Source of the DNA: a virus
Length of the DNA: 45,560 bases
Direction: 5' to 3' (one strand)
IMG/VR virus record: IMGVR_UViG_3300008107_000096
Coordinates: 1 to 45,560 of that record
Within the stretch, counting starts at the first letter, position 1. Every line of letters begins with the position of its first letter. Position numbers and translations under genes: made by a program. The notes under the pieces are model-generated. The model ran no database searches, was not told the origin of the DNA, and saw only the letters and a program-made list of their open reading frames with translations. Shown in pieces: positions 1 to 45,560 of this stretch.

Positions 1-220
1 TGCGTTCCAATTGGTCTAATCTATCAAACAAACTACCAAATGGTCCTTTGTTTCTGAGTCCTAGTCCGGTTAAACTTTTATTTTCATCATGATTTTGATC
101 TGTTAATTCGACTAGAGTAAGTAAGTGACGAAACATTCGTTGAACTGCTTCGTTGTCACTGCCGATGATCTTATCAAAAGCTTCGCACAATTCTTCTATA
201 GATTTTTCTTTATTGTCCAT
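1..220 (-). CDS. Hypothetical phage protein (partial, C-terminus beyond the window)
   Basis: Starts at ATG 220 on the minus strand and runs off the left edge, so only about 73 residues are visible (start MDNKEKSIEELCEAFDKI). The visible part is acidic and helical with no recognised domain. The start lies inside the last codons of the next upstream gene, an 11-base overlap typical of translationally coupled phage genes. Function unknown. Confidence 0.65.
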   Translation of the reverse strand, partial: MDNKEKSIEELCEAFDKIIGSDNEAVQRMFRHLLTLVELTDQNHDENKSLTGLGLRNKGPFGSLFDRLDQLER

Positions 221-458
221 TGAATTTTCCTACAAAAAAGATAAATGCAGATAAATCTTTTTGACTGTCGCATTTCCACATACTAAAACTCATACGACGG
301 GCTCGAACGTTATTTTCTTTGATCCATTTATCAAGACTTATCATATACTGTTCATTTAAAAATTCATCATTGGCTGGGTTTTCTACGTCAATGGATATCC
401 AGTTCCCTGCTTTATTTGGGCGTGTTAGATATACTTGATTTAAAGAAAATTGTTTCAA
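210..458 (-). CDS. Small hypothetical protein, Trp/Phe-rich
   Basis: An 82-residue protein that appears to start at a TTG codon; no in-frame ATG fits upstream. The C-terminal part (RRMSFSMWKCDS then DLSAFIFFVGKF) resembles the tail of other small proteins in this window whose ends read 'DA..F.LKW', so it may be a distant member of the same paralogous group. It sits 12 bases after the preceding small gene and overlaps the next. Function unknown. Confidence 0.6.
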   Translation of the reverse strand: MKQFSLNQVYLTRPNKAGNWISIDVENPANDEFLNEQYMISLDKWIKENNVRARRMSFSMWKCDSQKDLSAFIFFVGKFNGQ

Positions 459-470
459 TGTTGACCCATT

Positions 471-653
471 TTAACCTTTGAACCATTTCAACGCAAAAAC
501 TGTTGCATCCTTGGGATCTGAAAATACAAAATGATATTTGTTAGAAAACGGATTAGAGTCTATGTCTAATTGCCATTTGCCTTTAATATTTTTTTCTGCC
601 CAGTTACCTGCTTTGATAGCTTGACTGGGACCGTCGATAATGATTTGGCTCAT
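471..653 (-). CDS. Small hypothetical protein of the 'LKW-tail' group
   Basis: A 60-residue protein. Its C-terminus, HFVFSDPKDATVFALKWFKG, matches in pattern the ends of the proteins at 39741-39938 (DDALLFLLKWKI), 9889-10113 (ADATYFLLKN) and 40762-41082 (MIFDLKWR). There is no Shine-Dalgarno sequence before ATG 653. A TATACT box at 661-666 lies 8 bases upstream, so the message may be leaderless, although the matching -35 is weak. Function unknown. Confidence 0.7.
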   Translation of the reverse strand: MSQIIIDGPSQAIKAGNWAEKNIKGKWQLDIDSNPFSNKYHFVFSDPKDATVFALKWFKG

Positions 654-675
654 TGTGTGTAGTATATATGAAAGT

Positions 676-1074
676 TTATTTTAAGTTTTTATTTTTGAGA
701 GTATCCCAAACTTTTTGTTGCTCTAGATATTTTTCTTTTAATTTTTCATAGTGTTCTGCCGCACGTTTAAGTTCATCAAATTCTTCTTCCAAAATAGGAT
801 CGCGTGTTAGTTTGTTTGGTATCCTAAGTGCCATTTTTATTTCGTTTAAAGTGTCTTTTAAACTTTCGCCATTGATTATTAAATCGGCATTTTTGCCCCG
901 CAGTTCCATGGTACCAGCGGCGTCAATCACGGCGGCAGTGCTAGTATTAGTCCAAGTTGGCGATGTGGCATTAATAGAGTAAGTGCCATTGGATCCACCT
1001 GAGCCAGCTGATAATACTTGTCCCGACGAACCAACCACGGCGTCTTTAAGTGTATAGGTATATGATGGAGTCAT
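676..1074 (-). CDS. Probable phage virion-associated protein with coiled-coil C-terminus
   Basis: A 132-residue protein. The first ~55 residues are rich in Gly, Ser and Thr, as in beta-structured virion proteins. A short 'NADLIINGESL' block follows, then a charged helical tail (about residues 80-132, heptad-like, ERAAEHYEKLKEKYLEQQ type) likely to form a coiled coil. The layout resembles small conserved proteins found near tail or neck genes in T4-like phages; that link is an inference. Confidence 0.6.
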   Translation of the reverse strand: MTPSYTYTLKDAVVGSSGQVLSAGSGGSNGTYSINATSPTWTNTSTAAVIDAAGTMELRGKNADLIINGESLKDTLNEIKMALRIPNKLTRDPILEEEFDELKRAAEHYEKLKEKYLEQQKVWDTLKNKNLK

Positions 1075-1093
1075 TATTAAGTTTTTTTAAAAT

Positions 1094-1170
1094 TGGCCTG
1101 ACCAGAGGGATTCGAACCCCCGACCGCATGCTTAGAAGGCATGTGCTCTATCCAACTGAGCTATGGTCAG
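1094..1170 (-). tRNA. tRNA-Arg (anticodon TCT)
   Basis: A 77-base cloverleaf on the minus strand. The acceptor stem is CTGACCA with TGGTCAG, the D stem GCTC/GAGC, and the anticodon stem CATGC/GCATG around loop CTTCTAA, giving anticodon TCT. The T arm contains GGTTCGAATCC. The discriminator is G and CCA is encoded. It would read AGA/AGG codons. It lies between a structural-type gene and the metallophosphoesterase gene. Confidence 0.97.
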
Positions 1171-1176
1171 ATTCAT

Positions 1177-2019
1177 TCAAACCTCGATTAATATTTCTGG
1201 ATTCCAATATGAATCCGGCTCATAGCCTTCATAGCCACGAGGGTTGCAAACTATTCGGGTACTACCGATCATGTAGTCAAACGGATGATGTGTATGTCCG
1301 TGTGTCCACAGTTTGATCTGCGGACGGTCTAGAATGAACTCACTCAAGTCACTGCTGTAAGCACCATTCATTATTGTTTCATTTTTGTACTGTTCGTGAG
1401 TGCTCAGTTTACTAGGTGCATGATGGCCAACAACCACAAACTTTTCATCAGGCCGTTCGGCAACAATTTGCTTGATATAGCCCAGCATGTGCCTGTGACG
1501 AATAACTGTGTCATGCGGCTTAAGATTGGTGTAACCTTCTAGGTCCTTTTTAATAACACGGAAGTCACTCATCATATCACGCACAGCATGAAGCGTCAGT
1601 GGATCGCCACTGTTCATGTCAGTCCATAATGTACCGCCGATGAATGTTACATCGTCAATCTTTTTGCAACCTGCTTCCAGGAAGTAGACATTGGGGAATT
1701 TGGCACATTCATTGCTCAGCGTGATCAAGCTCTGATTCCACTTACCGTGATAAAATTCATGATTGCCAGCAACATAGATCACATGTGGAAATTGAAAACT
1801 GCAACGTTTGAGGAAGTCGCGAAATCGGCGAGCAGTTTCTTGGCGTCGACCTAAACTTTCAATCATAGCGGCAACTCTAACACTTTCTTCGCTATGGTCG
1901 TGCAGGTCTGCGGCAATCATGATGTCGCCGGAGAGAATCAACACATCATAATTATTAGAATTCTGAATGTTGATGTCTGAAAATTCTAGGTGTAAGTCCG
2001 AAACCAGTTTAATACGCAT
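1177..2019 (-). CDS. Calcineurin-like metallophosphoesterase
   Basis: A 280-residue protein with the dimetal phosphoesterase motifs in order: DLHLEF near the start (D-x-H), LSGDI (GD), AGNHEFYHG (GNHE), GHHAPS and a closing GHTHHPF. It should hydrolyse phosphomono- or diesters; the substrate is not visible. The start MRIKLVSDLHLE is fixed by motif I. ATG 2019 lies only 6 bases after a TATAAT box, with no Shine-Dalgarno sequence, so the mRNA is probably leaderless. Confidence 0.9.
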   Translation of the reverse strand: MRIKLVSDLHLEFSDINIQNSNNYDVLILSGDIMIAADLHDHSEESVRVAAMIESLGRRQETARRFRDFLKRCSFQFPHVIYVAGNHEFYHGKWNQSLITLSNECAKFPNVYFLEAGCKKIDDVTFIGGTLWTDMNSGDPLTLHAVRDMMSDFRVIKKDLEGYTNLKPHDTVIRHRHMLGYIKQIVAERPDEKFVVVGHHAPSKLSTHEQYKNETIMNGAYSSDLSEFILDRPQIKLWTHGHTHHPFDYMIGSTRIVCNPRGYEGYEPDSYWNPEILIEV

Positions 2020-2024
2020 GTTAT

Positions 2025-2054
2025 ATTATATGCTTTTACGCATATTCTTGTCAA
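2025..2054 (-). promoter_or_regulatory. Sigma-70 promoter of the metallophosphoesterase gene, leaderless
   Basis: TTGACA (2049-2054), an 18-base spacer and TATAAT (2025-2030) on the minus strand. The predicted transcription start coincides with the A of ATG 2019, leaving no room for a ribosome binding site. Confidence 0.8.
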
Positions 2055-2058
2055 GTAT

Positions 2059-2087
2059 AAAAAAGCCCCCAACTGTTAATTGGAGGC
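2059..2087 (-). terminator. Intrinsic terminator
   Basis: Minus-strand stem of eight pairs (2080-2087 with 2065-2072, one G-T) followed by a T6 run. It ends the transcript of the 2109-2372 gene just before the next promoter's -35. Confidence 0.85.
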
Positions 2088-2108
2088 CTTGTGCTACACC
2101 TTGTCTGA

Positions 2109-2372
2109 TTACAGACCAAGTGCCATTGCACGATAGCCAGCGGCAACAATAGCCCGGCTAGGTTTACCATGACGGTATTCGGTAATACGAACACCATTCT
2201 TGGCTTTGCGTGTATTTGCATAAATTGCAAAACCAGCACGGCGAATGCGGCTTGCTTCTGCGCTCAAGTTACCAATTCCGTAACGTGATTTTGCTTCTGA
2301 CGAAGTCAAAGCCTTGCCGTCAACTACCAATGCCTTAAATGCCTTACCAGTTTTAGTTTCTAAATCAAACAT
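2109..2372 (-). CDS. Small helix-turn-helix-like phage protein
   Basis: An 87-residue protein. The central part (LTSSEAKSRYGIGN, then RIRRAGFAIYAN) has the spacing of a winged helix-turn-helix with a recognition helix and a basic wing. The C-terminus (GKPSRAIVAAGYRAMA) is basic and helical. It may bind DNA; this is an inference from pattern. It is monocistronic with its own sigma-70 promoter, an inverted repeat in its leader, a good AAGGAG and a terminator, so it is a candidate regulator. Confidence 0.75.
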   Translation of the reverse strand: MFDLETKTGKAFKALVVDGKALTSSEAKSRYGIGNLSAEASRIRRAGFAIYANTRKAKNGVRITEYRHGKPSRAIVAAGYRAMALGL

Positions 2373-2391
2373 TTGTTTCTCCTTAAAATAT

Positions 2392-2406
2392 AACTGTATA
2401 ACAGTT
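2392..2406. promoter_or_regulatory. Inverted repeat in the leader of the HTH-like gene
   Basis: AACTGT-ATA-ACAGTT, a perfect 6-base inverted repeat between the predicted transcription start (~2413) and the ribosome binding site. Could be an operator, perhaps autoregulatory, or a small RNA hairpin. Confidence 0.45.
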
Positions 2407-2419
2407 TGTTTGAATCTTA

Positions 2420-2448
2420 ATTATATAGATCTACAACGGAATAATCAA
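2420..2448 (-). promoter_or_regulatory. Sigma-70 promoter
   Basis: TTGATT (2443-2448), a 17-base spacer and TATAAT (2420-2425) reading leftward into the 2109-2372 gene. Confidence 0.75.
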
Positions 2449-2467
2449 GAGTTAGTTTTGCCAATTT

Positions 2468-3013
2468 TTAATTGTCGTCGTCCGTTTCAACCACAATCCA
2501 TCCTAGACGACGAAGGTCGTCATGAATTTCGTCTGTAACTACAGATTCGGATACATAGCCCTTTCTTTTTAAATCATGGGCTCCGTTGTAAGTGTCAGGT
2601 TCATCGCCGCCGCCAATGCCCGAACAGTACCAATCAATGTAGTCACCTTTTTCCTGCATGTCTGCAATAATACCTCCAGCATGACGCCACGAACATGACC
2701 ATCTTTGATCCTTGAGTATGGGCATCAATTCTAATTTTTGGAAGTCATTGTTACACATGGCCGCATACAAATTTTGAGCGTAAGAGTCGCTGGCTCGAGT
2801 TTTTTCCAGAATCCAATCAGTTGTACGAAGATCGTACTCCATGTTGTCTTTTTGCCACTCAGGGTCTACTAGATTGGCCGCATCTTGTTCGTGCCAGGCT
2901 TTGAACATCTCGATATATTCTTCAAGTGGTTCTAGTCCTTCTTCTTTTCTACGCTTCATATAGCGTTCCAATTGGAAAGTATGCCGCTCATTGCTACAAC
3001 TGGGCTTTTTCAT
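2468..3013 (-). CDS. Conserved phage hypothetical protein
   Basis: A 181-residue acidic protein rich in Trp and Tyr. The central region (YAQNLYAAMCNNDFQ, then DQRWSCSWRHAGGI and DYIDWYCSGIG) has the look of a conserved block in T4-like phage hypotheticals. No catalytic motif is recognised. It overlaps the preceding gene by 20 bases and heads toward its own stop near 2468 with no clear terminator. Function unknown. Confidence 0.7.
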   Translation of the reverse strand: MKKPSCSNERHTFQLERYMKRRKEEGLEPLEEYIEMFKAWHEQDAANLVDPEWQKDNMEYDLRTTDWILEKTRASDSYAQNLYAAMCNNDFQKLELMPILKDQRWSCSWRHAGGIIADMQEKGDYIDWYCSGIGGGDEPDTYNGAHDLKRKGYVSESVVTDEIHDDLRRLGWIVVETDDDN

Positions 3014-3182
3014 CTTTTTTCTTTATCAACGACCAAGAGCCGTTCTTGTTGTCGACCCAACTCAGCGTATCACCTTCTACCCAACCCTGAGTATCGAGAA
3101 GATCCTGGGGTAACGGTAGTATAAGATCTCCAGTGGCTGGATCTTCTTCAATGATCACTGTCCATTGTGTTTGCTTATCCAT
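2994..3182 (-). CDS. Small AbrB-like protein
   Basis: A 62-residue protein: WTVIIEEDPATGDLILPLPQDLL, then GWVEGDTLSW. This resembles the swapped-hairpin AbrB/MazE fold ('lPkelleelGw.eGD.l.w'). Such proteins can bind DNA, but in phages the role is unknown. It overlaps both neighbours by 8 to 20 bases, so it belongs to the same polycistronic unit. Assignment is by pattern only. Confidence 0.7.
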   Translation of the reverse strand: MDKQTQWTVIIEEDPATGDLILPLPQDLLDTQGWVEGDTLSWVDNKNGSWSLIKKKDEKAQL

Positions 3183-3471
3183 GTTTTAGTATTTCCAAAC
3201 TGACAATATGTCCTACTTCTTTGGCAATGTCATTGCCCTCGGGTATTACATAGGTACTGTAATGATGATCATCTTTTTTATGGTCATATCTACGTATTTG
3301 TACTACTGCGCCACCAGTTGCAGGCAATACTTGGAAATTTATAGCTCGGTCCATTTCCACCATCGATCCCAATGAGTCTCTGGATCTGACAGTGGACATT
3401 TTCATTGGTTCGGCTAAATCATTCGAATCTTCGCGTACCCATTTGATTACTAATCGCTTTAAGAAATTCAT
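3175..3471 (-). CDS. Hypothetical protein
   Basis: A 98-residue protein with a basic N-terminal helix (MNFLKRLVIKWVRE) and a beta-rich remainder including QVLPATGGAVVQIRRYD and STYVIPEG. No family is recognised. It overlaps the next gene by 8 bases and starts one base after the stop of the preceding one, consistent with coupled translation. Confidence 0.65.
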   Translation of the reverse strand: MNFLKRLVIKWVREDSNDLAEPMKMSTVRSRDSLGSMVEMDRAINFQVLPATGGAVVQIRRYDHKKDDHHYSTYVIPEGNDIAKEVGHIVSLEILKHG

Positions 3472-3472
3472 A

Positions 3473-3769
3473 TTATGCCTTTACCAGCTCTTTAAGAACT
3501 AATTTTGTAACATTGGTAATGCGAAACGATCGCCATTCAGATTTGTCTGTACACCAAACACTGAGATTATCTGCGTTGGGTTTTTTCTTCGATGCAGATT
3601 CTGTCACTGGCTTGGCCGGTAACAGTGCAGAATTCAGTGTGCAAGGCATGTTTCGCACACTTCCATCGATCTTGGTAAAAGTAACTTCGCACACGCCCTC
3701 GTGCAAAAACTCATTGAGAATTTTAGTTCTGGCTTCCAACGAAGCGTCTGTGTCAAATTGAATTTCCAT
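3473..3769 (-). CDS. WYL_2/DUF2693-like small beta-barrel protein
   Basis: A 98-residue protein. The order 'VTFTKIDGSVRNMPCTL ... VWCTDKSEWRSFRITNV' fits the Sm/SH3-like barrel family that phage annotations call WYL_2 (DUF2693): a K-x-DG-x-R-x-M start and a W-R-S-F-R close, with a variable Lys/Ser loop between. Such proteins are thought to bind nucleic acid or another ligand; the role here is unknown. A weak AAGGA precedes the start. Confidence 0.75.
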   Translation of the reverse strand: MEIQFDTDASLEARTKILNEFLHEGVCEVTFTKIDGSVRNMPCTLNSALLPAKPVTESASKKKPNADNLSVWCTDKSEWRSFRITNVTKLVLKELVKA

Positions 3770-3778
3770 TGTTTGTCC

Positions 3779-4396
3779 TTAAATGATTCCTCTGCCCAGT
3801 ACTGTACCGTACACAGGATGTTCTTCAGTGTGTAAAATTTTGTATCCGTTGTTTAGCAAAAGTGGAACTACTGCACCACACTTGCCGGTATAGTGTCCCC
3901 ACCACTTATTATACCAGGTATCGTCACAGACTACAATACTTTTTTCGCCCATAAATGGCAGTGCAAGAGTCATTTGTGCTAGATGTGCCCGTTGACTGTT
4001 GACATTGTTCATTTCAAATCCAAATTTTTTATATTTGTCTTGTTGATAAACAATAAAGTCTTCTGGCTCCTTGTCTGGATGCCAGTCCCAATCGAAGTTA
4101 TCCAGGTATAAAAAGCTAATATAGGCAATGTGTCCAGGAAAGTCTTTGAGATAATCTTCTCCAGTGGAATTGACAATATTAACATTGGGCAAGTTTAGTT
4201 CTTTTACAAACTGACAATTGTCGGGGTCCATGTCCACAGTCCACAGGCCTTTGCCGAACCGACTGGCCCACTCTGCAATGGTTTTTGTACTACCATCATC
4301 TCCATTGCGACTTGTGCCAATTTCAACAAACTGACCCACGTAGTCTGTATCAAATTGATCCAAGTATTGCTCTGCACAACGAAACACTTGTCCCAT
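3779..4396 (-). CDS. SAM-dependent methyltransferase-like protein
   Basis: A 205-residue protein. It has a class I Rossmann pattern: glycine-containing motif I (VEIGTSRNGDDGSTK), an acidic end to beta-2 (LWTVDMDPDN), then alternating beta strands (IAYISFLYLDNFDWDW, SIVVCDDTW). That fits a small-molecule or protein methyltransferase of the CmcI-like/Methyltransf_24 kind. The substrate is not visible. It sits directly downstream of the DNA ligase gene (one base apart). Confidence 0.65.
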   Translation of the reverse strand: MGQVFRCAEQYLDQFDTDYVGQFVEIGTSRNGDDGSTKTIAEWASRFGKGLWTVDMDPDNCQFVKELNLPNVNIVNSTGEDYLKDFPGHIAYISFLYLDNFDWDWHPDKEPEDFIVYQQDKYKKFGFEMNNVNSQRAHLAQMTLALPFMGEKSIVVCDDTWYNKWWGHYTGKCGAVVPLLLNNGYKILHTEEHPVYGTVLGRGII

Positions 4397-4397
4397 A

Positions 4398-5711
4398 TTA
4401 AATTTTCTCGCCTGCTTCGAAACCGCGGAATCTCAAGAATCTCGGAAAACGTAGACTATACGTGCCGTCTTGATTTTGTGTAATTGCATCGGCACGTACC
4501 TCTACCACATTACCAAGAATACTATTCCTAGAATTCCAATAATCAATGCGATGCTCATCTGTAAAACCACTGCCAACGTTAACCCGAATCGATCGACCGT
4601 CGTCCATGCCCTCACATACAAAAGCACCAAGGCGTCCAATATTTTTTCCTGTACCTTCTTCAACATTAGCAATCTCCAATGAAACTTCAATAAATGGTTT
4701 AAGTTTAAGCCAAGCAACACTACGTTTGCATTCGTAACCAGCATCAGCATCTTTGATCATGATACCTTCGTATCCGCCGGCAACGGCTTGTGTATTGATC
4801 ATTTTAAATCGAGCTTGTCCTTGCATGGTATCCAAGTCTACCAGTTCTTGTCCTACCATGGTCACATTAGGCAAGGAGTCTTGATGCGTTTCAATGAATG
4901 TCTTCAAGTGACTGCTACGGAATTCTTGTGTGGCGTTCCAGGCACCCTGTTCAAAATGAACCAGGGGAACACAGTCAAACAGGTTAAGAACAGCATCATT
5001 GGCTTCCACATTGCTCTTGCGATGTACCTGCTTCATCAAGTCTTGAAAAGTACCCGACATGATCTCGCCATCAAACACCCAGGGTTCAAGTAAGGAATCG
5101 GCAATTTTTGCAAATTGGTCTACAATATGCGGAAAGTTAACAAGCTCTTTACCGTTACGGCTAAACATATCAACACGCCTGTCTGGATGAACAATAGTGA
5201 TAACACGGACACCGTCGAGTTTAACTTCGATAAGTTTCTTTCCAGATACTTTCGATTCATGATTAGCACTGTCATGAGCAAGCTGACATCCAAAAACAGG
5301 AATAGCGTATTCAGCATATTTTTTCTCCACAACCTTGTTGATGGTCTTTTCACTAACACCACAGCGCAGGTCTTTAATAAGGATACGCCGATACCAACCG
5401 TTCCACTGTTCCTTGGTGGCACTTTTCATCATCGCACTAACAACATCCCTTGCTGTGTTTCCGGTAATGTTACGAGTAACAAAGCCAGTAAGAGCGAGAG
5501 TAAAACTATCCCAAGGTAAACCAGCACCATCTTCATCTTTTTTCTCCGGTATTTGTTTAAGTCCAAATGTGATCATTGGGTCAAGGGCAAGCCTGCAACC
5601 TTCAAAGAATTCTTTATTGCCTTCCTTGGCTTGAACTTCAATGATTTGTTCTTTATTGATACGACTTGGATGTGTTTCCAATGACCAAATAACTGACGAG
5701 GGATTATCCAT
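4398..5711 (-). CDS. ATP-dependent DNA ligase
   Basis: A 437-residue protein that joins nicked DNA by a lysyl-AMP route. Nucleotidyltransferase motifs: I, EVKLDGVR with nucleophile K164; III, VFDGEIMSG (~212-220); IV, EGIMIKD (~315-321); V, WLKLKP (~334-339). An N-terminal helical domain (~1-130) precedes the adenylation domain, as in T4 gp30 (487 residues). The C-terminal OB fold (about 345-437) ends in RFPRFLRFRG. Its start overlaps the preceding 60-residue gene by 8 bases. Expected role: replication, recombination and repair. Confidence 0.97.
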   Translation of the reverse strand: MDNPSSVIWSLETHPSRINKEQIIEVQAKEGNKEFFEGCRLALDPMITFGLKQIPEKKDEDGAGLPWDSFTLALTGFVTRNITGNTARDVVSAMMKSATKEQWNGWYRRILIKDLRCGVSEKTINKVVEKKYAEYAIPVFGCQLAHDSANHESKVSGKKLIEVKLDGVRVITIVHPDRRVDMFSRNGKELVNFPHIVDQFAKIADSLLEPWVFDGEIMSGTFQDLMKQVHRKSNVEANDAVLNLFDCVPLVHFEQGAWNATQEFRSSHLKTFIETHQDSLPNVTMVGQELVDLDTMQGQARFKMINTQAVAGGYEGIMIKDADAGYECKRSVAWLKLKPFIEVSLEIANVEEGTGKNIGRLGAFVCEGMDDGRSIRVNVGSGFTDEHRIDYWNSRNSILGNVVEVRADAITQNQDGTYSLRFPRFLRFRGFEAGEKI

Positions 5712-5886
5712 CTAACTGCTCCTTGTTGCGTTGAAATTGATATTCACGTTTAAGCCAATATTTGTACTTGGCAAAATACTCTTTAAGATCGTAATCGCAA
5801 ACTGAACCAAAACTTTCCAACTCGTCTCGATGCTCGTGCCATTTGTGTTGTAACCAATGCCGGAACGGAAGGAAAGATTTTTTCAT
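5704..5886 (-). CDS. Small aromatic, charged hypothetical protein
   Basis: A 60-residue protein rich in Trp, Tyr, Lys and Glu (KYKYWLKREYQFQRN), probably helical. It overlaps the ligase start by 8 bases, so the two are likely translated together. No family recognised. Confidence 0.65.
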   Translation of the reverse strand: MKKSFLPFRHWLQHKWHEHRDELESFGSVCDYDLKEYFAKYKYWLKREYQFQRNKEQLDG

Positions 5887-5892
5887 ATGCTG

Positions 5893-6339
5893 TTACCAAC
5901 TGCTATTATAAAACACTTTTAAGCCACAGAACAACTCTGCACGAGCCTGCTTGATAAATTCAAGATCTTGCGTTTGATAATAAGAGTCGGAATCTTCTCC
6001 AAAGAAGAACCCTGATGTGGACGGCAAACGATCTTCTAGTACATCTTTTTCAAGTTGATCAATATCTTCAAGTGTTAGTTCCAATTCGATGCCGTTAAAT
6101 ACGCTACCAAATCCCGAATCGTTGGGTAACTCTTTGTTGGTATCATTCATTTTTCTCTTCCACAAACTTTCCATCCAACCTTGAAGATTAGGGTGCTTGC
6201 GCCAGTAGGCAAGTTCACGTGGCTTGGCCACTGTGGCACTGCCGTACTCTCGAGTTTCTTCGTTGAACTCTGATGTTGCGTAATATTCCTGCTGTTGGCC
6301 TGCTCGGGCGGCCACGTATGCGTACTGATCGAGTCCCAT
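5893..6339 (-). CDS. Conserved phage protein of the 'MGLDQYAY' type
   Basis: A 148-residue protein. The N-terminus MGLDQYAY, the ELAYWRKHPNLQGWME block, the LPSTSGFFFGEDSD block and the C-terminal VFYNSSW are a recognisable set in phage and bacterial hypotheticals. Database names given to this family are often unreliable, so I leave function open. Good ribosome site AAGGACA before ATG. Confidence 0.8.
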   Translation of the reverse strand: MGLDQYAYVAARAGQQQEYYATSEFNEETREYGSATVAKPRELAYWRKHPNLQGWMESLWKRKMNDTNKELPNDSGFGSVFNGIELELTLEDIDQLEKDVLEDRLPSTSGFFFGEDSDSYYQTQDLEFIKQARAELFCGLKVFYNSSW

Positions 6340-6368
6340 GATTGTCCTTAGGTCAAGTTAACTACAAT

Positions 6369-6785
6369 TTAATTTTTTTGTTGTCTGACAGCATTGGCAT
6401 TTAACTCGGGTACCAGTTCAGTTAGCTGTAGCAACATGCGATAGGTATTCCATGCATCTTTTACTGAATCAGACTGAGTATCGCCTATAGTAGGAAACAG
6501 ATCCATCCAAATATATGCTTTGGGTACACGAACAGCACCGATACCATTGGCACGTGGCTCTAGTATTTTGCCAGTTTCAAAAAGTCGTACACCGACTTCT
6601 ATACAACGGTCTCTGTCCAGGCCCTTCAGGTAACTGGGTTCATCCATGTACTGATCAATGACCCATTCAACATCTTCTTTGACCGGCATGTGTGTACGTG
6701 CAATAAGACACAGTACATCGTTTTCGTCAACTTCACCTCGGACAATACTGGCCACACAACGACCAAAACTAAAACCAATTTTCAT
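6369..6785 (-). CDS. Conserved phage hypothetical protein
   Basis: A 138-residue, mixed alpha/beta protein. It begins MKIGFSFGRCVASIVRGEV; later segments such as YIWMDLFPTIGD and the helical C-terminus (TYRMLLQLTELVPEL) suggest a compact fold. Similar proteins occur in T4-like phages of aquatic bacteria. It overlaps the preceding gene by 4 bases (ATGA). Function unknown. Confidence 0.7.
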   Translation of the reverse strand: MKIGFSFGRCVASIVRGEVDENDVLCLIARTHMPVKEDVEWVIDQYMDEPSYLKGLDRDRCIEVGVRLFETGKILEPRANGIGAVRVPKAYIWMDLFPTIGDTQSDSVKDAWNTYRMLLQLTELVPELNANAVRQQKN

Positions 6786-7144
6786 GACTGTTCCTTTGCT
6801 ATTTGTTCCACGTGCTTACAATTACCACGAAAGCGAAAACCACTACAAGAACAATTATACTGATTATCTATTTTTTGCACAACATAAAGATCGCCTTTAC
6901 TGCCAGTAATTGTCCATTTTGGCACACTTGTGTCATCTTCGGATTTTGTGTTGTAACCAAATGTATTAGGCACTTCCTTGAATGAACGACCACGAGTATC
7001 AATTCGAATAGGCTTTTTAAATTTAAAAACTTCATTGGTACCGTTACGAACATAGGCAGTCATTTTGGACTTGCTGTCATCTAGTAGATAGACATGATTT
7101 GGATATCCATCTGCCCACTTGGTAGTTTCTAAAAAGAATTTCAT
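6782..7144 (-). CDS. SWIM-type zinc-finger-like protein
   Basis: A 120-residue protein starting at ATG 7144; a longer reading from GTG 7159 is less likely because it overlaps the upstream stop. The C-terminus reads YNCSCSGFRFRGNCKHVEQI. The C-x-C...C-x-H spacing matches the SWIM zinc finger, a DNA- or protein-binding module. The N-terminal part is beta-rich with Lys/Arg patches. It overlaps the next gene by 4 bases. Confidence 0.75.
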   Translation of the reverse strand: MKFFLETTKWADGYPNHVYLLDDSKSKMTAYVRNGTNEVFKFKKPIRIDTRGRSFKEVPNTFGYNTKSEDDTSVPKWTITGSKGDLYVVQKIDNQYNCSCSGFRFRGNCKHVEQIAKEQS

Positions 7145-7148
7145 TGTA

Positions 7149-7532
7149 TTATTCAACACCGTAGTCTGTACGTAACACTTCTTTGCAGGCTTCTGCGGTA
7201 CGTTTGGTAACTACCACTCGTCCGCCAAAAAACCCAATATAGAGATTGCGATGCTCAACAAACTTGATCTCTCCGTTGGCACCAGTATGCTTTTGACGCA
7301 CTACCTTTTTAGCAACAGGTACTGCCTTTTTAACAGCCTTTGCTGGCACTGTTGGTGCAGGAGCAGATTTAGGTTTGGCGACAGTTTTAGTTGTTGGGCT
7401 AGACTCAAATCCGTGTGCCTTGTCATATTTGGCAATAAACTTTTCGTCTTTGCCCCAAGTGGTAATCAAACGCTTGAGCTCGGTAGAACCCAACTGATTC
7501 CAATGAATAATTTTGTCTGTCCAATTAACCAT
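7149..7532 (-). CDS. Two-domain hypothetical protein with an Ala/Pro/Lys linker
   Basis: A 127-residue protein. An N-terminal helical segment (WTDKIIHWNQLGSTELKRL) is joined by a flexible Pro/Ala/Lys-rich linker (~45-80) to a basic C-terminal domain (EHRNLYIGFFGGRVVVTKRT). It could bind nucleic acid, but nothing is diagnostic. It is the first gene after a sigma-70 promoter cassette (7562-7590), with GGAG before ATG. Confidence 0.7.
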   Translation of the reverse strand: MVNWTDKIIHWNQLGSTELKRLITTWGKDEKFIAKYDKAHGFESSPTTKTVAKPKSAPAPTVPAKAVKKAVPVAKKVVRQKHTGANGEIKFVEHRNLYIGFFGGRVVVTKRTAEACKEVLRTDYGVE

Positions 7533-7561
7533 TTTTAGCTCCGTTTTGTTACTGTTCTTAT

Positions 7562-7590
7562 ATTGTATATTAATTCGAATTAATGGTCAA
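7562..7590 (-). promoter_or_regulatory. Sigma-70 promoter, cassette type A with palindromic spacer
   Basis: TTGACC (7585-7590), 17-base spacer, TACAAT (7562-7567). The spacer holds a 16-base perfect palindrome (ATTAATTCGAATTAAT). The leader GAACAGTAAC..CGGAG recurs at four other genes. Confidence 0.85.
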
Positions 7591-7594
7591 CCAG

Positions 7595-7620
7595 AAAAAC
7601 CCTACTTTAAGTAGGGTTTT
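7595..7620. terminator. Bidirectional intrinsic terminator
   Basis: CCCTACTTTAAGTAGGG flanked by A-runs and T-runs. It ends the unit covering 9020-7629 and lies directly before the next promoter. An almost identical stem occurs at 37063-37091. Confidence 0.85.
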
Positions 7621-7628
7621 GTAGCATG

Positions 7629-7844
7629 TTATTTGATCCCGAAGTGCTGTTTGATTAGTCTTGCTCCAAACTCTGGGTCGTACGGAAACGGTTCATCTTT
7701 CCACTCAATTAGTTTGTTGGCACACTCCTGAACAATCAACTCAGCAAACTTTTCGTGGTCAAAATGTAACTGCCCATCAACCAAGGCACCATCAACTCGA
7801 TGGCTCCAACATTGGTCGGCAAGTTCTCGAATTCGTGAGTTCAT
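7629..7844 (-). CDS. Tandem paralogue 3 of a small phage protein family
   Basis: A 71-residue protein: MNSRIRELADQ, then HEKFAELIVQEC and a C-terminal QHFGIK. It shares 'MN.R(I/L)', 'EK(F/Y)AELIV.EC' and 'HFG(V/I)' with the next two genes. The three form a tandem array with 4-base overlaps. The family is widespread in phages; function unknown. Confidence 0.85.
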   Translation of the reverse strand: MNSRIRELADQCWSHRVDGALVDGQLHFDHEKFAELIVQECANKLIEWKDEPFPYDPEFGARLIKQHFGIK

Positions 7845-8047
7845 TGTTCAACTCCAAAGTGTTTTTTAATTTTCTTTGCCAATGTGTCATATCTTGAAAA
7901 TTTACCTTGATTTTCAACAATACCAGCACATTCTTTCACAATCAACTCGGCAAACTTTTCTAGATTGCTATCATCCGCAAATTGCCATTCTCCATTATCG
8001 TAACGGAATCCTGTTTTCTCGGCAAGTTCTTTAATTCGTTCGTTCAT
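7841..8047 (-). CDS. Tandem paralogue 2 of a small phage protein family
   Basis: A 68-residue protein: MNERIKELAEKTGF, LEKFAELIVKECAG and KHFGVEQ. It overlaps both neighbouring paralogues by 4 bases (ATGA). It is the closest of the three to the family pattern seen in other phages. Confidence 0.85.
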   Translation of the reverse strand: MNERIKELAEKTGFRYDNGEWQFADDSNLEKFAELIVKECAGIVENQGKFSRYDTLAKKIKKHFGVEQ

Positions 8048-8244
8048 TCTTCAACTCCGAAATGTTCCGCCAATGCGTTATATGCCGTGGGACTTGCACA
8101 CTTCTTGGAGACAACATCCATACATTCTGCCACGATCAACTCAGCATACTTTTCCAATGCGGCTTCCCATAGATGTCTTTTTGCCCCAAGCCCAAATATC
8201 TCAAGTTTGGATTCTTTTTCAAATTGTCTTAATCGTGAATTCAT
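8044..8244 (-). CDS. Tandem paralogue 1 of a small phage protein family
   Basis: A 66-residue protein: MNSRLRQFEKES, LEKYAELIVAECMD and EHFGVEE. It is the first copy in transcription order. Divergence between copies suggests an old duplication kept for different partners. Confidence 0.8.
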   Translation of the reverse strand: MNSRLRQFEKESKLEIFGLGAKRHLWEAALEKYAELIVAECMDVVSKKCASPTAYNALAEHFGVEE

Positions 8245-8256
8245 ATTACAATCTTT

Positions 8257-8574
8257 TTATGCCACAAGCCACATTAATTCTTCTTTGACTTCAATGCTTT
8301 CGCTACCATCGTATTCGTGAATTCTAAATTCGGCACCTACCTCAAGCCAAGCAATCTCTAGGTCTCGCATACCGCCATCATAGATGCCAGGATACTTGAG
8401 TGTGATATAGACTGCTAATTCATCCCATTGTTCTTTTTCCACAAAATCAACAATGACAGGATCAAACACCAACTCGGGCAACTCTTGATTCCAAGTTGAC
8501 CAACCTGCACCAAAGCCCGGTGAATACAGCACCGCCACTTGACCATTTCGAATCAATTTGTTAACTTTTTTCAT
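8257..8574 (-). CDS. Conserved phage hypothetical protein
   Basis: A 105-residue acidic protein: N-terminal KLIRNGQVAVLYSPGFGAGW, then ELPELVFDP and IAWLEVGAEFRIHEYDG. This pattern is common in phages of Proteobacteria, but no activity has been linked to it as far as I know. The start is 4 bases after the stop of the preceding gene. Confidence 0.75.
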   Translation of the reverse strand: MKKVNKLIRNGQVAVLYSPGFGAGWSTWNQELPELVFDPVIVDFVEKEQWDELAVYITLKYPGIYDGGMRDLEIAWLEVGAEFRIHEYDGSESIEVKEELMWLVA

Positions 8575-8578
8575 AGCG

Positions 8579-8740
8579 TTAAGAGTTTACAGTTTCAAAC
8601 GGACTGAGTTCTTCATTGGCCTCAGCTGTTTCGTAGATCCAGTTAATGGGTATTTCTAACATAGATGCCACAGTCACTGGTAGGTAACCGGCTTCCAACA
8701 TCTCATTGACTTCCATTGAAATATCATTCATCTTGCTCAT
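8579..8740 (-). CDS. Small hypothetical protein
   Basis: A 53-residue acidic protein from ATG 8740, placed after a GGAG. A longer reading from 8797 would overlap the preceding gene by 56 bases and is unlikely. Sequence: MSKMNDISMEVNEMLEAG, then VASMLEIPINWIYE. It may hold a small helix-turn-helix ('vASMLeIPinWIye'). Confidence 0.65.
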   Translation of the reverse strand: MSKMNDISMEVNEMLEAGYLPVTVASMLEIPINWIYETAEANEELSPFETVNS

Positions 8741-8741
8741 T

Positions 8742-9020
8742 TTACATACTCCAGAATGTTTCGCTGGCAGGGTTGCAACACCAAGGAGTGTCTGCATCGA
8801 TAGTTACGTTTTTGCCACTCATCAAATTCTTAACAGTGACCTTGGGGGCACGGTAAGTGTCACGGGCAATGATATTGAGTTGGTCTTCGGTCCAACCTGC
8901 TTTACGGCAAAGACGGCTACGAGTAGCTTGGGCGGCACCAAAAGTTTTGTATGCACGAGTTTTGTTGGGTCCGTCTGTGACAATAAGACCTGTACCTTTT
9001 GCAACAACTACATATGACAT
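8742..9020 (-). CDS. Conserved phage hypothetical protein
   Basis: A 92-residue protein: MSYVVVAKGTGLIV, YKTFGAAQATRSRLCRKAG and a Cys pair near the C-terminus (PWCCNPASETFW). It has a compact alpha/beta pattern. It is the first gene after a promoter of cassette type B, whose leader (AAAAAGGAGTTC) is shared with the gene at 20551. Confidence 0.7.
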   Translation of the reverse strand: MSYVVVAKGTGLIVTDGPNKTRAYKTFGAAQATRSRLCRKAGWTEDQLNIIARDTYRAPKVTVKNLMSGKNVTIDADTPWCCNPASETFWSM

Positions 9021-9050
9021 CTAGAACTCCTTTTTAATTACAATACAAGT

Positions 9051-9079
9051 ATTATAGCAAATTTCAAATTATGAGTCAA
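9051..9079 (-). promoter_or_regulatory. Sigma-70 promoter, cassette type B
   Basis: TTGACT (9074-9079), 17-base spacer, TATAAT (9051-9056). The downstream leader TATTGTAATTAAAAAGGAGTTC (written here in parts) nearly repeats the one at 20833-20862. Confidence 0.85.
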
Positions 9080-9433
9080 TCAGTCCAGGCGTGATCCTGC
9101 GTAAACACGATCCAAGCCCAGTTTTTCTTTCAGGACCCGAGCATAGGCCTCTGCACCTGCTTCCAAAATGCTGATGCTTTGTGTAGGATAACCACTGGGA
9201 TTCCATATGCACAAAGACCCAGTGTAATCTTTACGGAATCCTTGAGCCAGGAGTGCTTTACCAATCTTGCTGTTAGATCGAACACCCCAAACGTTGACCC
9301 AGGCAAAGCCACAAGCATCACGGTCACCGTGTTGTTGATAAAATGCCTTGGCGGCTGTACGGGCGGCCATTGCGGCTTCGTTGCAGGCATCTTGAACTGC
9401 TTCTACATTTACCACTGTTGCAATTGCTTTCAT
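9080..9433 (-). CDS. Conserved phage hypothetical protein
   Basis: A 117-residue protein. An Ala-rich N-terminal helix (ACNEAAMAARTAAKAFY) is followed by CGFAWVNVWGVRSNSKIGKAL and DYTGSLCIWNPSG. The middle block recurs in T4-like phages of aquatic bacteria. Function unknown. Monocistronic, with its own cassette-A promoter and a strong AGGAG. Confidence 0.75.
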   Translation of the reverse strand: MKAIATVVNVEAVQDACNEAAMAARTAAKAFYQQHGDRDACGFAWVNVWGVRSNSKIGKALLAQGFRKDYTGSLCIWNPSGYPTQSISILEAGAEAYARVLKEKLGLDRVYAGSRLD

Positions 9434-9463
9434 TACGGGCTCCTGTTTGTTTACTGTTCTTGT

Positions 9464-9492
9464 ATTGTAAATTAAATGGATTTTTTGGTCAA
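9464..9492 (-). promoter_or_regulatory. Sigma-70 promoter, cassette type A
   Basis: TTGACC (9487-9492), 17-base spacer, TACAAT (9464-9469). About 50 bases around it are nearly identical to the promoter at 9845-9873. Confidence 0.9.
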
Positions 9493-9496
9493 CCGT

Positions 9497-9814
9497 TTAG
9501 ACAGTGTAGGCGTGACCAGTCAAAACGTTCACTACACGGGCACCTGGTCCAAATGCCGCACGGGCTTCGAAACGCTCTTCGTCGCTAGGACCACGATAGT
9601 TTTTACGATAATTTTCAATTGCACGGCGGTCTTCAACCTTGCGCTGAACCAGGCTGTTGTTTTCTGTTTGGCGATCAATCCAACCAGCATTAACAAATTC
9701 TTGCAACATGTCACCAAACGGAATTGCGTTGTTGCTATTCCAACGAACCACAGGGCCAGTGGCATCATTGGTTTCATCAATGTAAAACTGTGTCTTGTAT
9801 TTTGCATCAACCAT
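9497..9814 (-). CDS. Conserved phage hypothetical protein
   Basis: A 105-residue protein. It begins MVDAKYKTQFYIDETND; GDMLQEFVNAGWIDRQ follows, then a charged helix (RAIENYRKNYRGPSDEERF) and a beta-like end. No domain recognised. Monocistronic behind a cassette-A promoter, with AAGGAG 8 bases before ATG. Confidence 0.75.
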   Translation of the reverse strand: MVDAKYKTQFYIDETNDATGPVVRWNSNNAIPFGDMLQEFVNAGWIDRQTENNSLVQRKVEDRRAIENYRKNYRGPSDEERFEARAAFGPGARVVNVLTGHAYTV

Positions 9815-9844
9815 TTTGTGCTCCTTTTTGTTTACTGTTCTTGT

Positions 9845-9873
9845 ATTGTAAATTAAATGGATTTTTCGGTCAA
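9845..9873 (-). promoter_or_regulatory. Sigma-70 promoter, cassette type A
   Basis: TTGACC (9868-9873), 17-base spacer, TACAAT (9845-9850), leader GAACAGTAAACAAAAAGGAG. Near-exact duplicate of the promoter at 9464-9492. Confidence 0.9.
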
Positions 9874-9888
9874 ATCTGGGAAAATTGC

Positions 9889-10113
9889 TTAATTTTTAAG
9901 CAAAAAATATGTAGCATCTGCACTGTTGCGAAAATACAACACTAGTTTTAGGCTAGATCTGCGTCCTTTTCTGCGCCATTCTTGCCCATTTTCTAGTACA
10001 CGATAAAACCACCTGCGCTCTTGTTGCATTCCAGGCGGACCCAAATCTGCTCGGATAGCCTCAACTATTTGATAATCTCGCCAAGGCAAAATAGTTACTC
10101 GAGTGGTTTTCAT
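9889..10113 (-). CDS. Small basic protein of the 'LKW-tail' group
   Basis: A 74-residue basic protein ending LYFRNSADATYFLLKN, which matches the C-terminal pattern of the proteins at 471-653 and 39741-39938. The body (EWRRKGRRSSLK) is Arg-rich. It overlaps the preceding gene by 4 bases. Function unknown. Confidence 0.65.
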   Translation of the reverse strand: MKTTRVTILPWRDYQIVEAIRADLGPPGMQQERRWFYRVLENGQEWRRKGRRSSLKLVLYFRNSADATYFLLKN

Positions 10114-10853
10114 CTATCCAGTTTTTTTTGGTGGTCTGGGAACTGATTGCCATAAACATCCTCGCCATTCCAATAGCGTCTGCCATTGCCTCTTGGCTTG
10201 TGTATGTCCTTGGTTGATCTTTCAACGCCAAAATCAACAGCACATTGTCGTTCTTCTTTTAATTGATCTTGGTCGAAAATATCATGTGCATCGACTACAG
10301 AAAAATGGTCAACAAAATGTCTAGGATATGGAATAAAATAACCAATCCAATCACCTTTGCGAATTTTGATGTCTGCGCCGGGTCTGGTAACTTTTAAATT
10401 AAATGTAAAGTCTCTTCTTAGGTTATCTGTTTCAACAACACCAGTCATGTGTGTAATGCCATCAATGAAATAGTTCGGTGGATTACCAGTCATGATGTTT
10501 ACCCATTCGGGGGTTCTGATACTAAATCCATGTTGAATGGTAATGGTACCCATTCCAAAATGAGGATCAATTTTTTGTAATCCTACCCATTGACTGTACT
10601 CAGTGGGGTCGTCAAACTTGACAGTCACATCAGAAGGATTTCCTCCTCCATTCCAATTGACTGTAAAGTCGTATAAACTTTTAATAACAAACCCGTATTG
10701 ATTACCAATGGTCAATGGCAAACAATAATAAGCATGTTTAATAAACCAATCTCGTTTGACACAATCTCGCAACGATTGAATGACCAAGTCGTGTTGCCCT
10801 TTAAAACGATCGTTGGGTATTATGGCAATAGTATTTGGGGGTACTTGAATCAT
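10110..10853 (-). CDS. DUF6065-like hypothetical protein
   Basis: A 247-residue protein. The blocks AYYCLPLTIGNQYGFVI, TVNWNGGGNPSDV, HFGMGTITIQHGFSIRTP and WIGYFIPYPRHF fit DUF6065, a family found beside oxygenases and in phages. It looks like a beta-rich globular protein with a charged tail. It overlaps the adjacent 2OG oxygenase gene by 4 bases, so the two are probably coupled and may act on the same substrate. Confidence 0.7.
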   Translation of the reverse strand: MIQVPPNTIAIIPNDRFKGQHDLVIQSLRDCVKRDWFIKHAYYCLPLTIGNQYGFVIKSLYDFTVNWNGGGNPSDVTVKFDDPTEYSQWVGLQKIDPHFGMGTITIQHGFSIRTPEWVNIMTGNPPNYFIDGITHMTGVVETDNLRRDFTFNLKVTRPGADIKIRKGDWIGYFIPYPRHFVDHFSVVDAHDIFDQDQLKEERQCAVDFGVERSTKDIHKPRGNGRRYWNGEDVYGNQFPDHQKKLDR

Positions 10854-11455
10854 ACTTTAATTGTAGCACGACTGCTATCTGTTGTAAAGAAGCTGGCAAT
10901 AGTATACCGAACCCCATCAGTTACCGGACGAACACCATGTAGAAACTCCAATGTACCTGGATGCACGGCCAACATACCAGGTTTTGGTTTTATTGACATT
11001 CCTAGATGTGGATAATGTATTTCGCCGCCTTGATAGTCATTGTTGATGTAAAGCACAGACCCAAACAATCTCCAGGAAAATGGATGCGGTTGTTCATTGG
11101 GATTTTCACCGTCGGCGTGTGGGTGTAGTTCGTATCCACTGGGCCACCGTACAATTTGCAGTAGGTCTGAATACAGTTTCTCAAATCCAGAATGTTGTTC
11201 GACCACTTTGGTAATTTGATTCATGCTGGTTAGCATGATGTCTTGAACAGTTCTATCAAGTATATTATAATGATCCAATGATCTTCCTGCCCAAAAATTA
11301 TTTGATGCTAAACTTGGCCAGGCAGATTGATTATTGTCAATGAAACTTTTTATAATTGCTAAATTTTCTTGGCTTAGAAAATTTTCAATTACTAGAGGCC
11401 ATGCACAATGATTAATCTTGTTGCTTAGGCGGTATTCCGTTGCTGTGCTTGTCAT
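10850..11455 (-). CDS. 2OG-Fe(II) oxygenase (prolyl-4-hydroxylase-like)
   Basis: A 201-residue protein with a double-stranded beta-helix core. The HxD motif is H113-A-D115 (ELHPHADGEN), the distal Fe ligand H173 (EFLHGVRPV) and the 2-oxoglutarate-binding R183 (GVRYTIASFF); the strand SVLYINNDYQGGE lies between. It should hydroxylate a protein or small molecule. The substrate is unknown. It is coupled with the DUF6065-like gene. Confidence 0.88.
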   Translation of the reverse strand: MTSTATEYRLSNKINHCAWPLVIENFLSQENLAIIKSFIDNNQSAWPSLASNNFWAGRSLDHYNILDRTVQDIMLTSMNQITKVVEQHSGFEKLYSDLLQIVRWPSGYELHPHADGENPNEQPHPFSWRLFGSVLYINNDYQGGEIHYPHLGMSIKPKPGMLAVHPGTLEFLHGVRPVTDGVRYTIASFFTTDSSRATIKV

Positions 11456-11714
11456 TTGTTTGATCTACATCTTGATACATACGTTTTTCTTGAGTGGTTA
11501 ACTCTTTAAAAATCTTTCTTGGGTTGCCACACAACATACAACCAGGTCGGCCACAATCCATGGCATGATGCTTGGCCATACGATGCGGTTCTTTGACTGC
11601 TAGATCCTTGTCAGTTAATCCGTGTGCTTTTGCAATTTTTACTTGCTTAATGACTGCGTCTTGGTCTTTTTGTCGACGTCGTGAATTTTTGATTTTATCG
11701 TTTTCGGAGCTCAC
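11412..11714 (-). CDS. Small basic Cys-containing phage protein
   Basis: A 100-residue protein whose best start is GTG 11714, placed 6 bases after GGAGG; an ATG at 11750 lacks such a site. It is Lys/Arg/Gln-rich at the start (KIKNSRRRQKDQD) and has a conserved HHAMDCGRPGCMLCGNPRK block that could bind zinc or iron. It overlaps the oxygenase start by 44 bases. A TATAAT at 11750-11755 may serve it. Confidence 0.7.
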   Translation of the reverse strand: MSSENDKIKNSRRRQKDQDAVIKQVKIAKAHGLTDKDLAVKEPHRMAKHHAMDCGRPGCMLCGNPRKIFKELTTQEKRMYQDVDQTNDKHSNGIPPKQQD

Positions 11715-11758
11715 TAAATTACCTCCAGGATTGCTAAAGTATTTAATCAATTATACAT

Positions 11759-11785
11759 AAAAACAAAGGCCTTTGCAGGCCTTTG
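11759..11785 (-). terminator. Intrinsic terminator of the ahpC-aldolase-ahpD operon
   Basis: Stem of eight pairs (11764-11771 with 11778-11785), loop of 6, then T5 on the minus strand, directly after the ahpD stop. Confidence 0.85.
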
Positions 11786-11788
11786 CGG

Positions 11789-12295
11789 TTAACTATTTAA
11801 AACTTTTGCAACCGAATTCATTACTGCGGCAATACGCCCAATGTCACGAAGCTGTTCTACAGTATAGCCTTCCTTCTTGAGTGTTTCATAATGTGCCTTA
11901 ACACAGAAGTGACACTTGCCAACAATACTAGCTGCCAAACTAAATGCTTCAAAGTTTGCCTTGGTAGTTCCGCCATGATGCAGAATAGCGTTCATACGTA
12001 ACTGTGCTGGTAATCCTTTTAATGCAGGATCGTCGGCCATTTCGACATAGGGATACCATACATTGTTTTGTGCCATTATGCTTGCGGCAGTCATTGCTGA
12101 CTCGGCAAATACAGGATTGTCTGCTAACATAACAGCTAGGACTTTTCCATTGCCTGTTGCGGCCAGTGCGGCCACAGCACAGCCCATAGCAACATCAGCA
12201 TCTAGTGTACTTCGAAGCAATACTGCATCCAGATTCAATTTTGTATCTTTGGCGTAGTCTGGCAAAGCGCCTTTTACTGATTCAATAAAACTCAT
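11789..12295 (-). CDS. ahpD: AhpD-like alkyl hydroperoxidase
   Basis: A 168-residue protein of the AhpD/carboxymuconolactone decarboxylase fold. E116, C128, C131 and H135 (GKCHFCVKAHYE) have exactly the spacing of the Glu/Cys-x-x-Cys/His active site of mycobacterial AhpD. In that system AhpD, recharged through a lipoamide adaptor, reduces AhpC. The gene is the last of a three-gene operon led by ahpC, with one base between it and the aldolase stop. Codon use looks like its neighbours. Confidence 0.9.
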   Translation of the reverse strand: MSFIESVKGALPDYAKDTKLNLDAVLLRSTLDADVAMGCAVAALAATGNGKVLAVMLADNPVFAESAMTAASIMAQNNVWYPYVEMADDPALKGLPAQLRMNAILHHGGTTKANFEAFSLAASIVGKCHFCVKAHYETLKKEGYTVEQLRDIGRIAAVMNSVAKVLNS

Positions 12296-12296
12296 T

Positions 12297-12947
12297 TTAA
12301 TATTTTCCTGATGCTAATACGATTTGACAGATGTGTTCTAATCGTTCAATGTGTTCAAATGCTCTCCACGGGCTAGTGTCAATGGCCACAACTCCGTGTC
12401 CTTTAATGCCCACAATGTCGTAGGCAATGTTGCCGTCTTGGTCTAATTGTAACTGCTTGTGGCACTGATCAGCAAGTTCTTGACTAATCGGCGGCACATC
12501 TCCTACGTTAGGTGCTACTCGAGTATAACGATTGAGTTCTGGAAAGGCTGCACTCACAGTACTTAAATCAATACCGGCATGCATGGCCGCAATACAGTAA
12601 GTAGGATGTAAGTGAACAACCACCCTAACGTCATTGTTGTGTTGACCCATTGCTCTCTGTAAGCCAAAGTGCAATGGCAGTTCTCCACTGGGCTTTAGGT
12701 TAGCACTAATGTCGGTGTACTCTAATTCCTTGCTGGCATAATACAATCGAGGAGGTTGATCATAGTATCCCGTCTCAATGCCAATCTTTTTAAACTGATC
12801 AGGTTGCATGGTCTGCTTACGGACGCCACTAGGTGTGATATAAAAATGATCACGGTCGTGATGACGAATACTAACATTGCCATCACGACTGGTAATCCAG
12901 TTGCGTCTATATGCTTCAACTAACGTATCGCATATAGTTTCTAACAT
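12297..12947 (-). CDS. Class II aldolase/adducin-family protein
   Basis: A 216-residue Zn-dependent aldolase or dehydratase of the fuculose-1-phosphate aldolase/MtnB type. Visible features: GNVSIR and TPSGV (phosphate binding), catalytic E89 in SGELPLHF, and zinc ligands H112 and H114 in VHLHP and H184 in GHGVV. The C-terminal helix AFEHIERLEH is typical. The substrate could be a sugar phosphate or a thiosugar; not decided. It lies between ahpC (TAATG overlap) and ahpD. Confidence 0.9.
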   Translation of the reverse strand: MLETICDTLVEAYRRNWITSRDGNVSIRHHDRDHFYITPSGVRKQTMQPDQFKKIGIETGYYDQPPRLYYASKELEYTDISANLKPSGELPLHFGLQRAMGQHNNDVRVVVHLHPTYCIAAMHAGIDLSTVSAAFPELNRYTRVAPNVGDVPPISQELADQCHKQLQLDQDGNIAYDIVGIKGHGVVAIDTSPWRAFEHIERLEHICQIVLASGKY

Positions 12948-13504
12948 TACAAGGTCTCACCGCCTACAGTACGGTTACATGCACACAGTTCACCTGTTTG
13001 CAATGCGTCCAATACACGAAGTGTTTCTTCTGGGCTACGACCAACGTTCAAGTTGTTCACAGTAACATGTTGGATAACGTTTTCTGGGTCAACGATGAAT
13101 GTGGCGCGAAGTGCGGCACCTGCTGGAGCATAGAACACTCCCAGTTGTTCAATCAAGCTCAAGCTCTCGCAAGTTTCCATATTGTATCGCTGTGTATCAG
13201 CAAACTGATGATGTGTAATCTTCTTCAAGTCTGCATGTGCGTTTTGCCATGCTACTTTGCAGAACTCGTTGTCTGTGCTACCTGTGAGCAATACTGCGTC
13301 ACGATCAGCAAAGTCTTGTGCTAGTTTGTCGTAGGCTACAATTTCTGTAGGGCAAACGAATGTGAAATCTTTTGGATAGTAAACGATTACTTTCCACTTG
13401 CCTTCGAACGATTTTTCTGTGATGGTATAAAACGCATCTTCTGGTTGTCCTGGGCGAACGCCAGTGACTGCGAATGGGGCTAATTTATCGCCTACTGTTT
13501 TCAT
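12947..13504 (-). CDS. ahpC: 2-Cys peroxiredoxin AhpC
   Basis: A 185-residue peroxiredoxin. The peroxidatic cysteine is C51 in DFTFVCPTEI. The C-terminus ELCACNRTVGG carries C174 and C176, the CAC arrangement of the AhpC that pairs with AhpD in mycobacteria. It reduces peroxides and peroxynitrite in the cytoplasm. It leads the operon ahpC-aldolase-ahpD, after a leader with GGAG and a TATAAT promoter, and carries its own upstream and downstream terminators. Confidence 0.95.
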   Translation of the reverse strand: MKTVGDKLAPFAVTGVRPGQPEDAFYTITEKSFEGKWKVIVYYPKDFTFVCPTEIVAYDKLAQDFADRDAVLLTGSTDNEFCKVAWQNAHADLKKITHHQFADTQRYNMETCESLSLIEQLGVFYAPAGAALRATFIVDPENVIQHVTVNNLNVGRSPEETLRVLDALQTGELCACNRTVGGETL

Positions 13505-13541
13505 ATTTTTCTCCTATATATTAAATGAAATTACTTTAACA

Positions 13542-13569
13542 ATTATACATGTATAAAATAAAATTGCAA
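13542..13569 (-). promoter_or_regulatory. Probable sigma-70 promoter of the ahpC operon
   Basis: TTGCAA (13564-13569), 16-base spacer, TATAAT (13542-13547). No clear OxyR-type site was recognised. Confidence 0.6.
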
Positions 13570-13593
13570 CAATTTTGGTTGACTTATAGTCAT

Positions 13594-13620
13594 AAAAAAG
13601 CCCAACTGAGTTAGGCTTTT
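13594..13620 (-). terminator. Intrinsic terminator
   Basis: Stem AAGCCTAACT/AGTTGGGCTT followed by T6 on the minus strand, just after the outer-membrane protein gene. Confidence 0.88.
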
Positions 13621-13633
13621 GTAGAATCAAACG

Positions 13634-14167
13634 TTAGAATCTAAATCCAAGGCCCATGCCCAGTGATCGTTCTTTAATAGTTTCGGCACTATAACCGGCA
13701 TTAAAGTTCAACGAAACATTCTTAACCAATGGATAACTGTAACTTGCAAAAGTCACAGTCTGTTTAGGATCAGCATCACTTTCACGAATGCGTGTTTTAA
13801 CGCCTCCTAACAGGAAACCGGGTCCTACTGGAACTCCGGCAGTCACACCCACTACACCATAATTAAAAGGATTGCGACCGTTAAAGCCGTTGTCATGTGC
13901 TACGCCAACAAATGGCGTAAAAATGCTAACCTGCTTGCCAACAGTAACTTCTAGGCTGTTGACCAAATTGCTGTTGTCAAATCTTGCAGTACGACTTTGT
14001 AAGCCAAATTTCAATCCACCTAGTTCGGTACCAGCACGTATAAACTGTGCAGTACTGTTAGACCGACCGTCGCGACTTTTGACACTGTCAACATCAACAC
14101 TGACCCAACCTCCGGCAAATGCAGAACTGGCAAAACCCAAAGCTAAAATTGCAAAAATTTTCTTCAT
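13634..14167 (-). CDS. Exported outer-membrane beta-barrel-like protein
   Basis: A 177-residue protein. The signal peptide MKKIFAILALGFASSAFA cleaves before GGW. The rest is alternating beta strands rich in Gly, Val and Phe, and it ends GLGFRF: a terminal Phe is the usual signal for outer-membrane insertion. Small barrels of this type on phages (for example Lom-like) alter the host surface or block superinfection; that role is an inference. Monocistronic with promoter and terminator. Confidence 0.82.
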   Translation of the reverse strand: MKKIFAILALGFASSAFAGGWVSVDVDSVKSRDGRSNSTAQFIRAGTELGGLKFGLQSRTARFDNSNLVNSLEVTVGKQVSIFTPFVGVAHDNGFNGRNPFNYGVVGVTAGVPVGPGFLLGGVKTRIRESDADPKQTVTFASYSYPLVKNVSLNFNAGYSAETIKERSLGMGLGFRF

Positions 14168-14205
14168 ATTTACTTTCCTTTATAAAAAATTACTGATTGC
14201 ACTGT

Positions 14206-14266
14206 ATTATATACAAACGTCACCGACATAGTCGACGCTATTTTTATCCAAATTTAAAATTGTCAA
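14206..14266 (-). promoter_or_regulatory. Promoter region of the beta-barrel gene
   Basis: TATAAT at 14206-14211 with only a weak -35 (TCGACT, 14230-14235). A TTGACA at 14261-14266 has a poor -10 at the right distance. Which is used is unclear. Confidence 0.45.
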
Positions 14267-14267
14267 C

Positions 14268-14292
14268 AAAAAGGAACCCCAGGGTTCCTTTT
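14268..14292 (-). terminator. Intrinsic terminator
   Basis: Stem AAGGAACCC/GGGTTCCTT with a minimal loop and T5 on the minus strand, after the DUF4214-type gene. Confidence 0.88.
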
Positions 14293-14307
14293 ACAGTTTG
14301 AGTAACT

Positions 14308-15204
14308 TTAAACAACAGGAGTATATTCAATACCAGTGGTGGCCAAACCTACCAAGCCAATGGCTGTTTCAAAACTGGCCAATTCGCTGGCAGTGACCAA
14401 AACATCTGCTTGGCTGTACTGATTGGCAGTCATCCAGTTGGTCAATGCAGTAACATCTGCCAATGTGGCATCAGTGCCTGTGACGTTTTTGTAAACATGC
14501 TTGATGAATGTTTCATTGCTGACACCGCCAGCGTCTGTTTTGTAAACATCTGTGTTCAACAAGGCTTCTGCCAATTGAGTGTTGGTCCAACCTGCATCGG
14601 CAAGATGGATACCAATGCCCTTATAGGCATTAGTCACATCGGCAGTGCCCAATGCGGCTGCTAACAGAGCATATACATCACCAGCACGGCCTGCGGCATC
14701 ATAGGCAATGGCTTTGTCTGTGAACACAACACGCTCGTGGTCAGCAAGATTAAATTCCATGTTGCTAACCAATGTGCTGGCTAACTTTACATTGTCGGCA
14801 GTTTTAGTAACTGTGAACTCAGTGCTTGCGCCGCCCATTGCGTAAGTGTCAACACCAGCAGTACCTGTAACATCAACTGTGACATCAACAGTACCATCAC
14901 CAACACGACCTGTACCTACTACACCGAATGTGGCAATCTTGCCTGCTGTACCAACTGTAGCCACAGTAACAATCAAGTTATTGAGATTGGTGCCACCTAG
15001 GGCTGTGCCGGCAAGAGTGATTGTATCTCCTGCCACATAACCTGTGCCAGCACTAGCGGCCACAGAGTCTAACACAACAGAATATGCTCCGTTAGTTTTA
15101 GTTACATCAAATGTAGCACCGTCTCCGCTGCCGCCGGTTAAACCTGTAACGTTTTGGTACGTGGCATTAACCGGTTTGTCTTTAATTGTGATTGTGGTTG
15201 TCAT
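14308..15204 (-). CDS. DUF4214-type protein with beta-rich N-terminal region
   Basis: A 298-residue protein with no signal peptide. Residues ~1-140 are Gly/Thr/Val-rich beta repeats (GDTITLAGTALGGT, TVDVTVDVTG). Residues ~150-285 match DUF4214: ERVVFTDKAIAYD, VYALLAAALG, GIGIHLADAGWTNTQLAEALL, FIKHVYKNVTGTDATLADV. DUF4214 occurs in secreted and S-layer-like proteins. It could be a virion decoration or a released adhesin. Monocistronic; its promoter overlaps a 10-base inverted repeat. Confidence 0.8.
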   Translation of the reverse strand: MTTTITIKDKPVNATYQNVTGLTGGSGDGATFDVTKTNGAYSVVLDSVAASAGTGYVAGDTITLAGTALGGTNLNNLIVTVATVGTAGKIATFGVVGTGRVGDGTVDVTVDVTGTAGVDTYAMGGASTEFTVTKTADNVKLASTLVSNMEFNLADHERVVFTDKAIAYDAAGRAGDVYALLAAALGTADVTNAYKGIGIHLADAGWTNTQLAEALLNTDVYKTDAGGVSNETFIKHVYKNVTGTDATLADVTALTNWMTANQYSQADVLVTASELASFETAIGLVGLATTGIEYTPVV

Positions 15205-15259
15205 AAATTTTTCCTTTTCATTAAATGAGCTATAAACTTAATTAGTGGTTTATACTAAG

Positions 15260-15307
15260 AGTATACATTATTTTTTCCATTTGAACTTGTGCGTGTACGC
15301 ACAAGTT
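15260..15307 (-). promoter_or_regulatory. Promoter with perfect inverted repeat (operator candidate)
   Basis: TATACT (15260-15265). The -35 position (15283-15288) does not match consensus but falls in a perfect inverted repeat, AACTTGTGCG-TGTA-CGCACAAGTT (15284-15307). A poor -35 inside a palindrome suggests an activator site. Confidence 0.55.
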
Positions 15308-15333
15308 TGATGCGAAATACAGGAAATATAGCC

Positions 15334-15358
15334 AAAAAAATAGGAACCTGGGTTCCTA
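15334..15358 (-). terminator. Intrinsic terminator of pstS
   Basis: Stem TAGGAACC/GGTTCCTA followed by T7 on the minus strand. Confidence 0.88.
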
Positions 15359-15403
15359 CCGCTGACTACTTATCACATTGTACGCCGTCATCAGGCGAGT
15401 ATC

Positions 15404-16405
15404 TTATTTGATCTGTGCCCAAACACGCTCACGGATCTGCTTTGTTAGTGTGTCCGGCAACGGTACATAATCCAAGTCTACTGCATCCTTCTTGCCGTTC
15501 TTGAATGCCCAGTCAAAGAACTTCAACACTTCGTTGCTAGTGGCTTTGCTCTTTGGTTCTTTGTACATGATGATAAAACTTGCAGAACTTACTGGCCAAG
15601 CATTGGGATTCTTTTGATCCACGATGCTCAAGCCCATTCCTGGAACACTGAACCAATCAGCACCATCTGCCGCGGCAGCAAATGTTACGTCATCTGGGCT
15701 TACATACTTGCCACTCTTGTTTTGTAGTTGTAAGAATACCATATTGTTTTTCTTAACATAAGCATACTCCACATACCCAATTGAGCCTTTGATACGGTTC
15801 ACATTTGCCGCAACACCTTCGTTACCCTTACCGCCTACAGAACTAGCGGCAGGCCATTTAACTGCCGCACCACGACCCACTTTGCTCAACCACTCTGGGC
15901 TAACAGTTGCAAGATAATCTGTCCAGTTAAAAGTTGTGCCCGATCCATCAGCACGATGTACAACGGTGATTTCTAAGTTAGGCAATGCCTTACCTGGATT
16001 CAATGCTACTAACTTAGGATCATTCCATTTAGCAATAGTACCCATGAACACTTCAGCCATTACAGGTCCAGTAATCTTTAATTCGCCCGGTTTAAAACCA
16101 TCCAAGTTGATAACAGGAACTGTTCCACCAATGATAGCCGGGAACTGCACTTGTCCATTCTTGTCTAAATTCTCACCTGACACAGGTGCGTCTGTGGCAC
16201 CAAAGTCAACTGTCTTTGCGTTGATTTGTCTAATGCCTCCACTACTACCAATGCTCTGATAGTTTAAGCTAACTCCTGTGGCTTTCTTATATCCTTCGGC
16301 CCATTTAGCATAGATCGGAAATGGGAATGTTGCACCCGCTCCTGTAATGTCTGCGTTTGCCGATACGGTGACTGCGGCTAATAAAATTGCTAGTAGTTTG
16401 TTCAC
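15404..16405 (-). CDS. pstS: Phosphate ABC transporter substrate-binding protein PstS
   Basis: A 333-residue periplasmic phosphate-binding protein. The signal peptide MNKLLAILLAAVTVSANA is followed directly by ADITGAGATFPFPIY, the PstS hallmark. Phosphate-binding blocks GSSGGIRQI, FGATDAPVS and HRADGSGTTFNWTDYL are all present, and the length is typical. Starts at GTG after AAGGAG. No pstC, pstA or pstB is nearby, so it would work with the host permease, as in cyanophages. A Pho box lies upstream. Confidence 0.97.
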   Translation of the reverse strand: MNKLLAILLAAVTVSANADITGAGATFPFPIYAKWAEGYKKATGVSLNYQSIGSSGGIRQINAKTVDFGATDAPVSGENLDKNGQVQFPAIIGGTVPVINLDGFKPGELKITGPVMAEVFMGTIAKWNDPKLVALNPGKALPNLEITVVHRADGSGTTFNWTDYLATVSPEWLSKVGRGAAVKWPAASSVGGKGNEGVAANVNRIKGSIGYVEYAYVKKNNMVFLQLQNKSGKYVSPDDVTFAAAADGADWFSVPGMGLSIVDQKNPNAWPVSSASFIIMYKEPKSKATSNEVLKFFDWAFKNGKKDAVDLDYVPLPDTLTKQIRERVWAQIK

Positions 16406-16451
16406 TGAGTTCTCCTTGTTGGTTGTTACACAAATATTTAAACATAAATGT

Positions 16452-16469
16452 GTTACAGTTTTGTTACAA
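16452..16469 (-). promoter_or_regulatory. Pho box (PhoB binding site) upstream of pstS
   Basis: On the minus strand TTGTAAC-AAAA-CTGTAAC: two 7-base direct repeats separated by four A/T bases, the 7-4-7 layout of a PhoB half-site pair. It lies about 47 bases before the pstS GTG. Expected effect: induction in phosphate-starved hosts. Confidence 0.75.
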
Positions 16470-16488
16470 ACTGCGTATTTCTTAAAAT
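16461..16488 (+). promoter_or_regulatory. Plus-strand promoter candidate for the lipoprotein leader
   Basis: TTGTTA (16461-16466), 16-base spacer, TAAAAT (16483-16488). Its -35 overlaps the Pho box, so PhoB binding could affect both directions. Confidence 0.4.
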
Positions 16489-16515
16489 ATTTTTACCAAA
16501 AGAAAAGGGAACACT

Positions 16516-16584
16516 ATGCTAAATAATTTTGAGACCTACATTATTAGGGAAGAGTTGCAGTCAGCTAAGAGAACTTTTTTCTAA
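16516..16584 (+). CDS. Possible 22-residue leader peptide
   Basis: ATG 16516 follows GGGA by 5 bases and opens a 22-codon frame (MLNNFETYIIREELQSAKRT, then FF, stop TAA). It ends 6 bases before a hairpin that hides the ribosome site of the next gene. It is more likely a regulatory leader than a functional peptide. Not conserved in any family I know. Confidence 0.4.
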   Translation: MLNNFETYIIREELQSAKRTFF

Positions 16585-16606
16585 GGGGTCTCCTAACAAT
16601 TAGGAG
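16531..16606 (+). promoter_or_regulatory. Leader with mutually exclusive hairpins over the lipoprotein ribosome site
   Basis: CTCCTAA (16590-16596) pairs with TTAGGAG (16600-16606), masking the AGGAG of ATG 16614. Alternatively GAGACC (16531-16536), inside the leader peptide frame, pairs with GGTCTC (16587-16592), which would break the first stem and free the site. Confidence 0.5.
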
Positions 16607-16613
16607 ATTTCTT

Positions 16614-16997
16614 ATGATTAAAATTTTGTCAGTATTATCTTTGGCTGCACTAACAGCCTGCGGGGGCGGCAATGAACCAGAATTGCCAAAAGTTGTAGAG
16701 ATACCTACACCAGTTGAATTACCCTCACCATTTGTAATCGGACCGAGTGGCACTGTTTCAGTTCCGACTATTCCCGTAGTTGGTCCCGGTGAGATGGCTA
16801 AACTTCCGTTTGTAATTGGACCTGTCAAAGGCCCAGAAGTTACAATAATTCCAAATGTTGTAATAGGACCTAGTACTGTAGTTCAACCTACAATTAATTA
16901 TTGTACAGATGGATTTGTAGTTGGGCCATGTGCGCCATTGCCTTCTACTTGCAAACCCGATGCTGGTGGTTTTGTAACAGGTCCTTGTACTCCATAA
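16614..16997 (+). CDS. Lipoprotein with VIGP repeats
   Basis: A 127-residue plus-strand protein. The signal peptide ends with lipobox LTAC (C16), followed by a Gly linker. The mature part is Pro/Val-rich with repeats of FVIGP, VVGP, VVIGP and FVVGP about every 15-20 residues, and four Cys in the last third (NYCTDGFVVGPC, STCKPDAGG, GPCTP) that may form disulfides. No known family. It is likely an extended surface or periplasmic lipoprotein. Expression seems controlled by its leader. Confidence 0.8.
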   Translation: MIKILSVLSLAALTACGGGNEPELPKVVEIPTPVELPSPFVIGPSGTVSVPTIPVVGPGEMAKLPFVIGPVKGPEVTIIPNVVIGPSTVVQPTINYCTDGFVVGPCAPLPSTCKPDAGGFVTGPCTP

Positions 16998-17023
16998 AAA
17001 TAGGCTCCTAGGAGCCTATTTTT
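16996..17023. terminator. Bidirectional terminator shared by lipoprotein and tmRNA genes
   Basis: A perfect 28-base palindrome: AAAAATAGGCTCCT and its reverse complement. It gives a GC-rich hairpin with T5 in both directions. It contains the last bases of the lipoprotein stop codon. Confidence 0.92.
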
Positions 17024-17025
17024 GA

Positions 17026-17384
17026 GTTTCTGTTACGAGGTATGTCTTACCCTAGGTAGCCTTTATCAAGCTGCCAATGCGAACTGTGAGTCGTTTGCGT
17101 TTACTTTGTTTTGCTTCTTCGACCGGAAAATCCTACTGTCAAGACTAGCTTGCTTCAGATCATGCCTCCAATCCTAACGGCTTCTACATTGCCGGACTGT
17201 CCATTTCATTACTCTTGACCCAATCGATCCTGTGTCAGGCCCATTATAAAACATACTGGATTGGTGTCACTCGATATTACACTACCTTCTTAGACACAGA
17301 TAGTAACCAATATGCTTTATGGTGGACCTGGCGGGCACTGCCCCCGCGTCTTGAATCCTTTTCAATCTACTTCATACAGTCTTA
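17026..17384 (-). ncRNA. ssrA: Circularly permuted (two-piece) tmRNA
   Basis: Acceptor piece first (~17384-17320): T arm GCGGG/CCCGC, 3' acceptor strand CAGGTCC and encoded ACCA ending at 17320. Then a 77-base spacer, whose ATAAAGCATA/TATGTTTTAT ends pair. Then the coding piece from 17242: GGGCCTG pairs fully with CAGGTCC, with the third pair G-U, the alanine identity element. Then GGATCGATTGGG (tmRNA D-region), a GGC...GCC pseudoknot region and the tag frame. TTGGGTC (17223-17217) pairs with GATTCAA (17357-17351) and ACAGTC (17200-17195) with GACTGT (17381-17376), joining the two pieces. Consensus promoter upstream, terminator downstream. It rescues stalled ribosomes together with SmpB. Permuted tmRNAs are known in alphaproteobacteria, some cyanobacteria and some betaproteobacteria. 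Confidence 0.95.
17063..17098 (-). other. tmRNA proteolysis tag frame (ANDSQFALAA, two stops)
   Basis: Resume codon GCA at 17098-17096, then AAC GAC TCA CAG TTC GCA TTG GCA GCT, TGA, TAA: tag ANDSQFALAA. The upstream TAAAC keeps the -5 U, -4 A and -1 C seen before the resume codon in E. coli (TAGTC). The LAA end is the ClpX recognition signal. Confidence 0.93.
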
Positions 17385-17390
17385 ACTTAC

Positions 17391-17419
17391 ATTATATATT
17401 TATTTTTGGGCACTGTCAA
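17391..17419 (-). promoter_or_regulatory. Consensus sigma-70 promoter of the tmRNA gene
   Basis: TTGACA (17414-17419), 17-base spacer, TATAAT (17391-17396): exact consensus in both boxes. Predicted start near 17384, at the 5' end of the acceptor piece. Confidence 0.93.
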
Positions 17420-17423
17420 TTTA

Positions 17424-18008
17424 TTACAAAACTTTTTTAATATAATCTAACACTATGGTAACCACTTGATTACTTAGGACTACTTCATAATGATTTAACG
17501 GCACTTCAATCAAATCAAAATCTTTTCTATACTGCATGCTTTCAATGGTTACCACACCGTCATTTGGTTCAATGATCCAGGGACTTTGTCCTTTTGTAGT
17601 AACCACATTGGTCCAATTTGGCGGTGCTGGCAATGTTTTTGCGGCCATCATTGGACTGCTCATTGTGCCAATATCTTTCATCAATTTACTAAAAGGTAAA
17701 AAATATTTGGCATAGTCTGCTTGGCTACATCCGCCATATGGAGTACTCAATGATATTCCGCCAATGGTTCGATCGGCATAATGCTTGGCCAAATGCAGTG
17801 CATATATACCACCAAGACTGTGAGACACAAACAGTAAACGTTCAGTATCATCCAATTGACCATACATTTGATTTACATTGTGTTCAAACCCGTTGGCACT
17901 ATTATATTCCAGTGCAACATCTGGTTCTTCACAATGTTCTCTAACAAACTGTCTGATATAATTAAAACTCTCGGCCGTTGCGCTGGCGCCGTGTATATAA
18001 ACTATCAT
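17424..18008 (-). CDS. Alpha/beta hydrolase
   Basis: A 194-residue protein. IVYIHGASATAESF gives the oxyanion-hole HG, FVSHSLGGIYAL the nucleophile elbow (S-H-S-L-G-G), and the C-terminal PLNHYEVVLS a likely catalytic His. It is probably an esterase or lipase-like enzyme acting on a small ester; substrate unknown. No signal peptide. Its ATG overlaps the stop of the 36-residue membrane peptide gene (ATGA), so the two are co-translated. The 3' end abuts the tmRNA promoter. Confidence 0.82.
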   Translation of the reverse strand: MIVYIHGASATAESFNYIRQFVREHCEEPDVALEYNSANGFEHNVNQMYGQLDDTERLLFVSHSLGGIYALHLAKHYADRTIGGISLSTPYGGCSQADYAKYFLPFSKLMKDIGTMSSPMMAAKTLPAPPNWTNVVTTKGQSPWIIEPNDGVVTIESMQYRKDFDLIEVPLNHYEVVLSNQVVTIVLDYIKKVL

Positions 18009-18115
18009 TGGTTGTCGTCTGATGCAGGGTCATCTTGACCAGACTTGTAATCCATTATCCAATAGATTGCGCCTGCGCCAAGTGTTCCAACAATTATCCA
18101 AAAAAGGTAAGTCAT
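18005..18115 (-). CDS. 36-residue membrane peptide
   Basis: ATG 18115 to TGA 18005. MTYLFWIIVGTLGAGAIYWI forms one membrane helix, followed by an acidic tail (DYKSGQDDPASDD). It overlaps the hydrolase start by 4 bases. It could anchor or regulate the hydrolase; no family known. Confidence 0.65.
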   Translation of the reverse strand: MTYLFWIIVGTLGAGAIYWIMDYKSGQDDPASDDNQ

Positions 18116-18162
18116 AAAACTATTTATTCAAACATGTAAACGTAAAACAATAGTAAGGCGTT

Positions 18163-18191
18163 ATTATAGTATACAGAACTAATTCTGTATA
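18163..18191. promoter_or_regulatory. Divergent promoter region with inverted repeat
   Basis: TATACAGAA-CTAA-TTCTGTATA (18170-18191), a perfect 9-base inverted repeat, lies beside TATAAT on the minus strand (18163-18168) and TATAGT on the plus strand (18165-18170). It separates the hydrolase pair from the exported-protein gene and could be an operator for both. Confidence 0.5.
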
Positions 18192-18212
18192 TTAACCTAA
18201 AAGGAATTTATC

Positions 18213-18410
18213 ATGAAATTGATCGCAACTTTAATCGCTACCACATTCGCTGTTACCGCTTTTGCTCAGGCTCCTGCCAAGAAAGAAGAAAAGAAGGCCG
18301 ATGCCAAGCCTGCTGTTACAGCACCAGCAACGCCTGCCAAAAGTGAGCCTGCTAAGAAAGACGCACCTAAAGCAGACGCCAAAGCCGCTCCGGCCCCGGC
18401 ATCCAAATAA
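18213..18410 (+). CDS. Exported Ala/Lys/Pro-rich small protein
   Basis: A 65-residue plus-strand protein. Signal peptide MKLIATLIATTFAVTAFA, then a low-complexity mature part of Lys, Ala and Pro (PAKKEEKKADAKP). Such polycationic periplasmic peptides are common in betaproteobacteria. It starts after AAAGGA. It may extend into the next frame by a +1 shift at its stop codon (see 18262-18588). Confidence 0.75.
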   Translation: MKLIATLIATTFAVTAFAQAPAKKEEKKADAKPAVTAPATPAKSEPAKKDAPKADAKAAPAPASK

Positions 18411-18588
18411 TCTAGATGACAATGATGACTTCATAATAGACGATGAAGTCACATTTGGACGTAATCGGAAGAGTGAAGAGTTTGGTAAACTAATACACAA
18501 CGATGAAGAGCTTTCCGATTATGTTCTAGCTAGATTGCGTCAGGCCCGTATGTTGGCCTTAGAAAAATATCAAGAAGTTTGGGGTTAA
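18262..18588 (+). CDS. C-terminal protein domain in the +1 frame, start uncertain
   Basis: From about 18412 this frame reads like a genuine protein (DDNDDFIIDDEVTFG, then LSDYVLARLRQARMLALEKY): acidic, then helical. There is no ATG, GTG or TTG start in frame between 18301 and the domain. Upstream, the frame merely shadows the exported-protein gene and is Arg/Pro-rich and implausible. Options: +1 frameshift at the AAATAA stop of 18213-18410, a non-standard start, or an assembly indel. The end lies in the terminator stem. Confidence 0.5.
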   Translation: MLRLLPRKKKRRPMPSLLLQHQQRLPKVSLLRKTHLKQTPKPLRPRHPNNLDDNDDFIIDDEVTFGRNRKSEEFGKLIHNDEELSDYVLARLRQARMLALEKYQEVWG

Positions 18589-18606
18589 ACTCAAACTTCT
18601 TTTTTT
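18572..18606 (+). terminator. Intrinsic terminator
   Basis: Stem AAGAAGTTTG/CAAACTTCTT, 10-base loop, then T6-7. It overlaps the end of the plus-strand frame. Confidence 0.88.
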
Positions 18607-18614
18607 ATGGTCAT

Positions 18615-18639
18615 AAAAAAGCGGCACCGGGTGCCGCTT
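18615..18639 (-). terminator. Intrinsic terminator
   Basis: Stem AAGCGGCACC/GGTGCCGCTT followed by T6 on the minus strand. It ends the 18658-18996 transcript and faces the plus-strand terminator. Confidence 0.9.
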
Positions 18640-18657
18640 GCCGCAAGCCATTGCCGT

Positions 18658-18996
18658 TTACTCTGTGGCTTCTACTTGTGCGCGAGCCTTGATGGCCTCA
18701 AGACTAGGCTTGGCCTTGGCCTTGGATGCAGTCTTGGTAACCTTGACTACATCGGCGCCGTTGTATTTGGCATCGGCTGTATCAATAGCCACACGGTACT
18801 CGCTGTTCTCGTAGAGAGCAGAAGTCTTAAGGAAAGTAACTGCATCAGCCTTGCTCATTGCAGTAGGCAATTCCAACAGTTCGATATCGCTATGACCGGT
18901 TTTAACCAGTACCTTGACACGAGTCATGTCGTTAGCAAAGCGAACTTTGAAAGAGCCCTTGAGCTTGGAAACACCAGTAATTTTAAAAGTAGACAT
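18658..18996 (-). CDS. Conserved phage protein (MSTFKITGVSKLKG type)
   Basis: A 112-residue protein starting at ATG 18996, 8 bases after GGAG; a longer reading from 19041 lacks a site. The N-terminal block MSTFKITGVSKLKGSFKVRFAND recurs (with variation) in many T4-like phages. A beta-rich half is followed by an Ala/Lys-rich tail (ASKAKAKPSLEAIKARAQ). Function unknown. Driven by the promoter at 19055-19084. Confidence 0.8.
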   Translation of the reverse strand: MSTFKITGVSKLKGSFKVRFANDMTRVKVLVKTGHSDIELLELPTAMSKADAVTFLKTSALYENSEYRVAIDTADAKYNGADVVKVTKTASKAKAKPSLEAIKARAQVEATE

Positions 18997-19054
18997 TGAA
19001 AAACTCCAAAAAGTTAAGTTTGAAAAACACCGCTGAACCATTCAGCGTATCACT

Positions 19055-19084
19055 ATTATACCATAAAACGAGCATTTAGGTCAA
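19055..19084 (-). promoter_or_regulatory. Sigma-70 promoter
   Basis: TTGACC (19079-19084), 18-base spacer, TATAAT (19055-19060). It lacks the TTCGAA spacer palindrome of the cassette promoters. Confidence 0.8.
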
Positions 19085-19116
19085 CCAATTTTTGGCTAAT
19101 AGTTTTACCGAAAATT

Positions 19117-19329
19117 CTAGACAGTTGCCCGTTCTAGAACGCTAATAACCCTACAACTATTGTGGTTACCTCGGGGAGAAGTGACCCTATAGATTGCATG
19201 GTTAACATCTTGGGCGTCCACCATAATGGTCTCAATGGACCTGGCGGCCGCCTCAAGTTGTTCTTTTGTGCAGTTGTCGGACAAGTGTTCAAAATTGCCC
19301 ACTGCAAATGTTACATAAAAATCTTTCAT
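19117..19329 (-). CDS. Small hypothetical protein
   Basis: A 70-residue protein: MKDFYVTFAVGNFEHLSDN, QLEAAARSIETIMVDAQDV, then IYRVTSPRGNHNSCRVI. A ferredoxin-like beta-alpha-beta pattern is possible. Its ATG overlaps the stop of the 43-residue membrane peptide (TAATG). Function unknown. Confidence 0.65.
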   Translation of the reverse strand: MKDFYVTFAVGNFEHLSDNCTKEQLEAAARSIETIMVDAQDVNHAIYRVTSPRGNHNSCRVISVLERATV

Positions 19330-19460
19330 TATTCTTTTACCGTATTTGAAATGGAATCCTTTGCTGTATTTAACAGTTTGTCTCCGGCTTTTACAAGCCC
19401 AGATAAACCAACTGTGGCAACAACCACTCCAATTGCAATACCAATGAGTAAATTACGCAT
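19329..19460 (-). CDS. 43-residue membrane peptide
   Basis: MRNLLIGIAIGVVVATVGLSG forms one membrane helix, then a charged amphipathic tail (VKAGDKLLNTAKDSISN). It overlaps the upstream gene by 8 bases and the downstream one by 1. Peptides with this 'MRNLLIGIA.GVV' start are frequent in large phages. Role unknown. Confidence 0.75.
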   Translation of the reverse strand: MRNLLIGIAIGVVVATVGLSGLVKAGDKLLNTAKDSISNTVKE

Positions 19461-20148
19461 GTTCAGCCTTTACATAGTTAAGATTGGTAACTTTAGCACC
19501 GCTATGGAAACGACTCACTTCAAGTCGTTTAATTTTACCACTGATACGACCACTGACTGCAACATGTTCTTTGCTGGTCAAAAACTGAATTAAATTGCCC
19601 TGTTCGTCTTGACCAAACGCCGACCAGCAGTTAAATGCCTGAAGGTATCTTTTATTGATCAGTGTAAAGTTAACAAAGATTTTTTGACCTTCACTGCCCA
19701 AAAATTGGCTGGTCAAACTGGCCGCCATGGTTTTTTCAGCCTGCTGTTCGGCTTCCGTCATGCGTTGATATGTTTGTGGCAAGAATGCCATCAGTCCGCA
19801 ATCACGAGCTGTGCAAGATTCCTGTTCTAGAGCTGTATACAGACTAAACATAAAATCTGAAACTCGACGGTCAGAAATTTTACGCAAAACAATATCGTTC
19901 TTGAGTGCCGCAATTGCCGCATCGGCCTGCAAGCGGTCTTCGTCTGTGACAGACAATTTAACACCTTCGGCGTCAGGAACAAAAGAATTATACATCAAAG
20001 TCTTGTTGGCAGTGACTTCAATGAACGAATCAGATGCTTTGTCAAACACACGACTGTCACGATGTAAAGTTCCGTTAACACGTTGAGCCGCAAATGCCAG
20101 CACAGCCAACTCACGAGTTGCAATAGTAACAGATTGACGTTTGGTCAT
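19453..20148 (-). CDS. Conserved phage hypothetical protein
   Basis: A 231-residue protein. Helical N-terminal half (TIATRELAVLAFAAQRVNG, DEDRLQADAAIAALKND) and a beta-rich C-terminal third (FVNFTLINKRYLQAF, HVAVSGRISGKIKRLE) that looks like a small nucleic-acid-binding barrel. The middle has a Cys-rich turn (ESCTARDCGLMAF). Function unknown. It is part of the dense 19.1-20.8 kb unit. Confidence 0.7.
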   Translation of the reverse strand: MTKRQSVTIATRELAVLAFAAQRVNGTLHRDSRVFDKASDSFIEVTANKTLMYNSFVPDAEGVKLSVTDEDRLQADAAIAALKNDIVLRKISDRRVSDFMFSLYTALEQESCTARDCGLMAFLPQTYQRMTEAEQQAEKTMAASLTSQFLGSEGQKIFVNFTLINKRYLQAFNCWSAFGQDEQGNLIQFLTSKEHVAVSGRISGKIKRLEVSRFHSGAKVTNLNYVKAEHA

Positions 20149-20150
20149 GA

Positions 20151-20291
20151 TTACACCATGTGAAAAGGATTACGACGACGCAGGTGTGCATTAGCGGATT
20201 CTCGGCTGTCAAAGCGACCCGAGATTGGCGTCTGATGTGCGCCACGCACAATGTACCAACCACCCAACAATGCATTATACACGACTTTCAT
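20151..20291 (-). CDS. 46-residue hypothetical protein
   Basis: ATG 20291 to TAA 20151: MKVVYNALLGGWYIVRGAHQ, then TPISGRFDSRESANAHLRRR. The layout 'W-Y-I-V-R-G ... G-R-F-x-S-R-E-x-A' suggests a small beta-beta-alpha module. It overlaps the preceding gene's stop by one base. Function unknown. Confidence 0.7.
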   Translation of the reverse strand: MKVVYNALLGGWYIVRGAHQTPISGRFDSRESANAHLRRRNPFHMV

Positions 20292-20551
20292 TATACTGTC
20301 TCCGCTGTTTTAGGAAAACGATCATATGCTTCGCTGGCTCCATCGCAGGAAAATTTGCTAGAGCCAAATTGGTTGATTACATGCACAAGGATGTCATCAT
20401 ACGCCGCCCACTCAATGCACTCTTTGCGAGCTGTTTGAAAGTTGTTGGTAGTCAACAATACTTGTCGACCCAAGAAGTCAACGTCTGCATCTTCCTTAGA
20501 AGACACCTCAGTGACCACTCGATATTTGTAAGGCATGTTACCGTATCTCAT
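20291..20551 (-). CDS. Hypothetical protein
   Basis: An 86-residue protein: YKYRVVTEVSSKEDADVDF, QVLLTTNNFQTARKECIEWA and YDDILVHVINQFGSSKF. It has an alternating beta/alpha pattern. Adjacent starts and stops overlap by one base on both sides (TAATG). Function unknown. Confidence 0.68.
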   Translation of the reverse strand: MRYGNMPYKYRVVTEVSSKEDADVDFLGRQVLLTTNNFQTARKECIEWAAYDDILVHVINQFGSSKFSCDGASEAYDRFPKTAETV

Positions 20552-20832
20552 TATACGGCCTCCAACATGTTGGCTGGAACCTTGAACAACATTTGACCAG
20601 TGTCAACTGTCACAAACTTGATGGCAATTTTACGAACGGTGCCAGTGTAGGTACGACCGTTTCGGTTGCTGGTAAATTTGACATTGGCACCAATTGAAAA
20701 TTCACGTTTCTTTTGTTGCGTGAGTTGAGCACGAGCATATCGAATCGCATCGCTAATGCTGGTCAGTTGTTCGTTTGTAAAATTGCTAAACATGATTGAA
20801 GTGTTAACTTCTTGAATGGTTGCATATGACAT
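20551..20832 (-). CDS. KOW/SH3-like small phage protein
   Basis: A 93-residue protein. A helical N-terminal half (FTNEQLTSISDAIRYARAQL) is followed by a beta-barrel-like segment FSIGANVKFTSNRNGRTYTG and TVRKIAIKFVTVDTG, which resembles KOW or SH3-like modules. It may bind RNA or protein. First gene after a cassette-B promoter (leader AAAAAGGAGTTC). Confidence 0.75.
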   Translation of the reverse strand: MSYATIQEVNTSIMFSNFTNEQLTSISDAIRYARAQLTQQKKREFSIGANVKFTSNRNGRTYTGTVRKIAIKFVTVDTGQMLFKVPANMLEAV

Positions 20833-20862
20833 GGTGAACTCCTTTTTATTTACAATACCTAA

Positions 20863-20891
20863 AGTATAACAAAATTCGAATTAATGGTCAA
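20863..20891 (-). promoter_or_regulatory. Sigma-70 promoter, cassette type B with TTCGAA spacer
   Basis: TTGACC (20886-20891), 17-base spacer containing ATTAATTCGAATT, TATACT (20863-20868). Confidence 0.85.
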
Positions 20892-20924
20892 GTTCGAAAT
20901 TGTTGTAAAAATACAACTTTTTGT

Positions 20925-21113
20925 TTAGTTAGTACTTGCTAACCTGGTAAAGTCCAGTTCTGCTAACACAATTTCTAACGCTCTGACTTCCTGCGTCAGC
21001 AGTTCGCGATCAAACCGAGCGTGTTGCATTTTTGCAACAATTTCAGCAGTATCTTCAATGTCATAATAATTGCCATACCGTTTGACTAACGCCAATGCAT
21101 CCAAGTAGTTCAT
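20925..21113 (-). CDS. Small helical hypothetical protein
   Basis: A 62-residue protein from ATG 21113, 8 bases after GGAG: MNYLDALALVKRYGNYYDIE, then a long helix (RELLTQEVRALEIVLAELDF) suited to dimerisation. A reading from 21137 would begin inside the promoter's transcript start. Function unknown. Confidence 0.68.
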   Translation of the reverse strand: MNYLDALALVKRYGNYYDIEDTAEIVAKMQHARFDRELLTQEVRALEIVLAELDFTRLASTN

Positions 21114-21143
21114 TACACGACTCCGTATTTTTAACATGTTTGT

Positions 21144-21172
21144 ATTTTATATTAATTTCGAATTTAGGTCAA
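21144..21172 (-). promoter_or_regulatory. Sigma-70 promoter with TTCGAA spacer
   Basis: TTGACC (21167-21172), 17-base spacer with AAATTCGAAATTAAT, TAAAAT (21144-21149). Confidence 0.8.
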
Positions 21173-21210
21173 CCAAAACTAATAAATACTTTTTTAATCA
21201 ATTAGCAAAT

Positions 21211-22332
21211 ATGACCATTATCTACACCGACAGCCAAATCCTTGACCTAGAATGGGTGCCTTACATATCCTTACCCAATGATTACGTTAAGACGTCATCA
21301 CTGGACGAATATCTCGAATCCACTGACACAAATAAAATTGCATTCACAACTCATCGACTTCATTGCGATTCTGACAGCTATATGACTTTTGAAAAAAAGA
21401 TTTCTCAGCTGACACAAAACAGCAGATTAGTTTTTAGTTTTGAATCAGAACTTCATAATCATCATTGGCAACTGTTTAGAAAAGTCTATAGTCCAAATTT
21501 ATTTTGGTGTTTACCTGGTCAAGTGAATGATAACGATCCAATGGCGCATCATGTATTACCGTGGCAAGATTGGTTTAAGACCACTAGCAAAATATATCAA
21601 AATTTACCTCAGGTGGTTGATCGATTCCGTCCATATGAAGTAAAACCAAAAATGTTTGATGCACTGTTGGGTGTTGTCAAACCACATAGATCTTTTGCCT
21701 ACACTAAAATTAAAAACAGTGAACTAAACGATCTAACCATAATGACATATGGCGGAACATGGAAAGATGATGATTTTTATGCCAAAGATTATTTTATATG
21801 GGAAAGTGAGGGCGTTGAGCCTTTGCAAAAGATCATTGGCACAGCAGATCATGTTGACTACCTGGGACAATATGCACACCTGAGTCAGGTTATACCAATT
21901 GACGTATATAATCAAACAGCATACACCGTGGTAGCCGAAACTGACCACGATAATACATTAAGTTGTTTTACTGAAAAGATTGTTAAACCAATGATTGCAC
22001 GCCGACTGTTTGTGGTATTTTCAGGTTATAGATATTTGGCCAATCTACGTGCGTCAGGTATACAAACGTTTGGGTCAATCATTGATGAAAGTTATGATTT
22101 GGTTAAAAATGACGAAGAAAGATACAGCATGGTCATTGAGCAAATGAAATGGTTAGCAAAACAACCACAAGAAGAAATCTTTGAGCGCATAAAACCAATT
22201 GTTGAACACAACTACAATTTAGTCATGAATAAAGATTGGATACGTTTTGCAATCGACCATATTGATAATGTCATTGCCAATTTTGACAATATTAAATTAA
22301 GTCCGACTTTCAGACACCCGTTTGTAAACTAA
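21211..22332 (+). CDS. Putative glycosyltransferase (fucosyltransferase/GT10-like C-terminal domain)
   Basis: A 373-residue plus-strand protein from ATG 21211; a reading from 21136 would cross the opposite promoter. The C-terminal half has MTYGGTWKDD, then YTVVAETDHDNTLSCFTEKI, PMIARRLFVVFSGYRYLAN and GIQTFGSIIDESYD, the nucleotide-sugar-binding pattern of GT10 fucosyltransferases (E-K-I ... D-E-S-Y-D). It could modify host or phage glycans. The 3' end overlaps the converging SGNH gene by 36 bases. No clear Shine-Dalgarno site. Confidence 0.75.
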   Translation: MTIIYTDSQILDLEWVPYISLPNDYVKTSSLDEYLESTDTNKIAFTTHRLHCDSDSYMTFEKKISQLTQNSRLVFSFESELHNHHWQLFRKVYSPNLFWCLPGQVNDNDPMAHHVLPWQDWFKTTSKIYQNLPQVVDRFRPYEVKPKMFDALLGVVKPHRSFAYTKIKNSELNDLTIMTYGGTWKDDDFYAKDYFIWESEGVEPLQKIIGTADHVDYLGQYAHLSQVIPIDVYNQTAYTVVAETDHDNTLSCFTEKIVKPMIARRLFVVFSGYRYLANLRASGIQTFGSIIDESYDLVKNDEERYSMVIEQMKWLAKQPQEEIFERIKPIVEHNYNLVMNKDWIRFAIDHIDNVIANFDNIKLSPTFRHPFVN

Positions 22333-23058
22333 TTCTGCCCAGATACGATTTGCTTCGCTTGCTGGATGAAATTGATCTTTTTCTAAGCTGTTGATTTCTT
22401 TGGCCAACTCAAATATTCCGTCTCTGTTTTCGTTACGAAATATCCAATGATCAAAATCAAGATCGTTGATTAAAAAATCAAGATCAGGATACTTGTAAAC
22501 ACCAAAGTCTCCGTTGCGGCCAACTTGATCTTGCCTGTTCCAGTAGTTCACATAACTCATAAAATGATATGGTATATTTTTACTGCGTAAAAATCCTTGT
22601 AATTTAACCATTTCCATCAAATTGATATGCGCTAAACTTCTTTCGCTACTGACTTTGTACATTTCTTTAAACATTGTTTTTGCCACATTGTTGGCAAACC
22701 ATGTTCCATATTGCCCGCCACTGAAAATATAGCCAAGATTGTTGTCCGGAAGTCTTCGATAAAAACCATAACTGTCAAACAATTTATCCCAGGCCGGATC
22801 TTCCAAGCTGGTCAAATAATCTAGTCTGCTGACGCCAGACCACATTACCAGCACATGATCATAATAGCCAGCGGGTTTAGAGCATACTTCTCTAATAATA
22901 CTATCGCAAATGTATTGGTTACCAGCGGCTGCTTCGGCCACTGTGGTAATTTCTAAATTGCTGTCCAAGTCACCAAGGTACTTGGGCCAACAAATATTTC
23001 GCCCGCCGGGTGCGTCAGGCCATTGTGTAAAGCTACACCCACTGATAAGAACTTTCAT
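22297..23058 (-). CDS. SGNH-hydrolase-like protein
   Basis: A 253-residue protein. Block I, ISGCSFTQW, replaces the usual GDS with GCS; AAAGNQYICDS and VLVMWSGVSR match blocks II-III; block V is KDQFHPASEANRIWAE (D-x-x-H-P). Such proteins are frequent in large aquatic phages and probably act as esterases on glycans or acyl groups. It lies next to a glycosyltransferase gene. It converges with that gene over 36 bases with no terminator. Confidence 0.75.
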   Translation of the reverse strand: MKVLISGCSFTQWPDAPGGRNICWPKYLGDLDSNLEITTVAEAAAGNQYICDSIIREVCSKPAGYYDHVLVMWSGVSRLDYLTSLEDPAWDKLFDSYGFYRRLPDNNLGYIFSGGQYGTWFANNVAKTMFKEMYKVSSERSLAHINLMEMVKLQGFLRSKNIPYHFMSYVNYWNRQDQVGRNGDFGVYKYPDLDFLINDLDFDHWIFRNENRDGIFELAKEINSLEKDQFHPASEANRIWAELVYKRVSESRT

Positions 23059-23061
23059 TGA

Positions 23062-23262
23062 TCACTTCTTTTTTGATTTACCAGATTTCATATTGGCACA
23101 CCAATGTGCCATACGTTGTTTTTCGCCACTGCTGTTTTTGGCTACATTTCTAAGAGTACCGACACTGGCTTTGCAATTTACTCCAGTGCGTTTGGCCAGG
23201 CCTTTGCGCCCAGGTTTTTTACCATCAGCAAAGTTTTCTAGAATAATTTCAATTACTCTCAT
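23062..23262 (-). CDS. Small basic phage protein with MRVIEIILE start
   Basis: A 66-residue, strongly basic protein: MRVIEIILENFADGKK, then GRKGLAKRTGVNCKASVGTL and EKQRMAHWCANMKSG. This is a conserved block in T4-like phages of aquatic bacteria. The N-terminus shares the 'M(R/K)xxE(F/I)' pattern of the proteins at 23753, 24635 and 29708, which may be a capsid-targeting signal. It may be a DNA-bound virion protein. Confidence 0.75.
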   Translation of the reverse strand: MRVIEIILENFADGKKPGRKGLAKRTGVNCKASVGTLRNVAKNSSGEKQRMAHWCANMKSGKSKKK

Positions 23263-23696
23263 TGAAATAAACTAGATTTCAACATCCAACCATGTTTGCG
23301 ATGTGCGTCCATTCTTCCAGCAACAAAGTCGCTGAATCCGTGCTCGCCGGCTGCTTCGCTTAGGTCAAATACCATTTTAAAAATTTTAACTATCTTTTCG
23401 TTATCGGCTAGTAATTCGGTAACCATTTGTTTGCTAGTCAGGATTGCTGTTTCATCATCTATCTGTGTCAGCATACTAAAACGTGTATAGCTAGCAGGAA
23501 CGTAAGTACCAAGGCCGCGAATTTTTTCAGCAAAGTCATCGATACTGCCATACACTTCTTCGTAAATGCCGCCGAACAAATCGTGGAATTGTTTAAAAAG
23601 AATTCCTTCAACGTTCCAGTGAAAGTTGTGTGATTTTAAATAAAAACTAAATTCTGTAGCAAATGCCACTTTAGCTGCCTTCTGTAGTTCGTCCAT
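23259..23696 (-). CDS. dps: Dps-like ferritin (DNA protection during starvation)
   Basis: A 145-residue four-helix-bundle protein. SHNFHWNVEGILF, FHDLFGGIYEEVYGSIDDFAEKIRGLG and VPASYTRFS give the Dps ferroxidase pattern (H, H, D and E ligands shared between subunits). It oxidises and stores iron using peroxide and can coat DNA. It is the first gene after a T4-type late promoter at 23718, which points to late expression and possibly to a virion protein. It overlaps the next gene by 4 bases. Confidence 0.9.
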   Translation of the reverse strand: MDELQKAAKVAFATEFSFYLKSHNFHWNVEGILFKQFHDLFGGIYEEVYGSIDDFAEKIRGLGTYVPASYTRFSMLTQIDDETAILTSKQMVTELLADNEKIVKIFKMVFDLSEAAGEHGFSDFVAGRMDAHRKHGWMLKSSLFQ

Positions 23697-23717
23697 GTTA
23701 AATCCTGTGTAATATTT

Positions 23718-23725
23718 TATTTATA
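23718..23725 (-). promoter_or_regulatory. T4-type late promoter (TATAAATA)
   Basis: Perfect TATAAATA on the minus strand, 22 bases before the dps ATG. No -35 is expected for this class. Confidence 0.7.
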
Positions 23726-23752
23726 GCTAGTAATCTTATCGTTGGCGTTGTA

Positions 23753-24625
23753 TTACTGTAACCCAATTTTGCCAGGCGCCATTGGACCAGATTCAATTCT
23801 TTCGCCACCATCAAAATAGCTGATTTCAACAGGCAGAGAATCCCAGCCCAATCTATACGCAGCCATGATACGATGATTGCCTTCGTTGACCCAGGCGCTG
23901 CCATCATAGGCCACATTGATAAAAGGCTTGTATTCTTCGCCAGTGTGACCATGCAATGGTAGCTTGCCGGTGTCCTTCATTATTTTCATAATGGCTTCTA
24001 GGTCTGCTTGACGTACATTTCGTTGTTCATTACGCATGCCAGGTAACCTGGCCAACCTGGTCACAGAAACTTCCACTTGCCTAACAGTGGCAGTGGTCTT
24101 GCCCATGTAAGGTAATCCACGACGATCGGGGCTGTGTTCCTTGGCATACTCGATGGCGCTATTCAGCCACTCTTCATTGGGCACGTCTACTCTTAGTTGA
24201 CCTTCTTCTAGATCTTGTTCTTTGATTTTTGGGTTTAAATTCTTTATGTGCTCGGCATCACCTTGTTTTTCCCACTTGGCCCACATGTCTTGGCCGTCAT
24301 CTGTCTGACTGGTAGACGGTGATATGTTGGCACCCAGCATACGCATGACAGCATACATGTTTGCGGCAATGCCCTGTCCTTGCCAGGCAGGCTCAACATA
24401 AGTGTTTAGGCTTTCTAATCCTGGACGAGTTTTGTGTTTCCAAAATCCTGCTTGAGCAATTACTTCGTTGTTTTTGTCAGTTACTGTGACCACAGGACCA
24501 CGGCCCTGGTCATTTGTTACTTCGTATGTGACACCATCAATTTCTTGACGAAACTCAAAGCCAGGTTGCATTATGGCCTGGTTGAATTTTTCTTTGTACT
24601 CACGTAAAAATTCTTTTGCTCTCAT
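23753..24625 (-). CDS. GNAT-like plus ParB/sulfiredoxin-like fusion protein with MRAKEF start
   Basis: A 290-residue protein. It starts MRAKEFLREYKEKF, a possible capsid-targeting peptide. Residues ~20-110 look like a GNAT acetyltransferase (VVTVTDKNNEVIAQAGF, LNTYVEPAWQGQGIAANMYA with a Q/R-x-x-G-x-A-type loop). Residues ~190-290 resemble a ParB/sulfiredoxin-type nuclease fold (AWVNEGNHRIMAAYRLGWDSLPVEI). The combination suggests a virion-delivered enzyme; substrates unknown. Confidence 0.7.
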   Translation of the reverse strand: MRAKEFLREYKEKFNQAIMQPGFEFRQEIDGVTYEVTNDQGRGPVVTVTDKNNEVIAQAGFWKHKTRPGLESLNTYVEPAWQGQGIAANMYAVMRMLGANISPSTSQTDDGQDMWAKWEKQGDAEHIKNLNPKIKEQDLEEGQLRVDVPNEEWLNSAIEYAKEHSPDRRGLPYMGKTTATVRQVEVSVTRLARLPGMRNEQRNVRQADLEAIMKIMKDTGKLPLHGHTGEEYKPFINVAYDGSAWVNEGNHRIMAAYRLGWDSLPVEISYFDGGERIESGPMAPGKIGLQ

Positions 24626-24634
24626 GACAACCTC

Positions 24635-25783
24635 TTAGTGAAACATCAAGTAACTGTCAATGACGTCAAGTCTGTTTGCCGCACGATCGCCGGCACCTGG
24701 CTGTACAATAACATTCCACTTGGGCTGTGGCCCTTCGGGAGTTCCCAACATTTGATCATAGGTAATAATAGAATCTTTTGATACTTTATAAGCGGCAGCT
24801 AATCGGTCTTTGAATTGATCAAGTGCTTGCTCATCTTTAAACTGTGTACGACCTTTGGCGTCTTTGATCAAGCTGTTGCCGTTACGAGCAATTAAATCAA
24901 AGAACATGTCTTTGGGCACTGTTACACCTTGTTTGACTACGTTGCCTTGACTCTTGTGGACAGTGACCTTTTTATTTTCACCGCTTTTGGCACCACTGCT
25001 AAAGTTAATAATAAAGTTCTTGGGATGTGAGCCAGTGGCCACATCGCCCATTTTGGTATAAGCATAAAATTTAACATCTGGATTGGAGTTGGCCACACCA
25101 TAGGCCAAGTCTAGATATTCTTTAGAGAAGAAATCTCCAGCATCGTGCCAGCGCACTACCAATTGAACTCCAGCTTTGTCTGTCTTTCCTTTGATTGACT
25201 TGATTTCTTGATTTACCTTGGCAGTGTAACCTTCGGGGTCATTGACCAAAAAGTTAAGTGCTTGTGCCGCACTCATTGAGCTGGCAGGGAACATTACGTA
25301 TCCACCTTTACGTGCATAACAAAATAGTTGGCATTCGCCGGCACCGGGGCAAGTTGTTATCTCAACAAAGTCACCGTTATCTTCATCGACCACAATACCA
25401 CTCAATGCTGGCAATGTTAGGTCGTATATAATTTCGCCTTCGGTCTTGCTCTTGGCCATTTTGGCATTGGTACCAAGAATGGCCTTGGGTCTTGTGGTAA
25501 TCTGTTGTGCCAGATCGTCAAGATCCCATTCAGTGCCACCATCATCTTTGGTAATAGCTTTGATGTTACTGCCGTGTATGATAGGAGAGAACTTGTCTTT
25601 TTTAGTTTTTGTTCCAGTTTTAATTCTATCTGCATATCCTTGCAGTTCATCTCTGGGCATGCGTCTCTGCGGAGCGTCAAGTTTCAATTCATCCAATTGG
25701 GACTCGTCGATGTTGACAGTGGTAACTGCAAAACCGCCTAGTGTTCTTCCTGTTTTTGCTTCTGTAAATTCTGTTGCTCGCAT
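24635..25783 (-). CDS. GP88-like Cys-motif protein with MRATEF start
   Basis: A 382-residue protein. The N-terminus MRATEFTEAKTGRTLGG parallels that of the downstream protein at 23753-24625. The core has ITTCPGAGECQLFCYARKGG (three clustered Cys), VVRWHDAGDFFSKEYLDLAY and VKFYAYTKMGD, matching the phage GP88-like family of putative metal or Fe-S proteins. Its biochemical role is not known. It lies in the late block between an exported nuclease and the GNAT-like gene. Confidence 0.72.
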   Translation of the reverse strand: MRATEFTEAKTGRTLGGFAVTTVNIDESQLDELKLDAPQRRMPRDELQGYADRIKTGTKTKKDKFSPIIHGSNIKAITKDDGGTEWDLDDLAQQITTRPKAILGTNAKMAKSKTEGEIIYDLTLPALSGIVVDEDNGDFVEITTCPGAGECQLFCYARKGGYVMFPASSMSAAQALNFLVNDPEGYTAKVNQEIKSIKGKTDKAGVQLVVRWHDAGDFFSKEYLDLAYGVANSNPDVKFYAYTKMGDVATGSHPKNFIINFSSGAKSGENKKVTVHKSQGNVVKQGVTVPKDMFFDLIARNGNSLIKDAKGRTQFKDEQALDQFKDRLAAAYKVSKDSIITYDQMLGTPEGPQPKWNVIVQPGAGDRAANRLDVIDSYLMFH

Positions 25784-25797
25784 TTTATATTCCTAAT

Positions 25798-26616
25798 TTA
25801 TTCTGCGTTTTTGCCGCACTTGGCACGTTTTGCATTTGTAAGGGCACCGTAGTCAACTGGCCATTCTGCACCTGGTGCAATCTCAATGGCGCCTGCTGGA
25901 AAAGCATACTTGACTCCGGCTTCTTGTTGTATCTGTGCAACTGGCATACGGAACTTGGTTAGATCATTGCCCAGGTTAACATATGGTTTGGTGTGTGGGA
26001 ATCTCCAGCCTGCAATTTGTTTTGTATTGTTGTTGATTACAATCTTGTAGTAACCATGCGGAACAATAACCTTGTTTGCGCCAATGAACTCGTTACCAGC
26101 GCCATACATAGCGCCAACGTATATGGTATAGCTTTGGTTGGTCTGTACTGCCCAGCCACGAACTGAAGTTTCCAGTAACTTCCAAATTCCACGATTTAGA
26201 CTGCCATGCTGTGGGTACATGTTTGTCATTAAAAAACTTTCGTAACTGGTTGCTTGAGACCAAGTTTGATCACCGTCTGGGGCGGCATGACCTTTGTCAA
26301 ATCCGGTACCAACATAGTCTGCTGGAGTGGCTCCGCCTTTTACACTGGCATCGGCCACAAATGCATTTGTTCTTGGCCAGCACCCTAGTGCGTTCTGCGG
26401 TAGCAATGTGTAGGCCACGTATGCTGGAATCTTCACAGGAGCATCATATGCAACCAGGTATGCTTCTCTGCAGATGGGCTGTGCCGGGCGCTGTGTTTGT
26501 GCAAAGCCATACGGGCTGTGGACTTGGCATGCTTGTGGTGGCAGTGGAGGACGCTGATCCCAGGCAAAAGACTGGATGCTAGCGAAAGCAAATAATAATG
26601 TTAGTAGTTTTTTCAT
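25798..26616 (-). CDS. Exported DNA/RNA non-specific endonuclease
   Basis: A 272-residue protein from ATG 26616 (a GTG at 26634 is possible). Signal peptide MKKLLTLLFAFASIQSFA. The beta-beta-alpha-metal nuclease core is GFDKGHAAPDGDQ, a DKGH variant of the DRGH motif with catalytic His near residue 110, followed by LMTNMYPQHGSLNRGIW with the Mg-binding Asn. Related to Serratia nuclease/NucA. As an exported phage nuclease it may degrade host or competitor DNA outside the cytoplasm. Confidence 0.93.
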   Translation of the reverse strand: MKKLLTLLFAFASIQSFAWDQRPPLPPQACQVHSPYGFAQTQRPAQPICREAYLVAYDAPVKIPAYVAYTLLPQNALGCWPRTNAFVADASVKGGATPADYVGTGFDKGHAAPDGDQTWSQATSYESFLMTNMYPQHGSLNRGIWKLLETSVRGWAVQTNQSYTIYVGAMYGAGNEFIGANKVIVPHGYYKIVINNNTKQIAGWRFPHTKPYVNLGNDLTKFRMPVAQIQQEAGVKYAFPAGAIEIAPGAEWPVDYGALTNAKRAKCGKNAE

Positions 26617-26624
26617 ATAGTTAT

Positions 26625-27260
26625 TTATTGCCACGCAACCATTTTAAATCGTTCTTTGGGTATGCCAAAATATTCACACTTCCACGTACTCTGAGCAAAG
26701 AAATCCAAATAGTACCAAGAATCTTTGTGCTTTAGGATTTGTTCGGCTGCATCATCCCAATCTATAGTGGCAAACTTTGCCTGCACTTGCAGTTTACGAA
26801 CCTGCACTTCTTCGTAATCAAATCCATCATACTCCCAATGTAGTACTTCAAATGCATTGCCAGCTCTGTCTACATAATCCATAGAGAAGTCCAGGCCCCA
26901 TTTGGGACGTAGTGCAATGACTTTGTTGATCAATGGCAATGTTCGAGCCCAAAACTCTAGTTCTTGCAATGCTTCTCCGGTGTAGCCTTTGCGTTCAAAC
27001 AGCAGGCTGTGATTTAAATGAGCACCTTCTATAGCTGGCAACTGAGTAAACCAATCCTGTTTAAGGGCACGAAGATGTTCTCTGTGTTTTTTGGGTTTTG
27101 TTTTATTGCCGTAGGCAAAGTGCTGTTCCAGTGGTGTTAGATCGTAACCATTTTGATCAAATAGGTCCAGATCTTCTATGGTGGGTTGATAGAGCAGTTT
27201 CTCTATGGGTCGATCCCAATAACCATTTGCGTCAAACTGGTTGCTGGTCAAAGTAATCAT
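26625..27260 (-). CDS. Hypothetical protein, phage structural block
   Basis: A 211-residue protein rich in Trp, Tyr, Phe and acidic residues (LDFSMDYVDRAGNAFEVLHWEYDG). The N-terminal EHFAYGNKTKPKKHREHLR is basic. No family recognised. It sits between the Cys-rich protein and the nuclease with a 1-base gap on one side and 8 on the other, in the late block. Confidence 0.65.
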   Translation of the reverse strand: MITLTSNQFDANGYWDRPIEKLLYQPTIEDLDLFDQNGYDLTPLEQHFAYGNKTKPKKHREHLRALKQDWFTQLPAIEGAHLNHSLLFERKGYTGEALQELEFWARTLPLINKVIALRPKWGLDFSMDYVDRAGNAFEVLHWEYDGFDYEEVQVRKLQVQAKFATIDWDDAAEQILKHKDSWYYLDFFAQSTWKCEYFGIPKERFKMVAWQ

Positions 27261-27261
27261 T

Positions 27262-27663
27262 TTATTTTACAATAGGTCCGCCGGTGATCCACAGTTCACA
27301 GCTACGTGTGCCTGCACATTTAAAGTGTAATAAGTTACAATAGCCCAAGTCTGCGGCTTCACGAGTCTTTTCTGCTTGATAGGCTTCTGCGCCCATGCCG
27401 CCTTCTATACACTTGTACATTGCGTCAGAGATGTTAAAGGCCGCACAGTTGGCACACTGCATGGTACGAGCAGTCTTTTCATCCGTGTTCCATTGCTTGG
27501 CAGCATCTTTCCAGTACGAGCCGGGCTTGTCAGGATTGGCAGGACCGTAGTGATGACGGTCTATAGCAGTTTGACGATTCTTGACATTCTCTTCTAAGTC
27601 GTGTGTGGCAATAGGACAGCCCTTGTTGGCTGCTTCTACAATGTTGATATATTTTCTATACAT
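27262..27663 (-). CDS. Cys-rich phage protein
   Basis: A 133-residue protein with eight Cys, including MQCANCAAFN, YKCIEGGM, LGYCNLLHFKC and TRSCELWITGG. The spacing suggests a metal or Fe-S site similar in layout to small high-potential iron proteins, but this is only a pattern. Similar proteins occur in cyanophages near structural genes. Its ATG overlaps the structural gene's stop (TAATG). Confidence 0.7.
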   Translation of the reverse strand: MYRKYINIVEAANKGCPIATHDLEENVKNRQTAIDRHHYGPANPDKPGSYWKDAAKQWNTDEKTARTMQCANCAAFNISDAMYKCIEGGMGAEAYQAEKTREAADLGYCNLLHFKCAGTRSCELWITGGPIVK

Positions 27664-29282
27664 TAATCTTCACTCCAAGTTAGAGCACAGGTCGCAGGGC
27701 TTACTGAGTTGGTACTTGTTATGGCAACGCTAACTTGACTGCCAGGCGGAATAGTCATACGGTAAGCACTCAGGTCTACGTTGATAGTTCCGTTGATGCC
27801 TATCAATCCTGTGTAGATAGGAGTATCTACAGCTAGGTTAAATGTGCCTGTCACTTCGCTATGCACTTCATTACAGCTAGGAATAAGATTGTACAAGTGA
27901 GGCACGGACAAACTCGTAGGTTCAAAGAACAAAAATATCCTAGAAGGATCTGTTGATTGTACAGATACGCTTAGACTTTTGATAATGGCTTCTTTGGTAT
28001 TGATTACATAGTTGCCATTGTTGGCTCCAGCAAGTCCGTTAGTGACCACAGAGTTTTTAATTGTTAACAAATGGTGAACTTGATTTTGTGCCAGGCCAGT
28101 CTTTGATGTAGAATAACTGCGAGTCAGTTCGTTCTGAAATATAGTTCCTTCTATAGCGGCATACATACTGGCACCAACGACTGTGACGTTGGTGTTGTTA
28201 GCAAGGTTGTAGGCAGCATAGGTTACTTTGAAACTGGGGTTCAGTGTATGCGGTAAGGTATGTTGGTTTACATAGTGTTCACGGTGAACATAGACCATTG
28301 CTCCACTGGCTTGATCTTCTATAGCATAACTAATAACACCAGCACCTAACCAACGTAGGGCAATTTGATAGACGTTTAGTTTAGTATGATCTAGTGTCAT
28401 GCCACTGGGGTTTAGTTCATTGCCACTGCCATCTAGACGATCCACATTCCAGTCTTCTTGATAGGTCCAATGGTCTGTTTGTGCCACACCCATTTGTTTA
28501 ACCACAAAGGTAGCAGTGGCATTGCCTGTGCTGGTAAAACTAAATTCTCCATTCATAGGACCTAGCGTGGGTGCTAGCCATAACATAGCGCCATCTGTCT
28601 GTTGGAACAGCCATCCACCAAATCCGCCTACACGATTGGTAATAGTCTGTACTGCTACATCGCTAGTGGTATTAGCCAGTGTAACAGTATAGGCAACACC
28701 GTTTAGAGTAATGGTAGCAGTCTGTGCGGCATTAGGTGCTGTGGTCATGGTCATTAACAAGATAGTGGCCTTACCGCCCGTGCTACGAACGACACCAAAA
28801 CGGTCACCGTTAAATCCAAATGCTACACGATTTTCTTGATTGGCTAATCCTGCGAACTGTAGGCTGTTGGCCACACCCGGTGTAAAGGCCGCGGTGAAGC
28901 GTGTAACGATACCCTGTCCTGGACGATAGCGTAAGAATCTACGACTGCGTAGAACACCGTAACCGCCTTGAGTGGTTCCAGTTTCTACACGAAATAATTG
29001 TGTATTGCTACCAGCACTTGATCCTGTGCCGTTGTTATAGGTCTGTATAACATCTGTGGTAGTTCCGTAGATAGCATCAAGTTGAATAACTGCGGTGGGG
29101 CTGATTGCTAACGGTTCACCAAATGCCGACACCTGTCCTGCAATACTAGGGCCCGACAATTTTGCCGCAACTCGTATCTGCGGTTTGCCGGCAAGGTCAT
29201 ATTCCATGGCCTTATGTAGGTTAAGAAGATTTGGTTCATCTCGATGCTCGTAGTCTGTTGAGTTAGGATTTTGTACGCCCAT
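27663..29282 (-). CDS. Large virion structural protein
   Basis: A 539-residue protein without signal peptide, rich in Thr, Asn, Val and Gly. The block GGYGVLRSRRFLRYRPGQGI is a recurring motif in phage and large algal-virus structural proteins; VRFGFNGDRFGVV-like and repeated beta segments follow. It is probably a tail, fibre or decoration component. It lies between the ubiquitin-like protein and the Cys-rich protein in a block served by the late promoter at 30046. Confidence 0.8.
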   Translation of the reverse strand: MGVQNPNSTDYEHRDEPNLLNLHKAMEYDLAGKPQIRVAAKLSGPSIAGQVSAFGEPLAISPTAVIQLDAIYGTTTDVIQTYNNGTGSSAGSNTQLFRVETGTTQGGYGVLRSRRFLRYRPGQGIVTRFTAAFTPGVANSLQFAGLANQENRVAFGFNGDRFGVVRSTGGKATILLMTMTTAPNAAQTATITLNGVAYTVTLANTTSDVAVQTITNRVGGFGGWLFQQTDGAMLWLAPTLGPMNGEFSFTSTGNATATFVVKQMGVAQTDHWTYQEDWNVDRLDGSGNELNPSGMTLDHTKLNVYQIALRWLGAGVISYAIEDQASGAMVYVHREHYVNQHTLPHTLNPSFKVTYAAYNLANNTNVTVVGASMYAAIEGTIFQNELTRSYSTSKTGLAQNQVHHLLTIKNSVVTNGLAGANNGNYVINTKEAIIKSLSVSVQSTDPSRIFLFFEPTSLSVPHLYNLIPSCNEVHSEVTGTFNLAVDTPIYTGLIGINGTINVDLSAYRMTIPPGSQVSVAITSTNSVSPATCALTWSED

Positions 29283-29285
29283 TAT

Positions 29286-29705
29286 TTAATTCCAGGGGCG
29301 ACCTTCAACTAGGCCGCCTACGTTAGGATTGTTAACGATATCGTTGTCGTTATATTGTGTAGGTAATTCTGTAATATCGTATGTGGCTCTGGCTTCGCCA
29401 CTGGCTGCTCTGTCTAATGCGGCCAAATCTAATTTGGCTTTTTGTCGTAATTCTTTGGTAGCAAGTCTACCAATCTTGTTGTGTGTTCTTAAACGTGAGC
29501 CTTCTACTATACCATACGACCCAATGGTCTGTGCTGTGTCCAATACTGATTCATTGAACACCAAATCAAACCAATCTGCGTCATAAGAAAAGTTAGTTTC
29601 CATGGCAGTTTTTAACTCGCCAATGGTTCCTGCGGTATCTACGGTTTGTAGATCATAGACTGCTGTGTTTAACAGGCTTTGAATTGTAATGTTTATTGTT
29701 GCCAA
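29286..29705 (-). CDS. Ubiquitin-like beta-grasp protein
   Basis: A 139-residue protein. Residues ~1-77 follow the ubiquitin order: INITIQSLLNTAVYDLQTVD (two strands), TIGELKTAMETNF (helix after TI..LK), WFDLVFNESVLDTAQTIGSYGI and VEGSRLRTHNK. The C-terminal ~60 residues are helical then acidic and end GRPWN, with no terminal Gly-Gly, although VGG occurs 8 residues from the end. Probably a structural module rather than a conjugated tag. It is encoded between two virion genes. Confidence 0.75.
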   Translation of the reverse strand: MATINITIQSLLNTAVYDLQTVDTAGTIGELKTAMETNFSYDADWFDLVFNESVLDTAQTIGSYGIVEGSRLRTHNKIGRLATKELRQKAKLDLAALDRAASGEARATYDITELPTQYNDNDIVNNPNVGGLVEGRPWN

Positions 29706-29707
29706 GA

Positions 29708-30025
29708 TTATTCCCCTGGCTTGTGTTGATGATTTGGATACATGCTGATGCTGTCAGCACGGATGTCTGCAGGGTTTTTACTTTTATGTACATCGTCTCC
29801 GGATGCAAGTACTGCATCAATGTCTGCATAAGCTTCTTGTGGTGTATTGCTGTATTCGGTTTGATCAGAAAGACCGCCTAGTAGGCCAGCAATTTGACGC
29901 ATTCTAACTAGTTCTCCCTCGTCATTGGGTTCTACAGAAACTACTGCTACAGGTTCTGCTTCCGAGTTTGTTTCTGCTTGATCTATTAGATCTATAATGC
30001 CGCGTATTATTTCAGTGACTTTCAT
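29708..30025 (-). CDS. Virion-block protein with MKVTEII start
   Basis: A 105-residue acidic protein: MKVTEIIRGIIDLIDQAE, VRMRQIAGLLGGLS, then PADIRADSISMYPNHQHKPG. The C-terminal 'IRADSISMYPN' block is conserved in phages with similar structural clusters. The N-terminus fits the shared 'M(R/K)xxE(F/I)' pattern. It is the first gene after a late promoter. Confidence 0.72.
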   Translation of the reverse strand: MKVTEIIRGIIDLIDQAETNSEAEPVAVVSVEPNDEGELVRMRQIAGLLGGLSDQTEYSNTPQEAYADIDAVLASGDDVHKSKNPADIRADSISMYPNHQHKPGE

Positions 30026-30045
30026 GTTAGTTCCAGGTATCTACA

Positions 30046-30053
30046 TATTTATA
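30046..30053 (-). promoter_or_regulatory. T4-type late promoter (TATAAATA)
   Basis: Perfect TATAAATA on the minus strand, 21 bases before ATG 30025, with a second near-match AATAAATA at 30060-30067. Confidence 0.7.
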
Positions 30054-30065
30054 TGTAAATATTTA

Positions 30066-31160
30066 TTAGAAAACTAACGGTAATCCTTGGCGCATGTCAC
30101 AATGCGTTCCCAGGCTAAAACGTATCTGGTCGCTGTTATTAACTAAACTATGGGTAAAACCGTAGTTATTCATCACTGTGGGGCCATCTGTGGGCAACAA
30201 ACCACCACGTCCCATTTTAAGATACAACCCAGGTGCAACATTGATTGGCACATGCAGATTGGCCATTCCTTGTGCATATTCTGGTGTTCGGCAAGGATAT
30301 TCTATGTCAATGTGCGGAGCACCAAACCCTCTTGGGGGCAAGTACCCAATGTTTGCATAATAAATTTCCCCCACCGGCAACTGCTCATAAAAACTACGCA
30401 GATTGGGCAAGTGATCCATCAAGCTGTTGACTGTGCGAGTTCTCCAGTCAGATGGATTATTTTTATCCATCCAGTCTATGGTTGAAATTACAGCCCAACG
30501 ATCCCAAGTGGCCACTGGATTGTAACTGTTGCCAGTCATGAACTTTTTATGTTGTAATATTAGTTCTTTATTTTCAAACAGTTCTTGTTTTAGTGCATTG
30601 TAGTCATAATTCAATTTGACTTTCACATAAGGAACTTCGGGTCTGTGCCAAGGTGTTGATTTTAACTTTTTGTCATATACCACAAAATCAAAATTTTGTT
30701 TAAAAAAGTCTTGTACTTCTTTGGGATATTGATCACCCACATCAACAGACTCTGGGTACACAATTTCGAATTTGTCATACAAATTCGACCCGTACAATCC
30801 ATTGGCAATTTTTTCACTGCATATACTGTACCAAAGACTTAGTGGATTGGCAAATGGCAGTGTCCAGGTTTGATCTGTTTGGTTAACTTCGCAACAGGGT
30901 TGGTATTTGCTTCCATTGACTTCCATCCAACTCATATAAAGATAGTGCCTAATGGGCACATCATCAACAAAAAAATTAGTAACCTCAATTGGTGTTGGTT
31001 TGGTCACTTTCATTTTTAAAAAGTGTAGACCAGCCAACAAATCAATGTTGGCTGTTACTGCACCATTTTCAATTTGAAATGAAAATTTTTGGTTATCTAA
31101 AAATAACTCAACACAGTCTAAATTAGATTCTTTGGAAAATTCTAATTTCAGTTTGGTCAT
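30066..31160 (-). CDS. Aspartyl/asparaginyl beta-hydroxylase-like oxygenase
   Basis: A 364-residue protein. The C-terminal third is a double-stranded beta-helix: H-x-D in [28 protein letters not shown], then [21 protein letters not shown] with the distal His and the 2OG-binding Arg. This matches the Asp/Asn hydroxylase family. The N-terminal 200 residues include a beta domain ([15 protein letters not shown]) of unknown role. It may hydroxylate a virion or host protein. It overlaps clpP by 4 bases. Confidence 0.82.
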
Positions 31161-31747
31161 CGTTTTTCTATTACTTCATCTGCAAGACCGTAGGCCACTG
31201 CTTCTTGTGCGCTCATGAAAAAATCTCGTTCCATGTCAGCGGCAATTTCGTCATAGACTTTGTTTTGGCTATTGTGCTCTACATAAATTTGAGTAAGATT
31301 TTTTTTCATTTTTAGAATTTCTCTTACCTGAATTTCCATGTCTGTGGCCTGACCACCAGCACCACCCGAGGGCTGGTGGATCATGTGTCGAGCATTGGGC
31401 AGAATCAGACGTTTTCCCCTAGCTCCTGCTTGAGCAAGCAAACTTCCCATAGAGCAGGCTTGGCCCATAACAATGGTAGAAACATCAGGTTTAATGAACT
31501 GCATAGTGTCATATATTGCCATTCCAGCAGTAACGACGCCGCCTGGGCTGTTGATGTAGAATAGGATGTCTGCATTTGAATCTTCACTTTCAAGAAAAAG
31601 TAGTTGACTAACAATTAAACTGGCGCTGTGCTCGTTTACATCGGTATCTAAAAGAACAATGCGCTCTTTAAGTAAACGACTGTAGATATCATAAGCTCTT
31701 TCGCCGTGGCTGGTTTTTTCCAGTACCGTAGGTACAAAATGTGGCAT
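31157..31747 (-). CDS. clpP: ClpP serine peptidase
   Basis: A 196-residue protein of normal ClpP length. Catalytic triad S99 ([10 protein letters not shown]), H124 (ARHMIHQP) and D175 (MERDFFMS). [17 protein letters not shown] forms the oxyanion region. It forms a tetradecamer that degrades proteins unfolded by ClpX or ClpA; no Clp ATPase is in the window, so it would use the host's. It is the first gene of an operon with the hydroxylase, under a TTGACA/TATAAT promoter. Confidence 0.97.
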
Positions 31748-31773
31748 TTACACTCCTATTTGAATTATAGTAG

Positions 31774-31803
31774 ATTATAAACAATTATAGAGACAGTTGT
31801 CAA
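31774..31803 (-). promoter_or_regulatory. Sigma-70 promoter of the clpP operon
   Basis: TTGACA (31798-31803), 18-base spacer, TATAAT (31774-31779). The -35 overlaps the stop codon of the SprT-like gene. Confidence 0.82.
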
Positions 31804-32315
31804 GCCTTGAAAAGATTTTGACTTTTGTACCATCTTCTTTGACCATGCCATCTTTTTAAAGGCATTCCGTTTTCTTCAAAACGAGGTCTCCAGGCATAAA
31901 AACTTGGGCCGTGTGCATCCGACTCAATGGAAATATCTCTACCAAACGTTTCTCGATGTTCCCAACGATAAACATCCCATTGGTACTGGTGTACCATTTC
32001 GTGTGCCAGAGTAACACAGAACCATTGTGGACTAATCCATTTGTCCATTAACTGTATCGAACACCAAGTTCCCTGTTTACCCCAACTGCTTCTTTTCTGA
32101 CGTTCAGTTAGCCAGGTGCATAATCCCCAGGCTTTGCGTATGGTGCCAACGTATATTTCAGGCTGGGTCAATTGATTGTCAAACACAGAACGATTTATAG
32201 CCCTATATAATGAATCTACTTCGTATAGGCTAGGCCGAAATAACAATTTCTTTTGATGACTAATAATTGGCAATCCAGCGTTCATATACTGGGAAATCAA
32301 ATTTGGTCGAGCCAT
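31800..32315 (-). CDS. SprT-like zinc metallopeptidase
   Basis: A 171-residue protein. The zinc-protease motif is H105-E-M-V-H109 (TLAHEMVHQYQW), with a third ligand probable in SDAHGPSFYAW. SprT/Spartan-like proteases cut proteins crosslinked to DNA; phages often carry them. The ribosome site AGGAG lies inside a strong hairpin (32322-32356), so translation may be restrained. Confidence 0.88.
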   Translation of the reverse strand: MARPNLISQYMNAGLPIISHQKKLLFRPSLYEVDSLYRAINRSVFDNQLTQPEIYVGTIRKAWGLCTWLTERQKRSSWGKQGTWCSIQLMDKWISPQWFCVTLAHEMVHQYQWDVYRWEHRETFGRDISIESDAHGPSFYAWRPRFEENGMPLKRWHGQRRWYKSQNLFKA

Positions 32316-32356
32316 AAAAATGCTCCTGTTGCAGTATTTAACTGCAAAGCAGGAGC
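32316..32356 (-). terminator. Hairpin that is both terminator-like and masks the sprT-like ribosome site
   Basis: GCTCCTG and CAGGAGC plus TTGCAGT and ACTGCAA form two stacked 7-base stems around a 5-base loop, followed by ATTTTT and then ATG 32315. The stem contains the Shine-Dalgarno sequence. It could terminate the lipoprotein operon, control sprT translation, or both. Confidence 0.65.
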
Positions 32357-32392
32357 GTTTATAGTTTGCTTTAATTTAATTAACTGAGCCGT

Positions 32393-32974
32393 TTATTCAA
32401 TTGGCTTGTTACGATCCAATTCCTTGAATGCTTCCGGAGCACGTTGTTGCGCTCGAGTGCGATCACGTTCTCGGCTTTTCTCTTTACGAAGTCCGTTAGC
32501 ATCACCAATTGGCAAGGCTACCAATGCATAAGTTCTAAATCGTGTACCTTCGGCCACACGTTTGATTTCCACTGTTTCTGCACCTGTGATATCTACATTA
32601 GGGCAGGCGGCCTTAATGGCCATTTCACTGAGTTCATTAGAACTGTCATTACCGTCTTGGCGGAAAATCTTGGTCTGCGAGTTAACTGTTCCACCAGCGG
32701 CCATACAAATTTTACTGTAAGCCACTGCCTTGGCTTTGGCATCGGCAAAACTCATGTCATTGCTAACAGCACTACCATTGGCATAAACTGCGCTGGTGCT
32801 CTTGGGCAATTCACTCATCCATTTTGGAGCCTTGTCAATTGCACGGTCGACCAATTTTTCCTGTCGTTCACGTTCCTCATAGGCTCTACGTTCGTATTGT
32901 TCTTTGGGAGCAGAACTACATGCGGCCAAAACAGCCACAATTGGCACTAAAGTTAATGATTTTGAAAATTTCAT
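32393..32974 (-). CDS. LPP20-like lipoprotein
   Basis: A 193-residue lipoprotein. Lipobox LAAC (C19) after MKFSKSLTLVPIVAVLAA. The mature part has APKWMSELPKSTSAVYANGSAVS and FADAKAKAVAYSKICMAAGG, the layout of the LPP20/YhjY-type lipoproteins, then a charged Arg/Glu-rich tail. It is the last gene of the lipoprotein/prohibitin cluster. Confidence 0.78.
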   Translation of the reverse strand: MKFSKSLTLVPIVAVLAACSSAPKEQYERRAYEERERQEKLVDRAIDKAPKWMSELPKSTSAVYANGSAVSNDMSFADAKAKAVAYSKICMAAGGTVNSQTKIFRQDGNDSSNELSEMAIKAACPNVDITGAETVEIKRVAEGTRFRTYALVALPIGDANGLRKEKSRERDRTRAQQRAPEAFKELDRNKPIE

Positions 32975-33017
32975 TTTATCCTCTAATTTAATTTATTTGA
33001 ATGTACGTTGGTTTTTA

Positions 33018-33812
33018 TTACTTGGGCATCATCAGTGCATTGAAGTTGCTAGGCACAACAATGGTCTGCACTTGACCATTCTTAATACCTTCGGAGATAT
33101 TCAACATGGCCTGGGCTTGCATGAACTGAATACTTGCCCCACTGTTGTTAGCCAATGCCGCCATACGACGACTTTCTGCTTCAGCAGTCTTAACTTCGAC
33201 TTCTTTCTGCTTGAGTTCGTTCTTACTGCGAACCAATGCGTTGGCACTTTCAACCACACTGTCTGCTGGCACTACATTACGAATCAACACTTGGCTAATC
33301 ATAATAGTACCGTCCAACTTTTCTTCAGCAAGATTGCGAACGATTTCGTCTTGGATGAACTTTTCCATTTCACCGCGATTGTCTGCCATGTCCAATGCTT
33401 CATACTTACGTGCCGCTTTGTAGATAGCATTACGAGCGGTTTGAACAATGTAGTTATACATCACATAGGTATCGCCTTTGAACTCTGCGTGGAAGGCCTT
33501 GTTCTTAGTACTGTACAATTCTGATACTTGTTGTGGGTTGATGTTGTAAACAACCACAGCATCCAAGTCTTTCATGGTCGAATTGTCTTTAGCAACAGGA
33601 GTCATGTTCTCCAATGTAACGTTGACATCCTTGATAGGGAATGTCAGTACGTCACCAATCATGGTTTGATTGAATGAACCGGGTAGCAATTCACCGGCTT
33701 GTACTTGTTTGTCAAAGCCCACACGCACACCAACCTCGCCGGTTTCAATACGAGTACAGCCAGTAGCAAGAACTGCGGCGGCAAGAATAGAGAGAGTAAA
33801 AATACGTTTCAT
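33018..33812 (-). CDS. Prohibitin-like SPFH-domain lipoprotein
   Basis: A 264-residue protein. Signal with lipobox LATGC (C19) places it in the membrane by lipidation. The SPFH core follows (GEVGVRVGFDKQV, VTLENMTPVAKDN, LDAVVVYNINPQQVSELYS, LDGTIMISQVLIRNVVP), then a coiled coil (NELKQKEVEVKTAEAESRRM). Prohibitins assemble membrane microdomains and shield proteins from FtsH. Phage copies are known in large phages; a role in envelope takeover is inferred. Confidence 0.88.
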   Translation of the reverse strand: MKRIFTLSILAAAVLATGCTRIETGEVGVRVGFDKQVQAGELLPGSFNQTMIGDVLTFPIKDVNVTLENMTPVAKDNSTMKDLDAVVVYNINPQQVSELYSTKNKAFHAEFKGDTYVMYNYIVQTARNAIYKAARKYEALDMADNRGEMEKFIQDEIVRNLAEEKLDGTIMISQVLIRNVVPADSVVESANALVRSKNELKQKEVEVKTAEAESRRMAALANNSGASIQFMQAQAMLNISEGIKNGQVQTIVVPSNFNALMMPK

Positions 33813-33821
33813 TGTGTGTCC

Positions 33822-33998
33822 TTAAAAAATTAAAACAAAACCAGCCAGTGCCGCTAGTGTCAGCACAGCACAGATTATACTATAGGTCAATGTTTTGGTC
33901 AATGACCAACGCTCTTTATCGGTCATTTCTCGGACTGCTTTAATTCCAAGAAAGAACAATCCAAAAACAACTATAAATGCTAGAAGAATTTTAATCAT
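33822..33998 (-). CDS. Small two-helix membrane protein
   Basis: A 58-residue protein from ATG 33998, whose ATGA overlaps the stop of the entericidin-like gene. Two membrane helices (MIKILLAFIVVFGLFFLGI and YSIICAVLTLAALAGFVLIF) flank a charged loop (REMTDKERWSLTK). It could be a holin-like or accessory membrane protein; nothing further is diagnostic. Confidence 0.75.
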   Translation of the reverse strand: MIKILLAFIVVFGLFFLGIKAVREMTDKERWSLTKTLTYSIICAVLTLAALAGFVLIF

Positions 33999-34120
33999 CG
34001 GCTTTTGACCCACTCGCCTGCACGTTTCATATCATCACCGGCTCCGCCAAGTGTTCCTCCAATAGTACCACAGGCAGAAAGAGTAGCACAGGTGATCAAG
34101 ATAAACAACATTTTTTTCAT
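33995..34120 (-). CDS. Entericidin-like lipopeptide
   Basis: A 41-residue lipoprotein from ATG 34120, after AGAGG. MKKMLFILITCATLSACGTI gives a signal with lipobox LSAC, then GGTLGGAGDDMKRAGEWVKS, close to the entericidin family pattern (C-x-T-x-x-G-x-G-x-D). Entericidins are small toxin/antidote lipoproteins of Proteobacteria. A phage copy may protect or destabilise the envelope. Confidence 0.78.
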   Translation of the reverse strand: MKKMLFILITCATLSACGTIGGTLGGAGDDMKRAGEWVKSR

Positions 34121-34169
34121 CGATATACCTCTAAGGTAGTTGAACATAAACACAGTATATAATAAATGA

Positions 34170-34724
34170 CTAGAATTTGTCAATCACTTGCCATTCATTT
34201 TTTCGAACCAAACACATAACACCTTGATATTGCACAAGGTCTCTACCTTTGGCATCTGTTTCCAAAAACCATTTACAAAATGTATTACGGTAATTGAATA
34301 GATAAGGGTGCATTGGATGCGGAGCAACTTCGCTTTCTTTGACCACATCACCAATCTTTACCAAGCGACTGCGCTGTGGTGTTTGGTCTGTACAAACCAT
34401 TTGTTCTTCATTTTGAATTTGCTTTGGCCCAACACGAGTTAAAAACTCAGCCCGTCCAACATCCAATGCACGAGCGCACAATTGGTTTGGATCAATGTTC
34501 TTTGGGCCAGTGGCTTCTGCCTCGGCATTGAACCACTGACCATTTACCTGCACTCTGAATTTTACAATACATTGTTTTTGCTCGCCACGTGGTATAATGA
34601 CCGAATTGATGTCAGTGATACGTTCAATTTGACGCACTGCACCTGCCACACTGACACTGCGAATAAAGCACTCGGCTTGAACACCTGTGGCAATAAAAAG
34701 AGCAAGTACAGCTAACTGTTTCAT
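34170..34724 (-). CDS. Exported hypothetical protein
   Basis: A 184-residue protein from ATG 34724, overlapping the preceding stop by 4 bases. Signal peptide MKQLAVLALFIATGVQA, then a mature part with six Cys and a beta-rich core (RITDINSVIIPRGEQKQCIV, FRVQVNGQWFNAEAEATG). Periplasmic; no family known. It belongs to the envelope cluster. Confidence 0.75.
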   Translation of the reverse strand: MKQLAVLALFIATGVQAECFIRSVSVAGAVRQIERITDINSVIIPRGEQKQCIVKFRVQVNGQWFNAEAEATGPKNIDPNQLCARALDVGRAEFLTRVGPKQIQNEEQMVCTDQTPQRSRLVKIGDVVKESEVAPHPMHPYLFNYRNTFCKWFLETDAKGRDLVQYQGVMCLVRKNEWQVIDKF

Positions 34725-35041
34725 TGGCAATATCTCATGTCATGAATAGACTGTTTTACCACCGCTTCTCTGCGACCCGATGCAGTGTGTTGACGCTCAA
34801 TGTAACTGCCATCAACAATAGAAAGAACAGCACCAGGAAAAGTATTTGCATACAAATTATTGGCAATACGTTGATGCGGTGTAAGAAGCTGACCACGCAA
34901 GAATTCACCCTGAACAACTCTGTTGCCACAGTCAACACGGTACCTATTTAAATCTTGATAGGCCATTTGATCTTGTGTAGTAAAGGCACAGGCCTGCACC
35001 GAAAGTGCAAGTGTGCAAATTAGAAAGATTTTAGTTTGCAC
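34721..35041 (-). CDS. Lipoprotein
   Basis: A 106-residue lipoprotein. Lipobox VQAC (C18) after MQTKIFLICTLALSVQA. The mature part has a pair of likely disulfide Cys (RYRVDCGNRVVQGEFLRG and MRYC at the end) and a beta-rich middle. It overlaps both neighbours by 4 to 11 bases. Function unknown. Confidence 0.78.
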   Translation of the reverse strand: MQTKIFLICTLALSVQACAFTTQDQMAYQDLNRYRVDCGNRVVQGEFLRGQLLTPHQRIANNLYANTFPGAVLSIVDGSYIERQHTASGRREAVVKQSIHDMRYCQ

Positions 35042-35288
35042 AACGACTCCTTAATGTCCAAATTATTTGTTTGGCTTGTGCCACATAGGCACGTTCATAA
35101 TCGGGCAAGCCTCCTGGCTGTCCAGTAAACGCTCCTTCTCTCAACTTCGACTGTCTTTCCAGGAAACGAATTTGTGCTTCCCGATTGGCACAGTCTGGTT
35201 GCATGCGAAGCAGATTGTCGTACTCGTATCTATGCTGAGTAGCACAGCCTGATAACAAAACGACTAATACTGTGACAGTCAGTTTCAC
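35031..35288 (-). CDS. Small lipoprotein
   Basis: An 85-residue lipoprotein beginning at GTG 35288, which overlaps the upstream TGA (GTGA). Lipobox LSGC (C15). The mature part is helical and Arg-rich (REAQIRFLERQSKLREGAF) with two Cys. It resembles i-spanin/o-spanin outer-membrane subunits only in size and lipidation, so a spanin role is possible but not shown. Confidence 0.72.
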   Translation of the reverse strand: MKLTVTVLVVLLSGCATQHRYEYDNLLRMQPDCANREAQIRFLERQSKLREGAFTGQPGGLPDYERAYVAQAKQIIWTLRSRCAN

Positions 35289-35446
35289 TTGCTTCTATAC
35301 GACGTCAACACTGATTTCAATTCGGTACGAATTGTTTTGTCGTCGGCCTGTACATGTTGTTGAACATACTCTACTACTCGACGAGTAGAGGGCAATTGCA
35401 TTTCAAACACAGCTCGATGAGCCAGTTCACGAATATTCGCTTCCAT
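35285..35446 (-). CDS. 53-residue hypothetical protein
   Basis: ATG 35446, 3 bases after a strong AGGAGGA, to TGA 35285: MEANIRELAHRAVFEMQLPS, then RRVVEYVQQHVQADDKTIRT. Probably a small helical DNA- or protein-binding module. It overlaps the preceding gene by 3 bases and the following GTG. Confidence 0.7.
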   Translation of the reverse strand: MEANIRELAHRAVFEMQLPSTRRVVEYVQQHVQADDKTIRTELKSVLTSYRSK

Positions 35447-35601
35447 TATTCCTCCTTGCGGTTGCGATGTTTAGAATTACGTTTGTATTCTTTAATGGTT
35501 TTTTCCACACGGCCACGAAACGGCAAGTCGTTATCAAACAGAGCTTGATGTGCTCGACGCTTGGGAGCCTTGATTAAAAAAGAACAAATTTGCTTTTTCA
35601 T
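35446..35601 (-). CDS. 51-residue basic hypothetical protein
   Basis: ATG 35601 to TAA 35446: MKKQICSFLIKAPKRRAHQA, LFDNDLPFRGRVEKTIKEYK, then Arg/Lys/Asn. The 'DLPFRGRVEK' block followed by a basic tail recurs in small proteins of many phages. There is no Shine-Dalgarno before the ATG, and a TTGACT/TAAACT promoter sits 8 bases upstream, so the transcript may be leaderless. Confidence 0.7.
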   Translation of the reverse strand: MKKQICSFLIKAPKRRAHQALFDNDLPFRGRVEKTIKEYKRNSKHRNRKEE

Positions 35602-35608
35602 GATACTA

Positions 35609-35638
35609 AGTTTACAATAAGAATTGATATTTAGTCAA
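35609..35638 (-). promoter_or_regulatory. Possible sigma-70 promoter, leaderless
   Basis: TTGACT (35633-35638), 18-base spacer, TAAACT (35609-35614). Predicted start near ATG 35601. The -35 overlaps the stop of the zinc-ribbon gene. Confidence 0.5.
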
Positions 35639-35925
35639 TCGCCACTGTCAATTTGGTAACTATCGCCACAGTTGGAGCAAGTGTACTCTGTTAGGCAACG
35701 ACCCACATTCTTGCTAGTGTAAGAATGTTTGCAGGGCTCACCTGACTGATTCAAACGAACTTTTCCAGTTGGGCGACCATACATGTACTGTCCACCACAG
35801 TTAGAGCACCCAAGAGTGTCTGTGACTTCATCATATCCAGAATAGACATGTTTGTATTTTTGTTGCTCTGGACTTACTGGCACACGGCCAGTACCATTGC
35901 ATACCGGACAAATTCCTCGATCCAT
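35635..35925 (-). CDS. Zinc-ribbon (DnaJ-type Cys) protein
   Basis: A 96-residue protein. CPVCNGTGRVP matches the DnaJ CxxCxGxG module; CSNCGGQYMYG and CSNCGDSY follow, with a CKHSYTSK half-site. That makes two to three zinc sites. It may bind protein or nucleic acid. One base separates it from the preceding gene. Confidence 0.78.
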   Translation of the reverse strand: MDRGICPVCNGTGRVPVSPEQQKYKHVYSGYDEVTDTLGCSNCGGQYMYGRPTGKVRLNQSGEPCKHSYTSKNVGRCLTEYTCSNCGDSYQIDSGD

Positions 35926-35926
35926 A

Positions 35927-36343
35927 TTACTTCACCAATGCGTAAGGTTTATTCCATTTGCCAATATTAACATCGACATAATATGCCGTGTTAAAATAAT
36001 CTGTCATTGCATCTGACTCATCGTACCAGTCGGCTGACTTCAGGGCTTCAAAAGCTTCGGTCAAGAATGCCTTAGCCTTGCCATCATAATGATTTTGGAA
36101 GTGATAAGGATTTACCTGATCGTAACCACTAGTAGTGGGTGTGAAACCACGAGCCACTTGATAGTGGTCATTGCCACAAACACGATTGCTGTTACCAATG
36201 AAATCAATCTCGCCCGAGTTAAGGGTCAGCACAATAGTCATATGATTACGCACACTCAATGAGCCTTTGACCTTGTACTTGGCCAAGATAGGTTTGAGTG
36301 CTTGAGTAATCTTTGCTTTGCGTTCTTGATTCATGTAAGCCAT
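35927..36343 (-). CDS. Conserved phage protein (LPD29-like)
   Basis: A 138-residue protein: MAYMNQERKAKITQALKPIL, KGSLSVRNHMTIVLTLNSGE, IDFIGNS, then DAMTDYFNTAYYVDVNIGKW. This is a recognisable conserved phage set that resembles the LPD29 domain associated with polyvalent proteins. Function unknown. First gene after a cassette-A promoter with AGGAG. Confidence 0.78.
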   Translation of the reverse strand: MAYMNQERKAKITQALKPILAKYKVKGSLSVRNHMTIVLTLNSGEIDFIGNSNRVCGNDHYQVARGFTPTTSGYDQVNPYHFQNHYDGKAKAFLTEAFEALKSADWYDESDAMTDYFNTAYYVDVNIGKWNKPYALVK

Positions 36344-36373
36344 TTCTTGCTCCTGTTTGTTTACTGTTCTTGT

Positions 36374-36402
36374 ATTATAAATTAATTCGAATTATTCGTC
36401 AA
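36374..36402 (-). promoter_or_regulatory. Sigma-70 promoter, cassette type A with TTCGAA spacer
   Basis: TTGACG (36397-36402), 17-base spacer containing AATTCGAATTAAT, TATAAT (36374-36379). Leader GAACAGTAAACAAACAGGAG matches the one at 9434-9463. Confidence 0.9.
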
Positions 36403-36408
36403 CCAAAT

Positions 36409-36738
36409 TTAAAATTTGACTCGAAAATTAATGCCTTGTGCCGTGACTGTTTTTTCGTAGCCACGTTCTTCTACAATCAAATCAATTTCGCGAGCCATTT
36501 TACGATCGCGAATTTGTCCTTTTTCAATTTTTATAACCACAAACTTTTTGCGATATGTGGGTTCTTTGCGAACATTAGTATAGGCAAGTTCAACAATGTC
36601 GCGAAAACTTTCAGCACGAGCTCGTTCTGCCGGTGTGTAACGCATACGGCATTCGTCGCTATAACGTTCAGCATCACGGGCGGCGGCCCATGCATACATA
36701 CCAGCGGCTTGTGTGTTGAGTTCTTTTTCTTGCAACAT
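36409..36738 (-). CDS. Hypothetical protein
   Basis: A 109-residue Arg/Glu-rich, mainly helical protein (YAWAAARDAERYSDECRMRY, RARAESFRDIVELAYTNV) with a basic end. No domain recognised. Monocistronic under the promoter at 36767. Confidence 0.7.
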   Translation of the reverse strand: MLQEKELNTQAAGMYAWAAARDAERYSDECRMRYTPAERARAESFRDIVELAYTNVRKEPTYRKKFVVIKIEKGQIRDRKMAREIDLIVEERGYEKTVTAQGINFRVKF

Positions 36739-36766
36739 TTTGGCTCCTTTTTGTTACTGTTCTTCT

Positions 36767-36795
36767 AGTATACATTAATTCGGATTTTCGGTCAA
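36767..36795 (-). promoter_or_regulatory. Sigma-70 promoter, cassette type A
   Basis: TTGACC (36790-36795), 17-base spacer with TCCGAATTAAT, TATACT (36767-36772). Leader GAACAGTAACAAAAAGGAGC as in the other cassettes. Confidence 0.88.
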
Positions 36796-37025
36796 CCAAA
36801 TGCTTTTACCAGCCCAGTAAGCCCAATTGCTACACTTACAAGATTCACAAACATCTGTGGTTTATTTGCAACACGGATGGTCCATGCTAGAAACAATATG
36901 GTTCCTATAAAAAATGTAAGGATATTGTAAGGATAGGCTTCGGGCCCAACAGCGTTTAGGCTGTGGCCTGCTACTATAAAAATAGCCCCTGCCCACTGTA
37001 GTATTTCGTTAGTGTCTAATTTCAT
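36792..37025 (-). CDS. Small membrane protein
   Basis: A 77-residue protein with two or three membrane helices (ILQWAGAIFIVAGHSLNAVG, YNILTFFIGTILFLAWTIRV, FVNLVSVAIGLTGLVKAFG). Similar short membrane proteins are common in T4-like phages. ATG 37025 lies 7 bases after TATAAT with no Shine-Dalgarno sequence, so it is a leaderless candidate. Confidence 0.78.
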   Translation of the reverse strand: MKLDTNEILQWAGAIFIVAGHSLNAVGPEAYPYNILTFFIGTILFLAWTIRVANKPQMFVNLVSVAIGLTGLVKAFG

Positions 37026-37031
37026 ATGTAT

Positions 37032-37060
37032 ATTATAGCAAATCGGGTATTTTTGAGCAA
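37032..37060 (-). promoter_or_regulatory. Sigma-70 promoter, leaderless
   Basis: TTGCTC (37055-37060), 17-base spacer, TATAAT (37032-37037). Predicted start coincides with ATG 37025. Confidence 0.7.
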
Positions 37061-37062
37061 AT

Positions 37063-37091
37063 AAAAAGCCCTACTTAAAGTAGGGCTTTTT
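37063..37091. terminator. Bidirectional intrinsic terminator
   Basis: GCCCTACTTAAAGTAGGGC with A5 and T5 flanks. It ends the phasin-like transcript. Its stem is nearly the same as that at 7595-7620. Confidence 0.9.
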
Positions 37092-37117
37092 GGTGTTGTT
37101 TTTATACAACAAAAGTA

Positions 37118-37387
37118 TTACTTGGCTTTTTTAGCAAAGGCGCTGGTAAATGTTTCGTTGATCTTGGTCAGATCAAATTTTGAGGCTTCTTGCATGGCCT
37201 TAACAGACTCGCTGGTAATGTTAGAAAACATATCAGACGTGGCCTTTAGAGCTTTTTTGGTGTACTCGGTTTGAGTATCAACGTATTCGTTCATTGCTTG
37301 AGCAATGCGATCATTTTGAACGAATGTTTTGACAAAAGTTTTTTGGCCGGTTTGTACGGCGTCGAGTGTGGAATCAAGTGTAAACAT
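37118..37387 (-). CDS. Phasin-like protein
   Basis: An 89-residue, mostly helical protein: AVQTGQKTFVKTFVQND, YVDTQTEYTKKALKATSDMF, SESVKAMQEASKFDLTKI. The amphipathic 'QTEYTKKAL.AT' helix and low complexity resemble PHA-granule phasins of betaproteobacteria. In a phage it might redirect storage polymer or coat granules; or it is simply a coiled-coil protein. Its promoter carries a perfect palindrome at the -35. Confidence 0.68.
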   Translation of the reverse strand: MFTLDSTLDAVQTGQKTFVKTFVQNDRIAQAMNEYVDTQTEYTKKALKATSDMFSNITSESVKAMQEASKFDLTKINETFTSAFAKKAK

Positions 37388-37454
37388 ATTTTCTCCTTTA
37401 GACGAAAGTTCACGATATAACTAAGACCCGCCCTATGCGGCATCTTAAAATCTT

Positions 37455-37487
37455 ATTGTACTATTATTTATGTTGCACTGCAACATA
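37455..37487 (-). promoter_or_regulatory. Promoter of the phasin-like gene with palindromic operator
   Basis: TTGCAG (37478-37483), 17-base spacer, TACAAT (37455-37460). The -35 lies inside a perfect palindrome TATGTTGCA-C-TGCAACATA (37469-37487), a good operator candidate. Confidence 0.72.
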
Positions 37488-37538
37488 TTTTATGTTCTTA
37501 TTACCTAAAATTAAAATTTAATTTATCCATTTTTAATC

Positions 37539-37546
37539 TATAAATA
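37539..37546 (+). promoter_or_regulatory. T4-type late promoter (TATAAATA)
   Basis: Perfect TATAAATA on the plus strand, 28 bases before ATG 37574. Confidence 0.65.
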
Positions 37547-37573
37547 TTTTAACAATTATTAGGAGATTCAATA

Positions 37574-37951
37574 ATGGAATTGTTACTTTTCGTTGGTATC
37601 GTAGTTGTTGGTTTTGTATGGTATTACAACAGCCAAAAATCTAAGCCAACATCTAAAACCACTGAGGCCCCATACAAGGTGGACACACCCGAGCCAACCC
37701 CTGCGCCTGTAGCCGAGCCAACCCCTGCTTGGCACACAGCACCGTCAGCAGACACTAAGCCTATCACAGTTACATCTGCATTAGATGTTAACCACGATGG
37801 CAAAGTAAATTTTGATGACGTAAAGGAAGTTGTAAAGAGGACCAGAGCCAAGAAACCTGCGGCAACAAAACCAGCTGTAAAAAAAGCTGTTCCTAAAACG
37901 CCAGTGGCAACTAAAGCAAAACCAACAGCGAGTAGACCAAAAAAGGTTTAA
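37574..37951 (+). CDS. Membrane-anchored EF-hand/dockerin-like protein with basic tail
   Basis: A 125-residue plus-strand protein. N-terminal membrane helix (ELLLFVGIVVVGFVWYY), a Pro/Glu/Thr-rich spacer (~25-65), one EF-hand or dockerin loop (LDVNHDGKVNFDDVKEVVKR, D-x-N-x-D-G-x-x-x-x-x-D) and a Lys/Ala/Pro/Thr tail like histone H1. It has AGGAG before ATG, a late promoter and a terminator. It may bind calcium at the membrane and DNA or phospholipid through the tail. Confidence 0.78.
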   Translation: MELLLFVGIVVVGFVWYYNSQKSKPTSKTTEAPYKVDTPEPTPAPVAEPTPAWHTAPSADTKPITVTSALDVNHDGKVNFDDVKEVVKRTRAKKPAATKPAVKKAVPKTPVATKAKPTASRPKKV

Positions 37952-37970
37952 TCCAAAGAAGGTTTAATTA

Positions 37971-38009
37971 TTTGGCCAGTTTGTGTAAAGCAAACTTGGC
38001 CAAATTTTT
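37971..38009 (+). terminator. Intrinsic terminator
   Basis: TTTGGCCA/TGGCCAAA and GTTTG/CAAAC stacked stems, then T5 on the plus strand. Confidence 0.88.
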
Positions 38010-38018
38010 ATTGTACTC

Positions 38019-39047
38019 TTACACCAAATCAAGTTCCAAGGCTCGATTGTATACTTGAGCACTGCTAAGGTTCTTGCCCTTGCTTTCGCACATGATATCA
38101 AAGCGTTCCCAAAAACCAAGGGCCCAATCGGTTACAGGTTGATTCCAATACCAATCACTATGCGCCCGCATCTTTTGTTTCTTGTATCCAGCTTCTAACA
38201 GTTCAGCATGATCGGGTGCAACATCTGGCACATGATCGATCAATACATCTTCTCTGCTGACACTATAGTGACACACTGGCCTTACACCACGCCACGAATC
38301 AATCAAGCGCGATACTCTATCGTCGGTTGGCTGAATGTACTCTCCAGTACGTATCCAGTGATGGTGTAAGTCAAGCACAAGAGCACAGTCGTTGACGAGT
38401 TCGAGACTGGAGTCAAGTCCCCAGGACATTTCATCGTTTTCGATTGTAATACAGTTTCTTGCTTCGGGAGAAAGCCGTCGGAGGGCAGAGCGAATACCGG
38501 CTGGACCGCGTTTACCCGAGATGTGGACATTGATCTTGAAATCCTGAAAGGTTTTTCCGTAACCCATCCACCTGGCCATATCTGCATGATATTCAAACTC
38601 CTCTATACTTCTATTTACGATTTCATCGGCTTCAGAAGCAAGAACACAGAATTGTCCAGGATGAAAGCTGAGTCGTACACCCAACCTACGTGCTGTTTCA
38701 CCAATTGGAGCAAAAATCTTTGCACAGTGATCTTGAATTTCTTGACGTTGCCACCAGGCCTGCCAGTCTTTTTCTGTGTAGCCTTGCAACATCTCTGATC
38801 CAATACGCACCATTCTACGTGCTGGCGGCAATTGAGCCACACGTTCAATCATACGTACAGCGGCACTAGTATTGTGATTCATGATATCCCACTGGCGCTG
38901 TTCGGCTTCGGCAGGATGTTCACGTAGCCAACGCATAGTAGTTGATCGGCCGTTTAGCTCTCTATTGGCGGCATTGACTTTCATGCCTTTAACTTCGCTG
39001 GCATCATCTAGCCATTTACAAGCGAAACCGATTTTTTTATTTTGCAT
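38019..39047 (-). CDS. uvsE: UV-damage endonuclease (UvdE/UvsE)
   Basis: A 342-residue TIM-barrel enzyme that nicks DNA 5' to UV lesions. Metal-binding motifs: RLSFHPGQFCVL, FKINVHISGKRG, CITIENDEMSW, LVLDLHHHWI and PDVAPDHAEL. The N-terminus MQNKKIGFACKWL is typical ('iGyacl'). A repair enzyme for phage DNA in sunlit water fits an aquatic host. It overlaps the phosphomannomutase gene by 11 bases. Confidence 0.95.
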   Translation of the reverse strand: MQNKKIGFACKWLDDASEVKGMKVNAANRELNGRSTTMRWLREHPAEAEQRQWDIMNHNTSAAVRMIERVAQLPPARRMVRIGSEMLQGYTEKDWQAWWQRQEIQDHCAKIFAPIGETARRLGVRLSFHPGQFCVLASEADEIVNRSIEEFEYHADMARWMGYGKTFQDFKINVHISGKRGPAGIRSALRRLSPEARNCITIENDEMSWGLDSSLELVNDCALVLDLHHHWIRTGEYIQPTDDRVSRLIDSWRGVRPVCHYSVSREDVLIDHVPDVAPDHAELLEAGYKKQKMRAHSDWYWNQPVTDWALGFWERFDIMCESKGKNLSSAQVYNRALELDLV

Positions 39048-39744
39048 TTATTTCCTTAAGAATACGCCAACAATCTTGCCAATTTTTTACATAATAACAA
39101 TTACCACGATTATTTGTCAAGATTGTTTTGGCCAATGAAAAATCATTTCCGCTTGGATCCATGCGATCGCCAAAAAAGTTAACCGAATCATAGTTTCCTA
39201 GTCTGGCTAGGATTTGGTCTTTACCAGTTCCTTTTTTGTAAATATCAATTCCGGTTTCGCCTGCCACAGTGGCTTCGATATCTTTCCAAACTTCGTTGAT
39301 CATCAACGCTAGTTTTTCTCGTTCTCGCTCTTGTTGATCCCATTGGTAGTACTCTTGTCTCTGTTCTGGGGTGGCATTTCTTCCAACAACGCTAAAATTG
39401 CAAAGGCCAACTCGATGTTCAATGTGACGTCCAGTCTTTGTTGGGTACTCAGATATCGACAAACGATGATTCAGCATGGTCTCAAGATCCTCGGGCGCCT
39501 TCCAAACACTACGGTAAACTTCTTTTCCGTGATCAAAGATATGATTGGCCGCACAATTGTATACTACGTGATTGGACCAAAAGTCCATGCCTACCTGTTC
39601 TTGTGTTTTTTCTGGGTCCGATCCTGTGATCAAATGAAATTCGTAGTTTAATTCAGTTTCTAACCAGCGTTTAAATTCACTGTCAATTGTGCCACGACTT
39701 GGTGTAAGGGTGCCATCAACGTCAAATAATATCAAATGTTTCAT
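39037..39744 (-). CDS. Eukaryotic-type phosphomannomutase (HAD)
   Basis: A 235-residue protein from ATG 39744, whose ATGA overlaps the preceding stop. HAD motif I ILFDVDGTLTPSR, substrate block GLCNFSVVGRNATPEQR, GIDIYKKGTGKDQIL and FFGDRMDPSGNDF are the signature of the eukaryotic PMM2-type family (PF03332), uncommon in bacteria. It should interconvert mannose-6- and mannose-1-phosphate, feeding nucleotide sugars. Confidence 0.88.
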   Translation of the reverse strand: MKHLILFDVDGTLTPSRGTIDSEFKRWLETELNYEFHLITGSDPEKTQEQVGMDFWSNHVVYNCAANHIFDHGKEVYRSVWKAPEDLETMLNHRLSISEYPTKTGRHIEHRVGLCNFSVVGRNATPEQRQEYYQWDQQEREREKLALMINEVWKDIEATVAGETGIDIYKKGTGKDQILARLGNYDSVNFFGDRMDPSGNDFSLAKTILTNNRGNCYYVKNWQDCWRILKEINAK

Positions 39745-39938
39745 ATTTTCCATTTCAATAAAAACAGCAGAGCATCGTCTGCGTTATTAAATTTATATAT
39801 CATTCCATCATCGGACATATTTGTTTCGTACTTGCCACCAGGAAGACCAAAATTTTCTACGCACCAAGCGGCAGCATCTGCCCAATCTTTGAATTGAAAG
39901 GCAGGAGTTGACCACGGTATAACAATGTCTGTAGTCAA
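39741..39938 (-). CDS. Small protein of the 'LKW-tail' group
   Basis: A 65-residue protein ending YKFNNADDALLFLLKWKI, parallel to the proteins at 471-653 and 9889-10113. N-terminal part FQFKDWADAAAWCVENFGLP. It overlaps its neighbours by 4 bases on both sides. Confidence 0.72.
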   Translation of the reverse strand: MTTDIVIPWSTPAFQFKDWADAAAWCVENFGLPGGKYETNMSDDGMIYKFNNADDALLFLLKWKI

Positions 39939-40291
39939 GTAATAACCTGTCGTTGTTTTTCGATTCTGTCAGAGTAAATTTTATTGCCACGCTCACGTAT
40001 CAACTCGGCCATTGATTGTGGATTGCTGTCGAACATGTCAACAATATCATCTTTTGTAATGCCATCGTCTACTTGCACAGAATAAACTTCATAATGTCGC
40101 TGTGAGTTGTATCGTGCTCGCAATACTATTGCGTTAATTGTGTTTCGTAGACTGGACATTGATCCAACATGATCTTTGTTGTTGACTTCTTCTGTCAATA
40201 TATCCCACACCGCTTTCTTTTCATAATCAGTCACATTAATGCAGGCTTCAAGACCATGCATGTCCCAACTCAGTACAAAACAGTTTGGCAT
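39935..40291 (-). CDS. Conserved phage hypothetical protein
   Basis: A 118-residue protein: MPNCFVLSWDMHGLEACIN, WDILTEEVNNKDHV, NTINAIVLRARYNSQRHYEV and KDDIVDMFDSNPQSMAELIR. It has an alpha/beta look and is conserved in T4-like phages of aquatic bacteria. Function unknown. Confidence 0.72.
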   Translation of the reverse strand: MPNCFVLSWDMHGLEACINVTDYEKKAVWDILTEEVNNKDHVGSMSSLRNTINAIVLRARYNSQRHYEVYSVQVDDGITKDDIVDMFDSNPQSMAELIRERGNKIYSDRIEKQRQVIT

Positions 40292-40299
40292 AGTATTCC

Positions 40300-40758
40300 T
40301 TAATTTTGCTGTTCATTGGCCAGTTCGCAAACCATAAGAAATTTCTCATAGGCATCACGAACAGCAGGATGACCCATCAGTTTATTTGCTTCTGCTTGCA
40401 TGGCGTTAATGCCCGCTTCGGCCAAATCTCTAGCACTGCCGTAAGTTAGTGGACACAGTTCATCACCAAATTCTCGAGCCAATTTTTCCCAGGCCTTTTT
40501 CTGTCCTGGCGTAATAGGAGTACGCATTGGTTTCATTTCTGCCTGCTTTCGAAGTTGTTCGCAAATGGCATCTTCAGCCACACGCCCTGCGGCAATCATC
40601 GCGGCATAGTTAGGTTCCACGTTAAACCTACGGGATGTGCCGCCGGGGTAGCACATGACCAAGTGATTACCTTTAGGGAAACTGTCCAAAAGATCATTAT
40701 CATACTCAGCAACAGGATGATATCGCCGTCCAATTTTTTCATAATAAACCTTCTTCAT
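40300..40758 (-). CDS. Conserved phage hypothetical protein
   Basis: A 152-residue protein: VYYEKIGRRYHPVAEYDND, GNHLVMCYPGGTSRRFNVEP, AMIAAGRVAEDAICEQLRKQ, then PGQKKAWEKLAREFGDEL. The N-terminal beta domain and helical C-terminus recur in phage hypotheticals. Function unknown. It starts 4 bases after the preceding stop. Confidence 0.72.
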   Translation of the reverse strand: MKKVYYEKIGRRYHPVAEYDNDLLDSFPKGNHLVMCYPGGTSRRFNVEPNYAAMIAAGRVAEDAICEQLRKQAEMKPMRTPITPGQKKAWEKLAREFGDELCPLTYGSARDLAEAGINAMQAEANKLMGHPAVRDAYEKFLMVCELANEQQN

Positions 40759-40761
40759 TGC

Positions 40762-41082
40762 TTAACGCCATTTCAAATCGAAAATCATTAATTCGGAGTC
40801 ACCGGCAAGATAAATTTTAGAATTTCCATCGTAGTCATGCCAGCACCAGTACATGTTTAAATTATACTGTTTTATGTCTTTTTCGTGTGACTTTATGGTT
40901 AAAAAATTTTCTCTTTCACAACTGAGTCCCCAAGTATCAACACACCAATTTCTAACAATAAGAAAATTTTCAAGTCTTGATATGCTTGGTTTGTCCCACT
41001 GGTCAGTCTGGATAGCTATCGCGTATTTAAAATACCGATATCCTTTGTATCTTGCGTCTAGTTTTTCGACCTTGTACTTCAT
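40762..41082 (-). CDS. Trp-rich small protein of the 'LKW-tail' group
   Basis: A 106-residue protein. C-terminus MYWCWHDYDGNSKIYLAGDS, then ELMIFDLKWR. Middle YAIAIQTDQWDKPSISRLEN and LIVRNWCVDTWG. ATG 41082 lies 7 bases after TAAAAT, with no ribosome site, so the mRNA is probably leaderless. Confidence 0.7.
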   Translation of the reverse strand: MKYKVEKLDARYKGYRYFKYAIAIQTDQWDKPSISRLENFLIVRNWCVDTWGLSCERENFLTIKSHEKDIKQYNLNMYWCWHDYDGNSKIYLAGDSELMIFDLKWR

Positions 41083-41088
41083 GCTGTA

Positions 41089-41117
41089 ATTTTACAGCAC
41101 AAAGTAATTTTAGTCAA
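41089..41117 (-). promoter_or_regulatory. Sigma-70 promoter, leaderless
   Basis: TTGACT (41112-41117), 17-base spacer, TAAAAT (41089-41094). Predicted start at ATG 41082. The -35 overlaps the end of the tail-fibre-like gene. Confidence 0.72.
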
Positions 41118-42183
41118 TGATTCCGAAATTGGCCCAACGTGCGCCACCTAAACAGACCCATCCCAATGGTCCGCCCACAGTGGGATTGGAATTAAACACA
41201 ATATGTCCTTTTGTGCTTTCGAATCCAGGTGCAGAATCTGCACTGGTAATTTGGACATTGCCCATATTAATTTGGTTAACTGTAACAGATCCGTCTGTTT
41301 CACAAATCAGTGTGTCTTTTTCGTTACTGCTGATTACCAAAGTTTGACCACGTTGTGTGGCCAATCGAGCTGTATTCTTTTTATATTTGCCCAATGTAAC
41401 TTGAACTTCCTGATCCCAAATATCTAATACTGCACCAGGTTCAATAGTGTTAATACCAACACGCTCATTTTGAACAACTAATGTCTGCGCTAGTAATGTA
41501 GGACCAGTGGTTATTAGCTCTTTGAGTGCTCCTACTGTTTGCAATTGACTTTCTGTAATGGTTGATCCAAGTGTCTTGCCTGAAATTACTTCTTTGCCAT
41601 TTAAAGTAATCTTATTAAGGTCCAATCCTTTTTCTTTAATTTCTGTAAAAATAGTATTTGAAAATGTATCATGCAAGTCTTGATCTAAATTTTGTCTAAC
41701 ACGGGCGCTGGCCTCGTTCAACAGCATTTGAAAGAATAATGTATCAGTTGGCACTGAACCTTTTACAATTAAATCGCCATCGATTATTGCATCGCCTTTG
41801 ATTTCCAATCTTGGCGCAAATAATGTATTCTCAAATACTGTACCTTTGTCTAAGATAGTTACCTGACAGATTGTTGCCGCGTCTTGAATTCCTGTTGAAC
41901 CAAAATTAGTAATTGTGCCGCCAAACACTCTGTCGCCACTGATGGTCAAAGTTCCACCGTCTACTGCTTTTCCGGGTATGCTGTTATCAGGAAAAGTAAT
42001 TTCGTTAATATGAGATTTGACTGCTTCTCTAACATATTCTCTGGCTAATGTAGACACATCAAATTGAGATAGCTTGCGTCCCATTTCTGTGTTAACTTGT
42101 TGCTGTACTTTCTGAGCTATGTCTTTCTTAAGATTCTCAACAAAGTCATCGACGATAGCATTTATATGATTATTGATGTCCAT
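41110..42183 (-). CDS. Tail-fibre-like virion protein
   Basis: A 357-residue protein. An N-terminal helical region (AIVDDFVENLKKDIAQKV) is followed by beta-helix-like repeats (GGTLTISGDRVFGGTITNF, LEIKGDAIIDGDLIVKGSVP). RVGINTIEPGAVLDIWD is the pattern seen before tail-fibre ends, and the C-terminus (VCLGGARWANFGIID) is a compact cap. Probably a host-contact fibre. It overlaps the upstream gene by 14 bases. Confidence 0.82.
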   Translation of the reverse strand: MDINNHINAIVDDFVENLKKDIAQKVQQQVNTEMGRKLSQFDVSTLAREYVREAVKSHINEITFPDNSIPGKAVDGGTLTISGDRVFGGTITNFGSTGIQDAATICQVTILDKGTVFENTLFAPRLEIKGDAIIDGDLIVKGSVPTDTLFFQMLLNEASARVRQNLDQDLHDTFSNTIFTEIKEKGLDLNKITLNGKEVISGKTLGSTITESQLQTVGALKELITTGPTLLAQTLVVQNERVGINTIEPGAVLDIWDQEVQVTLGKYKKNTARLATQRGQTLVISSNEKDTLICETDGSVTVNQINMGNVQITSADSAPGFESTKGHIVFNSNPTVGGPLGWVCLGGARWANFGIID

Positions 42184-42913
42184 ATGAATCCATTCCTATA
42201 GTTATAATGTGTTCGTAATTTTTTTTAATTAAACTTTTGTACATGATGTTTTTTTGTACTAGAAAGTGATTGGCGCCAGCATCCATACTAAACTTGGCCA
42301 GCTGTTTAAAAAACATTTGTCTTCTTCTAAACTTTCCATGTACGCACAACTGATCATCGGTTATTTCATACACGCTGGTAGCCCAGGCATGTCTGTCAGT
42401 ATGATCATATTCATGATGTTCTAGAAAAATTTTGTTAGATTTATTTTTAACTGCAATAGGTGCGCTAAATTCTTTATCTTTGAAGTCTTGATTTTTGTAA
42501 TCTTTGAGTGTGGTGATTGCAAAATCAGTTGCCAGACTACAAACCAAATTAATTTGTTCCAATTGATCTTGCTCAGACTTTGCAAAAGTAAAGAACTCAT
42601 CTGCGGCAATTACACATTCAAATTTCTTTTTATAATTTTTTAAATCGCTATAGTCAATGACTGTGATATCTTTGCCGGCAGTTTTTAAAAATTCTGCGGT
42701 GTCGGCACTGATACAACTAACAGTACATTTTTTATTCGGATGTGCCAGTATCCAAGGACTGAACCCCAAGAATAATACTGTGTCGGGTACCAAATTTTGG
42801 TACTCGTAAATCTCATTTAAAAGTTCGGCTTTTTTTGTTATTATTTCTTGTTGCTTTGCACTATGCTTGTATGCATTCAACAAAATATCTGTGTAGCCAA
42901 TAAAATCTGTCAT
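42170..42913 (-). CDS. Methyltransferase-like protein of the structural block
   Basis: A 247-residue protein: MTDFIGYTDILLNAYKHSA, then VPDTVLFLGFSPWIL (nucleotide-binding-like turn), VSCISADTAEF, KFECVIAADEFFTFA and DFAITTLKDYKNQ. The order of strands looks like a class I methyltransferase, but motif I lacks the usual Gly pattern, so activity is uncertain. Similar proteins sit beside fibre genes in T4-like phages. Confidence 0.68.
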   Translation of the reverse strand: MTDFIGYTDILLNAYKHSAKQQEIITKKAELLNEIYEYQNLVPDTVLFLGFSPWILAHPNKKCTVSCISADTAEFLKTAGKDITVIDYSDLKNYKKKFECVIAADEFFTFAKSEQDQLEQINLVCSLATDFAITTLKDYKNQDFKDKEFSAPIAVKNKSNKIFLEHHEYDHTDRHAWATSVYEITDDQLCVHGKFRRRQMFFKQLAKFSMDAGANHFLVQKNIMYKSLIKKNYEHIITIGMDSYGHQ

Positions 42914-42936
42914 AGTAGGAAACTCACCTTATTGCT

Positions 42937-42944
42937 TATTTATG
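42937..42944 (-). promoter_or_regulatory. Possible late promoter (CATAAATA)
   Basis: One mismatch to TATAAATA, 24 bases before ATG 42913, the same spacing class as the perfect boxes. Confidence 0.4.
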
Positions 42945-43854
42945 GACATCTAACTAGATCTAGGGTAACGCAATGGAAGCCGCCGCCCAGGGTTCTGCTG
43001 TGTCTGAGCTCCATTGGTATTACTGTTAATCCGTGAAGTTCAAGTTGTCGTATCAAGGTACTTTGTCGTATGTCAACAATAACAGTATGAGGGTTAACTG
43101 CTAACATATTCAATGCTATCCATTTGCTGGCGTAAGGGTACTGATAAAAAGATTTTTCTTCTACGTGATTCACATAAATTTTTGTCCAATCTTTAAAAAT
43201 TTTAGGACAATTACTTTCATTGACCCTACTGCCATTGAGGACCACTAGGCCTTCACGCAATGGTGTAATAGTTGAATCGATATGAACTCCGGAATAAAAG
43301 TTACACAGTTCAATGTTTATGTTTGGAAATTGTTTGCACAACCATTCATAGGCCTTGCGGTTTCCGCTGGCACTTTCTAAGAATAACCAATTGTCATTCA
43401 ATCGTAATATGTTTGCCGCATCCAATACCATGCCCTGGTCTCGAGGCATTTTTATAACTGTGTTACTAACAAGCAAATTTGATAATGCACCTATTTCCAT
43501 GTCTCTGCACGGATACATCATTGCACAGTCAACTATGGTATCACCGGCAATTAACAATCTGTCTCTGGGACAATAATTGTACATACCCCCTAGTTCCTGA
43601 AAATTCATTGTTTCGGGTCTACGAACTTGAACTCCAAGATGCTGAAATAATTTAACTAATTCATTAAGGTCTTCGTTGGTTTCATCAATGACCCATTGCG
43701 GCACAGGTCCGCTGGGCACTGGTGTTTCAGTCCAGGTTGTTTTTGTTGACTCTTGGGAAAATACTGGATCATTTGTGGGCCAATTTGCATAGTCTGCTGT
43801 GCCTACCACTATAGATCGCAAGGTTCCCCATTCATTGTAGCTAGAAACTTTCAT
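42940..43854 (-). CDS. Amidinotransferase-family enzyme
   Basis: A 304-residue pentein-fold enzyme. N-terminus VSSYNEWGTLRSIVVGTADY, CPRDRLLIAGDTIVD, SGVHIDSTITPL (catalytic His) and GGGFHCVTLDLVR (catalytic C295). This matches glycine/inosamine amidinotransferases (AGAT-like), which move an amidino group from arginine. Copies are known in marine phages. The acceptor is unknown. It overlaps the next gene by one base. Confidence 0.9.
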   Translation of the reverse strand: MKVSSYNEWGTLRSIVVGTADYANWPTNDPVFSQESTKTTWTETPVPSGPVPQWVIDETNEDLNELVKLFQHLGVQVRRPETMNFQELGGMYNYCPRDRLLIAGDTIVDCAMMYPCRDMEIGALSNLLVSNTVIKMPRDQGMVLDAANILRLNDNWLFLESASGNRKAYEWLCKQFPNINIELCNFYSGVHIDSTITPLREGLVVLNGSRVNESNCPKIFKDWTKIYVNHVEEKSFYQYPYASKWIALNMLAVNPHTVIVDIRQSTLIRQLELHGLTVIPMELRHSRTLGGGFHCVTLDLVRCP

Positions 43855-44372
43855 TAAAGATGTCCTGTTATTTGTAGTGTATATCGAGGCGCTAATCCAA
43901 GATTTGCTGCCATGTGTGGTGTGTCATAAATCCATTCAACAGTGTCGCCGGCACTCCAGTTTACTATAGGGTTGTTATCTACTTCAAGGTAGTGGCCTGA
44001 TTGCCAATCTTCTAGTAGCACCAATGCACGAGAAATGGTATGCTCCTTGCCTTTGAGGTCAAACAGTTCAATATATTTGATATATAGATCACGATGGTTG
44101 GGCATTACTGTGCCTGTGTGCATTCGATAAAATGCCAGCCCAATATCTTTCCAGCCCCTGTCTGTGTATATATCAACAAAACTATCAGCCCAGCTGGGCA
44201 ACTTATGCCGCATGTCACACAAATCGCCAGTTATTTTACTTTGGTATCCTTGACTGACCCATTGATTGACGCTCACAGGATCGTTGAATGGCTCGTTTAT
44301 ATATTTGAGACGTGTGTATTCATCGTCCCAGAATTTATTAATCTTGGAGAGGCTGAAGTCTTGTATTGCCAT
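43854..44372 (-). CDS. 2OG-Fe(II) oxygenase/cupin-like protein
   Basis: A 172-residue protein. MHTGTVMPNHRDLYIKYIEL carries the H-x-D pair, HYLEVDNNPIVNWSAGDTVEW the central strands, and PHMAANLGLAPRYTLQITGH the distal His and Arg. Probably a double-stranded beta-helix hydroxylase. It overlaps the nucleotide-sugar dehydrogenase gene by 35 bases. Confidence 0.75.
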   Translation of the reverse strand: MAIQDFSLSKINKFWDDEYTRLKYINEPFNDPVSVNQWVSQGYQSKITGDLCDMRHKLPSWADSFVDIYTDRGWKDIGLAFYRMHTGTVMPNHRDLYIKYIELFDLKGKEHTISRALVLLEDWQSGHYLEVDNNPIVNWSAGDTVEWIYDTPHMAANLGLAPRYTLQITGHL

Positions 44373-45519
44373 AGTGTATTACCTTTATTCTTGTATCGTC
44401 TGATGTAAATTGTCTCCAAGGATCTACCACAATGCTTCCGGGAGCCAATTCAACATATAATTCTTGTGGCTTCTGCTCTCCAGAATAACCATAGGTAACT
44501 GTTCTGTTGTGTGCTAAAAATGCTATACACTCTGCAGGTCCAGCAACAACATCATTTGTCATTGGATCTACATAAATGTAGGTTGCACCCATGTCGGTCA
44601 AATAACTGCCAATCAAAAGACTGTACGATCCATCGCAAAAATCAACATCGGGTTTGTATGCTTTTCCAAGTATGTAGATTGGCAGTTCTGTGACGTCCTG
44701 AATATTTTTAAGATACTTGGCAATGTTCCTGGCTTGTATTTCTCTAGCACTCATTATGGCATCGAACAAGTCATAGCCCAATCCTAGCCGTTCAGCCAAA
44801 AACCTCAATGCTATATTGTCCCTGGGATGACAAGGTCCTGCATCTCCCATTCCGGCCTTCATGTACTTTGGACTCATGATGCGTATGGTTGAACTGGCTA
44901 GTGCATCGGTCACTACATCGACATTGATATTGCCATTTATCATTGCTACATCTTGTATCATGTTAACCAGACCAATCTTGGCACTGATAAATGTATTATA
45001 GAAAATTTTAATAGATTCGGCTTCAGTTAATAATTTTGCATCGCCGGTCTCACTTCCATCCTCTGTTCCAATAATAACCATTTCTGGATTTACCATATCC
45101 CATTCTACACTACCCATGGCAATAAGATAAGGATTGTAAATAAATCTTGCACCAGAAATATGTTGTCTAAGTTCATTACGTACTGTGCCGGGTAACACAG
45201 TGCTAATCAATACCACCAATTGATTTTCAGTAGCATGATGATTAATACTGCCAAGAGTACTTTTAACAATTTCATAGTTAAAATCTTTGTTAGGCAAATG
45301 AGTTATAGGCTGACTGCCATCGTATATGGGATCGTGTGGAGTTTGTACAGCAACAAAAATAATGTCTTTGCCTTCAACTGCATCTTTAACCGAAGTGGCT
45401 ATTTTAATTTTGTTACTTTGGCGTGGATAAATATCATATCCTGTAACATCATATTTTTCGCCCATTACTTCTGCACAGGACAATCCCAATTTACCCAATC
45501 CAATAAACCCAACTTTCAT
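44338..45519 (-). CDS. UDP-glucose/GDP-mannose dehydrogenase family protein
   Basis: A 393-residue NAD-dependent enzyme. N-terminal Rossmann VGFIGLGKLGLSCAEVMG, LVVLISTVLPGTVRNEL, the catalytic-Cys loop GDAGPCHPRDNIALRF and a C-terminal domain with PIYILGKAYKPDVD and GSYSLLIGSYL. It oxidises a UDP- or GDP-sugar to the uronic acid. It has GGAG before ATG. With the phosphomannomutase it suggests sugar-nucleotide supply for surface glycans. Confidence 0.9.
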   Translation of the reverse strand: MKVGFIGLGKLGLSCAEVMGEKYDVTGYDIYPRQSNKIKIATSVKDAVEGKDIIFVAVQTPHDPIYDGSQPITHLPNKDFNYEIVKSTLGSINHHATENQLVVLISTVLPGTVRNELRQHISGARFIYNPYLIAMGSVEWDMVNPEMVIIGTEDGSETGDAKLLTEAESIKIFYNTFISAKIGLVNMIQDVAMINGNINVDVVTDALASSTIRIMSPKYMKAGMGDAGPCHPRDNIALRFLAERLGLGYDLFDAIMSAREIQARNIAKYLKNIQDVTELPIYILGKAYKPDVDFCDGSYSLLIGSYLTDMGATYIYVDPMTNDVVAGPAECIAFLAHNRTVTYGYSGEQKPQELYVELAPGSIVVDPWRQFTSDDTRIKVIHYGNTRLQPLQD

Positions 45520-45560
45520 AATATGATCTCCATTGATAATTTTAACTATGTAATTTGGAA

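Follow-up and report, generated by a model that had tools for sequence, protein, structure and literature searches.

A permuted tmRNA gene on a phage contig and a virus lineage whose tmRNA spacers appear to serve as slots for small protein genes

Results

The DNA analyzed here (the window, 45,560 bases) is the IMG/VR virus record IMGVR_UViG_3300008107_000096, and it carries a circularly permuted tmRNA gene on its minus strand (17388-17026). Using cmscan, the Rfam model RF04321 (tmRNA_permuted) matched the minus strand from 17381 to 17066 with 96.7 bits (cut-off 47, E 1e-17), and the match spanned the full model (1-213 of 213) in the order acceptor piece, spacer, coding piece. PHROGs matches on the contig include a head maturation protease, a virion structural protein, a DNA ligase, a nuclease and a PstS-like protein, and the neighboring genes (11.8-16.5 kb) are 77-85% identical to viral contigs bearing the same kind of tmRNA. 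The original prediction had assigned a permuted tmRNA gene to a phage-like genome and had proposed a search with the Rfam permuted-tmRNA models; the RF04321 match above cut-off confirms the gene, and the phage genes and the IMG/VR origin of the record support its setting on a phage rather than a bacterial chromosome. The window also contains genes for a PstS-like phosphate-binding protein (15404-16405) and a UDP-glucose dehydrogenase (44338-45519), as well as a tRNA-Arg(TCT) reported by ARAGORN (1094-1170).

Upstream of the gene is a sigma-70-type promoter (TTGACA-17-TATAAT, 17391..17419, minus strand), predicted solely from its 12/12 match to the consensus. The acceptor piece (17320..17388, minus strand), delimited by RF04321 and by stem covariation and with its 5′ end estimated from the promoter, holds the 5′ strands of the inter-piece helices, the T-arm with the loop GGCAGUG (17347-17331, minus strand), the 3′ acceptor strand CAGGUCC, an A, and a CCA ending at 17320. 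It is followed by a 77-nt intervening segment, or spacer (17243..17319, minus strand), which by analogy with known permuted tmRNAs would be removed from the mature RNA and which has a terminal helix (17319-17307 paired with 17259-17247, minus strand). The coding piece (17026..17242, minus strand), recognized by RF04321, RF01850 and acceptor pairing and with an estimated 3′ end, contains the 5′ acceptor strand GGGCCUG, the D-loop-like segment ACAGGAUCGA, the tag region and a downstream part. The acceptor stem has 7 bp, including a G3-U70 pair, plus CCA. The tag frame (GCA AAC GAC TCA CAG TTC GCA TTG GCA GCT TGA TAA, 17063..17098, minus strand) has a resume codon and reads ANDSQFALAA before the double stop TGA TAA. 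A bidirectional terminator-like hairpin of 13 pairs with a T-run lies at about 16995..17024. The anatomy first proposed for this gene, namely a consensus promoter, a CCA at 17320, a paired spacer from 17319 to 17243, a coding piece from 17242, the tag with its double stop and a bidirectional terminator, was recovered in full. A second promoter-like match (GTGACA-16-TATAAT, 11/12) occupies the end of the spacer (17270-17243), directly before the coding piece, and probably arises only because the UUUAUAAU border is conserved.

The G-U third pair and the inter-piece helices, previously paired by hand, were upheld by comparison with 81 distinct homologous genes, in which 99.3% of cells at the predicted pairs were paired. 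The acceptor stem, the T-stem and the 6-pair inter-piece helix all covary with compensatory changes across these genes, and the G3-U70 pair was kept in 81 of 81 relatives. The P2 helix (GACUGU/ACAGUC) is present in the window and in many relatives, and the T-stem varies in sequence across relatives around a constant loop.

RF01850 (beta_tmRNA) matched 17433-16995 of the minus strand marginally in cmscan (84.2 bits against a cut-off of 84) and was the clan's top match in the window, ahead of RF01849 (alpha_tmRNA), and ARAGORN (linear) did not report the gene. The T-loop, GGCAGUG, is not the canonical TTCRANT; together with ACAGGAUCGA it conforms to the RF01849 combination of a GGCRGUR loop with AGGAUCGA, and the canonical T-loop with a beta D-loop-like segment that characterizes RF01850 is not found in the window gene. 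A GGCRGUR loop was combined with ACAGGATCGA in 125 of the relatives collected, and two collected genes with a UUCGACU loop carry a different D-loop-like segment. Degeneration as the source of the odd T-loop was rejected, since the loop is of the RF01849 consensus type and the T-stems covary around it while it stays constant. The tag ANDSQFALAA is of the type established for betaproteobacteria, in keeping with the RF01850 match. Judged by its sequence, then, the gene joins an alphaproteobacterial-type T-loop to a betaproteobacterial-type tag.

Spacers of this kind have a common layout, with one helix strand directly after the CCA and the complementary strand directly before U(A/G)AU and the coding piece. 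The terminal helix covaries and averaged 12.6 pairs over 79 distinct spacers, compared with 5.5 pairs when spacer halves were re-paired (maximum 6.7 in 1000), and the window spacer has 15 pairs in the same count. The window spacer has no ORF, its longest frame near the start being 6 codons, and by its predicted pairing it is the structured, gene-free form of a slot that is filled in some relatives. In spacers with a nested gene, the helix had 11.2 pairs against 9.5 re-paired (maximum 10.3), a small contrast because the 5′ strands are nearly alike. ARAGORN found no tRNAs inside 85 distinct spacers.

Nested genes were scored as ORFs covering at least 75% of a spacer, for spacers of at least 120 nt and with dinucleotide shuffles as the null. 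Such an ORF was present in 24 of 26 distinct spacers of this length (shuffles: mean 0.9, maximum 4 in 200), and spacers shorter than 120 nt showed no ORF excess (12 of 52, with 10 expected). A scan with the T-arm only yielded, among the matches listed, 64 distinct spacers, 20 of them at least 120 nt long and about 17 with such an ORF, and we therefore estimate that a nested gene is present in about a quarter of the lineage's spacers. In homologous pairs of nested ORFs, changes accumulated at the third codon position (changes at positions one, two and three were 10, 7, 33 for L022/L036; 17, 2, 23 for L127/L023; 18, 15, 29 for L118/L147; 6, 1, 13 for L064/L044; and 3, 2, 11 for L055/L126), with the closest pair, L058/L074 (4, 2, 1), having too few changes and showing no such excess. 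The nested-gene sample consisted of viral loci.

Searching for a CCA with AAGGA and then ATG behind it gave at least 120 contigs, the Shine-Dalgarno sequence of the nested gene coming just after the CCA. The spacer pattern and a downstream coding piece occurred together at 136 loci. At 84 of these, exactly one nucleotide separates the stop codon from the coding piece, and at 78 an ORF of at least 30 residues ended at or near the coding piece; at least 32 unrelated families were represented. The 3′ helix strand encodes the last codons and the stop. Where the stop lies at one base (41 distinct spacers), the nested frame ends with SL in 30 cases and with FL in 6. The nested families include thioredoxin (PF00085, 75 bits) and DUF2061 (PF09834, 73 bits), and the others are small, often membrane-like proteins. 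At three loci (L313:423-866, L338 and L268) a thioredoxin with a WCGPCK motif is encoded exactly between the CCA and the coding piece; the thioredoxin gene of L345 ends some nucleotides earlier. Of 55 loci with relatives of the DUF2061 gene, 53 have them away from any tmRNA gene, and it therefore appears to be an ordinary gene caught in the slot. A 123-aa ORF, in contrast, was next to parts of a tmRNA at 14 of the 16 loci where it occurs.

The tmRNAs with nested genes look intact at the level of their predicted parts. Independent Rfam tmRNA matches span the nested genes. A tag frame could be read in 42 of 54 nested relatives, and further tag frames were apparent by eye in several others. Six nested-gene tmRNAs (L083, L245, L249, L252, L253 and L275) have, by eye, apparent very long tags of ∼23-31 residues, such as AKASTSGSFKFSGKGVKLASARREAVLA in L083. 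The idea that acceptor pieces directly followed by an ORF belong to solo or split tmRNA genes was rejected for almost all, as the coding piece comes after the ORF; L088 and L097, which have an additional acceptor piece, are genuine exceptions.

A 17-base T-arm scan of viral contigs identified at least 119 contigs, nearly all with acceptor pieces of the window kind. In contrast, a 29-base stretch of the acceptor piece had no match among 84,980 bacterial and archaeal species genomes. A 21-base T-arm query of the bacterial and archaeal collection gave four matches, of which one is an unrelated sequence and three are tmRNA-like genes of patescibacteria; the latter are Saccharibacteria/Nomurabacteria genes (L122, L123 and L124) with the T-arm GCGGGGGCAGUGCCCGC, whose loop is otherwise seen in the alphaproteobacterial permuted type. 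By blastn, no phage isolate carried a close relative of the window gene beyond a 32-nt T-arm match. The 123-aa nested ORF sits in tmRNA genes of three T-loop types (GGCAGUG, UGCGAAU and UUCGACU), which also differ in their D-loop-like segments. Because the 29-mer is absent from bacteria and archaea while the T-arm is abundant in viral contigs, recent capture from a host is unlikely as far as the searched genomes can tell, and the window gene is best read as a mosaic within a virus lineage rather than a recent host copy. Two phage loci (L088 and L097) each have two acceptor pieces, with a complete gene of canonical T-loop and an extra acceptor piece of GGCAGUG type, and the acceptor strand of the extra piece in L097 is broken.

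A gene for SmpB, which was also to be sought elsewhere in the genome, was not found: PF01668 had no match in the window record (possibly incomplete), and the same held for 16 related records, which reach 524 kb in length, so that none of these was seen to encode SmpB along with the tmRNA as a complete phage trans-translation system would. For this reason, the phage tmRNA likely works with host SmpB. Of the two origins first entertained, trans-translation by the phage for itself or a gene taken from its host, the former is thus retained in the form of probable use with host SmpB, and the latter is disfavored, at least as a recent event, by the absence of the 29-mer from 84,980 species.

Discussion

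We consider it highly probable that the window holds a working-looking permuted phage tmRNA gene whose product would undergo spacer excision and depend on host SmpB, in a lineage that uses the spacer as a gene slot. Counted against this reading are the failure of ARAGORN to report the gene, the marginal beta_tmRNA score, a T-loop that is non-canonical (but of a conserved alphaproteobacterial type), and the occurrence of nested genes only in relatives. We infer that a single precursor would be transcribed from the gene's own promoter and that the coding piece would pair in trans with the 3′ strand of the tRNA-like domain. By analogy with known permuted tmRNAs, host enzymes would excise the 77-nt spacer, with RNase P cutting at 17243/17242 and 3′ processing at 17320/17319, and the terminal helix of the spacer may draw both cut sites together. 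The resulting two-piece RNA would be charged with alanine through G3-U70, bind host SmpB, rescue stalled ribosomes and append the degradation tag ANDSQFALAA.

In other members of the lineage, a small protein gene in the slot would reuse the processing helix for its start and stop signals. The 5′ helix strand would act as the Shine-Dalgarno sequence, and the 3′ strand would supply the last codons (typically ...SL or FL) and the stop, followed by UGAU and the coding piece. When formed, the helix would hide the Shine-Dalgarno sequence of the nested gene, which would favor translation on the nascent precursor; alternatively, the nested gene might be translated from released spacer RNA ending one base after the stop. 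On balance we lean toward the idea of a compound gene, in which the slot swaps small protein genes, the maturation helix doubles as a control element, and translation competes with tmRNA maturation.

Several other explanations can be weighed against the same observations. The phage RNA might act mainly as a decoy or competitor of the host tmRNA, rather than in full trans-translation, in the manner of the tmRNA of mycobacteriophage DS6A, which has no CDS (quoted in PMC11915505), and the phage records without SmpB are compatible with this. However, the tag frame, resume region and double stop of the window gene are intact, tag frames are readable in 42 of 54 nested relatives and in more by eye, and G3-U70 is invariant, so we regard such a role as unlikely. 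It is still less probable that the ORFs in the spacers of relatives are chance frames or insertions that kill the tmRNA. Short spacers do lack an ORF excess (12 of 52 below 120 nt, 10 expected), but 24 of the 26 long spacers hold an ORF where 0.9 would be expected, and this, the codon-position signature, the known domains (thioredoxin and DUF2061), the intact tags and acceptor stems, and the retention of one 123-aa ORF in tmRNA genes of three T-loop types all speak against that explanation.

tmRNA genes are common integration sites, and a captured host gene could persist as a neutral passenger or attachment-site remnant that the phage does not use; the orphan acceptor piece of L097, with its disrupted acceptor strand, and the two acceptor pieces of L088 could be viewed as such remnants. 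We nevertheless give little credence to this explanation for the window gene, which has its own consensus promoter and terminator, helices that covary over 81 genes and a virus-specific acceptor piece with no counterpart in the 84,980 bacterial and archaeal species searched, and whose kind is present in contigs of 4 to 524 kb. Finally, genes for a PstS-like protein and UDP-glucose dehydrogenase would not be out of place on a piece of bacterial chromosome, where the tmRNA gene would be an ordinary bacterial ssrA. That origin is largely refuted by the head maturation protease, virion structural protein and phage DNA ligase families, and the IMG/VR source and the neighboring genes with 77-85% identity to other viral contigs leave it with almost no probability.

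A highly probable phage tmRNA used with host SmpB, with a gene slot in its lineage, has several implications. Alpha- and beta-type tRNA-like domains appear to have been exchanged between phage tmRNAs of this lineage, and the T-loop and D-loop parts switch jointly despite lying on separate RNA pieces. Circular permutation frees room within the gene of a structural RNA, and viruses appear to fill it with protein genes; the nested genes thus suggest what the permuted form may concretely be used for, and they tie RNA processing to translation in a way that can be tested. There is also a warning for annotation, as nested genes and the tmRNA genes that host them are easily missed: ARAGORN misses the window gene, and the spacer of phage Melnitz has no marked CDS.

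A permuted phage tmRNA was initially thought to be a novelty, but it belongs to a kind already known: a two-piece tmRNA was described in phage Melnitz, and 53 two-piece structures were counted among 18,146 phage genomes (PMC9004378, 2022), and the tmRNA database paper of 2025 lists 79 phage sequences (PMC11915505). RF04321 likewise located permuted tmRNAs in Melnitz, HTVC008M and Mesorhizobium, Pelagibacter, Roseobacter/Ruegeria, Rhodobacter and Erythrobacter phages. In two Ruegeria phages, the permuted tmRNA is immediately preceded by GOLLD RNA (RF02032; L239:114-547 and L244:107-540). For protein genes in the spacer of a permuted or two-piece tmRNA, we found no report in the literature searched, which left out most subscription papers, so that an earlier one is possible.

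With RF01849, whose consensus has the T-loop GGCgGUA and the D-loop-like segment AUAGGAUCGA, the window gene shares its T-loop type, but it differs in its tag, in its acceptor stem (CAGGUCC/GGGCCUG) and in having its best clan match elsewhere (RF01850). With RF01850 it shares the tag type ANDxxFALAA, the terminator region and a marginal model match, whereas the consensus of that model has UUCGAUU and CUGGUUUCGAC in place of GGCAGUG and ACAGGAUCGA. A close parallel in kind is Methylophilales phage Melnitz (MZ577097 46013-46345), which also bears a permuted tmRNA with an alphaproteobacterial-type T-loop (GGCAGUA) and has no SmpB found in its record. Melnitz differs in being of alpha_tmRNA type overall, with the tag ANDNYVPVDYALAA and the acceptor stem GGGGGCG, compared with the beta-type tag and marginal RF01850 match of the window, and in having a glutamine riboswitch after the tmRNA. 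Its 142-nt spacer (L162) contains an unannotated open frame of 58 codons with a Shine-Dalgarno-like GGAG that runs into the coding piece. The spacer inserts described for permuted tmRNA genes are one tRNA-Ala and one repetitive element (PMC11915505), with no protein-coding gene described there, whereas relatives of the window gene have nested proteins from at least 32 families. tmRNA genes with group I introns that carry homing endonuclease genes (PMC11915505) also have a protein gene inside a tmRNA gene, but there it lies in a self-splicing T-loop intron, whereas in the relatives described here it occupies a processing spacer rather than an intron.
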